Assembly (NCBI GenBank): GCA_951813255.1
Contig: OX638353.1
Location: 310,001 to 374,000 of the forward strand
Direction of reading: 5' to 3'
DNA from: an uncultured Dehalococcoidia bacterium
GTDB taxonomy: Bacteria > Chloroflexota > Dehalococcoidia > Lucifugimonadales > JAAXIE01
Length of the DNA: 64,000 nucleotides
Under the pieces are notes generated by a model. It saw nothing but the letters and a program-made list of their open reading frames with translations, was not told the origin of the DNA and made no database searches. Made by a program: the position numbers and the translations under genes. Each line of letters starts with the position of its first letter. The stretch's first letter is position 1. Below, piece after piece: positions 1-64,000 of this stretch.

Positions 1-1113
1 ATTCACGTTGTAAGGCCCCAGGTAGGGCAAACCCGCCACCAGCACGTCGGCCTGTCCGGAGACAGGAACGGCCTGCTGGTTCGCGACGTTGGCCAAAGTA
101 TGCTCGTGTACGGCTTCCGTCTCCCCTGCGGCAATTCCCGTCATGCCATACTCTGCCCGCAGGGAGTGAAAGATTGTTCGACGCGCCGAAAAGGGCAGCG
201 CACCCATCAGGCCGCGGTTGGCAGCGAAGATGGCGTGGTCCCAAGGGTGCCAGTCGGACTCGGAGACCTGCAGGTGGCGAAGCAGTCCCGGGTAGATGTG
301 GGTGTTCAGAGTGGTCTCGATTTTGAACACCTTCAGGTGGTCTTCCGCCAGCTTGCCCATCCGTTCGCAGGAGTGGTGCAGGGCCGAGTTGGGCGGGTCC
401 ATGTAAGAGCGGGAGTGGAGCAGGGTGTGGGCGTTGTGGTGGTGCTTCAGAGTACGGTAGCTGGTCAGGCCAGTCGCGATGGACTTGTGCCCACCATCCA
501 TGGATACGAGATTGATGTTGACGTACACCAGCAGGTCGGACCCGGCCACACGGCGCGAGACCTCCACCTCCTCGGAATGACGTGTGCTGCCCAATACAAC
601 TAATGCTTCGCGGTCCTCGGCGTCGTGGTTATAGAGGCGGTCGGGGTGGAAGGCCTTGAACACGCGCGACCCGACTACGTGCCTTAGCTCGCCAGGAGTC
701 ATGTGGCGGTGCACGCCAAGGGCGGCCACCAAATGGATGTCGTCCACCCCCGCATCAGACAGCTTCTCCAGAACCTTCTCGATGATACGTCCCCGGATGT
801 CGGGGCGTTTCATGGGAGGCAGGGGTAGGGACAGATCGTCGAAAGCGATGGTCACCTTCATCCCCGGGCGCAACAGAGCTGAGATTGGCTCGGAACCTAC
901 GGGGTTCTCCAAAGCCTGCTCGATGGCCCCATCGACGTCGCGAATCGGGGGGAGAGGCGGGGGAGGATACACCATCCGTGTTCCCAAAGGCAGGGTCTCG
1001 TATTTGAAGCCCTCGCCGTTGTGGAAGAGGTAACGAAGGCGTTTGTCCTCTACGTAGGTGACCAGTTTGTTCCTGTCGATTTCCGGGCCGCGGGAAGCCG
1101 GGGGTCCAGTCAT
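1..1113 (-). CDS. LarA-like (DUF2088) nickel-dependent racemase family protein, 3' end outside window
   Basis: The frame is open from an ATG at 1113 to the window edge, so only the N-terminal part (about 371 residues) is visible. It carries IAFDDLSLPLPP around residue 80, ALGVHRHMTPGE, YNHDAED and a His-rich NAHTLLHSRSYMDPP stretch, as in the N-terminal domain of the lactate racemase LarA family. LarA uses a nickel-pincer cofactor to racemise alpha-hydroxy acids; relatives act on other hydroxy acids, so the substrate is open. The usual D-x-TR of the early motif is replaced here by DDLSLP. The ATG directly follows the stop of the upstream alcohol dehydrogenase, so the two are probably co-transcribed. 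No nickel-cofactor genes (larB, larC, larE) are visible. Confidence 0.8.
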   Translation of the reverse strand, partial: MTGPPASRGPEIDRNKLVTYVEDKRLRYLFHNGEGFKYETLPLGTRMVYPPPPLPPIRDVDGAIEQALENPVGSEPISALLRPGMKVTIAFDDLSLPLPPMKRPDIRGRIIEKVLEKLSDAGVDDIHLVAALGVHRHMTPGELRHVVGSRVFKAFHPDRLYNHDAEDREALVVLGSTRHSEEVEVSRRVAGSDLLVYVNINLVSMDGGHKSIATGLTSYRTLKHHHNAHTLLHSRSYMDPPNSALHHSCERMGKLAEDHLKVFKIETTLNTHIYPGLLRHLQVSESDWHPWDHAIFAANRGLMGALPFSARRTIFHSLRAEYGMTGIAAGETEAVHEHTLANVANQQAVPVSGQADVLVAGLPYLGPYNVN

Positions 1114-2343
1114 TCAGCCGTTCTCCAAATCGAAGGCAGTCTTGATGGCTTGATGTCGTCCGGGGCGCATGGCGGTTGTGATGGCCCTGCGATAATGGCG
1201 CAGAGGAAAGATGTGACGGACCAGCCCACCAAGTGTAGCCGACAGCCCTTCCCGTTGCAGCACGTCCAAGGCAAGTTGGAAGGTGGGTGTGGCGGTCCCA
1301 CCATAGGACTCAGTCGCGTAGGTGTAGGAGCCTCTCAGGCTCACCTCTTGGTACCAGAAAGGTGTCAGGTCGATATGGCCTGGCGCCGGCATGCCGATCA
1401 TCGTGACCTGACCTTGCGACCGCGTCCAGCGAAGCGAGTCCTCCAAGGATGGACCGGAGCCGACGCAATCGAAAGCGACATCGAACCCGCCGGTGACAGC
1501 AGGCTTGCCAATAGGGAGCGAGTGAATGGCGCTGGGGACCAGTTTACTCAGTCTGCGATAGCCTTCCCGTCCGGACGGGACCACCTCGTGGGCGCCTAGG
1601 GCCCTTGCAAGCTCCTGTTGGTACGAGTGGCGGCCCACGGCCACGATGCGCCTTGCAGGAGTCAAAGCTGCCAGGGCGGCGACCGTCAGCAGGCCCATCG
1701 TGCCACAGCCCACCACTAACACCTCTGAATCGTCTTGAACCTGAGACATCAGCACGCCATGAATGGCGCAACTCAGAGGTTCGGTGAGCACAGCAGTACG
1801 GTCGGGCAAGCTATCGGGTATGGGGTGCACTTGCAGGTGGTGCGCCACCAGGGAGGTTCCCCAGCCGCCACCCGTGTCACGACAGAACCCTGTCTGGACA
1901 CCGGCGGCGATGCAGCCCTCCGTAACTCGCTCGCAGTTGCCGTAGCGGCCTTGGGAGCAGGGCTGACAGGGAGGATCAATGTCCCGTACGAGGCAGCCCA
2001 GCACGGGTTCCAAGCACACTCGCTGTCCAACCACCAGGCCATCTACCTCGGAGCCCAACTCGGTGACGGTGCCCACCACCTCATGGCCCGGCACAAAGGG
2101 AAATGAGGTGAGGGCGGAGAGGTAGACGCTGGCGCGGGCTGTAATAACTCCGAGGTCGGACCCACAAATGCCGCTCAGCGCAGGACGAATTCGCAGCCAT
2201 TCGGCGCTAGGGAGGGGATGCTCCGGCATGTCGGCCAATCGAAGGAACGACCCGGGGCCAGTGGCAGCGCCCTCCAGCACGCCTGAAGAGCCCCGGACCC
2301 AGGCGTAGCGCAGGGGGTTGTGCCTGAACTGCAAAGCTCGCAT
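1114..2343 (-). CDS. Zinc-dependent medium-chain alcohol/polyol dehydrogenase
   Basis: A 409-residue MDR-superfamily dehydrogenase. SGICGSD supplies the first catalytic-zinc cysteine and PGHEVVG the His-Glu pair. The segment CLVRDIDPPCQPCSQGRYGNC holds the four cysteines of the structural zinc site, written here in part only: Cys pairs near PPCQPC and YGNC. VVGCGTMGLL is the NAD(P)-binding loop. I prefer the ATG at 2343 because GGGAGC lies 5 bases upstream; an ATG-less extension to 2370 also stays open. It resembles threonine/sorbitol-type dehydrogenases, but the substrate cannot be read from sequence. It abuts the LarA-like gene without a gap, which suggests joint oxidation and racemisation of a hydroxy acid or sugar acid (inference). 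Confidence 0.85.
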   Translation of the reverse strand: MRALQFRHNPLRYAWVRGSSGVLEGAATGPGSFLRLADMPEHPLPSAEWLRIRPALSGICGSDLGVITARASVYLSALTSFPFVPGHEVVGTVTELGSEVDGLVVGQRVCLEPVLGCLVRDIDPPCQPCSQGRYGNCERVTEGCIAAGVQTGFCRDTGGGWGTSLVAHHLQVHPIPDSLPDRTAVLTEPLSCAIHGVLMSQVQDDSEVLVVGCGTMGLLTVAALAALTPARRIVAVGRHSYQQELARALGAHEVVPSGREGYRRLSKLVPSAIHSLPIGKPAVTGGFDVAFDCVGSGPSLEDSLRWTRSQGQVTMIGMPAPGHIDLTPFWYQEVSLRGSYTYATESYGGTATPTFQLALDVLQREGLSATLGGLVRHIFPLRHYRRAITTAMRPGRHQAIKTAFDLENG

Positions 2344-2487
2344 ACGCTCCCGCAGGGCAAAGGCTAGCATAAGCAGGACTCAACTGGGATGCCAAATGCC
2401 TGTGCCTTTCCAAACTATAGCTGGTAACGGTTGACAAGGATATGGGGCTGGAAGCAACATAACCCCACCCCAGCGGGGAGGCATGGC

Positions 2488-3153
2488 TTGGTTGAAGGCT
2501 TTTGGATTTGGGTAGCAGCAGCGGCTGTCGGCTACCTTTTTGGCTCGCTCCCCACAGCATATCTGCTAGTCCGACTTTTTACGCGTAAGAGCGTGATGGA
2601 CTTGGGCACGGGCAACGTTGGGACCCTCAACGTTCATCGTGCCACCAGTTCCAAAGTCCTGACCCTTCTTACCCTGTTGGGCGACCTGACCAAGGCCTAC
2701 GGTGCCATCATCGTCGGCTGGCTCCTGGCCCGGCAGGCGGGACTGGACAGCGGCTCGGCACCGTGGCCATGGGCCATGGGAGGAGAGCATATCGGCGCTA
2801 CCGTCGCAGGTGTCGCGGCGATTTTCGGCCATAACTACTCTGTCTTCCTGCGCTTCAAGGGAGGCAAGGGCATCACTTGTTCAGCTTCTTTGGGTTTCTA
2901 CTTCCACCCCTTCATCGTTGGGTTCTGGGTGGTCAGCTTCTTCCTCACGGTGGCAGTCTCACGCTGGCTCGTATTGGGGCAGATGGTGGCAACAGCGGGC
3001 ATGCCCATCTTCTGTTACTTCTTCTACCCTGAGGCGGCCGTCGCCAGTTATTTCGTGGCAGCCTTGGTGCTGTGGCGTCATGCCCCCCGCATCAAGGGTC
3101 TCATCGATGGTACCGAACCTAAGCTGTACTATAAGGCGCAACAACCATCCTAG
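2488..3153 (+). CDS. plsY: Glycerol-3-phosphate acyltransferase PlsY
   Basis: Integral membrane acyltransferase that moves an acyl group from acyl-phosphate to the 1-position of glycerol-3-phosphate, the first step of phospholipid synthesis. The three PlsY signatures are present: GSLPTAYLLVR, GTGNVGTLNVHRA (family form SGNxGATNxxR) and GHNYSVFLRFKGGKGI. Hydrophobic segments alternate with these loops, and the length (221 aa) fits the family. A TTG start at 2488 is chosen because GGGGAGG sits 7 bases upstream; the frame stays open to an ATG at 2431 with no such site. The altered TLNVHR in place of ATNVLR is mild. The yvcK gene follows 82 bp later on the same strand. Confidence 0.9.
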   Translation: MVEGFWIWVAAAAVGYLFGSLPTAYLLVRLFTRKSVMDLGTGNVGTLNVHRATSSKVLTLLTLLGDLTKAYGAIIVGWLLARQAGLDSGSAPWPWAMGGEHIGATVAGVAAIFGHNYSVFLRFKGGKGITCSASLGFYFHPFIVGFWVVSFFLTVAVSRWLVLGQMVATAGMPIFCYFFYPEAAVASYFVAALVLWRHAPRIKGLIDGTEPKLYYKAQQPS

Positions 3154-3235
3154 ACCGTACCATCCCCGTCTCTCAGTTCTGCCCACTTCGGACCTTGCAG
3201 ACCGCTGGCGATTCAGGCGCAGGCTCCGGATCAAG

Positions 3236-4273
3236 GTGTGCGCGTTGGAAGTAGAGCACAAGGCAGTCCCCAAGATCGTGGTTGTAGGCGGCGGTACCGG
3301 TAACCACACCACCCTCACCGGACTCAAGCAGAAGGAGTGCGACCTGACTGCCGTGGTCAATATGATGGACGACGGTGGCAGTTCCGGCAGGCTGCGGGAC
3401 GAGTTGGGCCAACTTCCGCCAGGCGACCTGCGCCAGTGCTTGGTAGCCCTAGCAGGGGACGACCATTCCAGCGCGCTTATGCGCCAGCTGTTCACTTACC
3501 GCTTTAGCTCTGGCAACAGCCTAAATGGCCATAACTTCGGTAATCTGTTTATCACAGCTCTCACCGAAATCACTGGCAACACCGCCACGGCAATCGAAGA
3601 GGCGTCGCGTATCATGAATGTGCAAGGCACGGTGTTACCCGTGACGCTGAGCAAGTCCACGCTCAAAGCCTGTCTCGTCGACGGTTCGACCCTGTCAGGT
3701 GAGTCCTCTATCGACCAGCGCACCGACGATACCGATGTGGCGATAGACTACGTTTACCTGGAGCCCACGGCCTACGCCCACGCCCCGGTGCTTCAAGCTA
3801 TATGCGAGGCCGACGCGATCGTCCTGGGACCTGGCGACATCTACACGAGCGTGGTGCCCAACCTGCTGGTGGAGGACGTAGCTGACGCAATCCGGGAGAG
3901 CCCAGCCCTCAAGATTTACGTCTGCAACATCATGACCAAACGAGGCGAGTCCGATGGATTTAGCACCTCCGATTTCGCGCGGCTGGTGCAGGAGTACCTC
4001 AAAACGAACCGGCCATTGGACTACGTGGTGGTAAATGATGCCTCATTCCCCGAGAGGACACTGCGCAAATACACCGGCTACGGCCAATACCCGGTACCCA
4101 TAGACTTGGAACAGACCAAAGCACGGGCACAACACGTCGTGCAGACCCATCTTCTGGCCGCCGGCATCTACCTGCGGCATGACCCCTCCCTGCTGGCTGA
4201 AACCATAATGTCCATCGTGAGCAGAGGGCGGGCAGAGCGGTCTGTCTTGGCTGCGGGGGAACGGTCCTTCTAG
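3236..4273 (+). CDS. yvcK: YvcK/CofD-like gluconeogenesis factor
   Basis: A 345-residue protein of the CofD/YvcK family. The N-terminal IVVVGGGTGNHTTLTGLK is the Rossmann-like nucleotide-binding loop, followed by NMMDDGGSSGRLRDELG, LPPGDLRQCLVAL and HNFGNLFITALTEITG, all characteristic of YvcK. YvcK binds UDP-GlcNAc-type sugars and is needed for growth on gluconeogenic carbon and for cell-wall homeostasis. The GTG at 3236 (or TTG at 3245) begins just before the conserved core. An upstream extension of the frame to 2702 only shadows plsY and is discarded. The ribosome binding site is weak. It sits directly before glmS, which feeds the same UDP-GlcNAc pool. Confidence 0.88.
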   Translation: MCALEVEHKAVPKIVVVGGGTGNHTTLTGLKQKECDLTAVVNMMDDGGSSGRLRDELGQLPPGDLRQCLVALAGDDHSSALMRQLFTYRFSSGNSLNGHNFGNLFITALTEITGNTATAIEEASRIMNVQGTVLPVTLSKSTLKACLVDGSTLSGESSIDQRTDDTDVAIDYVYLEPTAYAHAPVLQAICEADAIVLGPGDIYTSVVPNLLVEDVADAIRESPALKIYVCNIMTKRGESDGFSTSDFARLVQEYLKTNRPLDYVVVNDASFPERTLRKYTGYGQYPVPIDLEQTKARAQHVVQTHLLAAGIYLRHDPSLLAETIMSIVSRGRAERSVLAAGERSF

Positions 4274-4325
4274 CAGCCGTCGCCCAAGTCCCTCTCGCTT
4301 CACCAATCCCATAACCGGAGGCGCC

Positions 4326-6161
4326 GTGTGCGGCATAGTGGGATATGTCGGGACCAGTGAGTCCTGGCCCATCATATTCGTTGGCCTTCAGCGCTTGGCG
4401 TACAGAGGCTACGACTCCGCTGGTATCGCCGTCATCGGGGCGGATGGCAGTCTTGAGATACGGAAGAGCGCAGGCAAGGTGCAAGAGCTTGAGCCCGCGC
4501 CTGGGGAAAGTGCTCCCTCGGGGACCACGGGCATCGGGCACACCCGATGGGCAACCCACGGGGTTCCCACCGGCCCCAACGCTCACCCTCACAGCGACTG
4601 CACTGGCAATATCGCGCTGGTGCATAACGGCATCGTCGAGAACTACCTCGACCTCAAGCTCAGGCTTGCCGCCTCCGGCCACCAGTTTACCTCTGACACT
4701 GACACCGAGGTCATCGTTCATCTTCTGGAAGACGCACTAGCCCGGGGCCTGAGCTTCGAGGCGTCTATGCTGGAGGCGGGGGGGCAGTTGCGTGGCTCCA
4801 ATGCCATGGGCGCCCTCCGTCGCGATGAGCCGCACAAGTTGCTCGCGTTGCGTCTGGGTTATGCGGGGGGCCTCGTGGCCGCGAGCAGGCAGGGCGACGC
4901 TATGTTCGCGAGCGACCTGCCTGCCTTGGTGCCCTTCTCCTCAGAGGTGTGCCCTTTGGATGATGGCGAGATGGCCGTCGTCACACCCGGCAAGGTGAAG
5001 GTTGTAGGCCAGTTTGGCTCTACCGTGGTAAAGAAGACGCTTGCCCTGCCACCCGAATCCGCTTGGGTGGACAAGGCTGGGCATGACCACTTCATGCTCA
5101 AGGAGATGCTTGAGCAGCCCCAAGCCGTATCCAGCGCCTTGCGGGGTAGGGTCGACTTTGAGCGTGACCTCATCACATTGGACGACTTCCTCTTGAGCGA
5201 CGCGGAGATCCGTGGGCTGTCGCGCGTCATGCTTGTGGGATGCGGCACCAGCCTGAATGCCGGAATGGTCGGGGCACGTCTCATCGAGGACTTGGCGGGC
5301 ATACCGGCGACGGCCGAAAGCTCTTCGGAACTGCGCTACCGGAGCCCGGTCATTGATGACCGTACTCTGGTCGTGGCCATCGGCCAGTCGGGGGAGACAG
5401 CCGACACCCTGGCTGCTATGGATACCGTGCGTCAGCGCGAGGCCCGCATCATCACCATCTGTAACGTGGAGGGCAGCCTCGCCACGCGCACTGCCGAGAG
5501 CACCCTCTACATGCGGTCCGGGATTGAGGTCGGCGTTGCCAGTACCAAGACCTTCGTTGCTTCCATAACCTTGCTCACCCTGCTGGCGGCATACCTGCGC
5601 CAAGTACGAAACGAGTCAGCCAGTGCAGACCTGGTCTCCCAGTTGGCACGTGCCCCGGAACTTATGGGTCGGGTTCTTGCACAACGAGCCAGTTTCGGTG
5701 ACATTGCGCAGCGATACGCTCAGTATGGACACTTTCTCTATCTCGGCCGAGGGATGGATTATCCCATCGCCGTGGAGGGCGCCTTGAAGCTCAAGGAGAT
5801 CAGCTACATGCATGCCGAGGCCTACCCTGCGGGCGAGATGAAGCACGGCCCCATCGCCCTGATTGATGAGCATATGCCCACCGTGGCCATTGCGACGGCA
5901 GGGCCCCTTTACGACAAGATGGTGGGCAACATCATGGAGGTGAAAGCGCGTGGTGGACCGGTCATAGCCGTGGTCACGGAAGGGGACACGGCCCTGGCCT
6001 CGCTCGTGGACGATATCATCTACCTGCCACAATGCGATGGCGTCCTCTCGCCCCTGTTGTCCGTCCTGCCCTTGCAGCTACTGGCGTATCACATCGCAGT
6101 ACAGCGTGGCTGCGATGTCGATCAGCCCCGTAATCTAGCCAAGACTGTCACAGTGGAGTAG
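4326..6161 (+). CDS. glmS: Glutamine--fructose-6-phosphate aminotransferase (isomerizing)
   Basis: A 611-residue full-length GlmS that makes glucosamine-6-phosphate from fructose-6-phosphate and glutamine, the entry to peptidoglycan precursors. The GTG start gives MCGIVGYVG with the N-terminal nucleophile Cys2, and GGAGG lies 6 bases upstream. The Ntn-glutaminase domain (about 1-230, with RYGYDSAG-like RGYDSAG, GHTRWATHG and HNGIVENY) precedes two SIS sugar-isomerase domains (VGCGTSLNAG, IGQSGETADT, and later LGRGMDYPIAVEGALKLKE). The C-terminus ends NLAKTVTVE as expected. No glmS ribozyme-like leader was recognised in the 50-base gap after yvcK. Confidence 0.96.
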   Translation: MCGIVGYVGTSESWPIIFVGLQRLAYRGYDSAGIAVIGADGSLEIRKSAGKVQELEPAPGESAPSGTTGIGHTRWATHGVPTGPNAHPHSDCTGNIALVHNGIVENYLDLKLRLAASGHQFTSDTDTEVIVHLLEDALARGLSFEASMLEAGGQLRGSNAMGALRRDEPHKLLALRLGYAGGLVAASRQGDAMFASDLPALVPFSSEVCPLDDGEMAVVTPGKVKVVGQFGSTVVKKTLALPPESAWVDKAGHDHFMLKEMLEQPQAVSSALRGRVDFERDLITLDDFLLSDAEIRGLSRVMLVGCGTSLNAGMVGARLIEDLAGIPATAESSSELRYRSPVIDDRTLVVAIGQSGETADTLAAMDTVRQREARIITICNVEGSLATRTAESTLYMRSGIEVGVASTKTFVASITLLTLLAAYLRQVRNESASADLVSQLARAPELMGRVLAQRASFGDIAQRYAQYGHFLYLGRGMDYPIAVEGALKLKEISYMHAEAYPAGEMKHGPIALIDEHMPTVAIATAGPLYDKMVGNIMEVKARGGPVIAVVTEGDTALASLVDDIIYLPQCDGVLSPLLSVLPLQLLAYHIAVQRGCDVDQPRNLAKTVTVE

Positions 6162-6235
6162 GTAACGACCATTCGGTCTGCAGGCGAAGACCTGTAGCCG
6201 GACTGTCCCACAGCGCGATTCCGCCTAGTACGCTG

Positions 6236-8596
6236 CTAAATCCCCAAGGCCCGGTAGCAGATCGACGCGATCCCATCGGGGTTTATGCCGTGCTCGCGGT
6301 AGAGTTGCGACTGCGTGCCGGACTGGCCAAAGTCCGCTACGCCCAAAGGGTAAACAGGAGCTCCCAGTGCTCCGCCCAGCCATGCGAGGGAGCGCGGGTG
6401 GCCATCTACCACGGTGACGATGGGAATTGAGCGCTCCTCAGGGCCGAGCAGGTCGCTCAAGAAGCTGGCATGTGCGCCGTCTCCGGATACGCAATCTTGG
6501 AACTGGTGGTAGAGAGGCCCGGGCCCTGTGACGTTGAACACGTTGGCCAACACCCCCTGATCGTGCAGTTGCTCGCTGGCCTTCGTAGCAATGGGCACCA
6601 TTGCTCCCGATACGAAGATGTTGACCACGTTCCCCGGTGTGTAGTCGGGGTCCTCCCGACGGTCAACAAGCCGGTAGCATCCTGCCACCACTTGTCGCCG
6701 CAGCGTATCGGCCTCGGCCTCGCTTGCGGGTGTGGGGAACAGGTCTTGATCGACCCGGGTCGTGGTCAATCGCAGATAGCATGACTCCCTGCGCAGGCGT
6801 ATCTGATCCAGTGCGTGGAGCATGACCCATTCGAGCTCTTGGCCAAAGCAGGGCTCATAGAAAGCGGTGTGCGGGAGCTCCGCTCCAATGGACGGGGTTA
6901 ACACCGACTGGTGCATACCCCCTTCCGGGCCGAGGCTGACTCCTGAGGGCGTGCCCACGAATATGAACTTGCCCCCGGAGTAGACGCTGTAGAACAGGGC
7001 ATCCAACCCGCGCCGCACGAAGGGGTCGTACAGTGTGCCGATGGGGAAGAGAAGCTCACCATGAGCCTCGAATGAGGACCCCAACTGCCCCAAGGCCACG
7101 AACAGATTGTTTTCCGAGATGCCCAGCTCCAGGTGTTGGCCGGTGGGCGACTCGTCCCACCGCAGGGCGCGAGCGATGTCCTCAGGCATGGGATGCGCCT
7201 CGGTCTTGGCCCACACGCCCACCTTGTTGATCCAGCCTCCTAAGCTGGTAGAGCTGGCCACGTCAGGCGTGACGGTGACGATGCGCTCCGACAGTTCAGG
7301 GATGCTCCGCCCTATCTCAGTAAGAAGAAGTCCGAACGTCTGCTGGGTGGACATACGGCCTTGATGAGGACGCGACAGGCTGGTGGGGATCTGGATTTCT
7401 TGACCCCTGGTACCGCGACGAGGCTTTGCCAACTGCCGGCCTACGGAGTCGCACAGGCGACCGGCTGGCGTGCTAGAAGGGAGCCTATCCCAGATAGCGT
7501 CCTCGTCGACGCCCAGTTGCACCCGTAGCTCCTCAATCTGCTCGTTGGAGAGAATCACTGCGTGGTTCTGGGGGTCCCCCACCGTGGGAAGCATCCAGCC
7601 CTTCAGGGTGTAAGCGAACACCACGGAAGGCCCTTGCCCCGCATCGGCCTCCTGGAAGGCCTCGCGCAGTGAGTCAAAGTCATGCCCTCCCAGGTTCTTG
7701 ATGAGGTCGAGCAGCTGCCGGTCGTCCCACTGGCTGATGAACCGCTCCAAGTCTCGGGGGCGGGAACAAGCTGTGGGCAGCCATTCCCGTAACAACTCGG
7801 GTGATACTCTGAGAAGTCGCTGGTACAGTTGGTTGGGCATGTTGTCGATGGCTTCCTGCAGAAGGTCCCCATTGGGTTGGGCGAAGGCATTTTGCAGCTT
7901 TCTGCCGAACTTGGCGTCGACCACCCGCCAACCGCTGGCGGCGAACATCTGGCGCCACACCTCAACTCGGATGCCAGGTATAATCCGGTCCAGACTCTGA
8001 CGATTGAGGTCGACCACCCACAGCACATTGTCGAGCCCGTGGAAGGTGGGCTCGGCGATGGCCTCCCACACCGACCCCTCGTCCAGCTCCGCGTCTCCCA
8101 CCAAGCTGATGTACCGGTTGCTGATGGTACGGCCATTGCCGAAATGGCTCTCAATGTAACCGCCCACCCAGGCATCGAAGTTGGGCGCTACCGCCCCCAG
8201 ACCTACTGAGCCGGTGGTGTAGTCCACGTCGTCGGGGTCCTTGGTGCGGCTTGGGTAGGCCTGCAGACCGTGGAGGTCGCGCAACCTCTGCAGGTAGTCC
8301 GGCTCCAAGTTGCCCAGCAGGTACTGGATGGCGTGGAACACAGGGGAGGCATGGGGCTTGATGGCGATCTTGTCGCCGGGCTGCATGAAGTCGAAGTAGA
8401 GGGATGTGAGTAGGGTAACCACCGAGGAGCTGGAGGCTTGGTGTCCCCCTATCTTGAGCCCGTCGGGGTTCGGGCGCACTTGGTTGGCGTGATGCACCAT
8501 GTTGACAGCCAGCCATAGCACCCGGTCCTGCAAGGTGCTGAGCAATTGGTTCCTAATATCGGTCTCGTCATCCTGGACAACCATGTAACCGGCCAT
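6236..8596 (-). CDS. AceE-type (single-chain) thiamine-diphosphate 2-oxoacid dehydrogenase E1 / transketolase-like
   Basis: A 786-residue enzyme organised like homodimeric pyruvate dehydrogenase E1 (AceE): KPHASPVFHAIQYLLG near residue 81, then the ThDP/Mg motif GDAELDEG (about 167) completed by VVDLNRQSLD, a pyrimidine-binding domain with LGISENNLFVALGQLG, and a C-terminal transketolase-type domain. In such enzymes pyruvate (or another 2-oxoacid) is decarboxylated onto ThDP. The ATG at 8596 has GGAGGG four bases upstream; the frame remains open to 8764 but that stretch is low-quality. It is shorter than the usual 880-890 aa of AceE, and no E2 or E3 gene lies nearby, so pyruvate specificity is unproven. 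It runs convergently to glmS. Confidence 0.8.
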   Translation of the reverse strand: MAGYMVVQDDETDIRNQLLSTLQDRVLWLAVNMVHHANQVRPNPDGLKIGGHQASSSSVVTLLTSLYFDFMQPGDKIAIKPHASPVFHAIQYLLGNLEPDYLQRLRDLHGLQAYPSRTKDPDDVDYTTGSVGLGAVAPNFDAWVGGYIESHFGNGRTISNRYISLVGDAELDEGSVWEAIAEPTFHGLDNVLWVVDLNRQSLDRIIPGIRVEVWRQMFAASGWRVVDAKFGRKLQNAFAQPNGDLLQEAIDNMPNQLYQRLLRVSPELLREWLPTACSRPRDLERFISQWDDRQLLDLIKNLGGHDFDSLREAFQEADAGQGPSVVFAYTLKGWMLPTVGDPQNHAVILSNEQIEELRVQLGVDEDAIWDRLPSSTPAGRLCDSVGRQLAKPRRGTRGQEIQIPTSLSRPHQGRMSTQQTFGLLLTEIGRSIPELSERIVTVTPDVASSTSLGGWINKVGVWAKTEAHPMPEDIARALRWDESPTGQHLELGISENNLFVALGQLGSSFEAHGELLFPIGTLYDPFVRRGLDALFYSVYSGGKFIFVGTPSGVSLGPEGGMHQSVLTPSIGAELPHTAFYEPCFGQELEWVMLHALDQIRLRRESCYLRLTTTRVDQDLFPTPASEAEADTLRRQVVAGCYRLVDRREDPDYTPGNVVNIFVSGAMVPIATKASEQLHDQGVLANVFNVTGPGPLYHQFQDCVSGDGAHASFLSDLLGPEERSIPIVTVVDGHPRSLAWLGGALGAPVYPLGVADFGQSGTQSQLYREHGINPDGIASICYRALGI

Positions 8597-8839
8597 TAAA
8601 CCCTCCGAGAGCACCCGGGTAGCCACCACCTTCCCCACCACCAGCCAAGGTACCCGTGCCAGCAACATACGTGAGCAGACAGGGGGTGTCAACGTACACA
8701 CTAGAGAGACTTCAGTGGTAGGCGGTGGCACGCTGTGAACAGTTATCCCAGCTCGAGACGTCAATTCCCGATTATGAAAGGCCGGATACGCAGGACTTGG
8801 TCATAGTGTCAGAGGAGGTGATGTGTTGGTATCAGGCTC

Positions 8840-9148
8840 CTAAGTGCACTTATCTCGCAGCAAATCATCTTCCACCACCAACTCTACTGGCGGGTAGGCG
8901 TACTCGATGGCGTTGCGCATCCGTTGGGATTCGGTGGGGTCGGCTTCGGCAGGCTGGTTGCGATTGAGCCAGAGGTCGCGGGTGGGCCATTGGGCTAGGG
9001 CGTAGAAGTCACCATCGGGGGCGTGCATGAGTCGGGAGCCGAGGCTGCCTCTCTGCTTGTAAATGGCCTCAGTGGCGCGGTGCCACGCATCTCGAAAGTC
9101 ATCTTCCTTTCCCTGCTTCACGCGCCAGCGATAGAGTACTACGAACAT
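8840..9148 (-). CDS. ABM-like (antibiotic biosynthesis monooxygenase fold) small protein
   Basis: A 102-residue protein beginning MFVVLYRWRVKQGKEDDFRDAW, the first strand and helix of the dimeric alpha/beta-barrel ABM family; here only the pattern, a beta-strand then a charged helix, plus GSLGSRLMHAPDG and FYALAQWP, supports it. ABM members include heme-degrading and quinol monooxygenases and many of unknown role. The ATG at 9148 follows a good GGAGGAG site; a longer frame to 9274 overlaps the aquaporin gene. It lies 20 bp downstream of the aquaporin on the same strand and may share its transcript. No catalytic residue can be assigned. Confidence 0.65.
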   Translation of the reverse strand: MFVVLYRWRVKQGKEDDFRDAWHRATEAIYKQRGSLGSRLMHAPDGDFYALAQWPTRDLWLNRNQPAEADPTESQRMRNAIEYAYPPVELVVEDDLLRDKCT

Positions 9149-9168
9149 GATATAGGACTCCTCCGCTC

Positions 9169-9831
9169 CTAGCTCGGTCTGCGATTGTCGGCCCCTCGCA
9201 GCCAAGTGTACAGCAGAGCAGCCACGGCAGCCCCCACTATAGGCCCGACCACGTAGACCCACTGGCTGCTCCAAGTCCAGCCCACTAGGGCTGGGCCTAT
9301 GGAGCGGGCAGGATTCATGGAGGCGCCAGCAATGGGCCCTGCGAAGGTGGACTCCAAAGCTACCGTAGCCCCGATGGCGATGGCTGCCAAGCCGCCCACA
9401 GCTCTCGCGTCAGTTGCCACTGCCATGATGACGAACATCAGGAAGAAGGTGAGCACCACCTCGAGCCCCAAGGCTTGGGCATCGCTGCCAGTGGGTAAAG
9501 TGGCTCCCATGTGGGCCACATTCCCCAGTAGCCCCAGCAGGGTAAGTCCGGCAGCGGCTGCGCCTGCCATCTGGGCGGACATGTAGAAGGGGACGTGCTT
9601 CCAGGGGAAGTCACGGGACAGAGCGAAGGCCAAGGTGACGGCGGGGTTGATGTGGGCTCCGGAGATGTGGCCTGTGGCGAATATCATGCTCGCCACAATC
9701 AGTCCGAAGGTGAGGCCAATGCCTAGGTGGGTGACCTGTCCGCCACTGAGGTCGTTGACCATGATGGCACCGGTGCCAGCAAATAAAAGGCCAAAGGTTC
9801 CGATAAATTCGGCAACACAGGCCTTTAGCAT
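9169..9831 (-). CDS. MIP-family aquaporin
   Basis: A 220-residue six-helix channel with both signature loops: HINPAVT in the first half and SMNPARS in the second, so the two half-helices that form the pore constriction are intact. The Arg after the second NPA (NPARS) is the selectivity-filter arginine. Length and the lack of a long periplasmic loop fit water-type channels (AqpZ/AqpM) better than glycerol facilitators, but the other filter residues were not assigned. It faces away from the AIM24 gene and its terminator to the right and is followed by the ABM-like gene. Confidence 0.92.
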   Translation of the reverse strand: MLKACVAEFIGTFGLLFAGTGAIMVNDLSGGQVTHLGIGLTFGLIVASMIFATGHISGAHINPAVTLAFALSRDFPWKHVPFYMSAQMAGAAAAGLTLLGLLGNVAHMGATLPTGSDAQALGLEVVLTFFLMFVIMAVATDARAVGGLAAIAIGATVALESTFAGPIAGASMNPARSIGPALVGWTWSSQWVYVVGPIVGAAVAALLYTWLRGADNRRPS

Positions 9832-9967
9832 CCGTAAGAAGCGGGGGAGCGTCCAGCTAGCAAGATATGCGCCCTAGTAATAGCAATCCAATCTGGATTA
9901 TAACCTAGGCATGTCGGAGTGTAGAATGGTTGGCGCCACGCTCCCGATGGTCTGACGTGGGACATAT

Positions 9968-10007
9968 AACAACGGGGAGGCCATCTGCAGATGGCCTCCC
10001 CGTTGTT
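9968..10007 (-). terminator. Perfect 20-bp-arm palindrome, terminator-like
   Basis: A perfect 40-bp palindrome with arms 9968-9987 and 9988-10007 and a GC-rich core of GGGGAGGCC. It lies 28 bp past the stop of the minus-strand AIM24 gene. On the minus strand it ends in GTTGTT followed by ATATG, which is a modest U-tract; on the plus strand it runs into TTTGGGGCTTT. It is most likely the AIM24 terminator and could work in both directions. Confidence 0.7.
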
Positions 10008-10035
10008 TGGGGCTTTCTATGGGCTGGGCAAATCC

Positions 10036-10725
10036 CTAGTCACCTTTGGTTTTGGGCAAGAATGGAACGAGGGTATCCGCAAGACTGGCTAGGTTGCGGG
10101 TCTGCACCCATACATGCCCGTTGCCCCTGAATTTCATCACGAGTCCCTCGCCCCCGGCAATCAGGGAGCGTACGCCGCCGACCTTGCCGATGGAGTAGTC
10201 TACATCCTCCGTGAACGCCACCAAATGGCCGGTGTCCACAACGAGTTCCTTGCCCGGGTGAACCACCACCTGCTTAATGGCCCCGTAGGAGTTGTAGAAC
10301 ACCGTGCCGGCGCCCTCGGTGGTGTAGGCCCTGATGAAGAAGAGGCTCTCGCCGCTGAACACACCGCGGAAGCCTTGGAACTTGGAGTCGGTCTGAACGT
10401 TCCCCGTACAGGCGAGGAAAGAGCCTGACTGTATGAAAAGATTACTTCCCGGATGTAGGTCGAAGGAACCGATATCGCCGGGTGCGCTGGGTGCTAGGCT
10501 CACCGTCCCACCGCTAGGCTCAGCAGTGAAGGTGTTCACGAAGAAAGACTCGCCGCCGATCATTCGCCTGAAACCGCCGAACAGGCCTCCTCCCCCGCCC
10601 CCTGTGTTCAACTCAACGCCTTCCTGCAGCACCATGGCGCCAGGCTCGGCCTTGATCTCCTCTCCCGGGTCTAGGTCCACTGTCAGCATGGCATAGCTTG
10701 GATTGTATTCGACTGTCGTCTTCAT
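10036..10725 (-). CDS. AIM24 family protein
   Basis: A 229-residue AIM24/TIGR00266-type protein. Typical traits are an early PGAMVLQEGVELNT segment, a glycine cluster GGGGGGLFGGFRRM, GGESFFVNTF, then ALLPSYGAI-like NSYGAIKQVVVHPG and VDTGHLVAF. The fold is a beta-sandwich related to tryptophan-RNA-attenuation-like proteins; bacterial members have no firm function, while the yeast namesake is mitochondrial. The ATG at 10725 has GGAGG 8 bases upstream; the frame extends to 10914 without support. It is the last gene before a strong palindromic terminator. Confidence 0.88.
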   Translation of the reverse strand: MKTTVEYNPSYAMLTVDLDPGEEIKAEPGAMVLQEGVELNTGGGGGGLFGGFRRMIGGESFFVNTFTAEPSGGTVSLAPSAPGDIGSFDLHPGSNLFIQSGSFLACTGNVQTDSKFQGFRGVFSGESLFFIRAYTTEGAGTVFYNSYGAIKQVVVHPGKELVVDTGHLVAFTEDVDYSIGKVGGVRSLIAGGEGLVMKFRGNGHVWVQTRNLASLADTLVPFLPKTKGD

Positions 10726-10992
10726 GATCCGTCCTCCCGCCTTCGAAGGGTCCTCTCCATTAAGCATATCACCAAACTTCCCCACTTCGAGGGAGGAATG
10801 TCCGCAGCAATGTGGCAATCGACCTATTACGGGGAACACTGCTAGCCGGGTAGGCGGTATTGGGACGAGGTGCATCCAAACTGCTTGACTTGCTGTGAGG
10901 CCCAAGCCCACCATGGATAAGCTCTGTGTGTATCGCAGTGGGAGGATGGCCGTTGTGACAGATCTTGCGGAAGCTACTCGCGGGGTTATGGT

Positions 10993-11406
10993 ATGAAAGC
11001 GTTGAAGAGGCCTTTTGCTCTACTGCTGGGCCTGATGGCCGTTGCCGTGCTGCTCCATTTCGTGTTCACTCCCTTTTATGAGGACATAGTCGATACCCTC
11101 TTCATCTGGCACATTCTCAACTGGTTCATGGCTGTTGGAATCATTCTCACGCTTGCAATCACTTGTGCTGGCAAGAGAAAAACAGGAAGCCAAGACAGGG
11201 ACGCCAACGACTACCTCTGTGTCACCGTGGCGTTCTATGCAGCGGCTGTGCTAGCTGTGCTTTTCTTCTGGAACTGGTTCGATGACCTGACCGCGGGCGA
11301 GGATGGGCAGAGCCAGACGCGTCGCAACTACTGGGTGGTGATTAACACCTTGTTCATTGTGCTTCTGGGGACCGTGAGCGCTCATTTATGGAAGAAGGCT
11401 TCTTAG
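10993..11406 (+). CDS. Small membrane protein, four predicted TM segments
   Basis: A 137-residue hydrophobic protein that I do not recognise. Transmembrane-like stretches lie near residues 8-26, 38-60, 76-94 and 112-130, separated by a charged loop KRKTGSQDRDAND and an acidic loop DDLTAGEDGQS. The gene is followed after 7 bp by another small membrane protein on the same strand, so the two probably form a transcript. No catalytic motif is visible. Confidence 0.6.
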   Translation: MKALKRPFALLLGLMAVAVLLHFVFTPFYEDIVDTLFIWHILNWFMAVGIILTLAITCAGKRKTGSQDRDANDYLCVTVAFYAAAVLAVLFFWNWFDDLTAGEDGQSQTRRNYWVVINTLFIVLLGTVSAHLWKKAS

Positions 11407-11413
11407 GATTGAG

Positions 11414-11788
11414 ATGACGGTATCTCGAAGAGTAGTTTTCGCATTGGCGGTCCTGCAGGTTATCGTTGCGGGATTCTTCGCGTTGGTAGGTTCCTTTGCG
11501 GACGGCGGGACCATGTGGGAGCGTCTGTTGCTGGTAGTTCTGCAACCCCTAGCTGCCCTAGGATTGCTGTTCTTGGTAACAGTGTCCCGGCCTGCTATAC
11601 CAGTGATTCTGGTAGCCGTCGCACTCCTTGCTGCAACCGTGGTCGCCGATGGCGCGTTGGCGTGGAACATCGCTCGGGGTGCGACAAAGGGAGACTGGGA
11701 ACTTCCGGTGGTTTGGGCACTAATCCCAGCAGTTGGACTCGTATACACGCTCGCTATGCTGAGGAGGCCCCAGGCAACTGCGAAATAG
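11414..11788 (+). CDS. Small membrane protein, four predicted TM segments
   Basis: A 124-residue protein with hydrophobic stretches near 5-25, 33-55, 59-80 and 93-115 and very few charged residues in between. It starts 7 bp after the previous small membrane protein and ends 35 bp from the convergent ABC permease. No family was recognised; a role as a partner of the preceding gene is a guess from spacing. Confidence 0.55.
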   Translation: MTVSRRVVFALAVLQVIVAGFFALVGSFADGGTMWERLLLVVLQPLAALGLLFLVTVSRPAIPVILVAVALLAATVVADGALAWNIARGATKGDWELPVVWALIPAVGLVYTLAMLRRPQATAK

Positions 11789-11822
11789 CCCGAAGCAACC
11801 CTGCCCGTCCGCTCGTACCCCG

Positions 11823-14800
11823 TTACTCGTAGCGCAGCGCCTGTGATGGAGCGACGGCGGCAGCTTGGCGGGACGGCAGGTACGTCGTTAATAGGGAGAA
11901 CACATAAGCCCCTACACAGACTACAACTACCTTGACCCATGGAATCGCCAGCGCAAAGGTCGGCTCATCGCTCTGCACGTCAGCCGCCACATTGACTGAT
12001 GTCAACAGCCCCAACGCCAAGCCCACCGCAATCCCCAGAATGGCGATGAACGACGACTCGGCTAGGAAATTCAGCTGCACCATTCCCCGAGAATAGCCGA
12101 TCGCCCGCATCACTCCGATCTCGTGACGTCTCTCCACCACGGCGCGGGCGCTGATCACCCCCAAGGCGGCTATGCCCACCACTAGCCCCAATGCCATAAA
12201 CCCAACCACTAGGTTGAAGAACGACCGTTGCTGCGCTTGTGCGTCGGCAATCGCTTCCTGAAGGTCCGTCGTCTGCAACCCGTGCTCAAAGAAAGCGGCC
12301 TCAATCGTCTCGTCCGCATCCTCAGCCCCAGGAACTGTGTTGAAGAAGAACTGGGTGGCGTCGATCTCCTCCGGCAGCACCGTAGCCAGCGTGTTGGAGG
12401 AGGCAAAGATGCCCGGCGGCAGTATCAAGCCCCCAGCAGAAGTGAACACATCGAGTACACCTATCACCGTTAATTCAAAGCTGGAATTGCTCTGCAGGTG
12501 ATGCACGGTGACTCGCACCGGCTCCATCACCTCGTTCTCGATGTACAGCCCTTCGACGCCTTCCAGCATGAACCCTTCGAACTCCTGCTGGAAGGCAAAG
12601 CCCGCGCGCGTCGGCACCAGTTGCGCATTGACTACCGCTAGCCCCGGCTCGTCCCTAAGTGCGTCCCAGACCCCTTGATGATCGATGCCCGACGCCGTCG
12701 TGTACTCTGCGGTCGCCAGGGAGAGCGGGAACCCGCTGCTTTCCACGAAATCGTTGTCCACCCCCGTCAGCACCGTGTCCATACTCTCTGCGTCTCGCGG
12801 GTTCGACAACTTTGCCGAGGCTTGGTAGTCACTGCGGAAAGTACCTACCTGGGGTTCCCCGTCGACCCTCTCCACGATGGACAGTTCGGGATGGGCCTTC
12901 ACCTGGGCCGATAGGTCCGTCAGAGGATTCAGGTCATTCCCTGCGAATGCCAGCACGTTGTAGTTGCCTGCAAACCGCTCCTGGTCCGCCCACAGCTTGT
13001 CGAACCCCTCCAGAAGTACGAGCATTACAACGACCGAGAAAATCACTACCGCGAACATGGCCACCGACAACCCGGTTCGGAACGCGAACCGTAGCGGATA
13101 CGCCGCCGCTGACTTGGCGATGGGAGCCAACGTGAGGCTCCGTCCGAACGTCGCCGACAGCAGCCGCAAAACCACTGGCGAGTTGTTCACGATGACCAGC
13201 ACTGCCCCAGCTACCAGCAGCGCCCCAGACACGAAGAAAATCGAGAAATCTTCATTCCACTGGTCCTTCAACTGGTCAGTAACGCTCGCCGGCAGCAACC
13301 ACCAGACCAGCAACACCAACCCCGTGCCGGTGAGCACCCATCGCTGACCCACACCCCTCCATCTCAGTATCAGTGCTATCCCCACCGGTATCAGGGAGAT
13401 CCCGATGCCAAAGCTCGTCAGGTGGTCAGCATTCCACCCTGATAGCAGCACCAAGACTCCCGCGATGATGACGAGCACGCCCCAAAGGAGAGTGCCACGC
13501 CCAGCCCGTCCTCCGCTCGGTTCCGGGATGTCCCGTATTGCACGCACAATGTTCAGCTTGCTGATGCGCCACGAAGCGAAGGCCACCGTCACAAAGGTGA
13601 TCACGCTGCCAAAGAAGAACGACACCAGCACCGATGTTGGCTCCACATGAGGCTTGAAGTCGAAATCGCCGTTCACTCCGGAGCTGAATATCCCGCCCAC
13701 TGCGACGACGATCAAGTACCCCAGCCCCACCCCTATCAGTGCGCCCACGAGCGCCGAGCCCATGCTGTAGATCGCACCCTCCGCGATGAACGTGCGCACT
13801 AGGTGTCGCCTCTGCATCCCCACCGCCCGGGCAATGCCCATCTCGGCTTTACGCTCCGCCGCCAGCATTGTGAATATGAGGAATATCAGGAGCAGGCCTA
13901 CTCCGATGGAGAAGAGACCGAAGGTGGTGAACAGAGAAACAAAGATGTTCCCGATCTCGTTCGCTATCTCCACCACCTGCTGCTTGACGCCGAATACCTC
14001 CAAGCCCGCTTCCTTCAGTGCTGGGAGGTTGCTGAACCGGTCCACCACTGCGTCCGTCAGGGCCTCGCCCTCGAAGGTATCGCCCTTGTTCGATATCAGG
14101 ATCGTGGAGATCAAGCCTGGCTTGTCCAGCAGTTCTTGCGCATGGGATAGGGAAGTCATCACGACAACGGTGGTCTGCGACTGCTTGTAGTACCAGCCGT
14201 CCACCACGGCCTTCACTCGCAGGTCAATAAGCTCGCCCGGACCCAAAGCCACGCTTATGACATCGCCCGCCTCGGTGTCCAGCGCGTCCGCGCCCTCGCT
14301 GTCTATGTACACCTCGTCCGGCGCGAGGGCACCTAAGTTGACAATGTTTCCCCGCTGGTCGGTCAGCGTTTCGAACCGCGCAGCGCTCTCCGGCTCCAAG
14401 CCTGTCAGCAGGGCGTCCACTTCGAACTGGCGAGAGTCCCGGTTTATAACGGAGGTGGACTGCGCCAGTACCGGCGTCACCCCGTCGATCAGGTCAGGGG
14501 CACCGTTGAGTTCCGGCGCTATGTCCTCATATACGGATTGGGAGAAGTATTCGGGCAGGGCTTGGTTTTCCCATAGGGGTGAGTCCTCATCAAACCGTAC
14601 CGTCTCATCCAGCGACCTCAGGCTGTCGGTGGCGTTGACCTTAATGCTCTGAGTCATCGAGTCGCCGGTGGTGAAGGCGCTGGAGATGATGGCTGTTGCC
14701 AGCATCAAGCCCACTACGATCAGGATGCCCCGCATGGGGCGCCTGATTACGTTGCGCAGCGCCATGCGTACCAGAACGTTGTCGCGGATTAGCACGTAGA

Positions 14801-14882
14801 GGAGGACCGCCACCATGATGGCGAATGCGATGGCCAGCGCGGTGACGATGTCGCTTATGGGCGTCCCGAACAGCTCGTCCAT
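11823..14882 (-). CDS. ABC transporter permease with two FtsX/MacB domains
   Basis: A 1019-residue permease. An N-terminal membrane helix (about 10-30) and a second anchor near 48-68 are followed by a large extracytoplasmic region with TTGDSMTQSIKVNATDSL, then an FtsX core with three TM helices (about 315-440, including AERKAEMGIARAVGMQRRHL). A second copy follows: four central helices, a second extracytoplasmic region and a C-terminal FtsX domain with RRHEIGVMRAIGYSRGMVQ. This is the MacB/LolCE superfamily architecture in duplicated form; such systems move lipoproteins, peptides or other envelope molecules rather than import nutrients. It starts one base after the stop of its ATPase, so the two are one operon. 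Confidence 0.9.
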   Translation of the reverse strand: MDELFGTPISDIVTALAIAFAIMVAVLLYVLIRDNVLVRMALRNVIRRPMRGILIVVGLMLATAIISSAFTTGDSMTQSIKVNATDSLRSLDETVRFDEDSPLWENQALPEYFSQSVYEDIAPELNGAPDLIDGVTPVLAQSTSVINRDSRQFEVDALLTGLEPESAARFETLTDQRGNIVNLGALAPDEVYIDSEGADALDTEAGDVISVALGPGELIDLRVKAVVDGWYYKQSQTTVVVMTSLSHAQELLDKPGLISTILISNKGDTFEGEALTDAVVDRFSNLPALKEAGLEVFGVKQQVVEIANEIGNIFVSLFTTFGLFSIGVGLLLIFLIFTMLAAERKAEMGIARAVGMQRRHLVRTFIAEGAIYSMGSALVGALIGVGLGYLIVVAVGGIFSSGVNGDFDFKPHVEPTSVLVSFFFGSVITFVTVAFASWRISKLNIVRAIRDIPEPSGGRAGRGTLLWGVLVIIAGVLVLLSGWNADHLTSFGIGISLIPVGIALILRWRGVGQRWVLTGTGLVLLVWWLLPASVTDQLKDQWNEDFSIFFVSGALLVAGAVLVIVNNSPVVLRLLSATFGRSLTLAPIAKSAAAYPLRFAFRTGLSVAMFAVVIFSVVVMLVLLEGFDKLWADQERFAGNYNVLAFAGNDLNPLTDLSAQVKAHPELSIVERVDGEPQVGTFRSDYQASAKLSNPRDAESMDTVLTGVDNDFVESSGFPLSLATAEYTTASGIDHQGVWDALRDEPGLAVVNAQLVPTRAGFAFQQEFEGFMLEGVEGLYIENEVMEPVRVTVHHLQSNSSFELTVIGVLDVFTSAGGLILPPGIFASSNTLATVLPEEIDATQFFFNTVPGAEDADETIEAAFFEHGLQTTDLQEAIADAQAQQRSFFNLVVGFMALGLVVGIAALGVISARAVVERRHEIGVMRAIGYSRGMVQLNFLAESSFIAILGIAVGLALGLLTSVNVAADVQSDEPTFALAIPWVKVVVVCVGAYVFSLLTTYLPSRQAAAVAPSQALRYE

Positions 14883-15590
14883 CTACTTACCGTTCGGGCC
14901 TGATTGGGCTGAGACCCGTGCGTCGCTGATGATGTGGCCGTCCTGCATGCGTATGATGCGATGAGCCCTAGCGGCGACATCATCGGAGTGGGTGACTATG
15001 ACGAAGGTGTGGCCGCTTTCCCGGTTCAGCAGGCTGAGCAGGTCCATGATGGCCGTGGAGTTTTCGGTGTCCAGGTTGCCGGTGGGCTCGTCGGCCCAGA
15101 CGATTTCGGGCTCGTTGACCAGAGCGCGGGCGATGGCTACGCGCTGCTGCTGTCCGCCGGAAAGCTCTGAGGGGTAGTGGGTACGCCACTCGGCTAGCCC
15201 TACCATTTCGATGGCCGTCTCGGCCTGCTCCTTTGCTTGACTGGCCTTGGTGCGGGAGACTAGGAGAGGCATCTCCACGTTTTCCAGGACCGTGAGGACG
15301 GGCAGCAGGTTGAAGGACTGGAAGACGTAGCCCATGCGGGTGGCGCGGTAGCGGGTTTTCTCGTTGTCCTTCATGCGGACCAGGTCGGCCCCCCCGATGC
15401 TGATGCTGCCGGAGTCGATTTCGTCGAGGCCGGAGAGGCAGTTAAGGAGGGTGGTCTTGCCGCAACCACTGGGGCCCATGATGGCGACCATTTCACCACG
15501 TGTTACCTGCAGGTCGACGCCCCTGAGGGCGGCGACTTTGACCCGGCCGGAGTCATAGGTCTTGTAGACCGCCTCTGCCTCGATGATCAC
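14883..15590 (-). CDS. ABC transporter ATP-binding protein, MacB/LolD type
   Basis: ATPase partner of the adjacent FtsX permease. It has Walker [12 protein letters not shown], the Q-loop region [13 protein letters not shown], signature [15 protein letters not shown] and Walker [13 protein letters not shown], with the H-switch VTHS. The GTG at 15590 gives the normal family start [14 protein letters not shown]; a TTG at 15650 would add about 20 low-complexity residues. The ribosome binding site for either is weak. Upstream, at about 150 bp, begins one of the modular repeat arrays, which is therefore placed to affect this operon. Confidence 0.93.
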
Positions 15591-15743
15591 GCCTGCGCAG
15601 CTTCCGCCCAATTCGTGCCCTCCGGTCGCGGTAGTCTTGTGCGGCTGCAATAGTACACTTCCAGCGCGCTGGCTCTCTATGTAAATTCCGTGCGTAAAAA
15701 GTTGAAATTCTGGGGAGATTGTTGGCGGGGTCTGGGGGTGAGA

Positions 15744-15900
15744 AATGTCACAATGTCACAGTGTTTATAGCTAAAATCGCGTTTTTGTAGCTGAAAAGTG
15801 TGACATTGTGACATTTCCCCTAGCTGGCCAGATACGGGCAGGGTGTGACATTTGTGACATTTTCATAGCTGACCAGAGTGTCACAGTGTGACATTTTTGA
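15744..15900. repeat. Modular repeat array A (TGTCACA doublets plus TAGCTG modules)
   Basis: Non-coding array upstream of the ABC operon. TGTCACA occurs at 15746 and 15754, its complement TGTGACA at 15799, 15807, 15844 and 15853, and an inverted pair at 15879 and 15887, always at 8-9 bp spacing within a pair. Between pairs lie TAGCTG modules at 15788, 15821 and 15866; the middle one continues as TAGCTGGCCAGATA, the reverse of TATCTG-N2-CAGCTA. The first 30 bp closely match array B1 at 56.45 kb. Open frames across it are by-products of the repeats. Confidence 0.85.
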
Positions 15901-15927
15901 CAGGCTCTTTTGGAGGTGGATTTGGGC

Positions 15928-15980
15928 TCCTTCGACTTGGCTCAGGACAGGCCCTTCGACTTGGCTCAGGACGAACGGGG
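15928..15980. repeat. Tandem pair of dispersed CTTCGACTTGGCTCAGGAC repeats
   Basis: Two adjacent copies of CCTTCGACTTGGCTCAGG, at about 15929 and 15953, the second continuing into ACGAACGGGG. This type of short intergenic repeat is widespread in environmental bacterial genomes. A third copy, split by an inserted hairpin, lies at 19.34-19.43 kb. From here to the thioredoxin gene at 16311 I see no gene, only unremarkable sequence. Confidence 0.75.
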
Positions 15981-16310
15981 AGCGAATGGCGAGTTGGGGG
16001 GTGCTGAAGGATGTGTGTGTTGTATACATCATGGGGGGCCTTGATGGGAGAGTTCGATGCGGGGCGGGGGCTCTCAGACCGGGTCTCATTTGACATCCTA
16101 CCCCGAATCCGGGGCTGGTCGCCTTGGATTGCCGGCGTCCGGGTGGTGGCCAGAGGGCCGGGGGCGATGGTTTGATGATGGAGCATGAGGGACGGGGGGC
16201 GCAAGCGGTTTCTGTCATGCCTGTTGACTACTTGCTAAAGGGGGACTCAAGGGGGCCGGCAAAGGTCACTGCTGGTTCCACTTCACTCCACTTGGCTTCA
16301 CTCCGTCTCC

Positions 16311-16928
16311 TCACTCCATCTGCTTGGTCTGGCCCCGCAGGAAAATCCGCAAGGCGCCTTGATTGGCGAGCCCGTGGAGGGTGGTGGCCAGCCTGCCGTC
16401 GCGGTCGATGAAGTAGGTGCTGGGGACGGCGCGCAGGCGGTAGGCGCGAGCGACGTCGCCGGTGGTGTCCAGGGCCAGCGGGTAGGTGACGCCCACCTGC
16501 TGGGCGAACCTGCTGGCCTCGGACTCGGTGTCGTCCACGGCGATGCCCACGAACACGACGCCTTGGTCTTGGTGTTCTTCCCAAGCCTTCTGGAAGTCGG
16601 GCATCTCCTGACGGCAAGGCCCGCACCAGGAGGCCCAGAAGTTGAGAACGACCACCTGTCCTTGGAGGGGTGCGAGGCTGACTTCGTTGCCGTCCAAGCC
16701 TTCGAGGGCGAATGCCGGGGCTGGTTCGCCTATTTCGAGAGGCGGGAGGTCGCTGGAGAAGGCGGAGGGTGCGAGGGTGGGAGAGGGTGTGGGGGTTGGA
16801 ACTGGCGGTGGAGTGGCTGTCTGGGCAGGCACGGGCGTGGCGATGGAAGTCGGAGTGATTGGTTGCTGGTTGCAGGCTAGGGATAGGGCTAGGGAGAGCG
16901 CGAGGACGAGAGGGAGGATGGGGGTCAT
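16311..16928 (-). CDS. TlpA/ResA-like thioredoxin, probable lipoprotein
   Basis: A 205-residue exported thiol-disulfide protein. A hydrophobic leader ends in SLAC (Cys19), a plausible though weak lipobox, then a Pro/Thr-rich linker (about 22-55) leads to a TlpA domain. That domain has FALEGLDGNEV, the active site FWASWCGPC (Cys102 and Cys105), a helix with RQEMPDF, and the cis-Pro loop AVPSTYFID. Such proteins reduce or carry electrons to extracytoplasmic thiols, for example in cytochrome c maturation; no cytochrome genes are nearby. Neighbouring sequences on both sides are non-coding. Confidence 0.88.
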   Translation of the reverse strand: MTPILPLVLALSLALSLACNQQPITPTSIATPVPAQTATPPPVPTPTPSPTLAPSAFSSDLPPLEIGEPAPAFALEGLDGNEVSLAPLQGQVVVLNFWASWCGPCRQEMPDFQKAWEEHQDQGVVFVGIAVDDTESEASRFAQQVGVTYPLALDTTGDVARAYRLRAVPSTYFIDRDGRLATTLHGLANQGALRIFLRGQTKQME

Positions 16929-17062
16929 GGTGTGGGGAGTGTAACAAATTTAGCTAGGTACGGAAGCCGGGAGTCATGTCGATGCGATGATATCCAAGCC
17001 ATGACATTGTGTGGTTGTGCTATGCGCTATACTCGCCGTACTCTTTCTTGTGCTTCTATGGC

Positions 17063-17740
17063 ATGTCCCAGATCATCAAACGAATCGTCAGCTTAGCTAA
17101 CTCGCGCAGAAATCAAGAGCGATGCATCGCCGGTAAGGAACTATTGGAAGGCGGTACGTTCGGTGGCTGGGTCCGCCCTGTAAGTTCACGCCCCAGTGAA
17201 GAGGTTTCCTCACAGGAGCGACAGTACGAAGGAGGAGGTGAGCCTCAGTTGCTCGATATCATTGATGTGCCTTTGCTGCGAGCCAATCCCATGTACTACC
17301 AGGAGGAGAACTGGCTTTTGGACTCTAGCCAGCGTTGGAAGAAGGTCGGGCAAATGGACTCCGATACGTTGGTCAAGCTGGTTGATCCTGTGGATGCTCT
17401 TTGGATTGATGGGGAGTCTTCCGGTGCTGGGAGGAATGACAGGGTTGCCTTTAGCGAAGCCGGACTGCTTGGTAGCTCGCTATACCTGATTCAAGTAAAC
17501 TCGCTAAGGGTAACGGTACTTCCTCCTAATCGGGACGAGGGATTACCTGTCCTGCGCGGGCATTTCCGGCACAACGGAACTGACTATTCGCTGCGCATCA
17601 CGGACCCCGAGAGCGAAAGAGGCGCCGCTGATCTGGACCCGGGGGACTACGAGGTTGGCACCAGATTCCTCACCGTCAGCCTTGGAGGACCTTTTCAGGG
17701 TTACAGCTACAAGCTGATCGCAAACATTATCAGGCCATGA
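17063..17740 (+). CDS. Dual-OB-domain-like protein, first gene of a DUF488 operon
   Basis: A 225-residue protein. The N-terminal IVSLANSRRNQERCIAGKEL, then GWVRPVSSRPSEEVS, LLDIIDVPLL, YQEENWLLD and LWIDGESSGAGRNDRV match what I recall of the dual-OB (DuOB) domain, two predicted OB folds found beside DUF488 genes. No catalytic site is evident, so a nucleic-acid or ligand-binding role is inferred from fold only. The ATG at 17063 precedes the conserved core; the frame is open back to 17009, and neither start has a strong ribosome binding site. It ends 12 bp before the first DUF488 gene. Confidence 0.7.
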   Translation: MSQIIKRIVSLANSRRNQERCIAGKELLEGGTFGGWVRPVSSRPSEEVSSQERQYEGGGEPQLLDIIDVPLLRANPMYYQEENWLLDSSQRWKKVGQMDSDTLVKLVDPVDALWIDGESSGAGRNDRVAFSEAGLLGSSLYLIQVNSLRVTVLPPNRDEGLPVLRGHFRHNGTDYSLRITDPESERGAADLDPGDYEVGTRFLTVSLGGPFQGYSYKLIANIIRP

Positions 17741-17752
17741 CGAGGGAGCATC

Positions 17753-18385
17753 TTGGGCGCGACTGAATATCCTGTGTTTACTATCGGACATTCAAACCAT
17801 CCGCCGGAGGCGTTCTTAGGTCTACTGCGGCAACATAGTGTCTCCGAAGTCGTGGACGTGCGCTCGTCTCCGTATAGCCGATATGCTTCCCAGTTCAATC
17901 ATGATGTGCTGGAGAACATATTGCGGAAAGCGGGTATAGATTTCGAGCCGCAAGGCGGAGTTCTCGGAGGAAGGCCGGCAGAGGCTTCCTGCTACGATGC
18001 CGATGGTCGCGTTAGATACGACTTGGTGTCGGAGATGGACTGGTTCGACGACGGTATTCGGTTTCTTATGCATCGGGCCGATGAACGGCAAATCGTGCTG
18101 ATGTGCACCGAGAAAGAGCCCTTGGAGTGTCACCGGACTCTGCTTGTAGCTAGGGCGCTTGTGGAGAGGGGTGTGGATGTGGAGCACATCCTGGCGGATG
18201 GGTCTCGGGAGGGACACGACGCTGCAATGGGCAGACTTATGGAAGCGTTCAAGCTGCCTCATGACGGGGATATGTTTTGGTCGCGAACAGATGTGATTAA
18301 CGAGGCCATTTCCCGGCAATCCAAGAAGATCGCCTATGTCGGATCCAAGCCCGCTGCCGACTATGACCACATTGGCGCATTTTGA
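17753..18385 (+). CDS. DUF488 family protein (long form)
   Basis: A 210-residue DUF488 protein. The family core is complete: FTIGHSNHPPEAFLGLL at the N-terminus, VVDVRSSPYSRYASQFN after the first strand-helix pair, and LMCTEKEPLECHRTLLVAR with the conserved Cys/Glu and CHR. These conserved polar residues suggest an enzyme, but no reaction is established. The TTG start at 17753 is supported by GGGAG 7 bases upstream. A C-terminal extension of about 50 residues follows the core. It overlaps the next DUF488 gene by four bases (TTGA), implying translational coupling. Confidence 0.9.
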   Translation: MGATEYPVFTIGHSNHPPEAFLGLLRQHSVSEVVDVRSSPYSRYASQFNHDVLENILRKAGIDFEPQGGVLGGRPAEASCYDADGRVRYDLVSEMDWFDDGIRFLMHRADERQIVLMCTEKEPLECHRTLLVARALVERGVDVEHILADGSREGHDAAMGRLMEAFKLPHDGDMFWSRTDVINEAISRQSKKIAYVGSKPAADYDHIGAF

Positions 18386-18819
18386 AACTCTACACCATTG
18401 GGTTTACCAAGAAGTCTGCGGGAACTTTTTTCGAGTTGCTAAAGTGGTCAGGTGCGACGCATGTGGTGGACGTTCGCCTGAGCAATGTATCGCAGCTAGC
18501 GGGCTTCGCTAAGAGGGATGATCTTGAATATCTCTTGGATAAGGTCTGTGCGATGGGATACATCCACCTGCCGGAACTCGCACCCACCAAGGAGATGCTC
18601 GATGACTACAGGAAAGGGCATCGCGACTGGCGCGTGTACGAAGATCAATTTCTGTCGCTCATGGATGAGCGCTCCATCGCCAACATAGACATCAAGAAAA
18701 CAATCGCTGATGGATGTCTTTTGTGCAGCGAGGACAAGCCTCATCGTTGCCATCGTCGGCTTGTAGCTGAGTACCTGCAGCATCACTGGGGCGATTTGGA
18801 GATTGTTCACCTGACCTAG
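18382..18819 (+). CDS. DUF488 family protein (short form)
   Basis: A 145-residue second DUF488 protein. It begins with a TTG overlapping the stop of its neighbour and shows KLYTIGFTKKSAGTFFELL, HVVDVRLSNVSQLAGFAKRDDL and CLLCSEDKPHRCHRRLVAEYL. The two DUF488 proteins differ strongly outside these motifs, so they are ancient paralogs rather than a recent duplication and may form a heteromer. The operon ends here; the cupin gene that follows has its own ribosome binding site 36 bp later. Confidence 0.9.
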   Translation: MKLYTIGFTKKSAGTFFELLKWSGATHVVDVRLSNVSQLAGFAKRDDLEYLLDKVCAMGYIHLPELAPTKEMLDDYRKGHRDWRVYEDQFLSLMDERSIANIDIKKTIADGCLLCSEDKPHRCHRRLVAEYLQHHWGDLEIVHLT

Positions 18820-18854
18820 TGTGATCTAATCGACCATATGGGAGGACTTCCCCG

Positions 18855-19238
18855 ATGACCAATCAATCTGTCTCCCTAGTCCGCGCCGACGAGCGCACTT
18901 CGGATGACCGCGCGGCGACTCCGGGTATGCACCGTGAGCTTGCGTATGACCGTGAAGGGGCTTGGGTGGGGGTGGTGCATACGGAGTCGGGTGTGACTTC
19001 GGGGTGGCACCATCATGGGGAGTGGGATACGTATGTGTACCTCGCTTCGGGGGCGCAACTGGTGGAGTTCGGGTCTGGTGGGCAGGAGAACCTGCTGGCT
19101 GGGCCGGGGGACGTGATTCATGTGGGGAAGGGTGTGGTGCACCGGGAGTCGAACCCCGCGCTGGATGAGACGGAGACTTTCGTGGTGCGGGTGGGAAGCG
19201 GGCCGTTGGTGGTGAATGTGGAGGGGCCGGACGGGTAG
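18855..19238 (+). CDS. Single-domain cupin protein
   Basis: A 127-residue cupin. SGWHHHGEWDTYVYLASG supplies the first cupin motif with His ligands and a Glu, and PGDVIHVGKGVVHRE the second, with a further His. Small cupins of this type bind a metal and act as dioxygenases, isomerases or sensors; the substrate is unknown. GGGAGG 10 bases upstream of the ATG supports the start. The coding strand becomes very G-rich after about residue 35, unlike the DUF488 genes before it. Confidence 0.85.
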   Translation: MTNQSVSLVRADERTSDDRAATPGMHRELAYDREGAWVGVVHTESGVTSGWHHHGEWDTYVYLASGAQLVEFGSGGQENLLAGPGDVIHVGKGVVHRESNPALDETETFVVRVGSGPLVVNVEGPDG

Positions 19239-19265
19239 CCGGGGCCTATTGGGGTAGTGCGCTTT

Positions 19266-19470
19266 CTGGATTCCGGCTTCGTTGGAATGATGGATGCATG
19301 AGGGCGCACGCAGGCGGGGTGTGCTGGTGGGGAGGTGGGGTCCTTCGACTTCGGGTTGGGGTTAAACATCCGACCCGACCTCAGCCGGTCGGATGTTTAA
19401 CCCCAACCCTTCGCTCAGGACGAACGGGGGGAGGTGGTTGGCGAGGTTCTTCCGTGGGAATGACGGTTGG
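19266..19470. repeat. Intergenic dispersed repeats with a nested 23-bp-arm hairpin
   Basis: The space between the cupin and MFS genes is filled by repeats. A degenerate GATTCCGGCTTCGTTGGAATGA copy lies at 19268, and a partial copy (TTCCGTGGGAATGACGG) at 19449. Between them a CCTTCGACTT...GCTCAGGACGAACGGGG element (19342-19430) is interrupted by an inverted repeat with perfect 23-bp arms, 19353-19375 and 19387-19409, around an 11-base loop. The hairpin lacks a U-tract, so it is not a classic terminator although the flanking genes converge here. Confidence 0.75.
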
Positions 19471-19475
19471 GTCAG

Positions 19476-20792
19476 CTAGCTGCTGGCGACTGCAGGTGTG
19501 CCCCGGAGCATGGGCGGTTGCTCGCGGACCAGCACCAGCAGGCCGGCGGCAACCAGCAGCCCCAGGTTGATGACGATGGCCATCTGGTAGCTTCCGTATT
19601 CGTCGTAGAAGTAGCCTCCCAGGAATGCGCCGAGCCCAGAGCCCAAGGGCATGACGGCGAACATGGTGCCATAGATGGTGCCCATGTGGCCGACGCCGAA
19701 CCGGTCGGAGGTGTAGGCGGCGGTGATACCCACCACGGCGTTCCATGAGATTCCCACGAGTATGACGCCTGCCAACAGAGCTGCCAGACCCAACGACGGT
19801 ATGTTCAACAGAGGTATGCCCATGGACAGCAGGACGATGAAGAACCCGAAACCTCGCAGGTGGTAGGAGGCACTGAGGAACTTGCGTCGCCCGAATTTGT
19901 CGGACAGGTGTCCGAAGAGGACCGTCCCGATGATGGCCCAGATGCCGATGAGGCTGAAGCAGGCTGCTGCCACCATTGGCCGGTATCCAAGGTCTTGGAA
20001 GTAGGATACGAAGTGAGCATTCACGAAGCTCATCGAGTACCCTCAAACGAAGTACCCGAAGGTCAGCCTCCAGAAGAGTCCCGTGTGAAGGGCCTCGGAG
20101 AAAGTGGCATCGCGTCCCCGCAGCATCTCCGAGGGGTCGGTGCGTTTTGCCATGTCCGCTTGGGTGACTTTCATTGGCTCCAAGCCCATGTCTTGGGGCT
20201 TGTCGCGTATGAGGAGCAGGCCCAAGGGCAGCACCAGAGCTATCAGGAAGAGGCCAAGAAACAGGTAGCCCTCGCGCCAGGTGGCAATCTCGATGAAGGA
20301 TGAGGCGGCAGGAACGAGGATGACGGCCCCGATGGAGCCGCCGCCGGTGAGAAGCCCCAGGGTCACGCCACGGCTGCGGTGGAACCATGCACTGACGATC
20401 TTGGCCAAGGCCGACCCGGAGCCGAGAGTGATGCCCACTGCCATGATGGCGAAGACCACGTAAAGCTGGACCAGGTTTTCTACCTGGGTCAGCACCAGCA
20501 GCATGGCCCCCATGATGGCCACGCCACTCAAGGCCACCCACTTGGGGCTGTACCTGTCGGCTAGGTACCCGGTGAGTGGACGCAGCAGGCCCGACAGCAT
20601 GAAGGTGGTGCCGAAGGCTAGGGAGAGGGTGGCCCGGCTCCAGCCGAAGTCCTCCGTCATGGGCTTCATGAAGACGCCGAAGGAGAACTGGCCGCCGATG
20701 ATGCCGAAGGACACGAGCAGGCTGGACGCGACCACGAACCAGCCGAAGAAGATGCGTCCCTCTGTCTGTTTAGCTATCAGCCTCGTGACCAT
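19476..20792 (-). pseudogene. MFS transporter interrupted by one in-frame TGA
   Basis: Two collinear open segments in the same frame, 20043-20792 and 19476-20033, together encode a 12-helix major facilitator of the oxalate/formate or monocarboxylate type. The first half has the family start FFGWFVVASSLLVSFG and the loop GYLADRYSPKW; the second has GHLSDKFGRRKFL. Only one TGA (20043-20045), in FGYFV-stop-GYSMSF, separates them; relatives often have Cys there (FFVCGF). No frameshift or deletion is seen. It may be a recent pseudogene, a sequencing error or, least likely, recoding. It lies downstream of the Rieske/LLM genes and may have supplied their substrate. Confidence 0.8.
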
Positions 20793-20855
20793 GGCTGGCA
20801 GACTCTCCTTTCGATCCGATTTACTGGAGAAAGGTCAGGTCACGTATAGGGCCTG

Positions 20856-22145
20856 CTAAACGGCGCTCCAGCTGTCGGCGGCCATGAGGTCGGACCAGCG
20901 CTGGTAGAAGGCGCGGTGGTTGCTTTCGCAATAGCGGTAGTCGCCAGCCCACGCCTTGAGTTCTTCATTGAAACCCTCGTGGCCCAAGCCCATCTGGATG
21001 TTCACCGGGATGCGGCGGGACACCACGCCACGGCAGGTCTGGGCGCACTCCTGCCAGTTGTCCATGTCGTCCTGCTCGAAGGTGCCGGACGGGCTGAAGG
21101 TGCGAACGCAATTCAGGCGGTGGGCCTCTTTCACCTCGGGCGGGGCCTTCTTGTCGACGAAGCCCCACATCCATATCTCGATCTTGCCGGGGCCGCGGGG
21201 ATGCCATACGCGGAAGTGGTTGGAGGTGGCGCGGGTCACGGAGAAGTTGGGGAAGACGGTGGCCACGATGGGGTCGATGATCTCGGTGCGGGGTCCCAGA
21301 AGACGAATGGACTCGGGGCGAATCTTCGTCTCCCAAGAACGGATGTGGTCCACGGGCGGGCTGGTGAACTCGCCGGGATAATTGCATTGCACGCCGTGGC
21401 CGGTTGTACGCCCGGAGGGAAGGAGGGGTGACACGGGGCGTCCGTAGCCGGTGTTCTGACCCGCTTGGGCTTCGCTGAAGCCAGCCCGCATGGCTGAGTT
21501 ATGGGTCCATTGCACATGATAGGAGTCGCCGCCAAAGCTCTCGGCGGGCAGCTTCCAGTTGGTGTTCAGGGTCCAGCGGTACATGCCTCCGATGACCTCG
21601 GAGCCGCCCTCGGCGCGGTTGAAAAAGGTGTCGAGGTACCAGGTCATCTCGCCAAGGTAATCGAGAAGCGGGGGTGCTTCGTGGTCGAAGGTGGCGAAGT
21701 AGAGGCCTCGGTAGTTGTCGATCTGGGCGACGGGCCTGAGACCCCACTTGGAGGTGTCGAGTTCGTCGTAGTAGGCTTCCTTGAGGCTGGGGACGGCGAT
21801 GAGCTTGCCGTCGCTGCCGTAGGTCCAGCCGTGGTAGGCGCAGACGAAGGCGGAGGCGTTGCCGGAGTCGGCTCGACAGACGCGGTTTCCGCGGTGACGG
21901 CAGACGTTGAGGAAGGCATTGATTTTGCCCTTGGAGTCACGGGTGACCAGCACCGGGTCTTCGCCCATGTAGGTGGTAAGGAAGTCTCCCGGATTGGGCA
22001 ACTGGCTGTCATGGCAGAGGAAGAGCCAGCAGCGGGCGAAGATGCGCTCCTGTTCCTGCTGGTAGATGTCGGGCTCGATGTAGATGCGCCGGCTGACCAG
22101 ACCCTGGGCTGAGTCGACCAAGCCTCGTACGTCTGTTGTCACCAT
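20856..22145 (-). CDS. Rieske-type aromatic ring-hydroxylating oxygenase, alpha subunit (copy 1)
   Basis: A 429-residue oxygenase. The Rieske [2Fe-2S] ligands are Cys82-x-His84 (NVCRHRGN) and Cys102-x2-His105 ([10 protein letters not shown]). The catalytic mononuclear-iron motif follows at [11 protein letters not shown] with Asp207, His210 and His215. Such enzymes insert oxygen into aromatic or related substrates using electrons from a ferredoxin and reductase. No beta subunit, ferredoxin or reductase is adjacent, so it is either an alpha-only type or draws partners from elsewhere. GGGAGGTG precedes the ATG. It shares long identical blocks with the copy at 23.3 kb. Confidence 0.93.
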
Positions 22146-22181
22146 GCACCTCCCTAGCGGGTGGGTTTGAAGACAGATGGG

Positions 22182-23282
22182 TCAGGACAAGTGTTTTGTG
22201 GTGGGGTCGAAGTCTTTGAGGGCGGGGATGACCTTTTCGCCGAAGAGACGGATGGAGCGCATCAAGTCCTCTTCGGGGAGGTGGCCCATGTTGAATTCGC
22301 CGCACATGACGTTGAACAGGCCAGTTGCCGCGGCGTCGTGCAGCTTCTCGGCTACGGTCTTGGGGGAGCCCACGAACACCAGCGTGTTCTGGTCCAGGTA
22401 GTCGAAGTCGTACCACTTCATGCGGGAATCCTGGGCTTCGTTGAAGCCCTCGGTCACATGCTGAGTGCCTGCTTGGTAGTACTCCACCTCGTTGCTGGGG
22501 GTGACACCCATGGCGCGGCCATAGATGGTGCGCATGCTGTGCAACAGGTGAGGGGCGGCGGTCTCGGCTGCCTTCTCGTCGGTCTCATCGACGTACACGA
22601 AGGCGACATAAGCTACGTTGGGGTTGTAGGGATGGTTTTGCTGGCCCCACAACTGGAGGTATTTCTTCACGGCGGGGGCTGCTTCCTCGCGACGGCGGAA
22701 GAAGACGTAGCCGGTGTGGGCACCCTCCTGGGCTGCGGCTTCCAACTGGGAGGGCGTCATGGAGAGCAGCCAGATGGGAGGATGAGGCTGCTGGATGGGT
22801 TCCACGGAGAGGGGGACGTTGTGGTACTGGTGGTGGGGTCCTTCGAAGGTGAAGGGCCGGTCTCCGCTGGTGAAGGCTTTGCGGAGCAGGTGCATGGCCT
22901 CGGTAGCTGAGGAATGCCGCTCTTCCCAGTCCGCGCCGTAGATGCGGAATTCTTCGGGAGTGACGCCGGTGGTGAGGCCGACTTCGAGGCGGCCGTGGGT
23001 GATGTTGTCGAGCAGGGCGACCTCTTCCACGAGCCGGATGGGGTTGTAGAGGCCGACGGTGTAGCCCATGGGGCCTAGGCGGAGCTTCTTGGTGCGGGCT
23101 GCTGCGCCGGTGCAGTAGGTGGAAGAGGTGGGACGCAGGCGGCTGAAATGGTGCACGGAGGAGAACCCGTAGTCGAAGTCCACCTGATCGGCCAGTTCGA
23201 GTTCCCGCCACATCTGGTCGTAGCGGTCTGCTGCTGTTTCGCCCTCTCTGGGAAAGGTCTGGGTGAAGTGGGCGAACTTCAC
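22182..23282 (-). CDS. LLM-class flavin-dependent oxidoreductase
   Basis: A 366-residue luciferase-like monooxygenase-fold protein. YGFSSVHHFSRL, LGPMGYTVGLYNPIRLVEEVALLDNITHGRLEVGL and PPIWLLSMTPSQLEAA are typical of the TIM-barrel family that uses FMNH2 or F420. The GTG start has GGAGG 7 bases upstream. It lies between two Rieske alpha-subunit genes with gaps of 36 and 61 bp, so the three are probably one operon acting on one substrate or its products. Whether it uses FMN or F420 cannot be told from sequence. Confidence 0.9.
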   Translation of the reverse strand: MKFAHFTQTFPREGETAADRYDQMWRELELADQVDFDYGFSSVHHFSRLRPTSSTYCTGAAARTKKLRLGPMGYTVGLYNPIRLVEEVALLDNITHGRLEVGLTTGVTPEEFRIYGADWEERHSSATEAMHLLRKAFTSGDRPFTFEGPHHQYHNVPLSVEPIQQPHPPIWLLSMTPSQLEAAAQEGAHTGYVFFRRREEAAPAVKKYLQLWGQQNHPYNPNVAYVAFVYVDETDEKAAETAAPHLLHSMRTIYGRAMGVTPSNEVEYYQAGTQHVTEGFNEAQDSRMKWYDFDYLDQNTLVFVGSPKTVAEKLHDAAATGLFNVMCGEFNMGHLPEEDLMRSIRLFGEKVIPALKDFDPTTKHLS

Positions 23283-23343
23283 TGGAACACCTCCTCGTGC
23301 GCTACCGCCCTGCCGGTTGTCAGCGTGTCGGGTTGCCTTGGGG

Positions 23344-24627
23344 TTAGACCTCGCGCCAGCTTGCGGCGCCCATCATGTCGGCCCAGCGCTGGTAGAAGGC
23401 GCGATGGTTCTCTTCCGTCCAACGATAGTTGCTCTGCCAGGCTTTCAGTTCTTCACTGAAGCTGCCGTGGCCCATGCCCATCTGGTTGTTGATGGGGACT
23501 CTGCGGGACATGACGCCGCGGCAGGTGGACGTGCATTCCTGCCAGTTGTCCATGTCGTCCTGCTCGAAGGTGCCGGAGGGTCCGAATCCACGGGCGCCGG
23601 CCTGCCGGATGGCGGCCTTGACCTCGGGCGGGGCCTTCTTGTCAGCGCAGGACCAAGACCAGATTTCCACCTTGTCGGGGCCGCGGGGGTGCCACACCCG
23701 CATCAGGCGGGAGGCGGTGCGGAGCATGGAGAGGTTGGGGAAGAGGGTGCCGGATATGGGCTTCACCAAGTCCATGCGCGGCCCCAATCGGGACCGGACC
23801 TCGTCCCGCACCGATTCCTCGTATTGCTGTACGGGGGTGTTGGGTGGGTCCGAGTAGGAGCCGGGCTCGTGGCAGATGATGGAATGGCCCCCTTTGCCGT
23901 CGCCCCAAGGGACGTTGAGCATGCAGCCCTTGCCGTCGGCGGTGGCCGAGGGCGAGTTGGAGAAGTTGGCGATGACGGCGGAGAGGTGGGTCCACTGGAT
24001 GTGGTAGGAATCGCCAGCAAAGTTCTCGGCACCGAACTTCCAGTTGCAGGGGACAATCCAGCGTTGGGGTGCGCCCAGCACCTCGACGCCGCCCTCGCGG
24101 CGGTCGAAGAAGAAATCCAGGTACCAAGTCATCTCGCCCAAGTACTCGAGAAGCGAGGGGGCGCTGGAGTCGAAGGTGCCGAAGTAGAGGCCCTTGTAGT
24201 TGTCCACTTGGGCCACTGGTGCGAGGCCCCATTTGGTGGTGTCCAGTTCGTTGTAGTAGGCCTCTTTGAGGCTGGGGACGGCTATGAGCTTGCCGTCGGT
24301 GCCGTAGGTCCAGCCGTGGTAGGCACAGACGAAGGAGGAGGCGTTGCCGGCATCGGCGCGGCAGACGCGGTTGCCCCGGTGGCGGCAGACGTTGAGGAAT
24401 GCGCCGACGGAGCCGTCGGTGTGGCGCACCACCAGCACGGGGTCTTCGCCCATGTAGGTGGAGAAGAAGTCGCCAGGATTGGGGATCTGACTCTCATGGC
24501 AGAGGAAGAGCCAGCAGCGGGCAAAAATCTGCTCCAGTTCCTGTTGGTAAAGCTCCGGCTCAATGAATATCTGCTTATTGAGCATTCCACGGTTCGTATC
24601 CACCAAACCACGCAGGTCTGTCGCCAT
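23344..24627 (-). CDS. Rieske-type aromatic ring-hydroxylating oxygenase, alpha subunit (copy 2)
   Basis: A 427-residue oxygenase paralogous to the gene at 20.86 kb. Rieske ligands are Cys81-x-His83 and Cys101-x2-His104; the iron site is AGDSYHIQWTH. Long blocks such as [13 protein letters not shown] and AYHGWTYG are shared with copy 1, indicating a duplication within this cluster, while the substrate-pocket regions differ. The ATG at 24627 has GGAGG six bases upstream and is preferred over an in-frame TTG at 24648. It is probably the first gene of the leftward Rieske-LLM-Rieske operon. Repeat array C lies about 115 bp upstream. Confidence 0.93.
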   Translation of the reverse strand: MATDLRGLVDTNRGMLNKQIFIEPELYQQELEQIFARCWLFLCHESQIPNPGDFFSTYMGEDPVLVVRHTDGSVGAFLNVCRHRGNRVCRADAGNASSFVCAYHGWTYGTDGKLIAVPSLKEAYYNELDTTKWGLAPVAQVDNYKGLYFGTFDSSAPSLLEYLGEMTWYLDFFFDRREGGVEVLGAPQRWIVPCNWKFGAENFAGDSYHIQWTHLSAVIANFSNSPSATADGKGCMLNVPWGDGKGGHSIICHEPGSYSDPPNTPVQQYEESVRDEVRSRLGPRMDLVKPISGTLFPNLSMLRTASRLMRVWHPRGPDKVEIWSWSCADKKAPPEVKAAIRQAGARGFGPSGTFEQDDMDNWQECTSTCRGVMSRRVPINNQMGMGHGSFSEELKAWQSNYRWTEENHRAFYQRWADMMGAASWREV

Positions 24628-24740
24628 TTGCGCCTCCTTGAAGCTCAAGAGAGTCCAGGCTCAAGAGAGTAATAGGCTGTAAGGGGCCAAGTATCGCACG
24701 CCACCCCAAGGCGGGCAAGCGAACCCTCCCGAGGGCAGGA

Positions 24741-24855
24741 AATTCGCATATTTCGCAGTCCGTTCGTAGCTGTGACGACGATGATTTGTATCTGGAGGGA
24801 CTGCGAAAACTGCGAGTGTCCTATCTGAATCAGCTATGAATTTGGGACTGCAACT
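24741..24855. repeat. Modular repeat array C (TTCGCA/TGCGAA doublets plus TATCTG-CAGCTA)
   Basis: Non-coding array in front of the Rieske operon. TTCGCA occurs at 24743 and 24752, and its complement TGCGA at 24802 and 24811, each pair at 9 bp spacing. GTAGCTG (24766), GTATCTG (24788) and the palindromic module TATCTGAATCAGCTA (24822-24836) lie between and after them. The layout equals arrays A and B, but the paired word is different. Confidence 0.75.
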
Positions 24856-25399
24856 GGCATTTGTTGGGCTGTAGGCCCAGCTTCGAGGGCTGAGGCCTTG
24901 CTGGCGGTGTGGCTGGTTCATCAAGTTCTTAACGTTCCGATCCGATGCTCAAAATAACCAACGCTGGGTACCTCACACAGGGTCAATCCCCGGAGGACTC
25001 AGGAATCATGATAGAACAAATGTACATGGACTGTCAAGTCGAATAGGTTGAGGGCTGCGGCACTGCATCAGTTCGCCGGATGGCCGTTCTCCCCACCCTG
25101 GTCTCCCTCGCCTCCTCGCAAATGACATGCAACATGATCATTCGGGTGCGACCATTCGTGGGTTCGTCTGGTTCCTCCGACTCGGTAGCAATTCTTGCCA
25201 GCTTGGTGGCTGGTAATACGTAGTTATCTTCCCAAGAGCCGGGGCTGCTGTATACAAGACGTTGTGGATCGTGGCGAGAACCGGACGGGCTGGCTGGGCG
25301 GTGCGTGGCTGCCGTGTCGCTACCAGATTAGAACACAATTACGGTCAAGCGTACTTCAGGCCCCAAAACTGATACAACCAGAGACGCAGTTTCCAGGCA
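24856..25399. other. Gene-free stretch
   Basis: About 540 bases without a convincing gene between array C and the NHL-repeat gene's end. Short frames here have no family features or good start sites. I see no strong terminator, tRNA or inverted repeat in it. It may contain the promoter of the Rieske operon on its left side, but no clear -35/-10 pair could be chosen. Confidence 0.5.
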
Positions 25400-26302
25400 T
25401 TAGGCCCGTTGGAACTTCACGATGCGCCGTCCCGGTCCCCAGTCGCCGGGTTGGACGACGTAGAGGTCTTTGTGGGAGTCGACCCAGATGCCGTGGCAGG
25501 TCTTCAACTCGGGGCCTCCCCAGCGGGCGAGGCGGTCGCCGTCCAAGGTGAGGATGCTGGTGTGCCCTGAGTTGTGCTCGGGGATGTACACCGCGTCATC
25601 GTCGTCCACGTAGAAGAGGGCTGGGCCGATGAGTTCGGTCTCCCAGATGTCGAGCACCTCGCCTTCCTGGCTGAACACCTGAACCCGGTCGCCCTCGCGC
25701 TCGGCCACCAGCACACGGCCACGACGGTCGATCCATACGCCATGGGGCAGGGTCAAGCCGCCGGGCTCTGTCCCAGGCTGGCCCCACGAGAGCAGGTGCT
25801 CTCCCTCGGCGGAGAAGCGGTGTACCTGGCAGTTGCCGTAGCCGTCGGCGATGAAGATGTCACCGGAGGGAGCGACGCAGATGCCTGCCGGGAGGTTGAA
25901 TGGACCACCGGGACGGGTGACATCGGTGTAGGCAGTGGAACTCAGTTCAAGGGCCCCGGAGTCGGAGCGGTAGCCGCGGGTGCCGATTGTCTGCTGCAGG
26001 TTTCCGTCAGTGGTGAACTTCATGATCTGGCCACGATTCCGGTCCACCAGCCAGACGTAGTCGTTGGCATCGACATAGATGGCATGGGGAAATTCGAACT
26101 GTCCTGCACCCCATGAGTGGAGGTAAGAGCCATCGGCGGCGAAAACCATCACAGGATGTTCTTCCGAGCGGTTGAAACAGTAGACGCGGTCTTGGGAGTC
26201 GACGGCCACGGCAGCGGCGCGCATCTCCACGCCTTCAGGAATCTGGGCCCAGTCCTGATCTACCTGGTAGGTATACTTTCCGTCACCAACAACACTGGAC
26301 AT
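25400..26302 (-). CDS. NHL-repeat six-bladed beta-propeller protein
   Basis: A 300-residue protein of repeated NHL-type blades: successive units carry HAIYVDANDYVWLVDRNRGQ, PAGICVAPSGDIFIADGYGN, PHGVWIDRRGRVLVAERE and CHGIWVDSHKDLYVV. This is the fold of peptidylglycine alpha-amidating lyase and many bacterial lactonase- or lyase-like propellers. No signal peptide is seen, so it is probably cytoplasmic. Its ATG follows GGGAGGTGG. Its upstream region shares a 35-bp motif with the region before the Rieske gene at 45.08 kb, which suggests joint control (inference). Confidence 0.85.
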   Translation of the reverse strand: MSSVVGDGKYTYQVDQDWAQIPEGVEMRAAAVAVDSQDRVYCFNRSEEHPVMVFAADGSYLHSWGAGQFEFPHAIYVDANDYVWLVDRNRGQIMKFTTDGNLQQTIGTRGYRSDSGALELSSTAYTDVTRPGGPFNLPAGICVAPSGDIFIADGYGNCQVHRFSAEGEHLLSWGQPGTEPGGLTLPHGVWIDRRGRVLVAEREGDRVQVFSQEGEVLDIWETELIGPALFYVDDDDAVYIPEHNSGHTSILTLDGDRLARWGGPELKTCHGIWVDSHKDLYVVQPGDWGPGRRIVKFQRA

Positions 26303-26375
26303 AACGTTTCCACCTCCCAGGCAGTTATGTATGCCGCATTCTATCGCTACGGGGTGACGATTGACAATTTCTTGG

Positions 26376-26410
26376 TCAATTTCTTAAAATTAGGTCAAAA
26401 GTCGTAAGTG
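26376..26410. promoter_or_regulatory. Candidate operator shared with the 44.7-44.9 kb region
   Basis: The stretch upstream of the NHL-repeat gene holds a direct repeat CAATTTCTT (26365-like and 26377) and the motif TTAGGTCAAAAGTCGTAAGT (26390-26409). Two similar motifs occur at 44746-44774 and 44861-44880. The A+T-rich context differs from surrounding DNA, as expected for a promoter/operator. The rest of the 26303-26715 gap shows no gene. Confidence 0.4.
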
Positions 26411-26610
26411 ATACTTTTGGTGTTCCCCCAAAGGCTTCGCGATAATCACCCCCTGTTGAGCAACAGCTAATGAGCCATGCGTTGCGGGCCGGTTGGCCTC
26501 CGCCCTTCCCTAATACGCCGGGAGTCGCAGCGCGCGGACTAGCGATGGAAGGAACTCCAATGCTCTTGGAAAGGAGGGGAGGAAGATTAGGGAATACGAA
26601 TGGGAACCAG

Positions 26611-26635
26611 CCCCAAAGCCCTCGCAGCTTTGGGG
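26611..26635. other. Short inverted repeat
   Basis: Nine-bp perfect arms, CCCCAAAGC at 26611 and GCTTTGGGG at 26627, around a seven-base loop, 80 bp before the membrane-protein gene at 26716. No U-tract follows on either strand, so it may be an RNA leader hairpin rather than a terminator. Confidence 0.4.
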
Positions 26636-26715
26636 CAACACAGAGGGGGGCCAACCCCCGGAAGACTAAACAGGCCCCGGAAGACCAAACGAGTTTGCGA
26701 CAGGAGCTCAACTAG

Positions 26716-27030
26716 ATGGACAATTTCAGCATAGTGGTCCTTGCCTTTGCGGTGGCCTATGCCACTGGTGTCCTTTGGTACAACATTCTGGACCGGAAGC
26801 ACGATAACTGGATGCGCATGGCAGCCTTCCCGTTGCTCGGTCTGGTGGCCGCCGAGGGAATATGGGGCGTCTACGGCTTGGGAGGGCCGGAGTTCATGGG
26901 GCTGCACATTGTGGCCTTGGCATTCGGCACCGGCATCGGCGCGCTGAGCGACGTGGTGCTCCAAGCCATCGCCCGCGAGTCCCACGTGAACAAGGTAGTA
27001 GGCGTTTTCACCCATCTCTTTAAGGGATAG
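26716..27030 (+). CDS. Small membrane protein, three predicted TM segments
   Basis: A 104-residue protein with hydrophobic stretches near 5-23, 34-54 and 62-85 and a short basic C-terminus. I do not recognise a family. The start ATG follows AGGAGCTC with good spacing. A rho-independent terminator 50 bp beyond its stop supports a single-gene transcript. Confidence 0.6.
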   Translation: MDNFSIVVLAFAVAYATGVLWYNILDRKHDNWMRMAAFPLLGLVAAEGIWGVYGLGGPEFMGLHIVALAFGTGIGALSDVVLQAIARESHVNKVVGVFTHLFKG

Positions 27031-27080
27031 ACCAGGCGCAGTTAGTTCGCGGGAAATCGTTACCGGATCGTTGCCATGGG

Positions 27081-27127
27081 CCCTGGGCACACGTCCTGTG
27101 GGAGGATGTGCCTAGGGTCTTCTTTTG
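27081..27127 (+). terminator. Rho-independent terminator after the small membrane protein
   Basis: Arms CCCTGGGCAC(AC)GTCCT and AGGATGTGCCTAGGG pair over about 15 bp, with a two-base bulge and G-U pairs, around a GTGGG loop, then TCTTCTTTT. It fits termination of the 26716 gene. Confidence 0.75.
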
Positions 27128-27217
27128 ACTGCAATGCAGGATGCAGGGACCACTTGTCCCGGCCGGACCGCACAGGAGTACAATGAATGCAGAGTCTGTC
27201 GCTGAGGAATTGAGCAA

Positions 27218-27370
27218 TTGCCGCTATCGGACCGGGACTACATAAGAGGCAAGCATCCGGCGGCCTGCACCTGCGTGGACTGCACACGTAGACGCACGGC
27301 CCGTTCGCAGCAAGGGGGCGTCATCGACAGGCTGTTCAGGAGTGTATCCAAGCTTTTCGGGCGCAAGTAG
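27218..27370 (+). CDS. Possible 50-aa zinc-ribbon-like protein
   Basis: A short frame from a TTG with GAGGA 10 bases upstream. It reads through HPAACTCVDC (residues 13-22), a C-x-C-x2-C cluster preceded by His-Pro, then an Arg-rich stretch CTRRRTARS and a hydrophobic/basic tail RLFRSVSKLFGRK. Only one cysteine cluster is present, so a full zinc site would need His13 or a dimer. The pattern looks protein-like rather than random, but no homolog could be tested. It converges on the LmbE gene. Confidence 0.4.
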   Translation: MPLSDRDYIRGKHPAACTCVDCTRRRTARSQQGGVIDRLFRSVSKLFGRK

Positions 27371-27426
27371 CTCTCGGACATCACTTCCGGCTTGGATGGC
27401 GATACCAGACGGGGATGAGCCGGCCT

Positions 27427-28146
27427 CTAGTCGATCACGTAGCTTTTGAAGCTCTCCACGGGCCCCATGCCCCGCTCTTTGCCAGCGTTCACCTTCCATG
27501 ACCGCACGAACTCCAGGTGTTCCTGTCCGAGGTGGGCGATCTGGCTCACATGCTGGCTCAGTGCCTCCAGTGACTGGTCGATGGTGTCGGTGACGTCGAC
27601 CCACTTGTCGGAGCCTTCACCAGCGAAGGTCATGATCATGAGCTCGCGTATTTTGTGGGGCTCGAAGCCGTCAGCCAGCAGATCGGGGAAGGTGAGGCGG
27701 TCGCGGGCTGCTGGGAACATGGCAGCCATGGCGGCCTCGCCGGATGCGAAATGGTCGGGGTGTCCCATATAGCCGTACCCTTTGAGGGTACGCATGGGTG
27801 TCTCGCATACCATGACGTCGGGCTTGTAGCGCCGTATCTCCCGTACGATATCTTTGCGCAGGTCTAAGGTAGGCTCCAGCATGGCGTCTTCGTAATTCAG
27901 GAAGACCACATCCTCCACACCGAGGACCTTGCAGGCGTTGCGTTGTTCCTGTTGACGGGTCTCGATCAGCCAGCCGGTGTCTACATTGGGGTCGTCGCAG
28001 CCCTTGCTGCCGTCGGTGCACACCACATAGACCACTGACATACCTTGCTGGCACCACTTGGCCACGGTGCCAGCGCAGCCGTACTCTGCATCGTCGGGAT
28101 GGGCGATGACTACCATCCCTCTCTGATAGCCTTCCTCTGAGGCCAT
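27427..28146 (-). CDS. LmbE/PIG-L family zinc deacetylase
   Basis: A 239-residue LmbE-like protein. VIAHPDDAEYGCAGT is the family motif in which His, Asp and Asp bind zinc and act in catalysis, and GHPDHFASG supplies the later His. Family members remove N-acetyl groups from GlcNAc-type substrates in mycothiol, bacillithiol or glycolipid synthesis; others act in antibiotic pathways. The ATG at 28146 has GAGGAG at six bases, better than the in-frame ATG at 28152. The substrate is unknown and no glycosyltransferase is adjacent. Confidence 0.9.
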   Translation of the reverse strand: MASEEGYQRGMVVIAHPDDAEYGCAGTVAKWCQQGMSVVYVVCTDGSKGCDDPNVDTGWLIETRQQEQRNACKVLGVEDVVFLNYEDAMLEPTLDLRKDIVREIRRYKPDVMVCETPMRTLKGYGYMGHPDHFASGEAAMAAMFPAARDRLTFPDLLADGFEPHKIRELMIMTFAGEGSDKWVDVTDTIDQSLEALSQHVSQIAHLGQEHLEFVRSWKVNAGKERGMGPVESFKSYVID

Positions 28147-28246
28147 GCTCATCTCCTCGTCTACCTAAACTCCGGCCACAGGCCTCAGATAGTGTATCAT
28201 CCCCGGTTTCCAGCACACAGTCACGCCCTCGCTGCTGGCCACGTCG

Positions 28247-28276
28247 TTGACACTGCACCCGTCGTCTTGCTGTAAT
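28247..28276 (+). promoter_or_regulatory. Sigma70-type promoter of tRNA-Val
   Basis: TTGACA at 28247-28252 and TGTAAT at 28271-28276 with an 18-base spacer, 11 bases before the mature tRNA 5' end. The consensus -35 and good position make this convincing. Confidence 0.75.
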
Positions 28277-28287
28277 AGAGACCCCAC

Positions 28288-28364
28288 GGGCGGTTAGCTC
28301 AGCTGGTTAGAGCACCTGCTTTACACGCAGGGGGTCAGAGGTTCGAGTCCTCTACTGCCCACCA
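28288..28364 (+). tRNA. tRNA-Val (anticodon TAC)
   Basis: A complete cloverleaf: acceptor GGGCGGT pairs with ACTGCCC (one G-U), D-arm TAGCTCAGCTGGTTAGAGC, anticodon stem CCTGC/GCAGG with loop TTTACAC, T-arm with GTTCGAGTC, and an encoded CCA at 28362-28364. The anticodon TAC reads GUA valine codons. Confidence 0.97.
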
Positions 28365-28420
28365 CGCTCTCTACCCTTGCCTTTCCTCATCAATCTGGCA
28401 GTTCGAGCCCCAGGATAGAG

Positions 28421-28678
28421 GTGGCATATCCGGAAAATAGCACCGCGACGGTGGCGACGTATGCTGCCATCGAACCGTCTGCGAACACCATTACTTGGTC
28501 GACAGCTGGGGACGATGGAAGTCTGTTTTCAATAACGGGCGGTGCGCTGAACTTCAATTCCTCGCCAGACTACGAGGCTCCAGCCGACTCTGACAACAGC
28601 AACTCGTATCTTGTCACGGTGCAGGCTTCAGACGTTACGGAGACGGCGTCGCTGTATATCACGATCAATGTCACGAAG
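28421..28678 (+). pseudogene. Cadherin-like domain fragment
   Basis: About 85 residues of a single cadherin-type repeat remain: PENSTATVATY, ITWSTAGDDGSLFSITGGAL, PDYEAPADSDN and YLVTVQASD are the expected strands and calcium-site regions. There is no start region, signal peptide or second repeat. The frame then breaks at about 28678, where sequence of a different gene on the other strand begins. It is a relic of a large surface or secreted protein. Confidence 0.65.
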
Positions 28679-28835
28679 CTAGGGCCAGCGCAGGCCCCGA
28701 ATCGCTCACTAGGTTGATCCAGAGGATTTGGACTGCCGTGACGGGCAGATAGCCGAATGCGGAGGCCACCCAAATCACCCGCACCTCGGCTAGGTTGCCG
28801 GTCAGCGTGTAGTTGACGAACATCATGCTGTGCTC
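28671..28835 (-). pseudogene. P-type cation ATPase C-terminal fragment
   Basis: About 50 residues match the start of the C-terminal transmembrane domain of calcium/cation P-type ATPases: NYTLTGNLAEVRVIW and PVTAVQILWINLVSDSGPALALA (family form TPxQILWINLVTDGLPALALG). Neither the phosphorylation motif DKTGT nor the rest of the domain is present. The fragment butts against the cadherin-like relic, so the junction marks a deletion or rearrangement. Confidence 0.7.
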
Positions 28836-28992
28836 GGAACTCGCCAGTACGTTGGTAGTTCTCAAGCGGGACCTAAGCACGTTCGGGGAATGCTAGCAGG
28901 GAGCCTTCCGTGGGGTTGCCTACATAGCCATGTCCGTGGGGCCTGAGTGCTATTTGCACAAGCCCCACTGTAAGGAGGGTCAAGAGCAGCTC

Positions 28993-30027
28993 CTAGGGGA
29001 TGACGCCCACCTCTCGCAATAGTGCCAGCGTTCCCTGCAAGTCGCTGAGGGAGCCTAGGTCGATGTCAGGAGGGTCCAGAGACGAAAGGGGTGGCAAGCC
29101 AGCATCGGGCGCAACGCCGGCCACCAACGGATATTCCTTGATGTTCTGGGAGAAGTACGCTTGGGCTTCCTCGGAGAGGAGGAAGGCAAGGAATTTCTCT
29201 GCCCCTTTGGCATTGGATGTGCCGTCGACAATTCCCGCCCCAGCCACCAGCACCAATGCGCCAGGATCTCCTCTTCCTAAGAAGTGATTACGTGCTCCAA
29301 AATCAGGTCCCTCCTCCTCCAAGAACCGTTGCAGGTAGTAGTGGTTCACGAACCCCACGTCCACTTCGCCTCGGCCAACCGCAGTGACGATGGTAGTGTT
29401 GTTGGCGTAATCACGGGGGTCGTTGACCTTCATGCCCTCGAGCCATGCCCGGGCTGCTTCCTCTCCCCACTTGATGCGAAAAGCGGTAACAAAGGCTTGG
29501 AAAGAGCCGTTTTGCGGGGCCCATCCAACCCGTCCTCGCCATTCAGGATCAGTAAAGTCGCGTATCGAGTCGGGCAGATCAAGGTCGGCATTGATCGCGG
29601 AGGTGTTGTACACCACGGTTCGGGCACGTCCCGAAGTGCCGACCCAATGGCCCATGGGCGAGCGAAAGGCTGGGCTCACCATATCCAGCAGGTCATCTGC
29701 GAGCTTCGTGAACACACCTGCATCGGACAGGCTACCAAGGGAGCCTGGGTCTTGCAGGAAGACTACGTCGGCGGGCGTGTTCTCGCCTTCCTCGAGTACC
29801 GTAGCTGCGATAGCGGCGCTGCCCGCGTACTTGACGCGCACATCCAATCCGCTCTCCTCAGCGAAGTTTTTGAGCAAGGGATTCAGCAAGGTCTCGGACC
29901 GACCGGAGTATACCGTGAGAGTATCGTCACCCCCGCCACAGGCAACGGGCGCACTGAGTGCCGCCACCAGCACTATGATGGCGACCAGCATCCTGGGACC
30001 GAGCTTCTGCCAGGGACAGTTTGTCAT
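28993..30027 (-). CDS. Iron(III)-type ABC transporter substrate-binding protein
   Basis: A 344-residue periplasmic-binding protein of the FutA/FbpA type. A hydrophobic leader ends near VACGGGDD, suggesting a lipoprotein anchored at Cys. The mature part shows LTVYSGRSETLLNPLL, DVVFLQDPGSLGSL, and late Tyr residues (FVNHYYLQRF) in the place where FbpA family members bind ferric iron. Domain order and length are normal. The ATG at 30027 is chosen; the frame extends to 30126 but without a leader-like sequence. No permease or ATPase gene follows, so it is an orphan that must work with a transporter elsewhere. Confidence 0.88.
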   Translation of the reverse strand: MTNCPWQKLGPRMLVAIIVLVAALSAPVACGGGDDTLTVYSGRSETLLNPLLKNFAEESGLDVRVKYAGSAAIAATVLEEGENTPADVVFLQDPGSLGSLSDAGVFTKLADDLLDMVSPAFRSPMGHWVGTSGRARTVVYNTSAINADLDLPDSIRDFTDPEWRGRVGWAPQNGSFQAFVTAFRIKWGEEAARAWLEGMKVNDPRDYANNTTIVTAVGRGEVDVGFVNHYYLQRFLEEEGPDFGARNHFLGRGDPGALVLVAGAGIVDGTSNAKGAEKFLAFLLSEEAQAYFSQNIKEYPLVAGVAPDAGLPPLSSLDPPDIDLGSLSDLQGTLALLREVGVIP

Positions 30028-30317
30028 ATTCTTCAAATGCACAGTTACCGCAATTGAGAGAGCGACGTCATTCGCACAGATGCCCCGGGCCTCATTGCAT
30101 CTGAGGCAATGAGGGGGGACATACATTCGCGCGACCTCCCTGCAGATGTTACCGCATAAGATGCCTTCTGGGTGAAGTGGTCTTCCAACGTGGGATGGAA
30201 GGAGGGCGATTTTGGGCCTGGGAATGTGCGGCTATGTGGTCGCAATCGATCCCGCCGTATCTACGTATCCGTTGGGCGACCACGTGGTTGGCTTGAGGTT
30301 TGGGACCTACTCCGGAA

Positions 30318-30491
30318 ATGGTCACAAATGAGGAGTCGTAGGTGCCGGACCACCTCGTCGAACAGCCCCTGCCTAACACGGTGTTCCAGAAGTCGTTTCC
30401 TGTTCTTGGTGAACACCGTGGGGTCGAAGCTGGGCTCCATCAGGTTCATGTCCAGGAACCAACGGAAGAAGAGATTGTATTCCAGCTCCTC
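30318..30491 (-). pseudogene. IS5/IS1182-type transposase fragment (DUF772 region)
   Basis: About 55 residues match the N-terminal DUF772 region of IS5-superfamily transposases: LEYNLFFRWFLDMNLMEPSFD followed by FTKNRKRLLEHRV and FDEVV. Both ends are lost and no catalytic DDE part is present. It lies head-on against a Calx-beta-like relic beginning at 30497, as if the element had inserted there and decayed. No terminal inverted repeats were found. Confidence 0.7.
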
Positions 30492-30496
30492 GAGGG

Positions 30497-31390
30497 GAAC
30501 GCCGCCCACTACACCGTCGTGCTGAATGCCGAGCCTACTGGGGACGTGACGCCCAACGGACAACACCGACGTCACCGCCGACCCGGCCACACTGACCTTC
30601 ACCACGGGCAACTGGTACACCCCCCAGCTTGTGACGGTCAACGGGGCCAGCGACACCGACGAGGATGAGAACAGTGCCACCGTCACCCACACTGTGAGCG
30701 GCTACGGGTCGGTAACCACTGCTGACGACGTGGCTGTGACGGTTACCGAAGATGCCCGGGTAAACGTGGAAAATCAAACACGAAGTAGTGCTGGACGTGG
30801 ACCCGGAGAGGACATCGGCCATTGTTTTATCCGGCAATCCGGTCCGCCGGGCCAGCAGCGACGACTACTCATCCTTCCTGGTCTTTAGTCCCGGGGAGAC
30901 CGAGCAGTCGTACACCTTTTCGGCGGTGGACGATGCCGTGGACGAAGATGACAAGAGGGTGAATGTCGGGTTCACCGACCTGCCGGGTGGTGTGAGCGTG
31001 GGAATACCCCGGAGGGCCTTTGTGGACATTGGGGACAACGATAAACCCGAAACCGTCGTAGCCAGCTTCAGTGACGCCGCAATTAATGTGAAGGAAGGAA
31101 ATCACGTCACACTAGGTGTGCGGTTGGATCAACCAGCTGAGCAGCAGATCAACGACATCCCACTGGTCTGGGAATACTAGGGAGGCGCCTCCAACGCCGA
31201 CGCCGGAGGCTTTACTAACAGAGTGAGTTTGGGACCGACTCATCTGAGCAACGGGCTTCAGCGTCACCCTGACGCAGGACAGGATCGACGAACGAGGCGA
31301 GGGCTTGAGGCTCACCGTCGGAGAGCTGCAGAGGGAGTTGTCGCGGGCAGCCCCTTCTCCCGGGTCGATCCGTAACACCCCTTCGGATGG
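30497..31390 (+). pseudogene. Calx-beta-like surface repeat protein, frameshifted remnant
   Basis: Pieces of one or more extracellular beta-sandwich repeats in changing frames. HYTVVLNAEPTGDVT begins the first, a frameshift near 30555 leads into DPATLTFTTGNWYTPQLVTV and VTHTVSGYGSVTTADDVAVTV, and another near 30785 leads into EQSYTFSAVDDAVDEDDKRV and GISVG-like PGGVSVGIP. A third piece with VTLTQDRIDERGEGLRLTVG lies at about 31260-31320. There is no intact start or stop. It is probably part of the same lost giant protein as the cadherin-like fragment at 28.4 kb. Confidence 0.7.
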
Positions 31391-31580
31391 ATGAATCCCC
31401 AGCGTCTCGTAGAGCTCGTGCGATAATGCGTACCCCACGATTATGCGCCACGGACGTCCACCTAGCAGGAGCGGTCCTCACGGGCCGCGTGAAATCGCCA
31501 GTATCGCGAACCGCTTAAGGGCAGGACACCACCTAGACGTCCAAGAAGAATCAAACTCAGTGTCCTGAGGTTTGGTCCGT

Positions 31581-31665
31581 TGGTGGGGAAGGGGGGACTC
31601 GAACCCCCACGCCTTTCGGCACATGATCCTAAGTCATGCTCGTCTGCCAATTCCGACACTTCCCC
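31581..31665 (-). tRNA. tRNA-Leu (anticodon TAG)
   Basis: A class II tRNA read leftward: acceptor GGGGAAG pairs with CTTCCCC, anticodon stem CATGA/TCATG around loop CTTAGGA, long variable arm GTGCCGAAAGGCGT, T-arm GGTTCGAGTCC and encoded CCA. TAG reads CUA leucine codons. Confidence 0.96.
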
Positions 31666-31819
31666 GAGAGCGGGCGATGTGTAGAGGCGAGCGGGATACC
31701 CTGTGGATTGGGAAGGCCTAGTTAGCCGGAGCAGCACACGTTGCTGGAATTGTAGCATGGGGAGCCATGGCCCATTCAAGCAGCGTGTGCACATGGGAGA
31801 GGATAAGGGCAAATCTGGC

Positions 31820-32449
31820 TCAGTGTTGCAGGTCGCGGAGGATTGCGCGACAGGGCGCGCCGTCGGCTCCCCGGAGGCGCAAGGGCACAGCCATCAGTTC
31901 GTAGCGCCCGGCTTCTACTTCCGAGAGGTCGATCCCCTCCAGCAAGACGACTCCGTGATCTAAGAAGGCGCGGTGCACCGGCACCTGGTTGTCGGCATGG
32001 GCGACGGAGAGGTAGTCGAGCCCCACCAGACGGACACCACGGCGTACCAACTCTTCGGCGGCTTCCACTGAGAAGGCGGCGAAATCCTCTACATAGTCGG
32101 GCTCGTGCAGCAGCTTGGAATTGCGGGTCTTGAACAGCACTTTGGTATCGCCCTGCAGGGGGATGGCCTGCACGTGCTCGCGGGTGATGTACCTGTCGGC
32201 ATCGACCTCGTGTACCAGCGTGGGGCCTATGAAGGCTTCCACGGGCATCTCGTCGATGGTTGTACCGCCGTCTATGAAGTGGAAGGGGGCGTCGAGGTGG
32301 GTGCCAGCGTGGACGCTCATGTTGACCGCCGAGGTGTTGGCGGAATCGCCCTTGCTGGTACGCCTGCGCTCAGCCAACTCGTAGGGGGCGGAATTAATCC
32401 AGCGGGCAGTGTCTTCAGAAAGGTTCAGGGAGATATCGTAGTAGGCCAT
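31820..32449 (-). CDS. Cyclase / kynurenine-formamidase-like hydrolase (copy 1)
   Basis: A 209-residue member of the cyclase family (KynB-like). The signature SVHAGTHLDAPFHF carries the HxGTHxDxPxHF metal-binding site, and DLSEVEAGRYELMAVPLRL is the usual C-terminal strand pair. Members hydrolyse N-formylkynurenine or cyclic amide/imide substrates with a bound divalent metal. No tryptophan-catabolism gene is adjacent, so the substrate is open. A second, divergent family member lies at 41.3 kb. The gene lies alone, between tRNA-Leu and the HPP gene. Confidence 0.9.
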   Translation of the reverse strand: MAYYDISLNLSEDTARWINSAPYELAERRRTSKGDSANTSAVNMSVHAGTHLDAPFHFIDGGTTIDEMPVEAFIGPTLVHEVDADRYITREHVQAIPLQGDTKVLFKTRNSKLLHEPDYVEDFAAFSVEAAEELVRRGVRLVGLDYLSVAHADNQVPVHRAFLDHGVVLLEGIDLSEVEAGRYELMAVPLRLRGADGAPCRAILRDLQH

Positions 32450-32536
32450 AGTCTACCTCCATGGGCTGCGAATAGGGGCATGGAGCATCGTATGAGGGAC
32501 GGGCGAGGCGGTCAAGCATACCCGAAATATATTTCT

Positions 32537-33052
32537 TCAGTACAGGTCGTGCAGGTATTTTTGGAGTAGCCACCATGCAGCGACGAGGACGATCACACTG
32601 GTACCCAACAGTACGGCCAAGCTCCAGCTAAATCCTCCGATCACTACGGCTAAAGCGGTGCCTGCTGCGGGGCCGTGCTCCGTGTCCGTCGCTGCCATCA
32701 TGAAGAGGGAGACGCCAACAACTACGGCGCCTTCTATGACGAAGTGCACCCCTACTTCAAGGTGCAGGAAGGTAGCGGCTGTGCCTACCAAGAGGGCGAC
32801 CAGATGTCCCCCAATGACGTGGCGGGGCCTGGCCATGGGGCTATGGGGCGTTACGAACACGATGAAGGCGGAGGAAGCGATGGCGGCCACGATGACCGCT
32901 CTGTCGATGGCGTCGACGATGGAGAGGATGGCGGCCATAGTGCCGGCTGCCAGTGCGCACTGAAGCAGGTATGCCTTGGCGTTGGTCTTTACCTTGGGAT
33001 CGAAGAGCCGGAAACGCAGCTCTTTTGAGCGTCCCCTAAAGGTCAGGTTCAC
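32537..33052 (-). CDS. HPP family membrane protein
   Basis: A 171-residue integral membrane protein of the HPP family. PHSPMARPRHVIGGHL holds the family's conserved His-Pro-rich loop, and TDTEHGPAAGTAL a second conserved turn. Four to five hydrophobic segments surround them. A plant chloroplast relative transports nitrite; bacterial function is unproven. Translation begins at a GTG after GAGAAACC, without a strong ribosome binding site. It is transcribed in the same direction as tRNA-Lys but a terminator separates them. Confidence 0.85.
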   Translation of the reverse strand: MNLTFRGRSKELRFRLFDPKVKTNAKAYLLQCALAAGTMAAILSIVDAIDRAVIVAAIASSAFIVFVTPHSPMARPRHVIGGHLVALLVGTAATFLHLEVGVHFVIEGAVVVGVSLFMMAATDTEHGPAAGTALAVVIGGFSWSLAVLLGTSVIVLVAAWWLLQKYLHDLY

Positions 33053-33068
33053 GGTTTCTCACAAAACC

Positions 33069-33102
33069 GGCCCGATTCTTGTCGTGAAGAAAGAATCGGG
33101 CC
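33069..33102 (-). terminator. Terminator after tRNA-Lys
   Basis: Perfect 12-bp arms (GGCCCGATTCTT at 33069 and its complement at 33091) around a 10-base loop, followed on the minus strand by GGTTTTG. It lies 15 bases past the tRNA-Lys 3' end. Confidence 0.75.
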
Positions 33103-33117
33103 TGCATGAACTTAGTT

Positions 33118-33193
33118 TGGTGACCCGCCTCGGGGTCGAACCGAGAACCTGCTGATTAAGAGTCAGCTGCTCTGCCAGTTGAGCTAGCGGGCC
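33118..33193 (-). tRNA. tRNA-Lys (anticodon CTT)
   Basis: Read leftward: acceptor GGCCCGC pairs with GCGGGTC (one G-U), anticodon stem GCTGA/TCAGC around loop CTCTTAA, T-arm with GTTCGACCC and encoded CCA at the 33118 end. CTT reads AAG lysine codons. Confidence 0.96.
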
Positions 33194-33240
33194 TGGTAGC
33201 AGCTTCCTCCGAGTTCGCGGTTTCCACTGCCAGCGCCTAG

Positions 33241-33268
33241 CCTATACGAGGGGCTTCGCGTAGGTCAA
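33241..33268 (-). promoter_or_regulatory. Probable promoter of tRNA-Lys
   Basis: On the minus strand TTGACC (33268-33263) and TATAGG (33246-33241) are 16 bases apart, about 48 bases before the mature tRNA 5' end. Confidence 0.5.
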
Positions 33269-33365
33269 TATCTGACTCTACATAAGCATTCTCCATTAAG
33301 CCTCTTCTCTCTCATCGAGGGAAAATGGAAGGCTGGTTAATTGGGAAGACAACCTCGAATGCCGT

Positions 33366-33394
33366 TTGACACCTAGGGCGGGGCGGCCTACCAT
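33366..33394 (+). promoter_or_regulatory. Sigma70-type promoter of SRP RNA
   Basis: A perfect TTGACA at 33366-33371 and TACCAT at 33389-33394 with the ideal 17-base spacer. Transcription would start at about 33401-33403, exactly where the SRP RNA helix begins. Confidence 0.8.
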
Positions 33395-33401
33395 GCGTGT
33401 G

Positions 33402-33668
33402 AGGCCGTGCTAGGCGGGGAGCTAGCGGTGCCCTGAACTCGCAATCCGCTAAAGCGAGGTCGAATTCCCCCCCGAGGCTTGGCCGGTGCGCCTCTATCCC
33501 GAAAGTGTAGTATCGAAGGCTGGGTCCCACGCGGCGGAGACCTGTGAACCCCGCCAGGCCGGAAGGAGCAACGGTAAGCAGGTGCCTTCGGGTGCCGTGG
33601 GCTTGCCTGGCTGGAGCTACTCTCAAGGACATGTCCATGGGCCATTGTCGACGGGCGGTGCACGGTCT
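33402..33668 (+). ncRNA. ffs: Signal recognition particle RNA, large (Alu-containing) bacterial type
   Basis: About 267 nt. The 5' GCCGTGCTAGGCGGGGAG and the following GGTGCCCTG and CAATCCGCT segments match the Alu domain of the Bacillus-type scRNA. The universally conserved S-domain loop is present at GGCCGGAAGGAGCAACGGTA (about 33558-33577), opposite GTGCCGTGGGCTTGCCTGGC. The 3' end GGTGCACGGTC pairs with the 5' GCCGTGC. The RNA targets signal-peptide ribosomes to the membrane together with Ffh and FtsY, not seen in this window. It ends 17 bp before rsmA. Confidence 0.93.
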
Positions 33669-33685
33669 CTTACTTACCCACCATC

Positions 33686-34582
33686 ATGACCACCTCAGTT
33701 TCTTCAAGCGGTGCCACTATTCCTTCAAGCACCACTGGCCCTTCAAGAGGCGCCGCCACGCGCCGTCGTCCTTCTAAAGCCCTCGGTCAGCACTTCCTGC
33801 TCGACCCTGAGGTAGTTGACAGGATACTGGGTGCGGGCGACCTGCAGGCCAATGACGTGGTGGTGGAGATCGGGCCCGGAAGGGGCGTCCTGACTGCCAA
33901 GCTGGTGCGGCAGGCAGGGCAAGTGGTGGCGGTAGAGATGGACCCGTATCTCGCGGAAAGCCTGCCTCGCCAATTGGGCGGGCCACCTAACCTCCAGGTG
34001 GTGTGCGATGATGCCCGCGGGTGTGACTACCGCAGCTTTGTTCCCGTGGGGTCGCGTTGGAAGGTGATTGCCAATCTCCCCTATTACGCGGCGAATCCCA
34101 TCGTGCGCCGACTGCTGGAGGAAGAGCTACGTCCAGATTTGCTGGTGGTGATGGTGCAGCAGGAGGTAGGGCGGTCGATGGCAGCCGTTCCCGGCAAGAT
34201 GAACCTGCTGTCGGTGGCGGTGCAGTTCTATGGAAATGCTTCGTTGGTGTGCACAGTGCCTCCTTCCGCATTCAGGCCTCCACCCAAGGTATACTCCGCT
34301 GTTGTCCGGATTGATGCTCGATCCGAACCTCTTCTGCCCCCTGCAGAGGCGCCTGCCTTTTTCAAGCTGGCAAAGGCTTCTTTCTCGGCACCGCGCAAAC
34401 AGTTGCATAATGCCTTGAGCCGAGGACTGAACATAACACCGACGGAAGGGTTGGCCATTGTGGAGGGGGCATCCATTGATCCCGTGCGCCGGCCGGGCAC
34501 CCTGACTCTTGACGAGTGGGTCACGCTATATCGGAGTTGGTCAGGGCGGGGTTGGTCGGGGCAGAGCGGGCTGGAGGCCTAG
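33686..34582 (+). CDS. rsmA: 16S rRNA (adenine1518/1519-N6)-dimethyltransferase
   Basis: A 298-residue RsmA/KsgA. After a basic, Ser/Thr-rich N-terminal tail (1-28) come KALGQHFLLD, the SAM-binding EIGPGRGVLT, the acidic EMDPYLAE and the catalytic NLPYY motif (family NLPYN). The C-terminal domain holds FRPPPKVYSAVV and the RKQLHNAL helix. It dimethylates two adenines near the 3' end of 16S rRNA late in small-subunit assembly. The 28-residue tail is longer than usual, so a later start is possible. It begins the rsmA-ispE-lgt operon with a 3-bp gap to ispE. Confidence 0.95.
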   Translation: MTTSVSSSGATIPSSTTGPSRGAATRRRPSKALGQHFLLDPEVVDRILGAGDLQANDVVVEIGPGRGVLTAKLVRQAGQVVAVEMDPYLAESLPRQLGGPPNLQVVCDDARGCDYRSFVPVGSRWKVIANLPYYAANPIVRRLLEEELRPDLLVVMVQQEVGRSMAAVPGKMNLLSVAVQFYGNASLVCTVPPSAFRPPPKVYSAVVRIDARSEPLLPPAEAPAFFKLAKASFSAPRKQLHNALSRGLNITPTEGLAIVEGASIDPVRRPGTLTLDEWVTLYRSWSGRGWSGQSGLEA

Positions 34583-34585
34583 GCA

Positions 34586-35452
34586 GTGCAATTGAGGGCG
34601 TACGCCAAGATCAATCTCACCTTGGAGGTGCTGGGGCGGCGAAACGACGGGTATCATGAAGTGGCGACCATCATGCAGAACGTCGGACTCTATGACACCC
34701 TGCATATCCAGCCCTCAGCCGGCCTGACTTTGGCGTGCTCGGAAGCGAACCTGGAAGGGGAAGACAACCTGGTGTGGCGGGCCGCACGTCGCCTGCAGGA
34801 AGTCACCGGAACCGGGCATGGCGCGCATATTCGCTTGGAGAAGCGCATCCCGGAAGCTATGGGGTTGGGTGGTGGTAGTAGCGACGCTGCCGCGGCTTTG
34901 GTGGGCTTGACCAAGGTGTGGGAACTTCAAGTGTCTGGAATGGAACTGTCCTCCATCGCTGCTGGGCTAGGCTCGGACGTACCCTTCTTCCTATCGGGTG
35001 GCACGGTCAAGGCAGAGGGGCGTGGAGAGCAGGTGAGCCCTCTTCCACCTGTCACGCCACGCTGTGTGCTACTGGTATGTCCGGATGTGGCTTTGGTGGG
35101 AAAGACAGGGAGGCTGTATGGAAGTCTTTCGCCTGACAGCTACTCTGACGGGTCAGTGGTCCGAGCTGCCGTCCAGGCTATCGAGGCGGGGCAATTTCCT
35201 TCAGGATTCCTACAAAATACCTTCGATGACGTAGCCTGCCAGGTCTACGACGTCCTCGATTGGGCCATGGAGACCATGCGCGACGCGGGGGCATCTGAAG
35301 TGCATCTCTGTGGCAGCGGTCCTGGCCTGTATTCGGTATTCGAGTCGGAGACCGAGGGGGAACAGGCCAAGAAGCACTTGCAAGATGAGGGGTGGCGGAC
35401 ATACCTTGTTAGCACGATAGAGAAGGGTTGGGAGTTGATTTGCCAGGGTTAA
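34586..35452 (+). CDS. ispE: 4-diphosphocytidyl-2-C-methyl-D-erythritol kinase
   Basis: A 288-residue GHMP-family kinase. It starts at a GTG giving QLRAYAKINLTLEV, the substrate-binding start of IspE, and has the ATP loop MGLGGGSSDAAAAL and C-terminal LCGSGPGLYSVFE. It phosphorylates CDP-methylerythritol in the non-mevalonate isoprenoid pathway. Its stop TAA overlaps the ATG of lgt by one base, so translation of the two is coupled. Confidence 0.96.
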   Translation: MQLRAYAKINLTLEVLGRRNDGYHEVATIMQNVGLYDTLHIQPSAGLTLACSEANLEGEDNLVWRAARRLQEVTGTGHGAHIRLEKRIPEAMGLGGGSSDAAAALVGLTKVWELQVSGMELSSIAAGLGSDVPFFLSGGTVKAEGRGEQVSPLPPVTPRCVLLVCPDVALVGKTGRLYGSLSPDSYSDGSVVRAAVQAIEAGQFPSGFLQNTFDDVACQVYDVLDWAMETMRDAGASEVHLCGSGPGLYSVFESETEGEQAKKHLQDEGWRTYLVSTIEKGWELICQG

Positions 35453-36390
35453 TGGAGATACGCATCGGGATTGACCCCACGCTGCTTGATGTCTGGAGGT
35501 TTACCCTCACATGGCACGGGTTCTTCACGTTCATTGCGGTGGCAGTGGCCGTAGTTATCACGGCACAACGGGGGCGTCGTCAGGGTCTGAACGTCGACGC
35601 CATATACTCAGTGGCCCTCTGGTGCATTATCGGAGGCATCATAGGATCCCGGGCGCTGCATGTGCAGGACCAGTGGGCGGATATCTACAGTAACGACCCC
35701 ATGAAGATACTGCAGGTATGGAGTGGGGGCATCACCATCATCGGGGCCATCGCTGGGGGCTTTGCCCTCGGCGCCGCTTACATGGTCGTCCGCAACCACC
35801 CCAAGTTCCTCGATTTCTGGGGCAAGTATTTCCGGTGGCTTGGGGAGCCCACCAAGGCTAACCTGCCAAGTGTGGGACGGCTGGCGGATATCGCCACACC
35901 CGCTCTACTCATTGCCATGATCATCGGGCGCGTAGGGGACATAATAAATGGGGAGCACTTTGCCACGGCCACCACGCTGCCATGGGCTGTGGTCTACACT
36001 CACCCGGAGACCGTTGAATTATACTCTTTCTTCCATCCTGCGGGCTTCCATTCTCTAACCCCTACTCATCCCGCCGTTATATACGAGATGCTGCTGGACG
36101 TAGCCATCCTAGGGGTCGCTTGGTTCCTGCGGGACCGTCTCCGCCCTGACGGCATGATATTCGCTCTCTACGCTGGCCTCTACGCCATGGGACGGTTCTT
36201 CATCAGCTTCCTGCGGCTGGACGATGACAAGCTATGGGACTTGAACCAGGCGCAGTTGGTGTGCATTGCCATCCTGATAATCGTAGTACCGCTGCTGGCT
36301 TACCGGGCACAATTGGTGCGGCCTGGTCCCCGCCGTCCGCAGACGCCGGGCCGGCGACGGAGCGCTTCTACGCCATCAAGCGGTAGCTGA
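35452..36390 (+). CDS. lgt: Prolipoprotein diacylglyceryl transferase
   Basis: A 312-residue membrane enzyme that attaches diacylglycerol to the lipobox Cys of prolipoproteins. It carries the Lgt signature GRVGDIINGEHFA (family GRxGNFxNxE; here Asp replaces Asn-Phe), an early TWHGFF with the conserved His, and THPAVIYEML. Several membrane helices are evident. The ATG overlaps ispE's stop. The basic C-terminal tail extends 15 bases into the convergent recJ end. Its presence agrees with lipoprotein leaders seen on two genes in this window. Confidence 0.93.
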   Translation: MEIRIGIDPTLLDVWRFTLTWHGFFTFIAVAVAVVITAQRGRRQGLNVDAIYSVALWCIIGGIIGSRALHVQDQWADIYSNDPMKILQVWSGGITIIGAIAGGFALGAAYMVVRNHPKFLDFWGKYFRWLGEPTKANLPSVGRLADIATPALLIAMIIGRVGDIINGEHFATATTLPWAVVYTHPETVELYSFFHPAGFHSLTPTHPAVIYEMLLDVAILGVAWFLRDRLRPDGMIFALYAGLYAMGRFFISFLRLDDDKLWDLNQAQLVCIAILIIVVPLLAYRAQLVRPGPRRPQTPGRRRSASTPSSGS

Positions 36391-38097
36391 TGCTTGCCTG
36401 AAGTCCAGAAGCCTTAGGGAAATGACCTCGGCACCGCCACGCCACTCCGTTTCCAAGCGGTAGACGGCGTCGATGCGCTCGACGCCCTCGACCCAATGCT
36501 CTGCCAAGCGAAAGGCGGCTGCGTCGAAAGTGGCCCGGTTTTCCCGCAACTTCAACTTCAGGTGGTGGCCCGAATTGCCCAAGGGACGCACCTCCCGCAC
36601 CTCCAAGTCTCTTGCCAGGAAGGTGGGGTGGGGGTTGCCCTCGCCAAAGGGCGAGAGGTCCCGCAGCCATTCGAAGCCTGCGCCCAGCAGGCTGGCAACC
36701 GGGGCCTCGGCGTCGATGGTTATGGTGGGGCGCAGGTCCAAGCCCGCCAGTTCCTCGTCGGCCACGGCCTCCATGCGCTCGTAGAAGGACTCCAGCTTCT
36801 CCCGCTTCATGGTGAACCCAGCTGCTTGGGGATGCCCCCCGTACCGCAGGAACAGGTCGCCGCAGCGCTCCAGTGCGCCAACCATGTTGAACTCGGGGAT
36901 GCTGCGCGCGCTGGCTCGTACCACATCCCCTCCCAGGCACATGGCTATGGCAGGGCGGTTGAACTGCTCCGCCAACTGTCCTGCGGTCAGCCCCACGATG
37001 CCTGGCTGGTACCACTCTTCTCCGACCAGCAGAATCGACGGGACAGGGGTACGCTGCAACACCTTTTCGCGGGCCGCTGTCAGGCTCTGGTCGGTCTGCT
37101 GCCGACGCTCCTGGTTCAGTTCTTCCAAATGTCGTGCCAACTCTTCCGCTTCTCTGGAATCAGTTGTAGTCAGAAGGCGGTAGCTGGCGGTTGCGCTGTC
37201 GAGCCGGCCAGCGGAGTTCAGGCGGGGCGCGATGGCAAAAGAGATGGCCTCGATTCCGAGTCCTCGTGGCTCAATGGCCGCTCGTTGGTAGAGGGCTCGC
37301 AGGCCGGGATGGCGCGTGCTGGACAGTGCTCGCAGCCCCGCCTTCAGCAGATAACGGTTTTCGTCCACCAGAGGGGACACGTCTGCCACGGTGCCAACGG
37401 CCGCCAACGCCAGCAGGTCGGGGTGGCACGGCTGGCCCACCCTCTCGTACAAGCCATGCACCAGCTTGAAAGCAAGGCCAGCCCCCGATAACCCTAGGAA
37501 GGGATACGCCGGATGGCTGGCGACGGGTGTTTCCACTTTGGGGTTGATCACAGCGACAGCTTGGGGCAATTGAGGGCGGGGAGTGTGGTGGTCAGTGATG
37601 ATGGTGTGCATCCCCAAGCTGGATGCCAGTTCCACCTGTTCCAAATCGTTCACGCCACAGTCCACGGTAATCATCAGGGTGCACCCCTGCTCCCGCAGAT
37701 GTCGGATGGCGCTTGGGTTGGGGCCGTGGCCCTCGCGCACCCTATGGGGGAGGTAAGGAACTACTTTGATGCCCAACTGCTCCAATGCCATTGCCAGCAG
37801 GGCAGTGCCGGTGACGCCATCGACATCGAAATCCCCCAAGATGCCCACGGTCTCCCCTTGCGCCATAGCCTGCTGCAGGCGGTCCAAGCCAACGTCCATG
37901 TCCGGCAGCAGCCCAGGATCGTGCATCGACTTGGGGCCGGGGTTGAGGAAGGCGTCAATGCCAGCCTTGGAAGAGAAGCCGCGGTTGTAGAGCAACTGCC
38001 GGATGGCTGGCGGTGCGTCTATGACTTCTACCGCGTCAGCAGGTGCGGGAGGCAGCACCCGCCAACGTTTGCCGTTGGGTTGTGTCACCTGCCCCAC
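36376..38097 (-). CDS. recJ: Single-stranded-DNA-specific exonuclease RecJ
   Basis: A 573-residue DHH-superfamily nuclease. GDFDVDGVTGTALL is motif I, VDCGVND motif III and ITDHHTPRP the DHH motif itself; the DHHA1 domain with RYGGHPQAAGFT follows near residue 420, then an OB-type C-terminus. RecJ degrades single strands 5' to 3' in recombination and mismatch repair. The final 15 bases overlap the end of lgt tail to tail. Confidence 0.94.
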   Translation of the reverse strand: MGQVTQPNGKRWRVLPPAPADAVEVIDAPPAIRQLLYNRGFSSKAGIDAFLNPGPKSMHDPGLLPDMDVGLDRLQQAMAQGETVGILGDFDVDGVTGTALLAMALEQLGIKVVPYLPHRVREGHGPNPSAIRHLREQGCTLMITVDCGVNDLEQVELASSLGMHTIITDHHTPRPQLPQAVAVINPKVETPVASHPAYPFLGLSGAGLAFKLVHGLYERVGQPCHPDLLALAAVGTVADVSPLVDENRYLLKAGLRALSSTRHPGLRALYQRAAIEPRGLGIEAISFAIAPRLNSAGRLDSATASYRLLTTTDSREAEELARHLEELNQERRQQTDQSLTAAREKVLQRTPVPSILLVGEEWYQPGIVGLTAGQLAEQFNRPAIAMCLGGDVVRASARSIPEFNMVGALERCGDLFLRYGGHPQAAGFTMKREKLESFYERMEAVADEELAGLDLRPTITIDAEAPVASLLGAGFEWLRDLSPFGEGNPHPTFLARDLEVREVRPLGNSGHHLKLKLRENRATFDAAAFRLAEHWVEGVERIDAVYRLETEWRGGAEVISLRLLDFRQASATA

Positions 38098-38182
38098 CCC
38101 TCCATGCCAGTATCAAAGTCGCGTATGAGCCCGTCACGGGCCCTGGATTCGGGTTTAACCAAGAGAGCGGCCGTAGAAGGCG

Positions 38183-39442
38183 CTAGGAGGCCGTAAATAT
38201 CAGCACCGAGTTGTGGCCACCGAAACCGAAGGAGTTGCTCATGGTCGAGGAGATGGACAGTTTGCGGGCTACGCCAGGGGTGTAGCCCAAGTCACATTCC
38301 TCGTCGGGGTTCTCAAGATTGATTGTTGGTGGGATGGCCCCGTCCCGAAGGGCCATGATGCAGACGGCGGCTTCCAAGGCACCGCCCGCGCCCAACAGGT
38401 GGCCCGTCATCGATTTGGTGGAGCTGATGGGGAGGCTATATGCTGCCTTGCCCATGGCGCTTTTGATGGCCAGAGTTTCCTGGCGGTCGTTGAGGGGTGT
38501 GGAGGTGCCGTGGGCGTTCAGGTAGCCGATTTCGTCCGGCCTCAAGCCGGCCCGCTCCAAGGCAGTGGACATCGCCTTGGCGGCGCTGTGCCCGCCTGGG
38601 GCGGGTTCGGTGAGATGGTATGCGTCGGATGTGGCAGCGTAAGAGGCCAACACAGCCAATGGGGACACCCCGCGGCGTAGGGCACTTGCTTCACTCTCCA
38701 GTACCAGTACTGCTGCGCCTTCTCCCATGACGAAGCCGTCGCGCTCGGAGTCGAAGGGACGGCTCGCGCCTTTGGGGTGGTCGTTGCGACGAGAGAGCGC
38801 GCGCAGTGAATTGAAGCCCGCGACCGCTATGGGACAGATGGGAGCCTCGCTGCCCCCGGCCAACACGATATCGGCCTCATCGCGTCGGATCATCTGCCAG
38901 CCTTGGCCGATGGCGTCGGCACCGCTGGAGCAGGACGACACTGAGCAGAAGTTGGGGCCCATTGCCCCGGACGCCATGGATACTTGGGCTGGCGCCATGT
39001 CGCCCAGCATCATGGGGATCAGAAAGGGAGAGACTCGCCTAGGCCCCTTCTCCGAAAGCACGTCGTACTGCTGAGAGAGGGTGATGATGCCACCGATGCC
39101 GCTGCCCACGATGGTTGCAACCCGGAAGGGGTCGACCTTTTCCGGTTCGAGATCAGCCTGCTGGCATGCCTCAATCGAGGCGACCACGGCGAACTGGGCG
39201 AACCGGTCCATGCGCCGGGCCTGCTTCTTGTCGGGGATAGCCGCGGGGTCGAAGTCCTTGACCTCGGCCGCGAAATGCGTGTCGAAACTTTCGGCGTCGA
39301 AGGCCGAGATGTAGTCAACGCCCGATGCGCCAGAAAGAAGGGCGTCCCAAGTGGTCTGGGTACCGAGACCGAGGGGACTTACCACTCCGATCCCGGTGAC
39401 GAACACCCGGCCGTCCCCGGAGGAGGGGGACTGCTGAGCCAT
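38183..39442 (-). CDS. fabF: Beta-ketoacyl-ACP synthase II
   Basis: A 419-residue KAS II. VFVTGIGVVSPLG opens the thiolase fold, Cys171 in FCSVSSCSSGADAIG is the active nucleophile, and the two catalytic histidines are in NAHGTSTPLND and TGHLLGAGG; the late FGFGGHN loop is intact. It condenses malonyl-ACP with acyl-ACP in chain elongation. The SSC in place of the common TAC before the nucleophile is a small deviation. No acpP or other fab gene is adjacent; instead a radical SAM gene lies 3 bp upstream, so they are probably co-transcribed. Confidence 0.93.
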   Translation of the reverse strand: MAQQSPSSGDGRVFVTGIGVVSPLGLGTQTTWDALLSGASGVDYISAFDAESFDTHFAAEVKDFDPAAIPDKKQARRMDRFAQFAVVASIEACQQADLEPEKVDPFRVATIVGSGIGGIITLSQQYDVLSEKGPRRVSPFLIPMMLGDMAPAQVSMASGAMGPNFCSVSSCSSGADAIGQGWQMIRRDEADIVLAGGSEAPICPIAVAGFNSLRALSRRNDHPKGASRPFDSERDGFVMGEGAAVLVLESEASALRRGVSPLAVLASYAATSDAYHLTEPAPGGHSAAKAMSTALERAGLRPDEIGYLNAHGTSTPLNDRQETLAIKSAMGKAAYSLPISSTKSMTGHLLGAGGALEAAVCIMALRDGAIPPTINLENPDEECDLGYTPGVARKLSISSTMSNSFGFGGHNSVLIFTAS

Positions 39443-39445
39443 TGC

Positions 39446-41206
39446 CTACTCGTCCGCCGAGGCCGTGGGAGGCGTCCCCGATGTGGCTAGAGACCGCAAG
39501 GCCTCGGTCATCTCGTTCATTCGTACAGAGACGGCCGTGGAAAAAGCCCGGGAGGACTGGGTCAGGTCTTCCAAGGTCTCGGTCATGTAACCGACCTGTT
39601 CGGCTACAGTCTGCTCAAGCTCGGCCATTGCTTGGTCGGAGACGGTGCGCAGTGCACCGCCAACGTCGTTGACCCGCATGGATATGGCATCGCCGATTTC
39701 TTTGCGGGTGGGGGCTGACAAGCGGTTGAGAGCTTCCTTCAACTCGGCGATGCGCGCCGAGATACCAGGAGACAACTCTCGCTGCTGCCCTGCAAGGGCT
39801 TGGTGGTTCTGCATCATGCTGAATATCCGCGCGTAGAACCGGTCTACCGGATTCAGCTTGGCGTAGTAGCGCTGGAACAGGTCCTGGGACTGCTGCAAGG
39901 TCCAACGCTCATCGACATGGACGAACTGTTCGCCGGTATAGAGATGATAAGGACGCACGGCCCCTTCTGCCAAAACGTTGCCGTCCTGGTCCAAGGGGGT
40001 CAGGTCTGTCCAGTTGGAGGTGGCGGGTAGAGGGGTCAGCAGGTTGGCCGTCTGGTAGCGGCTGATCTGGGTGACCCACTCGGCCATATCCATGATGCTC
40101 TCTTCAGTATCGAAGGGCAGACCGATGATGGTCATCGCCACCACGCTGAAGCCCATAGAGTTCAAGGCCTCTAGGTCGTTGAACATCTGGCCGGGCTCTT
40201 GCCGTTTGCGTACAGCTTCCAGGTTGGCCACGTTATCTGACTCTACTCCGAGGTAGAGCATGCCCATGCCGATTTCACGCAGGGCATGGGCCAGTTCGGG
40301 GTCTTGACCCACTTCGGCACGGGCTTGGCACACAAGGGCCATCCCGTCGGAGTGGCCCTTCCAAGCCTTTATGCGTTCGAACCTCTCATTGCGGTACTTG
40401 ACCGCACGCAGAGGGGGCGGGTGAAGGTCGTCGGAGACGAAGACAGCGAAGCGTCCGTTGCGGGAGTGAATAAGGCCGTCGGCAGCCAGTTCCTGCAATT
40501 GGTGGAGGCGTTTGATTTCCGTTTCCCGGCTCACCATACGGTAACCGAGGAACTGCTGGATGACCTGACAGTAGGTGCACTTTTCGGTGCATCCCCGCAC
40601 GGTCTCCAAGACACCGCCAGCCATGGGGTTCAGGGGAGTAAGGTCGCGTATGGCGCGGAACTCGGGCAACTCCACGAAATCGGGAGCCACCAGCCCACGG
40701 CGCAGGGTCTGTACCAGTTGACCGTTGTCCATATATGAGATGCCGGGAATTTCGGAAAGGGCCTTCTTGCGTGCATCGCCCGTGAGGGTGAGCATCACAT
40801 CGGACAGTTGTCCGATGATGTCTTCGCCCTCGCGGTTCACAATGACATCGAACTTGCCCAGTTCGATGGCCTCTCGGGGCAGAGGGCTCATCTGAGGGCC
40901 GCCGCCGATGGTGATAAGGTTGGGATGGGCTTCCTTGGCCAGCCGGGCGATTTCGTAGGCCCGTGGTGCCTCGTTGATGAGGCAACTGACCATGAGAATG
41001 TCCACACCTGCCAAGTCCTTGTCGGGGTCCATCTTGCCGGAACGGGCCTCGAACCAGACCTCACGGTCATAGTGGAATGGGCCTTCCCACTGCTTGAGGG
41101 CGCCGGAAAGGAAGAGGAGGCCCTGTCTCGGGATGGCTATGTACTCAAAGTTGCCTCCGGCTGAGGCTGGCTGCAACAGCATTACGCGCTTGATCTTGCT
41201 GCTCAT
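39446..41206 (-). CDS. B12-binding-domain radical SAM protein with C-terminal coiled coil
   Basis: A 586-residue protein. The N-terminal third looks like a Rossmann-type B12-binding domain (VMLLQPASAGGN, IGGGPQMSPLP, VNREGEDII), and the radical SAM cluster site is ETVRGCTEKCTYCQ (C-x3-C-x2-C) near residue 205. The barrel continues with LYLGVESDN and IIGLPFDTEE. From about 480 a long Ala/Glu/Leu-rich segment with repeated SMRVND and SVRMNE looks helical and coiled. The ATG at 41206 has GGAG five bases away. The reaction is unknown; close linkage with fabF suggests a lipid-related role (inference). Confidence 0.85.
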   Translation of the reverse strand: MSSKIKRVMLLQPASAGGNFEYIAIPRQGLLFLSGALKQWEGPFHYDREVWFEARSGKMDPDKDLAGVDILMVSCLINEAPRAYEIARLAKEAHPNLITIGGGPQMSPLPREAIELGKFDVIVNREGEDIIGQLSDVMLTLTGDARKKALSEIPGISYMDNGQLVQTLRRGLVAPDFVELPEFRAIRDLTPLNPMAGGVLETVRGCTEKCTYCQVIQQFLGYRMVSRETEIKRLHQLQELAADGLIHSRNGRFAVFVSDDLHPPPLRAVKYRNERFERIKAWKGHSDGMALVCQARAEVGQDPELAHALREIGMGMLYLGVESDNVANLEAVRKRQEPGQMFNDLEALNSMGFSVVAMTIIGLPFDTEESIMDMAEWVTQISRYQTANLLTPLPATSNWTDLTPLDQDGNVLAEGAVRPYHLYTGEQFVHVDERWTLQQSQDLFQRYYAKLNPVDRFYARIFSMMQNHQALAGQQRELSPGISARIAELKEALNRLSAPTRKEIGDAISMRVNDVGGALRTVSDQAMAELEQTVAEQVGYMTETLEDLTQSSRAFSTAVSVRMNEMTEALRSLATSGTPPTASADE

Positions 41207-41326
41207 CGACACTCCGCTCATGGTGCTTCTATCCCATAAATGCTTGAAGACCGCAGGGATGGGCTCATTACTTCCTGCGATTATACAACACGGCTAGGTG
41301 TCAAGGCTTGGCTGGGTTCTTGCACT

Positions 41327-41914
41327 TCAAGAGACAAGTATTGCCCTAGCCGGTGCAGCTTCCACGCCTCCTACTTTCAGAGGCAGGCAATACAGCGTGT
41401 AGTCTCTTTCTGGCGCTCCGGATAAGTCAAGGGACTCCACAACAAGAATTCCTGCCGATAGCAGGAGCCGGTGGGCTGGGAAGTCTTCGCTATCCAGAGG
41501 GTCGACGGATAGGGAATCTGTCCCAAAGAGCTTCAAGCCCTGCTCCACAAGCCACCTTGCCGCATCGGCGGACAAACACCTAGGGGACATTCGCAGGAGC
41601 AGCCGTTCAGTCGTCTGAGGAAGGCCCATTGCATCGAGTTCTTCGCGTCCAATCTGTCCGGCCCCTTGCATATGGCGTACGACGGCTGGGCCTACCAGCA
41701 CTTGAAGTGAGACTTGGTCGATGGTCGGGCCCCCTTTCACGAAGTGGCTGGCAGCGTCCACATGGGTCCCGAGATGAGAGCTCATTGAGATGGAGGTCAG
41801 GTCGAAGGGACGGCCTTGCGCCATAGACGAGTGCGAGCACACTTGGAATGGCGAATCACCCGGATAGGCCAGTGTCTCTGAGGATAAGGGGAGAGTGATG
41901 TCGTAGATTGTCAT
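41327..41914 (-). CDS. Cyclase / kynurenine-formamidase-like hydrolase (copy 2)
   Basis: A 195-residue cyclase-family protein. MSSHLGTHVDAASHF carries the HxGTHxDxxxHF metal site, and the N-terminal DITLPLSSETLAYPGD is typical. Here the Pro of the motif is replaced by Ala, and identity with the 31.8 kb protein is low. It is a stand-alone gene. A substrate cannot be named; formamidase activity on kynurenine-type amides is only the best-known case in the family. Confidence 0.88.
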   Translation of the reverse strand: MTIYDITLPLSSETLAYPGDSPFQVCSHSSMAQGRPFDLTSISMSSHLGTHVDAASHFVKGGPTIDQVSLQVLVGPAVVRHMQGAGQIGREELDAMGLPQTTERLLLRMSPRCLSADAARWLVEQGLKLFGTDSLSVDPLDSEDFPAHRLLLSAGILVVESLDLSGAPERDYTLYCLPLKVGGVEAAPARAILVS

Positions 41915-41988
41915 CGTAGATACGGTTACAGATGGTTATACGGTTGGACATAGTCCTAGGTGGATGGGATGCTACAATATAGCGGCCC

Positions 41989-42429
41989 ATGGAACAAGCT
42001 GGAATGGCATCCCCCAACATCGACCGACAGGTCAAGCGCTACTACGGCCTCAGCAAGCGGTACATCGACAACGCCATGGTGGAGGTCGCTTGTGGCCGCT
42101 GGAAGCCTGCAGAAGACCTGCTCTGGGGTAGCGTGGTGGCTGCGGTGAAGGCTGTAGCTTGGAGCCGTGGCGAACCTCTGCAGGACAACGGTGAAGTCGA
42201 GGCCTACACTCGTGTATTGGGCCAAGAGATGAAGGATCGTCGCATCCGCGACGCCTTCGCCCGCCTCTCGGGCTATGCCACCATGTTCGATCGCCTGCAC
42301 GACTCGCCGCGGGAGAACACCCGTCGCCTGATCATGGACGTCGAGGAGGTGGCCTCCGCGGTTCAGAGGATCTGGCGCCTGCTGCCCACGGAAGCGGAGC
42401 CGGGGAATGAGCCGGACATTGAGCGATGA
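41989..42429 (+). CDS. PaREP1/HEPN-like helical protein
   Basis: A 146-residue, mostly helical protein. YYGLSKRYIDNAMVEVACG, then RWKPAEDLLWGSVVAAVKAVAW follow the PaREP1 pattern (a tetratricopeptide-like helix pair and a Trp-Gly-Ala-type helix with Lys). Such proteins are HEPN-like and common in archaea. No RNase motif (R-x4-6-H) is evident. The last 23 bases overlap the start of mtaB, so both are probably co-translated. A link to tRNA modification is only suggested by position. Confidence 0.65.
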   Translation: MEQAGMASPNIDRQVKRYYGLSKRYIDNAMVEVACGRWKPAEDLLWGSVVAAVKAVAWSRGEPLQDNGEVEAYTRVLGQEMKDRRIRDAFARLSGYATMFDRLHDSPRENTRRLIMDVEEVASAVQRIWRLLPTEAEPGNEPDIER

Positions 42430-43783
42430 CGTCTCCCCAGTGGCCCCAACCCCGCCCTTGGGCCACTGCCCTCCCTTCCGGGGCACTGTGGCGCTGGAGA
42501 CCCACGGCTGCAAGCTCAACCAATCGGACTCGGAGACCCTAGCTCGACGTTTTCAGGAGGCGGGCTACCGTTTGGTGCCGGAAGGGCAACCTGCCGACGT
42601 TTATGTGGTGAACACCTGCACGGTGACCCACGTTGCCGATCGCAAGGCGCGGCAAGCGCTACGTTGCGCCCGCCGTCGCAATCCCGATGCCACCGTCGTT
42701 GCCACTGGTTGCTATGCACAGCGTGACCCTTCATCTCTTGGGCTTATTCCGGGTATCGACTTGGTGGTGGGTAACAGCCGTAAGCCGTCGCTGGTCCAAA
42801 TGGTTGAAATTGATAGGGGAGAATCCAGCCGTCCCTCCGACGTTCCCCAAACAATCAGCCATCTACCGTACTTGCCGGGACGCTCCCGGGCCATGGTCAA
42901 GATACAGGAGGGATGCAATCAGGTCTGTGCCTACTGCATCGTGCCCAAGGTCAGGGGCCGGGAACGGAGTATCCCCATTGCGGAGCTGGTGGCTCAGGTG
43001 CAGTTGCTGGAGTCAGAAGGCTACAGGGAAATAGTGCTGACTGGCACTCAACTGGGCTCCTATGGCTTCGACCTGGAAAGACAGGACCTCGGGAGCCTCA
43101 TTGCCGCCATTTTGAGCGATACGAGTATCCCGCGCATACGGGTCTCTTCTCTTCAGCCTCAAGAGATAACCTTGGACCTGCTGGATTTGTGGCAGGACCG
43201 GAGGCTCTGCCCCCACTTCCATGTGCCGCTGCAAAGCGGTGCCGACCCTGTGCTGCAACGGATGCGCAGGCGCTATACCACTGCCATGTTCTCGGAGGCC
43301 CTTGATAAGATACGACGCAGCGTGCCGGCGTCGTCGGTGACTGCTGATGTCATCGTGGGCTTCCCCGGAGAAACGGACGCTGACTTCGACCAAGGTCTGG
43401 CCTTCGCAAGAGAGATGGCCTTCGCCTCAATGCATGTCTTCCCCTATTCCTGTAGGCCTGGCACCAGTGCTGCGCACATGGGGCAACAGGTGGATGAGGT
43501 GGTCAAGCGTGAGCGCATGGGCGCCATGCTAGCGGTGGCGCAGGAATCCCGGTCAGCGCATACGCGCGGGTGTTTGGGTCAGGTGCGCCCCGTGTTGTGG
43601 GAACGCGCCACGGCTAAGGAGAGCGGGGCTTGGCGATTCAGCGGACTTACCGACAACTACCTGCGGGTAACGACGGTCAGCGAACGCGATGTGACCAACG
43701 AAATAAATCGGGCCCGCTTGGAAGAAGCAGGCCCGGATTCGATTCATTGTTCGCTGGTTAGTGGCAGCAGTGAGGACTGCTAG
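42407..43783 (+). CDS. mtaB: tRNA (N6-threonylcarbamoyladenosine37) methylthiotransferase MtaB
   Basis: A 458-residue MiaB-family enzyme. The UPF0004 domain carries ETHGCKLNQSDSE, NTCTVTHVADRKARQ and GCYAQRDP with its three cluster cysteines. The radical SAM site is KIQEGCNQVCAYCIVPKVRG. The form GCKLNQ and the NTCTVT-x-AD-KAR pattern favour MtaB over MiaB or RimO. It converts t6A to ms2t6A at tRNA position 37. The C-terminal region shows a TRAM-like domain. A GC-rich inverted repeat lies inside the last codons (about 43706-43740). Confidence 0.9.
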   Translation: MSRTLSDDVSPVAPTPPLGHCPPFRGTVALETHGCKLNQSDSETLARRFQEAGYRLVPEGQPADVYVVNTCTVTHVADRKARQALRCARRRNPDATVVATGCYAQRDPSSLGLIPGIDLVVGNSRKPSLVQMVEIDRGESSRPSDVPQTISHLPYLPGRSRAMVKIQEGCNQVCAYCIVPKVRGRERSIPIAELVAQVQLLESEGYREIVLTGTQLGSYGFDLERQDLGSLIAAILSDTSIPRIRVSSLQPQEITLDLLDLWQDRRLCPHFHVPLQSGADPVLQRMRRRYTTAMFSEALDKIRRSVPASSVTADVIVGFPGETDADFDQGLAFAREMAFASMHVFPYSCRPGTSAAHMGQQVDEVVKRERMGAMLAVAQESRSAHTRGCLGQVRPVLWERATAKESGAWRFSGLTDNYLRVTTVSERDVTNEINRARLEEAGPDSIHCSLVSGSSEDC

Positions 43784-44634
43784 GCTACCTTGGGTGGCTC
43801 TGGCACCCCCACCGGCCGGAAGCGGCGACGCCCGTTGCGCCTCTCCAAATAGCCAGCGCGCTCCCCGGGCCCGCCATGGGCGAAGAGTAGAAGCAAGCCC
43901 TCTTCCTCGGCTTGGTTCAACACTTCCCTCCGCGTCTGGAGGGTGAGCTCGGGGTGGCGGTCGAAAGCTGGTATGCAGGCCAGATCCAGGTGGTGGGGTG
44001 TGGGCACCAAGTCTCCAAGGTAACAGGCCCTCTCGCCGCCTAACGTGAGGTAGACAATCTGGTGACCGCGGCACGGTCCGCCAGCTACCTTCACCTGGAT
44101 GCCGGGCAATATCTGGTCGTCGCCGTTCAGCGTCGCGAGTTGGCCTCGCTCCTCAATAGGGAGGAAGTCCTCTTCGCGGTACATGTCGAAGAACCTCTCA
44201 TCGGGGTTCAATGCATCCTCAAAGCAGGTCTGTTGCACATAGTAAGTGGCCCTGCTGAAGGTGGGCAGGAAGTTGCCGGTCCTGTCGAGCCGGGTGCAGC
44301 CTCCGCAGTGATCAAAGTCCAACCTTGAAAGGATAACCGTATCGATGTCCTTGGGGGAGAGGCCCATTGCCCTCAAGTCTTTTAGCAACCGGCTGGGAAC
44401 CAAGCCATACTGGTCCCGGCGACCGTCGGGGTCTTTATGGCCGACGCCGGTATCGATGAGCACGTTGTGCCCACCGGCCTGCGCCAACACGCAGTTGAGG
44501 CCCATCGTGAGCCGGTTCCTCCGATCGGTTGACACCTGGTCTTCCCACTGAGACTTGGCAATACGTCCGAACATAACGCCAGCATCCATCTTGATGATGC
44601 CATCGCTTAGCATGGTGAGTCGCCTTAATTCCAT
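43780..44634 (-). CDS. MBL-fold protein that lacks the metal-binding histidines
   Basis: A 284-residue protein clearly built as a metallo-beta-lactamase-fold hydrolase (LAQAGGHNVLIDTGVGH, ACYLGDLVPTPHH). The usual HxHxDH reads R104-L-D106-F-D108-H109 (ILSRLDFDHCGG), so two of the three histidines are gone. The next ligand, His in the GGHTxGHQ-type loop, is Pro187 (GGPCRGHQ), and the final His-Asp turn reads FAHGGPG. Asp207-like GDL remains. It is thus probably not a normal zinc hydrolase. The ATG at 44634 is used; the stop overlaps mtaB's end by four bases. Confidence 0.85.
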   Translation of the reverse strand: MELRRLTMLSDGIIKMDAGVMFGRIAKSQWEDQVSTDRRNRLTMGLNCVLAQAGGHNVLIDTGVGHKDPDGRRDQYGLVPSRLLKDLRAMGLSPKDIDTVILSRLDFDHCGGCTRLDRTGNFLPTFSRATYYVQQTCFEDALNPDERFFDMYREEDFLPIEERGQLATLNGDDQILPGIQVKVAGGPCRGHQIVYLTLGGERACYLGDLVPTPHHLDLACIPAFDRHPELTLQTRREVLNQAEEEGLLLLFAHGGPGERAGYLERRNGRRRFRPVGVPEPPKVA

Positions 44635-44734
44635 ATCTTCTGCCCTCTCTCGATGTTTATTGGGAGGGGCCAAAGTCCCCGAACGAAGGATATCGATGCA
44701 TTGATTTTACATGGCACAAGTGCTCTGTCAATAC

Positions 44735-44880
44735 TTTTTCGGGCCAATTCTTAAAAACTGACCAAAATCGTTACGTCTAGTAGACCGAATTATGCCTAAT
44801 GAAGACGCCGCAGTCGGCTACATATCCTGAGTCACCTTAGCCACTCGGGACAGTCCAAATTTAGGCCAAAGTCTAAAAGT
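44735..44880. promoter_or_regulatory. Candidate operator region upstream of the Rieske alpha/beta genes
   Basis: The region between the MBL-fold gene and the Rieske gene at 45082 is A+T-rich. GGCCAATTCTTAAAAACTG (44742) continues as ACCAAAATCGTTACG, and TTAGGCCAAAGTCTAAAAGT lies at 44861. Both resemble the motif at 26.38-26.41 kb before the NHL-repeat gene. The remaining 44635-45081 gap has no gene; a ribosome binding site GGAG precedes the GTG at 45082. Confidence 0.4.
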
Positions 44881-45081
44881 CAAGCAAACTTGAGATCAGG
44901 AGGCTGGATTGAGTGCTGCCACGCCCAGCTGCGAGCCCGATGGGCGGAGTGATGTCACGCGCCGGCTCTAGTTCTCAAGCCAAGTGGAGCGACTTGACAA
45001 ACCGGAGCGACGGCAGTACAAGCCGAACAAGAGCAATACCCCAACCACCTCCGGCAGAGACCGGCGCAGAAGGAGTGGGAC

Positions 45082-46362
45082 GTGGTAGCTACTGCGAATT
45101 TCAAGCCAACATCAGTTAGCGATCTCGTACAAGAAGGACCTACCGACTTCCGGGTCCATTCCGACGTGTACACAGACCAAGCCATCTTCGAACAAGAGAT
45201 ACATCAGATTTTCGAGAACGGCTGGGTGTATGTGGCCCACGATAGCGAGATCGCGAACCCAGGCGACTACGTGACCCGTCGCATCGGTACCAAGCCGGTG
45301 ATTGTGACCCGCGGGCGCGAGGAGCAGATCAACGTACTGCTCAACGTCTGCCGCCATCGTGCCAATGCCATTTGCCGTGAGCAGCAGGGTAACACCCTGA
45401 GCTTCCGCTGCCCCTACCACTCTTGGACCTACGCCAATACGGGCGAACTGCTCGGGGTCGCCGACCGCACCCGCTATCCAAAGGGCTTCGGTAGCGACCT
45501 GGACCTGCTGAAGGCGGCCAAGGTGGGCTCTTACCAAGGCCTGATCTTCGCCAGTCTCAATGGCAACGTGCCTGACTTGGATGACCACCTAGCGGGCATC
45601 AAGCACCAGATTGACTATTGGGCGGACCGCAGTTTGGAGGGCTGCAACACTTTGCTGCTGCCCCACCGCTACGGCTACTCGGGCAACTGGAAGTTCCAAG
45701 CAGAGAATGGAGTGGACGGGTACCATGCATCCTTCGTGCATGAGTCAGCCTTTGATTCCTTCGCTACGGGAGGCGTATCCAGGTACTTAAACAGGCCGTC
45801 CATCAAGAGCGATGGCACCACACGGGGTTTCCCCGGCGGCCACTCCACACTGGAGGGGGGATACGTCGAGGGCCGTGGCAGCGCCCGCAGCCTAGCGGAT
45901 ATGTTCGAGGACTATATGTCCAAGCTCACCGACCGCCACGGCGAAGACCGCGCCCATGAAGTAGTGAGCGCCCGCCACCTCTTCATCTTCCCCAACGTGT
46001 ACCTGTTCGATGACCTGGTACGCATCGTGCAGCCCATCTCCCTGGAGGAGACAGAGATATACTCCCATCCCTTCCGATTGGGGGGCGTGCCTGAGGAGTT
46101 CAACGCGCGACGGCTATACGAGGTCACGAGGCAATTGAGCACCACCGGCATGGTCAACCCAGCCGACTTGGAGATGTTCGCCGCCAACCAGACCGGTCTT
46201 CATGCTGACATGGACTGGCTGGAGTTGTGCCGGGGCATTGAGATGGAGGAAGTCAGTCCTTCTGGGGAACGAGTGGGTCAGCATTCCGACGAGACTCCGC
46301 AACGGGCCTTCTACCGCGCTTGGCAACAGGTGATGTCCCAGACTTCCTTCGAGAACTGCTAG
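45082..46362 (+). CDS. Aromatic ring-hydroxylating dioxygenase, alpha subunit
   Basis: A 426-residue oxygenase. Rieske ligands are Cys90-x-His92 (NVCRHRAN) and Cys110-x2-His113 (FRCPYHSWTY). The mononuclear iron site is NGVDGYHASFVH with Asp212, His215 and His220. The paired beta-subunit gene 16 bp downstream and the FRCPYHSW context resemble benzoate/biphenyl-type dioxygenases. Electrons would have to come from a ferredoxin and reductase that are not in the window. The GTG start follows AAGGAGTGGG. It is only distantly related to the pair at 20.9 and 23.3 kb. Confidence 0.93.
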   Translation: MVATANFKPTSVSDLVQEGPTDFRVHSDVYTDQAIFEQEIHQIFENGWVYVAHDSEIANPGDYVTRRIGTKPVIVTRGREEQINVLLNVCRHRANAICREQQGNTLSFRCPYHSWTYANTGELLGVADRTRYPKGFGSDLDLLKAAKVGSYQGLIFASLNGNVPDLDDHLAGIKHQIDYWADRSLEGCNTLLLPHRYGYSGNWKFQAENGVDGYHASFVHESAFDSFATGGVSRYLNRPSIKSDGTTRGFPGGHSTLEGGYVEGRGSARSLADMFEDYMSKLTDRHGEDRAHEVVSARHLFIFPNVYLFDDLVRIVQPISLEETEIYSHPFRLGGVPEEFNARRLYEVTRQLSTTGMVNPADLEMFAANQTGLHADMDWLELCRGIEMEEVSPSGERVGQHSDETPQRAFYRAWQQVMSQTSFENC

Positions 46363-46378
46363 AGGGCAGCCCATCCTC

Positions 46379-46888
46379 ATGAGGGTCTCACCCAAGCTTA
46401 CCCGTGCCGAGGCAGAAGACTTCCTCTTTGAGGAAGCGCGGCTCATCGATGAGCGTCACTTCACCGAGTGGTTGCAGTTGTTCGCGGAAGGCAGCTTCTA
46501 CTGGATACCGATCGTCGAGGACTCGGACCCCACGCGCGAGACCTCCATCTTGTATGACGACGATGCGCTGCGTGAGCTTCGGGTGACCCACATGTCGCAC
46601 GGGCGCAATTTCGCCCAGATGCCCCCTTCTCGGACGGTGCATCAAGTGACGAATGTGCAGGTGTGGCACGAGGAAGGACAGGACGAGGCCTTTGTGCGTT
46701 GCAATCTGGTGGTCCACGAAATCAGGACGGGCGATCACCTGCAATTGGGGCTGGGCGACCAACGTGCTCTCGCGTCAAAATGCGAATACCGGCTGCGCTA
46801 CCAAGACGGTCAGTGGCGTATCGCTCTGAAGAAGGTTGTACTCATCAACCGTCACCTGCCCATCACGAACCTGTCTTTCCTTCTATAA
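46379..46888 (+). CDS. Aromatic ring-hydroxylating dioxygenase, beta subunit
   Basis: A 169-residue small subunit with the SnoaL/NTF2-like cone fold. AEDFLFEEARLIDERHFTEWLQLF, then YWIPIVEDSDPTRE, SHGRNFAQMPPSRTVH and CEYRLRYQDGQWRIALKKV follow the usual order of the beta-subunit family. It holds the alpha trimer together and has no cofactor. Its tight linkage to the alpha gene makes the assignment firm. Confidence 0.92.
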   Translation: MRVSPKLTRAEAEDFLFEEARLIDERHFTEWLQLFAEGSFYWIPIVEDSDPTRETSILYDDDALRELRVTHMSHGRNFAQMPPSRTVHQVTNVQVWHEEGQDEAFVRCNLVVHEIRTGDHLQLGLGDQRALASKCEYRLRYQDGQWRIALKKVVLINRHLPITNLSFLL

Positions 46889-46925
46889 CGACGGGTCGGG
46901 CGTAGCGACCGGTCGGGCAAGCCTG

Positions 46926-48329
46926 CTAGTCTCCCCGGACCAAGTCTCCCAACACCCTCACGTCGGCCACATCTTCCAGTCTGTCAACGCGCTCGACCAA
47001 TCGCTCCAAGGTGTCCCCTCGCATTGGTCGAGCGGAGTGGCTGGCGCAGTCCCTCAGCTTGTCTACGATCTGCTCCATGGACAGCGGGCGGCTGGGGTGG
47101 CCCAGAGGCACGGGGACCGTCTCGGAGAGCGCCTCTCCGGAGCGGGTGGTGACCTCCACTTGACCAGCTAGGCCAGTCATGGATTCGACGACTGCGTACG
47201 TCGTAAGAGATGCGATGGCTAGAGCCTCCGGATCCTCGAGTCCTTGGGTGGTGAAGTCGGCCAAGCTCACCGACTGGTGGGCGAAAGCTTTGCCCACCGC
47301 GAACTGCACGCTGTTGGCCGCTGATGCTGCGTTCGGTGGACGCTGGCGCTCGGCCTGAGGCTCCACCCAGTTCAGAAAGTGGTCGTTACTACGGACGACT
47401 ACGGCGGCGATATCGTCGGGGCGCAGCTGATGCCGTTGGGCTAGGGTATAGGCTGCTTCGATGAAGGGGTGAACCATGCCGCTAGTCGGCCAAGGCTTGA
47501 AGCGTGCTTTCAGCAGGTCGAACTCACTGCCGAGGCCATCAGTAACGGCAGGTTGGTCGTATGTCCCGCGGTAGAACATGCCGTAAAGGCCCGCCTGTCC
47601 GTCGATCACCCGAATCTCGGCTCCCAAGCCCTGCTGGGCCAGCAGAGCCGCTAGCATACCTCCCATGTTGGCGAAGCCCCCGTAGATGGCCTTGGCGGGC
47701 GGGTCGCCGTCGAACACCACCTGCATGGTACCGCCCGCCTGCATCAGGGCGGCCCCCAAGGCGCTATGGGTGTCCTGCGCAGAGAGCCCCATGATTCTGC
47801 TGGCCCCGGCGGCTGCTCCGAAGTAGCCGAGAAGCTGGCCCTCCAGGAAGGTTTCGTTCGCCTTCACGTTCGCCCGGAACAGGGCCCCTGCCAGCCGGGC
47901 CGTGACCTCTGCTGCGGCTCCCATGGCTGCCAGCAGCTCTTTGCCCGACACTCCTCCCCGCCGCTCGGCGGCTGCTAGAGGCGCGGGCAGGGTGGAAACA
48001 CCAAGGTGTCCGCCCTCGCCGCCCAAGGCGTCGTAGTTGAGGGCGTGGGCAGTGGCGCCGTTGGCAAAGGCCGCTGTCAATGCCGGTGCGCGCATGCCGT
48101 AGCCAATCACCGTGCACTCCTGGGCTCCCCCAGCTTCGTTCACAACTCGTTTTACTTCATCACAACCGGGGCCGAGGGTGGTTCCGGCCAGAGCTGTGCC
48201 CACCGTATCGAGACACAGCATCTTCAGTATATTGATAGCCTCGGAGGGGAGGTCCTCGTACTTAAGCTCGGAAACGAAGCGAGCTAGTTCCCGTGTGGGA
48301 CCGCCATTAACCGTAGTGGAAGTGGTCAT
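46926..48329 (-). CDS. MmgE/PrpD family protein
   Basis: A 467-residue MmgE/PrpD-family protein. LCLDTVGTALAGT, GYGMRAPALTAAFANGATAHALNYD (family segment around the substrate helix, shortened here to FANGATAHALNYD) and SGKELLAAMGAAAEVT are characteristic. The family contains 2-methylcitrate dehydratase, cis-aconitate decarboxylase and uncharacterised relatives; the active-site details do not let me choose. The ATG at 48329 has GGAG 5 bases upstream. It runs head-to-tail away from the flavin-reductase gene and converges on the Rieske pair. Confidence 0.88.
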   Translation of the reverse strand: MTTSTTVNGGPTRELARFVSELKYEDLPSEAINILKMLCLDTVGTALAGTTLGPGCDEVKRVVNEAGGAQECTVIGYGMRAPALTAAFANGATAHALNYDALGGEGGHLGVSTLPAPLAAAERRGGVSGKELLAAMGAAAEVTARLAGALFRANVKANETFLEGQLLGYFGAAAGASRIMGLSAQDTHSALGAALMQAGGTMQVVFDGDPPAKAIYGGFANMGGMLAALLAQQGLGAEIRVIDGQAGLYGMFYRGTYDQPAVTDGLGSEFDLLKARFKPWPTSGMVHPFIEAAYTLAQRHQLRPDDIAAVVVRSNDHFLNWVEPQAERQRPPNAASAANSVQFAVGKAFAHQSVSLADFTTQGLEDPEALAIASLTTYAVVESMTGLAGQVEVTTRSGEALSETVPVPLGHPSRPLSMEQIVDKLRDCASHSARPMRGDTLERLVERVDRLEDVADVRVLGDLVRGD

Positions 48330-48485
48330 GGTACTCCGTCTCCTGATGGTGTGGTGACACTTGCTGTACATCGACACTTGCTGCCCAAGAAGCCCAAGGC
48401 ACTATGTATGAACAGAAGAGACCTCGTCAACCGCCGGAGCCGCAGCTACACTGGTGAAGACGCTGGGAGACGGAGGAGGAAGAAT

Positions 48486-49055
48486 ATGGACGAGGAATTC
48501 GCCCGCGATGTGCTTTTCTCTCTATGGTCGCCCCTAGCCGCGGTGACCGTGGCGTCGGGCGAGCGCAAGAACGCGTTCATCGCCAGTTCGGTGACCTGCG
48601 CTTCCTTTGCGCCGCCCAGTCCGATGCGCTTGACGGTCCAGATGATGAAGGTGAACTACTCATACGAGTTGGTGCAAGAATCGCGTGCCTTCGCCGTACA
48701 CCTGATATCCATGGATGACATGAACTTGGTGCGGTTGTTTTCCACCGCCTCCGGTCGCGAACGCGATAAGCTCGAGTCGCTGTCCCATTCCATTGGGGTA
48801 ACCGGCAGCCCATTGCTGGCCTCAGCGGTTGCCTTCCTGGAATGTCGCGTGGTCAACCGCATGGATGCTGGCGACCGCGAGGTGTTCCTGGGAGAAGTGG
48901 TGGCCGCACGGAAGTTGAAAGATGCCGAACTTCTGACTTACCCCCACTTCCTAGCGTCCGCCAGCCCAGAGATGATGGAGGAGTACCGCAATTACATGGC
49001 CCCACTGCGGCCCGCCATTGCTGAGATGGCTCAGCAGCTACGTCCCAATGCGTGA
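48486..49055 (+). CDS. Flavin reductase-like domain protein
   Basis: A 189-residue FMN-binding protein of the flavin-reductase/DIM6 family. SPLAAVTVASGERKNAFIASSVTCASFAPP gives the N-terminal beta-barrel and the flavin-contacting loop, here split by position: AVTVASGERKNAF then ASSVTCASF. The ATG at 48486 has the perfect GGAGGAAG site and is preferred over upstream starts in a basic stretch. Such proteins supply reduced FMN to two-component monooxygenases, so it may serve the LLM or Rieske enzymes (inference). Its stop overlaps an upstream start of the next gene. Confidence 0.85.
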   Translation: MDEEFARDVLFSLWSPLAAVTVASGERKNAFIASSVTCASFAPPSPMRLTVQMMKVNYSYELVQESRAFAVHLISMDDMNLVRLFSTASGRERDKLESLSHSIGVTGSPLLASAVAFLECRVVNRMDAGDREVFLGEVVAARKLKDAELLTYPHFLASASPEMMEEYRNYMAPLRPAIAEMAQQLRPNA

Positions 49056-49105
49056 TGCCGAGAGCACTACTCAATACAAAGGGCTTAGGGTTACACTGGG
49101 TCACC

Positions 49106-49849
49106 ATGGCTGAACAAGTGGCCACCCAAGCCCTACCCTTGACCAGCCCTTGGAAGGCGGTCTACGGCTTTCGCCGCCGTTTGCGCGAGGGCTGGGGAGA
49201 TGACTTCAAGGGGATGGTGGTGTTTGGGTCTCTGGCTCGCGGCGATTGGGGTCCTGACTCCGATGTGGACGTCATGGTGCTGCTGGACGACTCTGTGGAC
49301 CGCAAGGTGGAGTCAGGCCGCATATGGGACGTCGCATTCGCGTTGTACGAGCAGTGCGAGGTAGAGGTACAGCCAGTGGTCGTCACCGAAACGCAGTACC
49401 GTACTGGCAGTGCTCCCATCTATTTCAACGTGCGACGAGAGGGGTGGTGGTTGACTCCCGACGACCAACCTGAAGTTGTGGACAAGCTCCTAGAGCAAGC
49501 CGAAAACACTTTGGTCGAAGCCGAGCTTCTCTTGGAGAACGAACTATTTGATGGTGCTACATCTCGCGGGTACTACGCGATGTTCAATGCGGCCCAAGCT
49601 GCCTTGGCCTCCCTCGGCATCTACCGCTCGCGACATAGTGGTGTGATATCTGCCTTTGGTTACCAATTTGTGCACTTAGGGCAGTTTCCGGCCGAATTGA
49701 ACGAGTTGTTCTCTCAGGGTTTCGAGCCGAGGGTGAGTGCTGACTACGGGCCCGATTCTGTGGACCCAACGGTAGCCAGCGAGATGGTAGCCAATGCAAG
49801 GCGCTTCTTGGAGGCGGTGACAGAGCTATTGCAGGGACGGTCCGAGTAG
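49106..49849 (+). CDS. Minimal nucleotidyltransferase - HEPN fusion protein
   Basis: A 247-residue single chain joining two domains usually encoded separately. Residues about 20-110 are an MNT nucleotidyltransferase: VVFGSLARGDWGPDSDVDVM is the GS-x-ARG-x(5)-SD-x-D motif and ECEVEVQPVV the third acidic site. Residues about 130-240 are a HEPN domain (KLLEQAENTLVEAELLLEN, SRGYYAMFNAAQAAL). The HEPN RNase motif R-x4-6-H is not evident. MntA-HepT pairs are toxin-antitoxin systems in which MNT AMPylates HEPN; a cis arrangement would lock the two together. The ATG at 49106 is chosen. Confidence 0.85.
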   Translation: MAEQVATQALPLTSPWKAVYGFRRRLREGWGDDFKGMVVFGSLARGDWGPDSDVDVMVLLDDSVDRKVESGRIWDVAFALYEQCEVEVQPVVVTETQYRTGSAPIYFNVRREGWWLTPDDQPEVVDKLLEQAENTLVEAELLLENELFDGATSRGYYAMFNAAQAALASLGIYRSRHSGVISAFGYQFVHLGQFPAELNELFSQGFEPRVSADYGPDSVDPTVASEMVANARRFLEAVTELLQGRSE

Positions 49850-49898
49850 GTTCCCTGTAACCGCACGGTAGGGTGAGGGAACAGATGGGCAAAGCTTA

Positions 49899-50894
49899 TC
49901 AAAAGAGGCTCAACTGCTTCTGTACTGCCTGACCATCTAGGTGAGCAGCATCCAAGCCTCGTTGGCGCAGATGGGCGGCAAGGTGAGGGAACCCGTATAC
50001 GGTGAACACTCGTTGAGGTGTCACTGCCTCGACGTAGGAGAGTAGGTCGTCGAAGTCGGCATGATCACTGAAGGGTAGAGAAGTGGCAGCCCCGGAGCGA
50101 TAGCGCAGGGACGGGTTCACCGACCACCCAGTGAGGGCCATTGTGCGGACGCGGGGTAAATCGGCCTCTGCTGCTTTCTTGCGTCCCGGTGGGCGCAATA
50201 TGATCTCACCGTCCTTGGGAGGCTTCTCCAGCATGCGGAAGTGCCGTGGGAAAGTCATGCCTGCCTCTTGGTAGCGTTGGGTGACCTCCCATGTGGATGC
50301 TTCCAAAGCTACTTCGAACCCTGCCTTCAACAGATGGTGCAGGAGTTCCTGTGCCTTGCCAGTGCGGTGGGCCACGACGACCGGAGTGTAGCCAGTGTTC
50401 AGCCATGACCGTAACGTGGAGAAACACTCTTCCAGCACCTCTTCCTCTGGCGGAAACCGGTATTCAGGACGGCCGTAGGTGGACTCAATGATCAGCGTAT
50501 CGCAAGAGACCACCTCTGCTGGCTCCGCCATGACGTTTGGCCTCATCTTGATGTCGCCCGTGTACAGGATGCGCTCCCCGGTAGCGCGGGACTCGATGAG
50601 GGCTTGTGCAGAGCCGAGGCAATGGCCCGCTGGATAGAGGGTCATGGTGTAGTTGGCGGTGGTCAGGGGTTCGTGGTACTCAAGCGTACGGCATTCGCTC
50701 TTCTTTAACAGCGGGCCAAGCAACAAGCGGGTGGCGGGAGTCAGCACGGCTGAGGAGTGGCGGGCCACATGGTCCGAGTGGGCGTGGGAGATGAAGCCTT
50801 GCGCCCGCTTCACTCGGCCGTCGAGCCAAGCATCCAAATCAGCAAGGTAGATGCCACGATCGAAGATGACGTTCAACGCGTTCCCACGCTCCAT
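49899..50894 (-). CDS. MBL-fold (beta-CASP-like) exonuclease family protein
   Basis: A 331-residue protein of the RNA-processing/DNA-ligase-associated exonuclease branch of the metallo-beta-lactamase fold. FISHAHSDHVARH is the full HxHxDH motif, LYPAGHCLGSAQALI the next His, LYTGDIKMRPN the Asp, and PFSDHADFDDLL the late His. The region with IIESTYG and PPGRK corresponds to the beta-CASP-like insert. Unlike the 43.8 kb protein it keeps all metal ligands. No ATP-dependent DNA ligase gene is adjacent, so the ligase-associated assignment is not certain. Confidence 0.85.
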   Translation of the reverse strand: MERGNALNVIFDRGIYLADLDAWLDGRVKRAQGFISHAHSDHVARHSSAVLTPATRLLLGPLLKKSECRTLEYHEPLTTANYTMTLYPAGHCLGSAQALIESRATGERILYTGDIKMRPNVMAEPAEVVSCDTLIIESTYGRPEYRFPPEEEVLEECFSTLRSWLNTGYTPVVVAHRTGKAQELLHHLLKAGFEVALEASTWEVTQRYQEAGMTFPRHFRMLEKPPKDGEIILRPPGRKKAAEADLPRVRTMALTGWSVNPSLRYRSGAATSLPFSDHADFDDLLSYVEAVTPQRVFTVYGFPHLAAHLRQRGLDAAHLDGQAVQKQLSLF

Positions 50895-51002
50895 CTACTC
50901 GCAATAGTTGACTTTGTGCGCCTTTATTCGAGGCAGGACTGCCACTATACTAAACTGCCGGCTCAAACGGCGACCAGTGCAGGATAGAACAAGGGACTAA
51001 CT

Positions 51003-52094
51003 ATGGACTTCAAGATTGCAGTGATGCCCGGTGACGGCATTGGCCCGGAGGTGGTCGCTCAAGGCGTGGCTGTGTTGCAGGCCGTGGGCAAGGCGTCGGG
51101 CCATGCCTTCGAACTGTCGTACCACGACGTGGGCGGTATCTCCATCGACCGGCACGGAACGGCCCTCCGGGATGAGGACCTGGATGCGGTCGCAGAGGCC
51201 GATGCCATCCTCTTCGGCTCGGTAGGGGGCCCCAAGTGGGATGATCCGACTGCTCCCACGCGCCCCGAGGACGGCCTTCTGGCACTGCGCAAACGTCTGG
51301 GCCTCTTCGCCAACCTGCGCCCGGTGAAGGTGTTCCCCGCCTTGGTGGATGCCAGTGTGCTCAAGCCCAGCGTGCTCCACGGAGTGGATGTGCTGGTGGT
51401 GCGCGAACTCACCGGTGGCATCTACTATGGCAGACCCCGTGGCCGGAAGCAGACCAAGCGTGGCTGGAGCGCCGTGGACACCATGCGTTACTCGGAGGCC
51501 GAAATCCGGCGAGTGCTTCAGGTCGGCTTCGAGTCTGCGAGGGAGCGCCGGAAGCATCTTTGCTCGGTGGACAAGGCCAATGTTCTGGAGACGTCTCGCT
51601 TATGGCGTCGCATCGCCACCGAGATGGCGGAGGAGTACCCAGATGTGACGCTCGAACACATGCTGGTGGACACCTGCGCCATGCAGCTTGTGCAGCGGCC
51701 GACACGGTTTGATGTGATCGTAGCCGAGAACACATTCGGTGACATCCTGACCGATGAGGCCGCTGTCCTCTCGGCATCCATGGGGCTGCTGCCCTCGGCC
51801 AGCTTGGCTGGAGTTCCAGTGGCCGGGGCTACCACTATGGGGATGTACGAGCCCATCCACGGCTCGGCCCCGGATATCGCTGGCAAGGGCATCGCCAACC
51901 CCATCGCTACTGTTCTCAGCGTCGCCCTGATGCTCCGCTACTCCCTGGGGCTTTCGGAGGAGGGAGCGATGATTGAGGCGGCAGTGGAGACAGTGCTGCA
52001 GGAAGGCCATCGCACGCCCGACCTAGCCACAGAGAATGACACAGCCCTTGGCACGGAAGACATGGGCGCACGTATCCTCGATGCCTTGTCTTAA
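51003..52094 (+). CDS. leuB: 3-isopropylmalate dehydrogenase
   Basis: A 363-residue beta-decarboxylating dehydrogenase of leucine synthesis. VMPGDGIGPEVVAQG opens the fold, VRELTGGIYYGRPRG holds the substrate-binding Arg-Glu loop, and DKANVLETSRLWR and GLLPSASLAG are family segments; the late GSAPDIAGKGIANPIAT is diagnostic. The ELTGGIYYG form indicates LeuB rather than isocitrate or tartrate dehydrogenase. The ATG follows AAGGGAC. Other leu genes are not in the window. Confidence 0.95.
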   Translation: MDFKIAVMPGDGIGPEVVAQGVAVLQAVGKASGHAFELSYHDVGGISIDRHGTALRDEDLDAVAEADAILFGSVGGPKWDDPTAPTRPEDGLLALRKRLGLFANLRPVKVFPALVDASVLKPSVLHGVDVLVVRELTGGIYYGRPRGRKQTKRGWSAVDTMRYSEAEIRRVLQVGFESARERRKHLCSVDKANVLETSRLWRRIATEMAEEYPDVTLEHMLVDTCAMQLVQRPTRFDVIVAENTFGDILTDEAAVLSASMGLLPSASLAGVPVAGATTMGMYEPIHGSAPDIAGKGIANPIATVLSVALMLRYSLGLSEEGAMIEAAVETVLQEGHRTPDLATENDTALGTEDMGARILDALS

Positions 52095-52160
52095 CCTCGC
52101 GCCGTTAGTTCAAGCCATTCGATTGCACTGGACTCTACCTTCGTGGGAGGGTCTGCAACT

Positions 52161-53237
52161 GTGAGCCTCCCGATAGCCCTCGTTGTTTTCCTGGGTACGG
52201 CCTCTGTAGTCGTGTTCTGTGGCACCAAGCTAGCCAAGTATGGCGACCTGCTCGCCATCAAGACGGGGTGGGGCCGTCTCTGGGTGGGTACCCTCCTTCT
52301 GGCAGGGGCCACCTCGTTGCCCGAACTGGTTACTGGCGCATCGGGCGCCCTTCTGGATGCACCCGAGTTGGTGAAGGGGAACGTGTTCGGCGCGAACATG
52401 GTGAACATGTTCGTCCTCGCTGCGGTGTCCATGTTCTTCGGGGCGGTGGGCATCTTCAAGTTCGCTCCCTTCGGTTCGTATCCGGTAAGGCTCCTGACCA
52501 CCATGGCCACTGGCTCGCGGCGCTTTTTCGATGGCGTGGCTCGTGAGCATGCGTATCTGGCAAGTGTGGGGGTATGTCTCACGGCGTTTGCCGGCATCAT
52601 GGGTGTTTACGGACCCCAGGCCTCATTCGGTCACATGGGAATCGCCACGCCCATCATCCTGCTTCTCTACGTGGCTGGCATGAAGGTCGTCTACGCCAAG
52701 CGCCCGTTAGATCAAGGGGACGAGGATGAGGACGACACCTCCATCACATTGAGGCGGGTGTGGGCCTACTTCGGACTGGCTGCTTTAGGAGTGATTGCGT
52801 CCGCTTACTGGATGGCCTACAGCGCCGACCAGATAGCGGAAATCACAGGCTTGGGAGCGGGCTTTGTTGGTGTAGTCGCTGTGGCGTTGGTCACCACGCT
52901 GCCGGAGGCCACGGTCACCATCGCCTCCATCCGTATCGGGGCCATGGACCTGGCAGCGGGCAACGTCTACGGAAGCTGCGCGTTCAACGTGATGATACTG
53001 GCGGTGGCTGACCCCTTCTATAGTGGCGGGGCCATTCTCAGTTCGGCAAGCCCCGATGCCTCTCTGGTCGCTGCTGCAGGGTTCGCCGTGGCCCTGATGC
53101 TGATAGGCATGGCCCAATTCACCTTGCGACGCCAAGGGCGGGGGATTCTGCCATCCCTTCCTGCGTCGGGGGGGATGTGCGTCCTGTACATCGTCGGGCT
53201 CTATGTGATCTACGCCCTCGAGCAAGCCCTGCATTAG
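52161..53237 (+). CDS. Sodium/calcium exchanger family (CaCA) antiporter
   Basis: A 358-residue membrane antiporter with the two inverted alpha-repeats of the family: GATSLPELVTGASGALLDAPELVKGNVFGANMVNM, abbreviated here as ATSLPELVTG and GNVFGANMVN, and later TTLPEATVTIASIR with AAGNVYGSCAFNVM. The acidic residues in both repeats (SLPE and TLPE) bind the cation. The first repeat has GAN, the second GSC. A central acidic loop (DQGDEDEDD) joins the halves. The GTG at 52161 has GGGAGG about ten bases away; a GTG at 52143 is the alternative. Confidence 0.9.
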   Translation: MSLPIALVVFLGTASVVVFCGTKLAKYGDLLAIKTGWGRLWVGTLLLAGATSLPELVTGASGALLDAPELVKGNVFGANMVNMFVLAAVSMFFGAVGIFKFAPFGSYPVRLLTTMATGSRRFFDGVAREHAYLASVGVCLTAFAGIMGVYGPQASFGHMGIATPIILLLYVAGMKVVYAKRPLDQGDEDEDDTSITLRRVWAYFGLAALGVIASAYWMAYSADQIAEITGLGAGFVGVVAVALVTTLPEATVTIASIRIGAMDLAAGNVYGSCAFNVMILAVADPFYSGGAILSSASPDASLVAAAGFAVALMLIGMAQFTLRRQGRGILPSLPASGGMCVLYIVGLYVIYALEQALH

Positions 53238-53244
53238 CAGTGGC

Positions 53245-53727
53245 CTAGATGGGCGCTCCACGGAACCGCGCGATTTCCACGAACTCACCTGCCTCGTCAG
53301 ACCAGTCGAATAGGACGGATTCCACCACCTGCTCGCCGTCGATGCCCACGACCAACTGCTGCACCGGGTAGGCTGGCCCTTCGCCCCAAGGATCGCGGGC
53401 AACTTGTTGGTCGGTTGGAGAGAAGTAGGCCCGGCCGTTGGGGTGCGAGTGGTAGATGATGCGCGGAGGGATCTCCCCGTCCAAGGTGCGGTTCAGTTCC
53501 AGCAAGTCAGAAGCGGAGAACACGTACGCAGTCTCCGCGCCCCGCTCGGCAGCGATAGGGTGGCCCCCAGCCTCCTGCACGTTGTCGCACCTTCGCACTG
53601 AGGAAACCGCACTGCCATCCTTGGCGCCTACCAGCCACCCACAGCATTCATTGGGGAAGGACGCCCGCGCCTCACGGTACACGGCCTCGAGAATGTTCTG
53701 GGGTATGGTGATGGGTGTTGTGGGCAT
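53245..53727 (-). CDS. JAMM/MPN+ (M67-like) metallopeptidase
   Basis: A 160-residue stand-alone JAMM domain. Catalytic Glu is in PNECCGWLVG, and the zinc motif is IIYHSHPNGRAYFSPTDQQVA (H-x-H-P and S-x2-D, given here as YHSHPNG and SPTD). Bacterial members cleave isopeptide or ubiquitin-like tails of sulfur carrier proteins, or cysteine derivatives, for example MEC-type processing of CysO. The ATG at 53727 has GGAG in range, and the open stretch to 53874 is discarded. No ThiS/MoaD-like carrier is adjacent. Confidence 0.9.
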   Translation of the reverse strand: MPTTPITIPQNILEAVYREARASFPNECCGWLVGAKDGSAVSSVRRCDNVQEAGGHPIAAERGAETAYVFSASDLLELNRTLDGEIPPRIIYHSHPNGRAYFSPTDQQVARDPWGEGPAYPVQQLVVGIDGEQVVESVLFDWSDEAGEFVEIARFRGAPI

Positions 53728-53956
53728 GGTGCGGTCTGCTCCTTTTCCTTTGGGGGCACCTGGGTGCCGGTGCTGTTCTGTGGCACCATAAATCATAACA
53801 TGGGCCCGCGATTGAAGACTTGTCAGATAGAGGCTGGCTATCCCTTGACAAATCTCACAGCTTGGGACTAGCATCCCATTGACCGCTGGTTGCGGGACTC
53901 TGGCACGAGGGTCTCCTAGCCTCTGCGGAGGCGGGAGGTAGAAGGAGGTGATCTAT

Positions 53957-54019
53957 ATGAAACATAATTTAGGTCAACGGGGCGATGGTAAACATCTGTC
54001 GAGGTGTGACAGCGACTAG
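53957..54019 (+). CDS. Possible 20-aa leader peptide
   Basis: A tiny frame (MKHNLGQRGDGKHLSRCDSD) begins at ATG 53957, five bases after AAGGAGGTGATC, a Shine-Dalgarno site complementary to the full anti-SD. Such a strong site before a 20-codon frame suggests translation matters. Its codons 8-13 fall in the 5' arm of the long helix described next, and its TAG lies in the GACTAG arm, so ribosome occupancy would alter the fold. It may be regulatory rather than functional as a peptide. Confidence 0.45.
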   Translation: MKHNLGQRGDGKHLSRCDSD

Positions 54020-54146
54020 CGTACCCAAGACAGCCGGCGGGAGCGTCTAGTCCGCCGGTCGGGCCCAGGCAAATGTTTACCATCGCCCCGGGCCCAGACG
54101 AGCCGATGACCCGGCCAGCCAAAAGCAGGTTTCGGCGAGGCGCAAC

Positions 54147-54180
54147 AAACCGCTTCTCTTAGGGAGAAGCGGTTTTTGTT
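54147..54180 (+). terminator. Strong rho-independent terminator
   Basis: Perfect 12-bp arms AAACCGCTTCTC (54147-54158) and its complement (54164-54175) with a five-base loop, followed by TTGTTTGTG. It terminates the structured transcript starting near 53940. Confidence 0.85.
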
Positions 54181-54262
54181 TGTGTTCGACATGGTGTTGC
54201 TTGCTTGAATGGGGGTTGGATTGGGACTCTCTTCCCCTCGTCTTGCCGGAGGGGGGTTGATG

Positions 54263-54445
54263 TCAGCGGCGCGACCGGCCGATCCAGAACAGGTTCAGTG
54301 CGAGTAAGCCTGCTGAGGCGACCCAGAGTAGGGTGCCCAGGGTGGGATTGAACTGCAGTCCGATGCCCAGACCCAGGAAGAACACGACCGCTGCCAGCAG
54401 AAATAGCAGAGCGTGGGCGGCGATTCTGATTGCTGTGGTTGTCAT
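54263..54445 (-). CDS. Small two-helix membrane protein
   Basis: A 60-residue protein with two hydrophobic stretches (about 7-28 and 34-52) joined by GLQFNPTLG and a basic end IGRSRR. It is a plausible membrane peptide but no family is recognised. It stands alone between the terminator at 54.17 kb and the LLM gene. Confidence 0.5.
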   Translation of the reverse strand: MTTTAIRIAAHALLFLLAAVVFFLGLGIGLQFNPTLGTLLWVASAGLLALNLFWIGRSRR

Positions 54446-54498
54446 TGCCTATCCAGATTAACGATGCCCCGACGGGCGTTACAAGCACGTTTGGCAGG

Positions 54499-55428
54499 CT
54501 ACTTCTTGTGGAAGCGTGGGATGACCTCGCGTCCTAGGAGTTCGAGTTGCTCGATGGCTTGGTCGGGCGAGCAGAGGGGACGGGCTACGAATTTGGATGC
54601 GCCTGCTTCGAGGTAGCGTTGCAGGGTTTCGGAGACTTGGTCGGGGGTGCCTAGGGCGCTGTACTCGGTGAAGTGGGCGTCGGGGCGGGCGCGGGTGATG
54701 TAGGGTTCTCCGGCGATGGCAGCTTCCTCGGATGTTGGGGCGATGTAGAAGCCTACCAGCGCACCGATGTGGTCTTCGTCCACTGTGCGGTCGAGTTTGG
54801 CGGCCGTGGCGAACACGATGTCGACGCCTTCCTGGACCTCCTGGGGGGTGGCGGCTGACACCAGCCAGCCGTCGGCGAGGCGTCCTACGCGACGGGCGGC
54901 TGCTTTGCTGCGGCCTCCTACCCACAGGGGCATGAGGGGTTGCTGGACGGGTTTGGGGGTGATGGAAACTTCGTTCAGGGTGAAAAATTCTCCGTGGTGG
55001 GTGACGAAATCTTCGCTCCAGAGGCGGCGCATTACTTCCATGGCCTCGTCGCAGCGCTTGCCGCGGTCTTCCTTGGAGACGCCGCAGGCCTCGTATTCGC
55101 GGGGGTCTTCCTGGCCTAGGCCGACGGCGGGGAGGAAGCGCCCGTTGGAGAAGTGGTCGAGGGTGGCCATCTCCTTGGCTAGGACGACGGGGTTGCGCAG
55201 GGGGAGCTGGGTGACGGCGGTGCCGAATTTCATCTTTTCGGAATACGCAGCGACCATGGACATGGCGATCATGGGCTCGGGGGCGTAGCGCTCAGTGACC
55301 ACGCGGTCGGAGAACCAGATGGAGTCGTAGCCGTAGCGGTCACCGACTTCCACGAGGTCGCGGAAAAACTGACGGCCCTGATTTTCTTCGGGGAAGGCCC
55401 CCGGCATGTAGCCGATCCTGATACTCAT
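54499..55428 (-). CDS. LLM-class flavin/F420-dependent oxidoreductase
   Basis: A 309-residue luciferase-fold oxidoreductase. IRIGYMPGAFPEEN, YDSIWFSDRVV, LDHFSNGRFLPAVGLG and LMPLWVGGRSKAAARR are typical of the F420-type LLM subfamily. Sequence similarity to the 22.2 kb LLM protein is limited. The ATG at 55428 follows GGAAGGAGCC-like AAGGAG on the coding strand. It runs 13 bp behind the epimerase gene on the same strand, so both are likely one operon. Cofactor choice and substrate remain open. Confidence 0.9.
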   Translation of the reverse strand: MSIRIGYMPGAFPEENQGRQFFRDLVEVGDRYGYDSIWFSDRVVTERYAPEPMIAMSMVAAYSEKMKFGTAVTQLPLRNPVVLAKEMATLDHFSNGRFLPAVGLGQEDPREYEACGVSKEDRGKRCDEAMEVMRRLWSEDFVTHHGEFFTLNEVSITPKPVQQPLMPLWVGGRSKAAARRVGRLADGWLVSAATPQEVQEGVDIVFATAAKLDRTVDEDHIGALVGFYIAPTSEEAAIAGEPYITRARPDAHFTEYSALGTPDQVSETLQRYLEAGASKFVARPLCSPDQAIEQLELLGREVIPRFHKK

Positions 55429-55441
55429 GGAAGGCTCCTTC

Positions 55442-56386
55442 CTACCGGTCGGTCACCATCTCGATGCCGAGTTCCTTGCGGGCTTCGTTGATGTGGTCGC
55501 GGATGCGGTCGCGGAGAGGGGGCAACTCGTAGTTCATGTCGGCCAGCATCCGGCTGTTATCCACGAGATAGACGTGGGGGACTGGCCGGTTGCCGAAGGT
55601 GATCTGGGCGTTGGGAATGAACTCGCGGACGGTATCGGCCATTTCGCCGACGGTGGCGAGGTGTCCTCCGCTGATGTAGACGGGGTGGCGGAGGGAGTCG
55701 CTGAGGATGGCGCGGACGAAAATCTCGGCGGCGTCATCGACGTAGATCATGGGCGATGGCTCGGAGGGGTCGGAGGGGATGTGGATGGGCTTGCCACCGG
55801 CGGGGTTGGTCATGAGGAGGCCGCCGATGAGGCCGGTCATGCCGGTGAAACGGCCATGGCCGAAGACGGTGCAGATGCGGATGCCCCGCAGGTCGAGGCC
55901 GTACAGGTCGCGGTACTTGGCGGCAGCGAAGTCGTTGACGGCCTTGGTCATGCCGTAGACGTTGACGGGATTGGAGACGTCGTCCTCGTTGATGGGGCGG
56001 TTGCCGAAGGTGTCCTGCACACCGTAGACGGCGATGGATGAGGCGTAGACCACGCGCTCTATGCCCGTCCAGCGAGCGACCTCGAAGACGTTGTTGGCCC
56101 CTTGGATGTTCAAGTGGAGGCCATGGCCGGGGCGGTCCTCGCTGGCTGGAGGCAGCAGGGCGGCGAGGTGGATGATGCGGGAGACCTTGTGGGTGTTGAC
56201 CGCCTCCATGACTTGGGCCATCTCGGTGACGTCGCCACGATAGAAGGGGACGGCGTTCATGGCGGAGTCGAGGCTGGGCCGAGGGGGCGCGAGGTCGAAG
56301 GAAACGACCTCCTGGCCGCGGTCTAGGAGCTTGCGGATGATGCGGGCGCCGATGAAGCCGGTGCCGCCGGTAACCATGATTGTCAT
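55442..56386 (-). CDS. NAD-dependent epimerase/dehydratase (extended SDR)
   Basis: A 314-residue extended short-chain dehydrogenase. IMVTGGTGFIGARIIRKLL is the nucleotide-binding loop, and YGMTKAVNDF holds the Tyr-x3-Lys pair, with YASSIAVYGV as the catalytic Ser region. Such proteins epimerise or dehydrate nucleotide sugars or act on other carbonyl compounds. The ATG at 56386 begins right before the fold; an upstream extension to 56458 lies in repeat array B1 and is discarded. It heads the epimerase-LLM operon. Confidence 0.9.
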   Translation of the reverse strand: MTIMVTGGTGFIGARIIRKLLDRGQEVVSFDLAPPRPSLDSAMNAVPFYRGDVTEMAQVMEAVNTHKVSRIIHLAALLPPASEDRPGHGLHLNIQGANNVFEVARWTGIERVVYASSIAVYGVQDTFGNRPINEDDVSNPVNVYGMTKAVNDFAAAKYRDLYGLDLRGIRICTVFGHGRFTGMTGLIGGLLMTNPAGGKPIHIPSDPSEPSPMIYVDDAAEIFVRAILSDSLRHPVYISGGHLATVGEMADTVREFIPNAQITFGNRPVPHVYLVDNSRMLADMNYELPPLRDRIRDHINEARKELGIEMVTDR

Positions 56387-56451
56387 AAGGGAGTGCGCTC
56401 CTGTTGTCGGGGTGGGTTGGGCTGGCGTGGTCAATGGTAGCACATGGCGGG

Positions 56452-56655
56452 ATGTCACAATGTCACAGCGTTTATAGCTAAAATTTGTTTTTTGTAGCTG
56501 AAAAGTGTGACATTTGTGACATTTTGCTAGCTGGACCAGATACGGGCAGAGTGTGACATTTTTTCGTATCTGGGGATGTCACAGATTTTTGGAAAGTGTG
56601 ACATTTGTGACACTTTCGTAGCTGCAGGGATGTCACAGTGTGACATTTTTGACGG
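56452..56655. repeat. Modular repeat array B1 (TGTCACA doublets)
   Basis: Begins with TGTCACAATGTCACAGCG, matching array A, then TTTATAGCTAAAAT, TAGCTG, TGTGACA pairs at about 56506 and 56515, TAGCTGGACCAGATA (the inverted palindromic module), further TGTGACA, TATCTG and TAGCTG units and a TGTCACAGTGTGACA inverted pair at about 56630-56646. It begins 66 bp upstream of the epimerase start. Confidence 0.85.
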
Positions 56656-56729
56656 CCCCCCTTTGATGGATGTTTGGGGGGGGTTTTTGGGCGAACGCAG
56701 GTCGCGGTTTAGGGGTGGTGGTGGCCTTA

Positions 56730-57100
56730 CTGGTCTCAGGTGTCTCATGGTTGTATCTGAGCCAGCTACGAAAATGCGGTCTCATTCCGGGATATTTCGT
56801 AGCTGTGAAAACAGGGCGTGAGACGAGGGTTCGTAGCTGATGAGACAAAAATCGTAGCTGTGTTGAATTTTTCGTAGCTGGAATTTGTCTCATTGTCTCA
56901 TGGTTGTATCTGGGCCAGCTAGGAAAACGTTGTCTCACGCGGGGCAAATTCGTATCTGGAGAGTGGCGAAAAATGGCGCTAAATGGGTGGCCGGAGGGAG
57001 ACAAGGCCTTAGCTGGGGACGGGATTTGGAGGGCTGAAATTTGTCTCATTTGTCTCACGTTTGTATCTGAGCCAGCTACGGAAAAATTGTCTCGTTCAAG
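56730..57100. repeat. Modular repeat array B2 (TGTCTCA doublets)
   Basis: Contiguous with B1 but with another heptamer: GGTCTCA/TGTCTCA at 56732/56741, a TGTCTCA pair at 56886/56894 and another at 57042/57051. Each pair is followed by a full module (TATCTGAGCCAGCTACGAAAA in shortened form: TATCTGAGCCAGCTA) near 56754, 56907 and 57063. Single TAGCTG units occur in between. Open frames on the minus strand through this DNA are repeat-derived and not genes. From 57100 to the hicB stop at 57299 nothing further is seen. Confidence 0.85.
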
Positions 57101-57298
57101 GGGTGTGGAAGGCGAGTTGGGGATGGGATGCGGCTCCCGCGCGGGCTGGCGCGAGAGCAGGGCCGGGACGGGGGTAGTTGGGCCTGGTTGACTGGTTATG
57201 GGTTGGGCTGGGTTTCGGGAGTAGTGCATGGACTGAGCATAGAACGCATGTACGTTAGGTGTCAAGGGGGAGATGTCATGATGGTGAGGAGCTTGGGC

Positions 57299-57559
57299 TT
57301 AGGGGGTGGCTGGAGCGGCCCAGACCCCTGCGTCGCTGGTCATACCCGGGAGGGGCACTTCCACTTCGATGGTGGAAACGGTAGGTTCAGGGACTGGGTC
57401 GCCGTGCTCGATCATCAACTCCACGTGGTCCTTGACCGCCTCGGTGATGAGGGAGATGGCTTCATCGCGGGTCTCGCCAGCGGCTATGCAACCTGGGAGG
57501 TCCGGGAGATAAGCGCCGTAGCTCGTGGGGCCCTTTTCGATGATGACGGTGTATTTCAT
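57299..57559 (-). CDS. hicB: HicB-family antitoxin
   Basis: An 86-residue HicB-type protein: MKYTVIIEKGPTSYGAYLPDLPGCIAAG is the partial RNase H-like fold with the PDLPGCIAAG turn, followed by EAISLITEAVKDHVELM. There is no helix-turn-helix or ribbon-helix tail, so it is the short form. The ATG at 57559 has GGAG eight bases away. Its start overlaps the end of hicA by four bases in the HicA-HicB order normal for this system. Confidence 0.88.
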   Translation of the reverse strand: MKYTVIIEKGPTSYGAYLPDLPGCIAAGETRDEAISLITEAVKDHVELMIEHGDPVPEPTVSTIEVEVPLPGMTSDAGVWAAPATP

Positions 57560-57759
57560 GGGGCTTGTTCTCCTTGTAATCCTGCCTGCGTCGAGGCGTC
57601 TCTCCATGGCTTGGGCGGCAGGTCTGTGCTAGGCCTCCCTGCGATGGTCACGGTGCCCGGCTTCACTGGATGATGGTACTGACGATGACTACCGCGAGTC
57701 CTCACCCAACGCCAACCGTCTCTCTCCACGATCCGTATTGCGTCCCGTACCTTAGGCAT
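57556..57759 (-). CDS. hicA: HicA-family mRNA interferase toxin
   Basis: A 67-residue HicA toxin with the dsRBD-like fold: VRDAIRIVERDGWRWVRTRGSHRQYHHP carries the conserved Trp and the catalytic His in GSHRQYHHP, then GTVTIAGRPSTDLPPK. HicA cleaves mRNA; HicB inhibits it. The pair sits to the right of repeat arrays B1 and B2 and before a TIR gene, in a block of other toxin-antitoxin genes. Confidence 0.88.
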   Translation of the reverse strand: MPKVRDAIRIVERDGWRWVRTRGSHRQYHHPVKPGTVTIAGRPSTDLPPKPWRDASTQAGLQGEQAP

Positions 57760-58083
57760 ATTGGTTATGATTCAGCCCGTTCTCATATCAGACTAGGGCG
57801 AGGGCGATAGGGCCGTCAAGCCGATGGCGTCTCAGGAGTATGGCCTGCTTGGTACGGGGCAGACTCTTGGCGGGCACGACGGTGGGCTCTTGCATACATG
57901 GATGGTGAAGTGGGAGGAGTAGGGGCGTCAAGCGGGAAACGTCACGGTGGGGCTGGGGGATGACATTGGGGCGGTGCGGGGGCGGAATTGGGCATGGTAA
58001 CATCGAACCAGATATAAGTTAAGTATGGTAGCGTCGTGAATCAGTCGAACAATATCTTCTGGATATCGCCTTGAGGAGTCCTA
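57760..58083. other. Gene-free stretch before the TIR gene
   Basis: About 324 bases without a supported gene. A short minus-strand frame (57788-58003) has neither a family motif nor a good ribosome binding site. The last 60 bases become A+T-rich (AACCAGATATAAGTTAAGT) and probably hold the TIR promoter, but no clear -35/-10 pair was found. Confidence 0.5.
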
Positions 58084-58812
58084 ATGCTCGCAAATGAACC
58101 CACCAAGATATTCCTGAGCCACAAAGGCTCCGACAAGGAGCTAGTTGTGCGATTCAAGAAAGTATTGGATGAACTGGGATTCGAAACTTGGCTGGACGAT
58201 GATGCAATGCCGGCAGGAACCGAACTGGAACGTGGCCTCTTGGAAGGCTTTAGGGACTCATGCGCAGCCGTCTTCTTCGTAACTGCGTCGTTTCGAGATG
58301 AAGGATTCTTGAGTACTGAAATAAACTATGCGATCAGAGAAAAGCGTGCCAAGGGAGACAAGTTCGCGATCATTACGCTGCAATTCGCTGAGGGAAGTTT
58401 GAGACCAAACATACCTGACCTGTTGCAAACCTACGTTTGGAAGACTCCTGAAACGGAACTCGATGCCTTGTATGAAATCGTACGTGCAGTTCCGGTGATA
58501 TGCCTCGGCATTGAGTGGCGTGACGTAGGACCGAGCGTCTCCAGAGAATATGTAAGTGTGTTCACAAATCCTGAACTGTCAGAAGAGGCATGCACGATCT
58601 TGAAGCAAGCTGCTACAAGTGACGGAACAATCCTGTACTTGCGAACCTTTGGTGGCCAGTTCATTCAGGCAGGAAGTGAATCGCTCATTCCGAATGATGA
58701 ACCTAGGACAATTGCTCGCTGGACCGCTGGCCTTGATGATCTAGTGCGCCATGGGTACATTAAGCATGTATCAGGTAGCATGTTCGAAGTTACCTTAGAT
58801 ACGAGGCCGTAG
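58084..58812 (+). CDS. TIR-domain protein with C-terminal winged-helix-like region
   Basis: A 242-residue protein. Residues about 7-120 are a TIR domain: KIFLSHKGSDKELVVRFK, DELGFETWLDDDAMPAG and VFFVTASF. The Glu in LSTEINYA corresponds to the catalytic Glu of NAD-cleaving TIR proteins. The C-terminal half (LSEEACTILKQAATSDG, then RWTAGLDDLVRHGYIKHV) looks like a winged-helix-type sensor. Bacterial TIR proteins are typical abortive-infection effectors, but many single-gene ones are untested. The gene is markedly lower in G+C than its neighbours, which suggests transfer. GAGGAG precedes the ATG. Confidence 0.85.
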   Translation: MLANEPTKIFLSHKGSDKELVVRFKKVLDELGFETWLDDDAMPAGTELERGLLEGFRDSCAAVFFVTASFRDEGFLSTEINYAIREKRAKGDKFAIITLQFAEGSLRPNIPDLLQTYVWKTPETELDALYEIVRAVPVICLGIEWRDVGPSVSREYVSVFTNPELSEEACTILKQAATSDGTILYLRTFGGQFIQAGSESLIPNDEPRTIARWTAGLDDLVRHGYIKHVSGSMFEVTLDTRP

Positions 58813-59121
58813 ACCGTTTGTCCGACAGGTGATCAAGGCCTCAGAGTGTGTGAGGGGTGGAGGGTCATGTACCTTCAGCTAATGTGGTCGGCTTGACACC
58901 GTACCACCATCAGCTTAGCACCATGCAAACCCATCACCCCGACGGGGCCTTCTACGGGACATCCTCGGATTCGCCGACATAGGAGAAGTTGGTGATGGCG
59001 ACTTTCTCCGTCGGGGAACTCGGCGACGAAGTTTATCCCGTCTCTACCTCGAAGGACGAACAGGGGGGAGGCAAGGGGACGTTGAGGGTTGGTGGCAGGC
59101 AGGGTTCTGTGATGTGAAGAC
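58813..59121. other. Gene-free stretch between TIR and antidote genes
   Basis: About 309 bases with no supported gene; minus-strand frames here lack starts and motifs. No terminator with a U-tract was found after the TIR gene. Confidence 0.5.
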
Positions 59122-59406
59122 CTAGCGGGTGATGGAGAGGCGAAGGTCGAGGGTGTCGAGGACGCGGAAGAGGGTGTCGATGCGGGGGTTGCCTTCGCTG
59201 GAGAGGGCGCGGTAGAGGGTTTGGCGTCCAAGGCCGGTGTCGGCGGCGATGGAGGTCATGCCCTTGGCGCGTGCGACGTTGCCTAGGGCTTTGACGAAGT
59301 AGTGGGGGTCATTTTCTTCAAGGGCCGCGTTTAGGTAGGCGACCATTGCTTCGTCGCTATCGAGGACCTCGGTGATGTTCCAAGGGGTGTATTGTTCGTT
59401 GTTCAT
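59122..59406 (-). CDS. Addiction-module antidote protein (HigA-like HTH)
   Basis: A 94-residue antitoxin with DSDEAMVAYLNAALEENDP and FVKALGNVARAKGMTSIAADTGLGRQTLYRALSS, the latter a helix-turn-helix (AADTGLGRQTLYRAL). This is the pattern of antidote proteins paired with phage Gp49-like RelE toxins. It normally represses its operon and neutralises the toxin. It lies 9 bp downstream of its toxin gene, in the toxin-first order usual for HigBA-type pairs. Confidence 0.88.
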   Translation of the reverse strand: MNNEQYTPWNITEVLDSDEAMVAYLNAALEENDPHYFVKALGNVARAKGMTSIAADTGLGRQTLYRALSSEGNPRIDTLFRVLDTLDLRLSITR

Positions 59407-59415
59407 GGCGCTCCC

Positions 59416-59709
59416 CTAGAGTTCTTCTGTCATGCGCTGAGCCTGGTCGATGTCCTGCTGCTGGGTGTCCTTGTCGCCTCCGCAGAGAAGGACCACAACT
59501 GTGCGCTGGCGTATGGTGTAGTAGACCCGGTAGCCTGGGCCGCGGTTAATTCGAAGCTCACTGACACCGCCTCCAGTCGACCTGTGGTCGCCGAAATTGC
59601 CTTCCGCCATTCGGTCGATGCGTATCGCGATGTATGCGCGGGCTTGATGGTCGCGCAGGTCACGGAGCCAGCGGCGAAAGGCCCGACTCGCGATGACCTC
59701 GTATTCCAT
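59416..59709 (-). CDS. RelE/HigB-like toxin (Gp49 type)
   Basis: A 97-residue toxin. RAFRRWLRDLRDHQARAYIAIRIDRMAEGNFGDHRS, shortened to FRRWLRDLRD and RIDRMAEGNFGD, and VSELRINRGPGYRVYY are the Gp49-like RelE fold, with the positively charged surface and GYRVYY strand. The last segment VVVLLCGGDKDTQQQDI is also typical. Such toxins cleave mRNA on the ribosome. Paired with the antidote gene downstream. Confidence 0.88.
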   Translation of the reverse strand: MEYEVIASRAFRRWLRDLRDHQARAYIAIRIDRMAEGNFGDHRSTGGGVSELRINRGPGYRVYYTIRQRTVVVLLCGGDKDTQQQDIDQAQRMTEEL

Positions 59710-59832
59710 GGCTAATTGTCTCTTATAGGGGACAGCGTGTCAAAGCCTCCTAGGGCTATGACGTAGGTCTTGTGTGGGGTAAGAGGAGTGCCGGGTCAGG
59801 AAGTAGTGCGCTGTGGGGTGGCGCGGGTTACG

Positions 59833-59861
59833 TGGGTTCCCGCCTTCGCGGGAATGACGGG
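59833..59861. repeat. Dispersed TTCCCGCCTTCGCGGGAATGACGG repeat (intact copy)
   Basis: A palindromic core CCCGC-CTTC-GCGGG (59838-59851) with flanking TT and AATGACGG. Degenerate relatives are at 19.27 and 19.45 kb. This type of short hairpin repeat is common in many bacterial genomes. The rest of 59710-60001 has no gene that I can support. Confidence 0.7.
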
Positions 59862-60001
59862 TACCTGGGCTTCTACGGGCTTTGAACGTGGAGGCGATGA
59901 CGATCCCCAACGATCCTGAGGCGGTGATGGCTGAAGCACATCACCGGCTCAACGTGGGGAGCCAATCCCTGCCCGTCCCCCATGCTCTGCAGGCAAAACC
60001 C

Positions 60002-60415
60002 TCAGCTTTCCTCGCCCATGGACTCCGATATCGTGCCCCTCAGCCCTTCGAAGTCCACTGGCTTGACTACGAAGCCGTGTGCTCCACGGTCCATGGCAGA
60101 CGACACGTTCCCTGCATCCCCGTAGGCTGACACCACTAGGGCTGGCAATCCGGGCCACATCTCCCCCAATCGCTCGAGCAGGACCAACCCGTTCATCTGT
60201 GGCATGTTGATGTCGGTGATCACCAAACGCACATCGGGATTCGCCTCCAGCACCTGCAGGGCTTCGACCCCCGAGCTGGCAAACAGAAACTCGTAGCGAC
60301 CGGCCCTGATTTCCCGGCGCATTCGCTGGCGGAACATGGGCTCGACTTCCGGCTCGTCATCAACGACCAGGACCTTCCGGACCGTCTCTTGTTCACTCAC
60401 ATCTTGTTCAATCAC
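60002..60415 (-). CDS. Stand-alone response regulator receiver protein
   Basis: A 137-residue CheY-like receiver. VLVVDDEPEVEPM provides the acidic pocket (Asp19-Asp20), LVITDINMPQMNG the phosphoacceptor Asp68, VVSAYGD the Ser/Thr (Ser97), and FVVKP the Lys119. There is no output domain, so it must signal through a partner protein. The GTG start follows GAGGGGGAC. No sensor kinase gene is in the window. It is preceded by several toxin-antitoxin genes but shares no operon with them. Confidence 0.9.
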   Translation of the reverse strand: MIEQDVSEQETVRKVLVVDDEPEVEPMFRQRMRREIRAGRYEFLFASSGVEALQVLEANPDVRLVITDINMPQMNGLVLLERLGEMWPGLPALVVSAYGDAGNVSSAMDRGAHGFVVKPVDFEGLRGTISESMGEES

Positions 60416-60549
60416 AACGTCCCCCTCTCATGCAACCAATAGCATAACCATACAAGCTCTGAGGGTAAGAGTCGAGGTAGTCCCAAGCCAGCGCGTAACC
60501 GAGCCGTCCATAGTGGGCCCTCTAGCCCCCCCCCAGTTCTTCAGAGTTG

Positions 60550-61158
60550 TTATGCCTCTTCAGAATTGTTATGCCGCGACAGTATGCGCCAACCAACAAG
60601 ACACAAACAGCTATAGAGAATCCCCTCTGCCAACCGCTGAAGCAATCCTCGCCATTCGGCGAGATCAGGTACCAGCGCGAGCGTGTAGAGACTGATATAA
60701 GTCAGGGCCAAGCCCAACCAGCCCGCTCTCTTTGCCGGGTCGGGCCTGTCATTAACGGACAGGAGCACCAATCCAAGCGTCGTCATGATGAGCGTGACCA
60801 CGGCGAAGAGATTGTGGGCATCCTGGGAAAGACTACCCGTACTTGGACAACCCAAATCGCAAGGGGCGAAGGCCGAGCTAACATAGGCTATTGGTTCAGC
60901 AGCAAGCAGCCAGCAGCCGATTCTGGCGATGCCGTTCAATCCTGCGCGTGGGGCAACCAACACCAGTACGAGGAAACCGAGCAAACCCAAGGGGAGAAAC
61001 CCCAAGTAGCCTATCTGCCAACTCCAGGCTGAACCTACCGCATTGAGCTCGCTTATGTACTGGCTGACATGGCTGTAGTCAGTCTTTAGCGAAGCGCCCC
61101 CAAATATTACCAAGGGGTAGAAAAGGACCAGGGCAACAATGACCCATCGCCTATTCAC
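60550..61158 (-). CDS. DUF998 family membrane protein
   Basis: A 202-residue membrane protein with five or six hydrophobic segments and the DUF998 signature YSHVSQYISELNAVG after the first helix. A second conserved region is FAPCDLGCP between helices. The family has no firm function. The GTG at 61158 (NRRWVIVALVL) starts directly before the first helix; a TTG at 61173 is the alternative. Confidence 0.8.
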   Translation of the reverse strand: MNRRWVIVALVLFYPLVIFGGASLKTDYSHVSQYISELNAVGSAWSWQIGYLGFLPLGLLGFLVLVLVAPRAGLNGIARIGCWLLAAEPIAYVSSAFAPCDLGCPSTGSLSQDAHNLFAVVTLIMTTLGLVLLSVNDRPDPAKRAGWLGLALTYISLYTLALVPDLAEWRGLLQRLAEGILYSCLCLVGWRILSRHNNSEEA

Positions 61159-61467
61159 TGAGAACCCATGCAAACAGGCCGTCCATATGAACAGTCGGCC
61201 ATATGATTTGATGGCATCATACCCCGCTACGGAAGGAGTCTACGGAAGGGTGCGGCATTCCGCCCAAGCGGCAGGTCACCGAGAAGGTCAACGGTAGCAG
61301 CCAGGATCTGGTGTGGAAGGGGTATGGGTTGGGCTAGGCGGGTGTGCGCAGGCTGGCGGGCAGGTGGGTCTCGCAGTCGGAGATGAGCCTGACGCGGGAT
61401 GGGGACAGCAACCAAGCGGGGATGAGGGCCAGTTGCTGGAGCCGAAGGACATGATAGCTTGCCGTAG

Positions 61468-61578
61468 TTCATGCAACGGCATCCCGGCCAGCAGGACGCG
61501 CTTCATGTAGTCGATGCGCTCGCGCCTCTCTGGGGTGAAGTCCTTGGTCAGTTTGCTGAAGGGATAGCGTCCGCTCAT
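61468..61578 (-). pseudogene. Truncated XRE-type antitoxin fragment
   Basis: The first 37 residues (RYPFSKLTKDFTPERRERIDYM, shortened to PFSKLTKDFTPERRERI, then ALHELRQAI-like PLHELRQAI) match the N-terminus of small XRE-family antitoxins. After that the frame turns into a Pro/Ser-rich tail without the helix-turn-helix, so the gene is truncated or frameshifted. The region from here back to 61174 shows nothing else recognisable. Confidence 0.55.
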
Positions 61579-61731
61579 TCCATTAACCGATGGTTATTCA
61601 GTTGATGTGATCGTCGTGCCGCTAGCAGATGTCTCCAGTGTAATTCGTGGCTGCGGTGCTGAGAAGCCAGTTCTTGACCCACCCGCGGTACATTCCCATA
61701 ATACCCTCGTGATCCGAGGCAGTGTGAGGGC

Positions 61732-62868
61732 ATGATGGAAGCGATTGGGATTGAGCACCTGTTTGAGCTTTCGTGGTGGGAGGCGGTGGCGGGGTTCTTC
61801 ACGCCGCTGGCTGTCTTTGCGGCTTTTGCAGTGGCGCAGATTGTGCTGCCGGCGAGGCGGGTGACGGGGTATGTGGTGGATGCGGTGACGGGGGAGCCTC
61901 GCATGTACCGGCTGAACGGGCTTCTGGTGTTCGCACTGGCGGTTGTGGTGTGGGCATTGGAGCTCACGGGAATGCCGCGGGACTGGTTCTACCGGTCGTC
62001 GGTGTATGCGCTGGCTGGGGGGACCGTCTTCTGCGTCATCTTTGCGCTGATAGCGGTGTTCAGCCAGCCACGGGGCGAGGAGAAGAACGCCTTTGCAGCG
62101 TTCTGGACGGGGCGGGCGCGGGAATTTGCGTTCTTCAACTACCGCTTCGACGTGAAGATGTACCTGTACCTGGTGGGCGGGACGATGCTGGTACTGAACG
62201 CGCTGTCGGCGGTGGCGTACCACTACGACCGGTTTGGGGAAGACGTGAACCTGGGCTTGATCATGTATGCGGCCTTTTTCACGTTCTACATAGCGGACTA
62301 CTTCATCTTCGAGCGGGTGCAGCTATACACCTACGACCTGATACACGAGAGGCTGGGGTTCATGCTGCTGTGGGGCGGGTTGATCGTGTACGGGTGGCTG
62401 TTCATCCTGCCGTTGTGGGGGATGGCGGCGCAGCCGGACCCGGGATTCGGGGCGCCGTGGGAGTATGTGTTGCTGGCAGGGGCCGGAGCCATGTTCCTGT
62501 TCGGGTGGGGCATGTCACGGGGTGCCAGCCTGCAGAAATACACCTTCAAGCGGTGGCCGGACCGGAAGTTTTTGGGAATCATCGAGCCCAAGTACATTGA
62601 GGCGGGGGACCGGAAGATACTGTACAGCGGCTTCTGGGGTGTGGCGCGGCACTTGAACTACTTGGGGGAGGGGTTCATATCGCTGTCGATGGCCCTGTCC
62701 TTCGGGCACTTCGGGAACCCTTGGGCTTGGATATATTTCGTGTTCGTGGTGACGATCTTCACCTTCCGGCAACGGGACGATGAGAGACACTGCGCTGAGA
62801 AGTACGGCGAGAAGTGGACGGAGTACCGGGCGCGGGTGAAGTACCGGATCTTTCCTGGCGTGTACTGA
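61732..62868 (+). CDS. ERG4/ERG24-family (sterol reductase-like) membrane protein
   Basis: A 378-residue membrane protein with about nine hydrophobic segments. The C-terminal part reads YSGFWGVARHLNYLGEG, then FRQRDDERHCAEKYGEKW and YRIFPGVY, as in eukaryotic delta-14 and delta-24(28) sterol reductases and lamin B receptor (typical HLNYLGD, RDEEHCRKKYG, YRIIPYVY). That region binds NADPH and substrate in the family. Bacterial homologs are uncommon, and no sterol or hopanoid cyclase gene is near, so a sterol substrate is not implied. The long region is very G-rich on the coding strand. Confidence 0.85.
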   Translation: MMEAIGIEHLFELSWWEAVAGFFTPLAVFAAFAVAQIVLPARRVTGYVVDAVTGEPRMYRLNGLLVFALAVVVWALELTGMPRDWFYRSSVYALAGGTVFCVIFALIAVFSQPRGEEKNAFAAFWTGRAREFAFFNYRFDVKMYLYLVGGTMLVLNALSAVAYHYDRFGEDVNLGLIMYAAFFTFYIADYFIFERVQLYTYDLIHERLGFMLLWGGLIVYGWLFILPLWGMAAQPDPGFGAPWEYVLLAGAGAMFLFGWGMSRGASLQKYTFKRWPDRKFLGIIEPKYIEAGDRKILYSGFWGVARHLNYLGEGFISLSMALSFGHFGNPWAWIYFVFVVTIFTFRQRDDERHCAEKYGEKWTEYRARVKYRIFPGVY

Positions 62869-62983
62869 AGGGCGCGGGACTTTTGTGAGGACTACACTCA
62901 CACGTTAGCCTTGACATGCTGGTGAAGCGGTCAGCACCATATAGGGGTCATGCTGCACAAAAATCTATTACTTGAGGTGAGGC

Positions 62984-63304
62984 GTGGGTAAGTACATGTT
63001 GAGGGCGAATTACACGCAGACGGGCCTGCAGGGGCTGATGAAAGAGGGTGGCACGGGCCGCCGGGCTGCCCTGGCGCAGGCTGTTGAGGGGGCTGGCGGG
63101 AAGCTGGAGGCGTTCTACTATGTGTTCGGGGACCGGGACCTGCTGATGATCGCCGACCTGCCGAACGATTCGTCGGCGGCGGCAGTGTCGCTGACGGTGG
63201 GGGCTGCCGGGGCTCTGGAGGTGGACATCACGGTGCTGGTGGAGCCGGAGGCGATAGACGAGGCGGTGAAGAAGAGCGTGCCTTACCGGTTGCCTGGGGC
63301 GTAG
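62984..63304 (+). CDS. GYD-domain protein
   Basis: A 106-residue GYD-type protein: YMLRANYTQTGLQGLMKEGG, LEAFYYVFGDRDLLMIADLP (the GxYD-like turn reads FGDRD) and a C-terminal VDITVLVEPEAIDEAVKK. The fold is a ferredoxin-like dimer. The GTG start follows GAGGTGAGG. No function is known for the family. The gene ends only nine bases before a 3' tRNA fragment. Confidence 0.85.
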   Translation: MGKYMLRANYTQTGLQGLMKEGGTGRRAALAQAVEGAGGKLEAFYYVFGDRDLLMIADLPNDSSAAAVSLTVGAAGALEVDITVLVEPEAIDEAVKKSVPYRLPGA

Positions 63305-63313
63305 AGTAGGCGA

Positions 63314-63345
63314 GGCGGTGGGTTCAAGTCCCACCGCCCGCACCA
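63314..63345 (+). pseudogene. 3' tRNA fragment (T-arm and acceptor end)
   Basis: GTGGG-TTCAAGT-CCCAC forms a T-arm (63318-63334), followed by the acceptor strand CGCCCGC (63335-63341), discriminator A and CCA (63343-63345). No D-arm or anticodon arm precedes it; the GYD gene does. A full tRNA would begin GCGGGCG. Such 3' tRNA ends commonly mark the far attachment site of an integrated element, though simple decay is also possible. Confidence 0.7.
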
Positions 63346-63421
63346 GACCTTGGGGTTTAAGTGAGGCCTTGGAGCGGGCGCGGATACGGCTCTTGGCTAT
63401 CGAAAACTGCTGGCTGTCTAC

Positions 63422-63700
63422 TCACATGTCGAGGTTGGCCCAGACCCGCGACTCACGGGTCCGTTCCAAGGCCTTGTAGCCTGCCCATGTCAAGCGGACG
63501 GTGACGACACCACCGATTGACCTGCGCTCGACGAAGCCAGCTTCGTCGCACAGGAGAACGTGGGCAAGGACGATGCTATCGTCCTGCGGCTGCAGGGCTG
63601 GGACATTGAGTATATCCATGACATTGATGTGCTCGTTTGCCTCTGTCGCATCCTCGAGCGCACTGAGCAGATCAACGATAAGGGTTAGATCCCGCTTCAT
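63422..63700 (-). CDS. DUF2513 family protein
   Basis: A 92-residue protein starting MKRDLTLIVDLLSALED, then IVLAHVLLCDEAGFVERR and VRLTWAGYKALERTRESRVW, all as in DUF2513 (a winged-helix-like protein common in phages and islands; family MKRDxDLIRxIL and LTWAGHDFLDAxRDxxVW). It has no enzyme motif. It lies directly beyond the tRNA fragment, in line with an integrated element. Confidence 0.85.
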   Translation of the reverse strand: MKRDLTLIVDLLSALEDATEANEHINVMDILNVPALQPQDDSIVLAHVLLCDEAGFVERRSIGGVVTVRLTWAGYKALERTRESRVWANLDM

Positions 63701-63774
63701 CGGCCACTCCTCCCTGCTTCTTGGTAATTGGGGCTACTTCTCGGTAATTGGGGCTCCAGGTAGCGGGGCCTGTT

Positions 63775-64000
63775 TTAACCCCAGAGTTTTTGGCTCGCCA
63801 GTTTGGCGCCTTCCACCAAGGCTTCCAGTTTCGCCCACATGATAGAGGGATGTACGCGAGGAGTAAAAGCCCCTTGGGAGAAGCCGCAGTCGCTGCCTCC
63901 GAGGACGTTCTCGCGGCCCACGATGCGGGCATAGTTGACGAGGCGCTGGGCCACGAGTTCGGGGTGCTCGACGTGGTTGGTGGTGTGGGCGATGACACCG
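63775..64000 (-). CDS. MetE-like (cobalamin-independent methionine synthase family) C-terminus, 5' part outside window
   Basis: The last 74 residues of a protein: VGRENVLGGSDCGFSQG, then PRVHPSIMWAKLEALVEGAKLAS-KLWG, which matches the C-terminal barrel end of the UROD/MetE-like superfamily. The Cys of SDCGF binds zinc in methionine synthase. Related enzymes transfer methyl or other alkyl groups between thiols. The start lies beyond the right edge. Confidence 0.75.
   Translation of the reverse strand, partial: GVIAHTTNHVEHPELVAQRLVNYARIVGRENVLGGSDCGFSQGAFTPRVHPSIMWAKLEALVEGAKLASQKLWG

Follow-up and report, generated by a model that had tools for sequence, protein, structure and literature searches.

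A previously uncatalogued single-copy RNA of SAR202-type bacteria whose fold may report translation of its own short open reading frame

Layout of the locus

What role could be played by a long-range RNA helix one arm of which lies inside a short open reading frame (ORF), in a transcript that appears to end before any gene it might control? The question is raised by one locus in a 64,000-nucleotide stretch of DNA from an uncultured Dehalococcoidia bacterium (the window), where a new structured RNA had been proposed from the sequence. The perfect 18-bp helix of the original prediction is found at 53978-53995 with 54073-54090, the strong Shine-Dalgarno (SD), 20-codon frame and terminator lie where it placed them, and we agree that only minus-strand genes follow. 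A promoter and a 5′ hairpin at 53845-53896 had been missed. Together, 53840-54180 has the sequence layout of an autonomous RNA gene, with promoter, SD, ORF, long-range helix and terminator, and the idea of a stand-alone or dual-function small mRNA is supported. The promoter, SD and ORF below are read directly from the sequence; for the other elements the basis is given in the line.

53845-53874, plus strand: sigma70-type promoter (TTGACA 53845-53850, 18-nt spacer, TAGCAT 53869-53874)
53883-53896, plus strand: 5′ hairpin CCGC..GCGG, close to where transcription is expected to begin; relatives have a similar hairpin
53940-53952, plus strand: extended SD, AGAAGGAGGTGAT
53957-54019, plus strand: short ORF of 20 codons, MKHNLGQRGDGKHLSRCDSD and stop (ATG 53957, TAG 54017-54019)
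53978-53995, plus strand: P1 5′ arm, CGGGGCGATGGTAAACAT, within the ORF (repeat search, fold, relatives)
53998-54010, plus strand: P2 5′ strand, GTCGAGGTGTGAC, within the ORF (10 of 13 pairs in the window, 11-13 of 13 in relatives)
54058-54070, plus strand: P2 3′ strand and also S2 5′ strand, GTCGGGCCCAGGC, common to two competing helices (pairing, masked folds)
54073-54090, plus strand: P1 3′ arm, ATGTTTACCATCGCCCCG (pairing and substitution test in relatives)
54110-54116, plus strand: likely but weak S2 3′ strand, CCCGGCC, pairing with GGUCGGG 54057-54063 (by inspection)
54147-54180, plus strand: intrinsic terminator, AAACCGCTTCTC-ttagg-GAGAAGCGGTTT then a T-run, arms 54147-54158 and 54164-54175 (sequence, repeats, fold)

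The extended SD is complementary to the 3′ end of 16S rRNA. The repeat search extends the P1 match to 21 nt at 95%. The strand folds with -119.4 kcal/mol (z = -7.4), a stability reached by none of 200 dinucleotide shuffles, and the RNA is present once in its own genome.

Distribution of the RNA

Clear homologues were found with blastn in seven other genomes of the same order, and a covariance model built from eight sequences and run on 250 same-order genomes matched 54. One weak match, in G056, was dropped after its sequence was read, leaving 53 members with one copy per genome, antisense matches at the same place being set aside. These belong to four families (46 in f41, four in f14, two in f9, and the window's own genome in f1). 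The same model gave seven weak matches besides the own genome in a class sample of 393 genomes and none in a phylum sample of 400. The exact two-arm pattern, sought in about 85,000 genomes or species in a scan that may omit contigs of the own genome, occurred on 50 contigs, of which 48 are Chloroflexota, Dehalococcoidia or SAR202 metagenome-assembled genomes; the two proteobacterial contigs are taken as chance. Matches across the class to the pattern GGAGGTGA..ATG..TCGGGYC are for the most part chance as well. A spread across Chloroflexota as such, which had been anticipated, is not seen: judged by these searches, the close family is confined to part of one Dehalococcoidia order, and the class also contains diverged RNAs that are probably related.

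Rfam gave nothing at threshold at the locus, in agreement with the earlier failure to place it in a known family, and the literature searched holds no description of the SAR202 RNA. Elsewhere in the window, 33405-33665 is a large bacterial SRP RNA (163.9 bits). With homologues in 53 of 250 same-order genomes and the P1 pairing kept in all 52 that could be measured, the proposal of a new structured RNA is borne out, and we regard it as nearly certain that this part of the window belongs to a conserved RNA family. It is a previously uncatalogued small RNA gene, conserved once per genome in marine and sponge-associated bacteria of the SAR202 type.

Conservation of the P1/P2 rod

All 52 measured members keep both arms of P1, with standard pairs only at 16 of 16 positions. 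Both conditions under which the original prediction would have failed, a lack of covariation and relatives with a single conserved arm, were examined, and neither refuted it. The 25 distinct helix sequences record 26 substitution events, no pair is broken by any of them, and 2000 tree-aware simulations produced no equal result. Strong conservation of the sequence, which in the SAR202 set goes beyond what pairing needs, keeps the per-pair tree-aware covariation modest: one P1 pair reaches E = 0.01. P2, of 13 bp with 10-13 paired, extends P1 into a longer rod, and in the same tree-aware test it did not beat the null (233/2000).

A predicted competing helix

The 3′ strand of P2 is also the 5′ side of a second helix, S2, whose partner strand lies downstream and resembles the P2 5′ strand. 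In 51 of 52 members S2 forms 6-10 consecutive pairs. An automatic search for the register of the relatives did not locate it in the window copy; a shifted 7-bp version is all that inspection reveals there, and folding with the ORF masked gives six S2 pairs. The possible pseudoknot of the original prediction corresponds to this competing helix in relatives; the window has it in a weak, rearranged form.

When nine representatives were folded with the ORF free, the rod formed in all nine with zero S2 pairs. Holding the ORF unpaired, which mimics ribosome cover, gave S2 a gain of 6-13 pairs in eight of the nine and none in L086. Masking the ORF forces the rod open, and the competing helix is therefore partly expected. 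In these models the fold appears to follow the state of the ORF, the P1/P2 rod being predicted for an unread frame and S2 for a covered one. The earlier suggestion that translation of the frame would disrupt the helix is supported, the P1 5′ arm lying within the ORF. As for a translation- or ligand-sensing switch, the translational half is consistent with the folding, and Rfam, the sole source searched for a ligand-binding aptamer, showed none.

Promoters, neighbouring genes and known systems

Helices in this arrangement recall a cis-acting leader-peptide attenuator of a downstream gene, which would be the rpsP operon in f41 and birA elsewhere, the window copy being a relocated remnant. In f41 the RNA does lie upstream of rpsP, a KH-domain gene and rimM; P2 and S2 are arranged like an antiterminator and a terminator, with a U-tract after S2 in 41 of 44 rpsP-linked copies; at L045 and L032 the RNA stands 34 and 64 nt from rpsP with no promoter in the gap; and birA follows closely on several of the distant relatives. 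Against this, 41 of the 44 f41 rpsP genes examined have a promoter match of their own after the S2/U-tract (L045, L032 and L081 have none), and copies in f1, f9, f14 and f56 have neither rpsP nor birA directly downstream, yet the RNA and its pairing are kept. The own genome has rpsP at C1:2300250 and the RNA at C1:363943; in those f1, f9 and f14 genomes that were checked, rpsP lies away from the RNA, whose neighbours are unrelated genes and differ. Outside f41, S2 has no U-tract behind it. A separate terminator is visible there in the window copy, L088 and the f14 copies, and was not seen on inspection of L087. A relocated remnant should decay, yet P1 in the window is perfect.

The members also carry signals of their own, most of them including a terminator. 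A TTGAC/-10 pattern occurs within 120 nt upstream in 45 of 53, its frequency in control windows taken at those loci being 5%, and 49 of 53 have a hairpin like that of the window upstream of the SD. Given the separate rpsP promoters and the copies away from rpsP, serving as an rpsP leader is not the main role of the RNA, and we reject it as the general one; cis attenuation as the explanation of the family as a whole we consider unlikely.

Classical trp leaders are leader-peptide transcription attenuators. The SAR202 RNA resembles these and the ilvB leader of Corynebacterium in that an SD-led short ORF, probably translated, overlaps the 5′ side of a helix predicted to exclude a second one, which in most rpsP-linked copies precedes a U-tract. 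The ilvB upstream-ORF attenuator follows a similar helix logic (PMC10272879, PMC11109978). In contrast to such attenuators, the SAR202 RNA has no consistent downstream gene, obvious control-codon run or conserved peptide, and if our reading is right translation would favour S2 and non-translation the rod. The window copy differs further in that its terminator is a separate hairpin, its S2 is weak, and no same-strand gene lies downstream to regulate, the genes there being on the minus strand only.

The one S16 (rpsP) leader in the literature searched is that of Flavobacteria, described in a paper from whose text Chloroflexi are absent (PMC7247131). The f41 RNA shares its place upstream of rpsP but belongs to another phylum, where rpsP usually has its own promoter and other copies of the RNA lie away from rpsP; the window copy does not lie in an rpsP 5′ leader. 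SgrS and RNAIII are dual-function small RNAs. Like RNAs of that kind, the present one appears from its sequence to be autonomous and carries a short ORF; it differs in that the ORF overlaps the structural core and the peptide is unconserved.

Other identities were rejected. A match to the L10 leader (RF00557) scored 22.1 bits against a gathering threshold of 44. It looks like chance, since elsewhere in the genome L022 (G000:C1:2342209-2342361, minus strand) is a better L10_leader candidate at 32.7 bits, still below the gathering threshold. What the window copy shares with the L10 leader is a terminator and a short run resembling UACC-AAGACAGC; relatives do not conserve this run, and rplJ is not downstream. 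A mir-30 match was set aside since any such perfect hairpin gives it. Kinship with tmRNA, prompted by TCTGGATTCGACG in L086, was dismissed: the RF00023 model has no match at the window locus, and the own genome carries a complete tmRNA elsewhere, which differs.

The short ORF and its translation

Within the SD, GGAGGTGA is invariant in the first eight aligned members. The ATG stands 18-25 nt 5′ of P1 in 52 of 52 measured members, and the ORFs run for 10-23 codons with the stop always 5′ of the P2 3′ strand. An SD so nearly invariant and perfect, the single copy, and P1 sequence conservation in the SAR202 set exceeding the need for pairing would suit a trans-acting or ribosome-binding structured RNA that docks through its SD on the 16S 3′ end, with a functional rod and an incidental ORF. 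Docking needs neither a start, a frame length nor a stop, and all three are kept in 44 of 44 f41-type ORFs, each exactly 23 codons plus a stop (31 TAG, 13 TAA), with four TAA/TAG exchanges beside freely varying codons. We rate this explanation as somewhat less probable again than cis attenuation.

The ideal SD, the conserved start and stop and the constant length within f41 could equally mark a small protein gene, the product being a peptide of 10-23 residues and the rod merely a stabiliser of its mRNA. The residues speak against it: codons 2-7 of f41-type ORFs have undergone 32 nonsynonymous changes and 3 synonymous ones, so that N-terminal amino acids vary freely and the peptide is disfavoured as the functional product. 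The frame relative to P1 also differs among families, being different in f14, the f9 ORF stops after 11 codons, and the peptides of other families have no common sequence by eye. A small protein gene is accordingly improbable. From these sequence comparisons, it is the act and extent of translation that appear to be under selection, and not the peptide. That the locus is a functionless chance hairpin, repeat or mobile element can be put aside almost entirely: inverted repeats with terminators do arise by chance or in insertion elements, but the single copy in its own genome and one per relative genome, the conservation over four families and the lack of any exact two-arm match in IMG/VR contradict it.

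Proposed mechanism

The reading that we prefer, with about even confidence, is an autonomous translated small RNA whose fold reports translation of its own short ORF. Judging from the sequence, a strong promoter would give a transcript of 240-300 nt. Ribosomes would load at the near-perfect SD and read 10-23 codons, as the conserved start and stop suggest. With the ORF unread, pairing and folding indicate that its codons would form the 5′ side of the long P1/P2 rod. Once the ORF is covered by ribosomes the rod would be blocked, and the freed strand GUCGGGCCCAG would pair downstream as S2, an outcome predicted in relatives and weak in the window. In the rpsP-linked branch S2 with its U-tract resembles a terminator, and so translation would favour termination there. 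For the window and other unlinked copies the RNA would itself be the conserved product, with an action in trans or at the ribosome.

Probable relatives in Dehalococcoidia

A wider set was assembled from the weak model matches and a search for AAGGAGGTGAT-N3-7-ATG. Seventeen RNAs were inspected in f42, f56, f62, f73, f89 and f103 (L220-L225, L227-L231, L212, L215, L216, L152, L185 and L218), with SDs near AAGGAGGTGAT. They have in common an extended SD, an ORF of 15-24 codons, a rod joining the ORF to the 3′ untranslated region and usually then a strong terminator-like hairpin, and they fold with z from -3.1 to -9.7. Helix sequences vary between families, and inside f89. The RNAs of f42, f62, f73, f89 and f103 lie mostly just upstream of birA; those of f56 do not. 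They are probable relatives of the SAR202 family, chiefly on grounds of architecture, which suggests a wider class of constant layout and changing helix sequence. More tentatively, this may be a class-wide, single-copy housekeeping RNA of Dehalococcoidia whose full-length SD and ORF-3′UTR rod sense the initiation or elongation of translation, and which acts at the ribosome or in trans.

In L220-L225 and the f42, f73 and f89 copies a stretch within the ORF could pair with the SD and start codon of the same RNA, to which it is complementary; this suggests a second switch. Support for the pairing comes from the f56, f42, f73 and f89 copies, with p of about 0.00-0.05; the window (p = 0.77) and most SAR202 members give none, and the pairing is therefore not claimed there. 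Other short ORFs with extended SDs were also noted. Those at L234, L235, L241, L244 and L245 precede what seem, from signal-peptide-like N-termini, to be genes for secreted or surface-layer proteins, and probably form a different leader family; L180 and L181, at about 1500, have a strong promoter, an extended SD and a Trp-containing ORF, MTLHKMYGVWQVDW and stop, a possible leader peptide; and L238 and G427:C1:1694220, from two genomes of family f54, share the ten-codon ORF MSRTPFHRRT and stop.

Implications

The bacteria concerned, SAR202 and the Dehalococcoidia related to it, are abundant, and most have yet to be cultivated. An RNA that stands alone and follows attenuator logic with no consistent downstream gene would, if true, be unusual. 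The combination of a conserved stop with a freely varying peptide makes it a clear, testable case for the act of translation serving as the signal.
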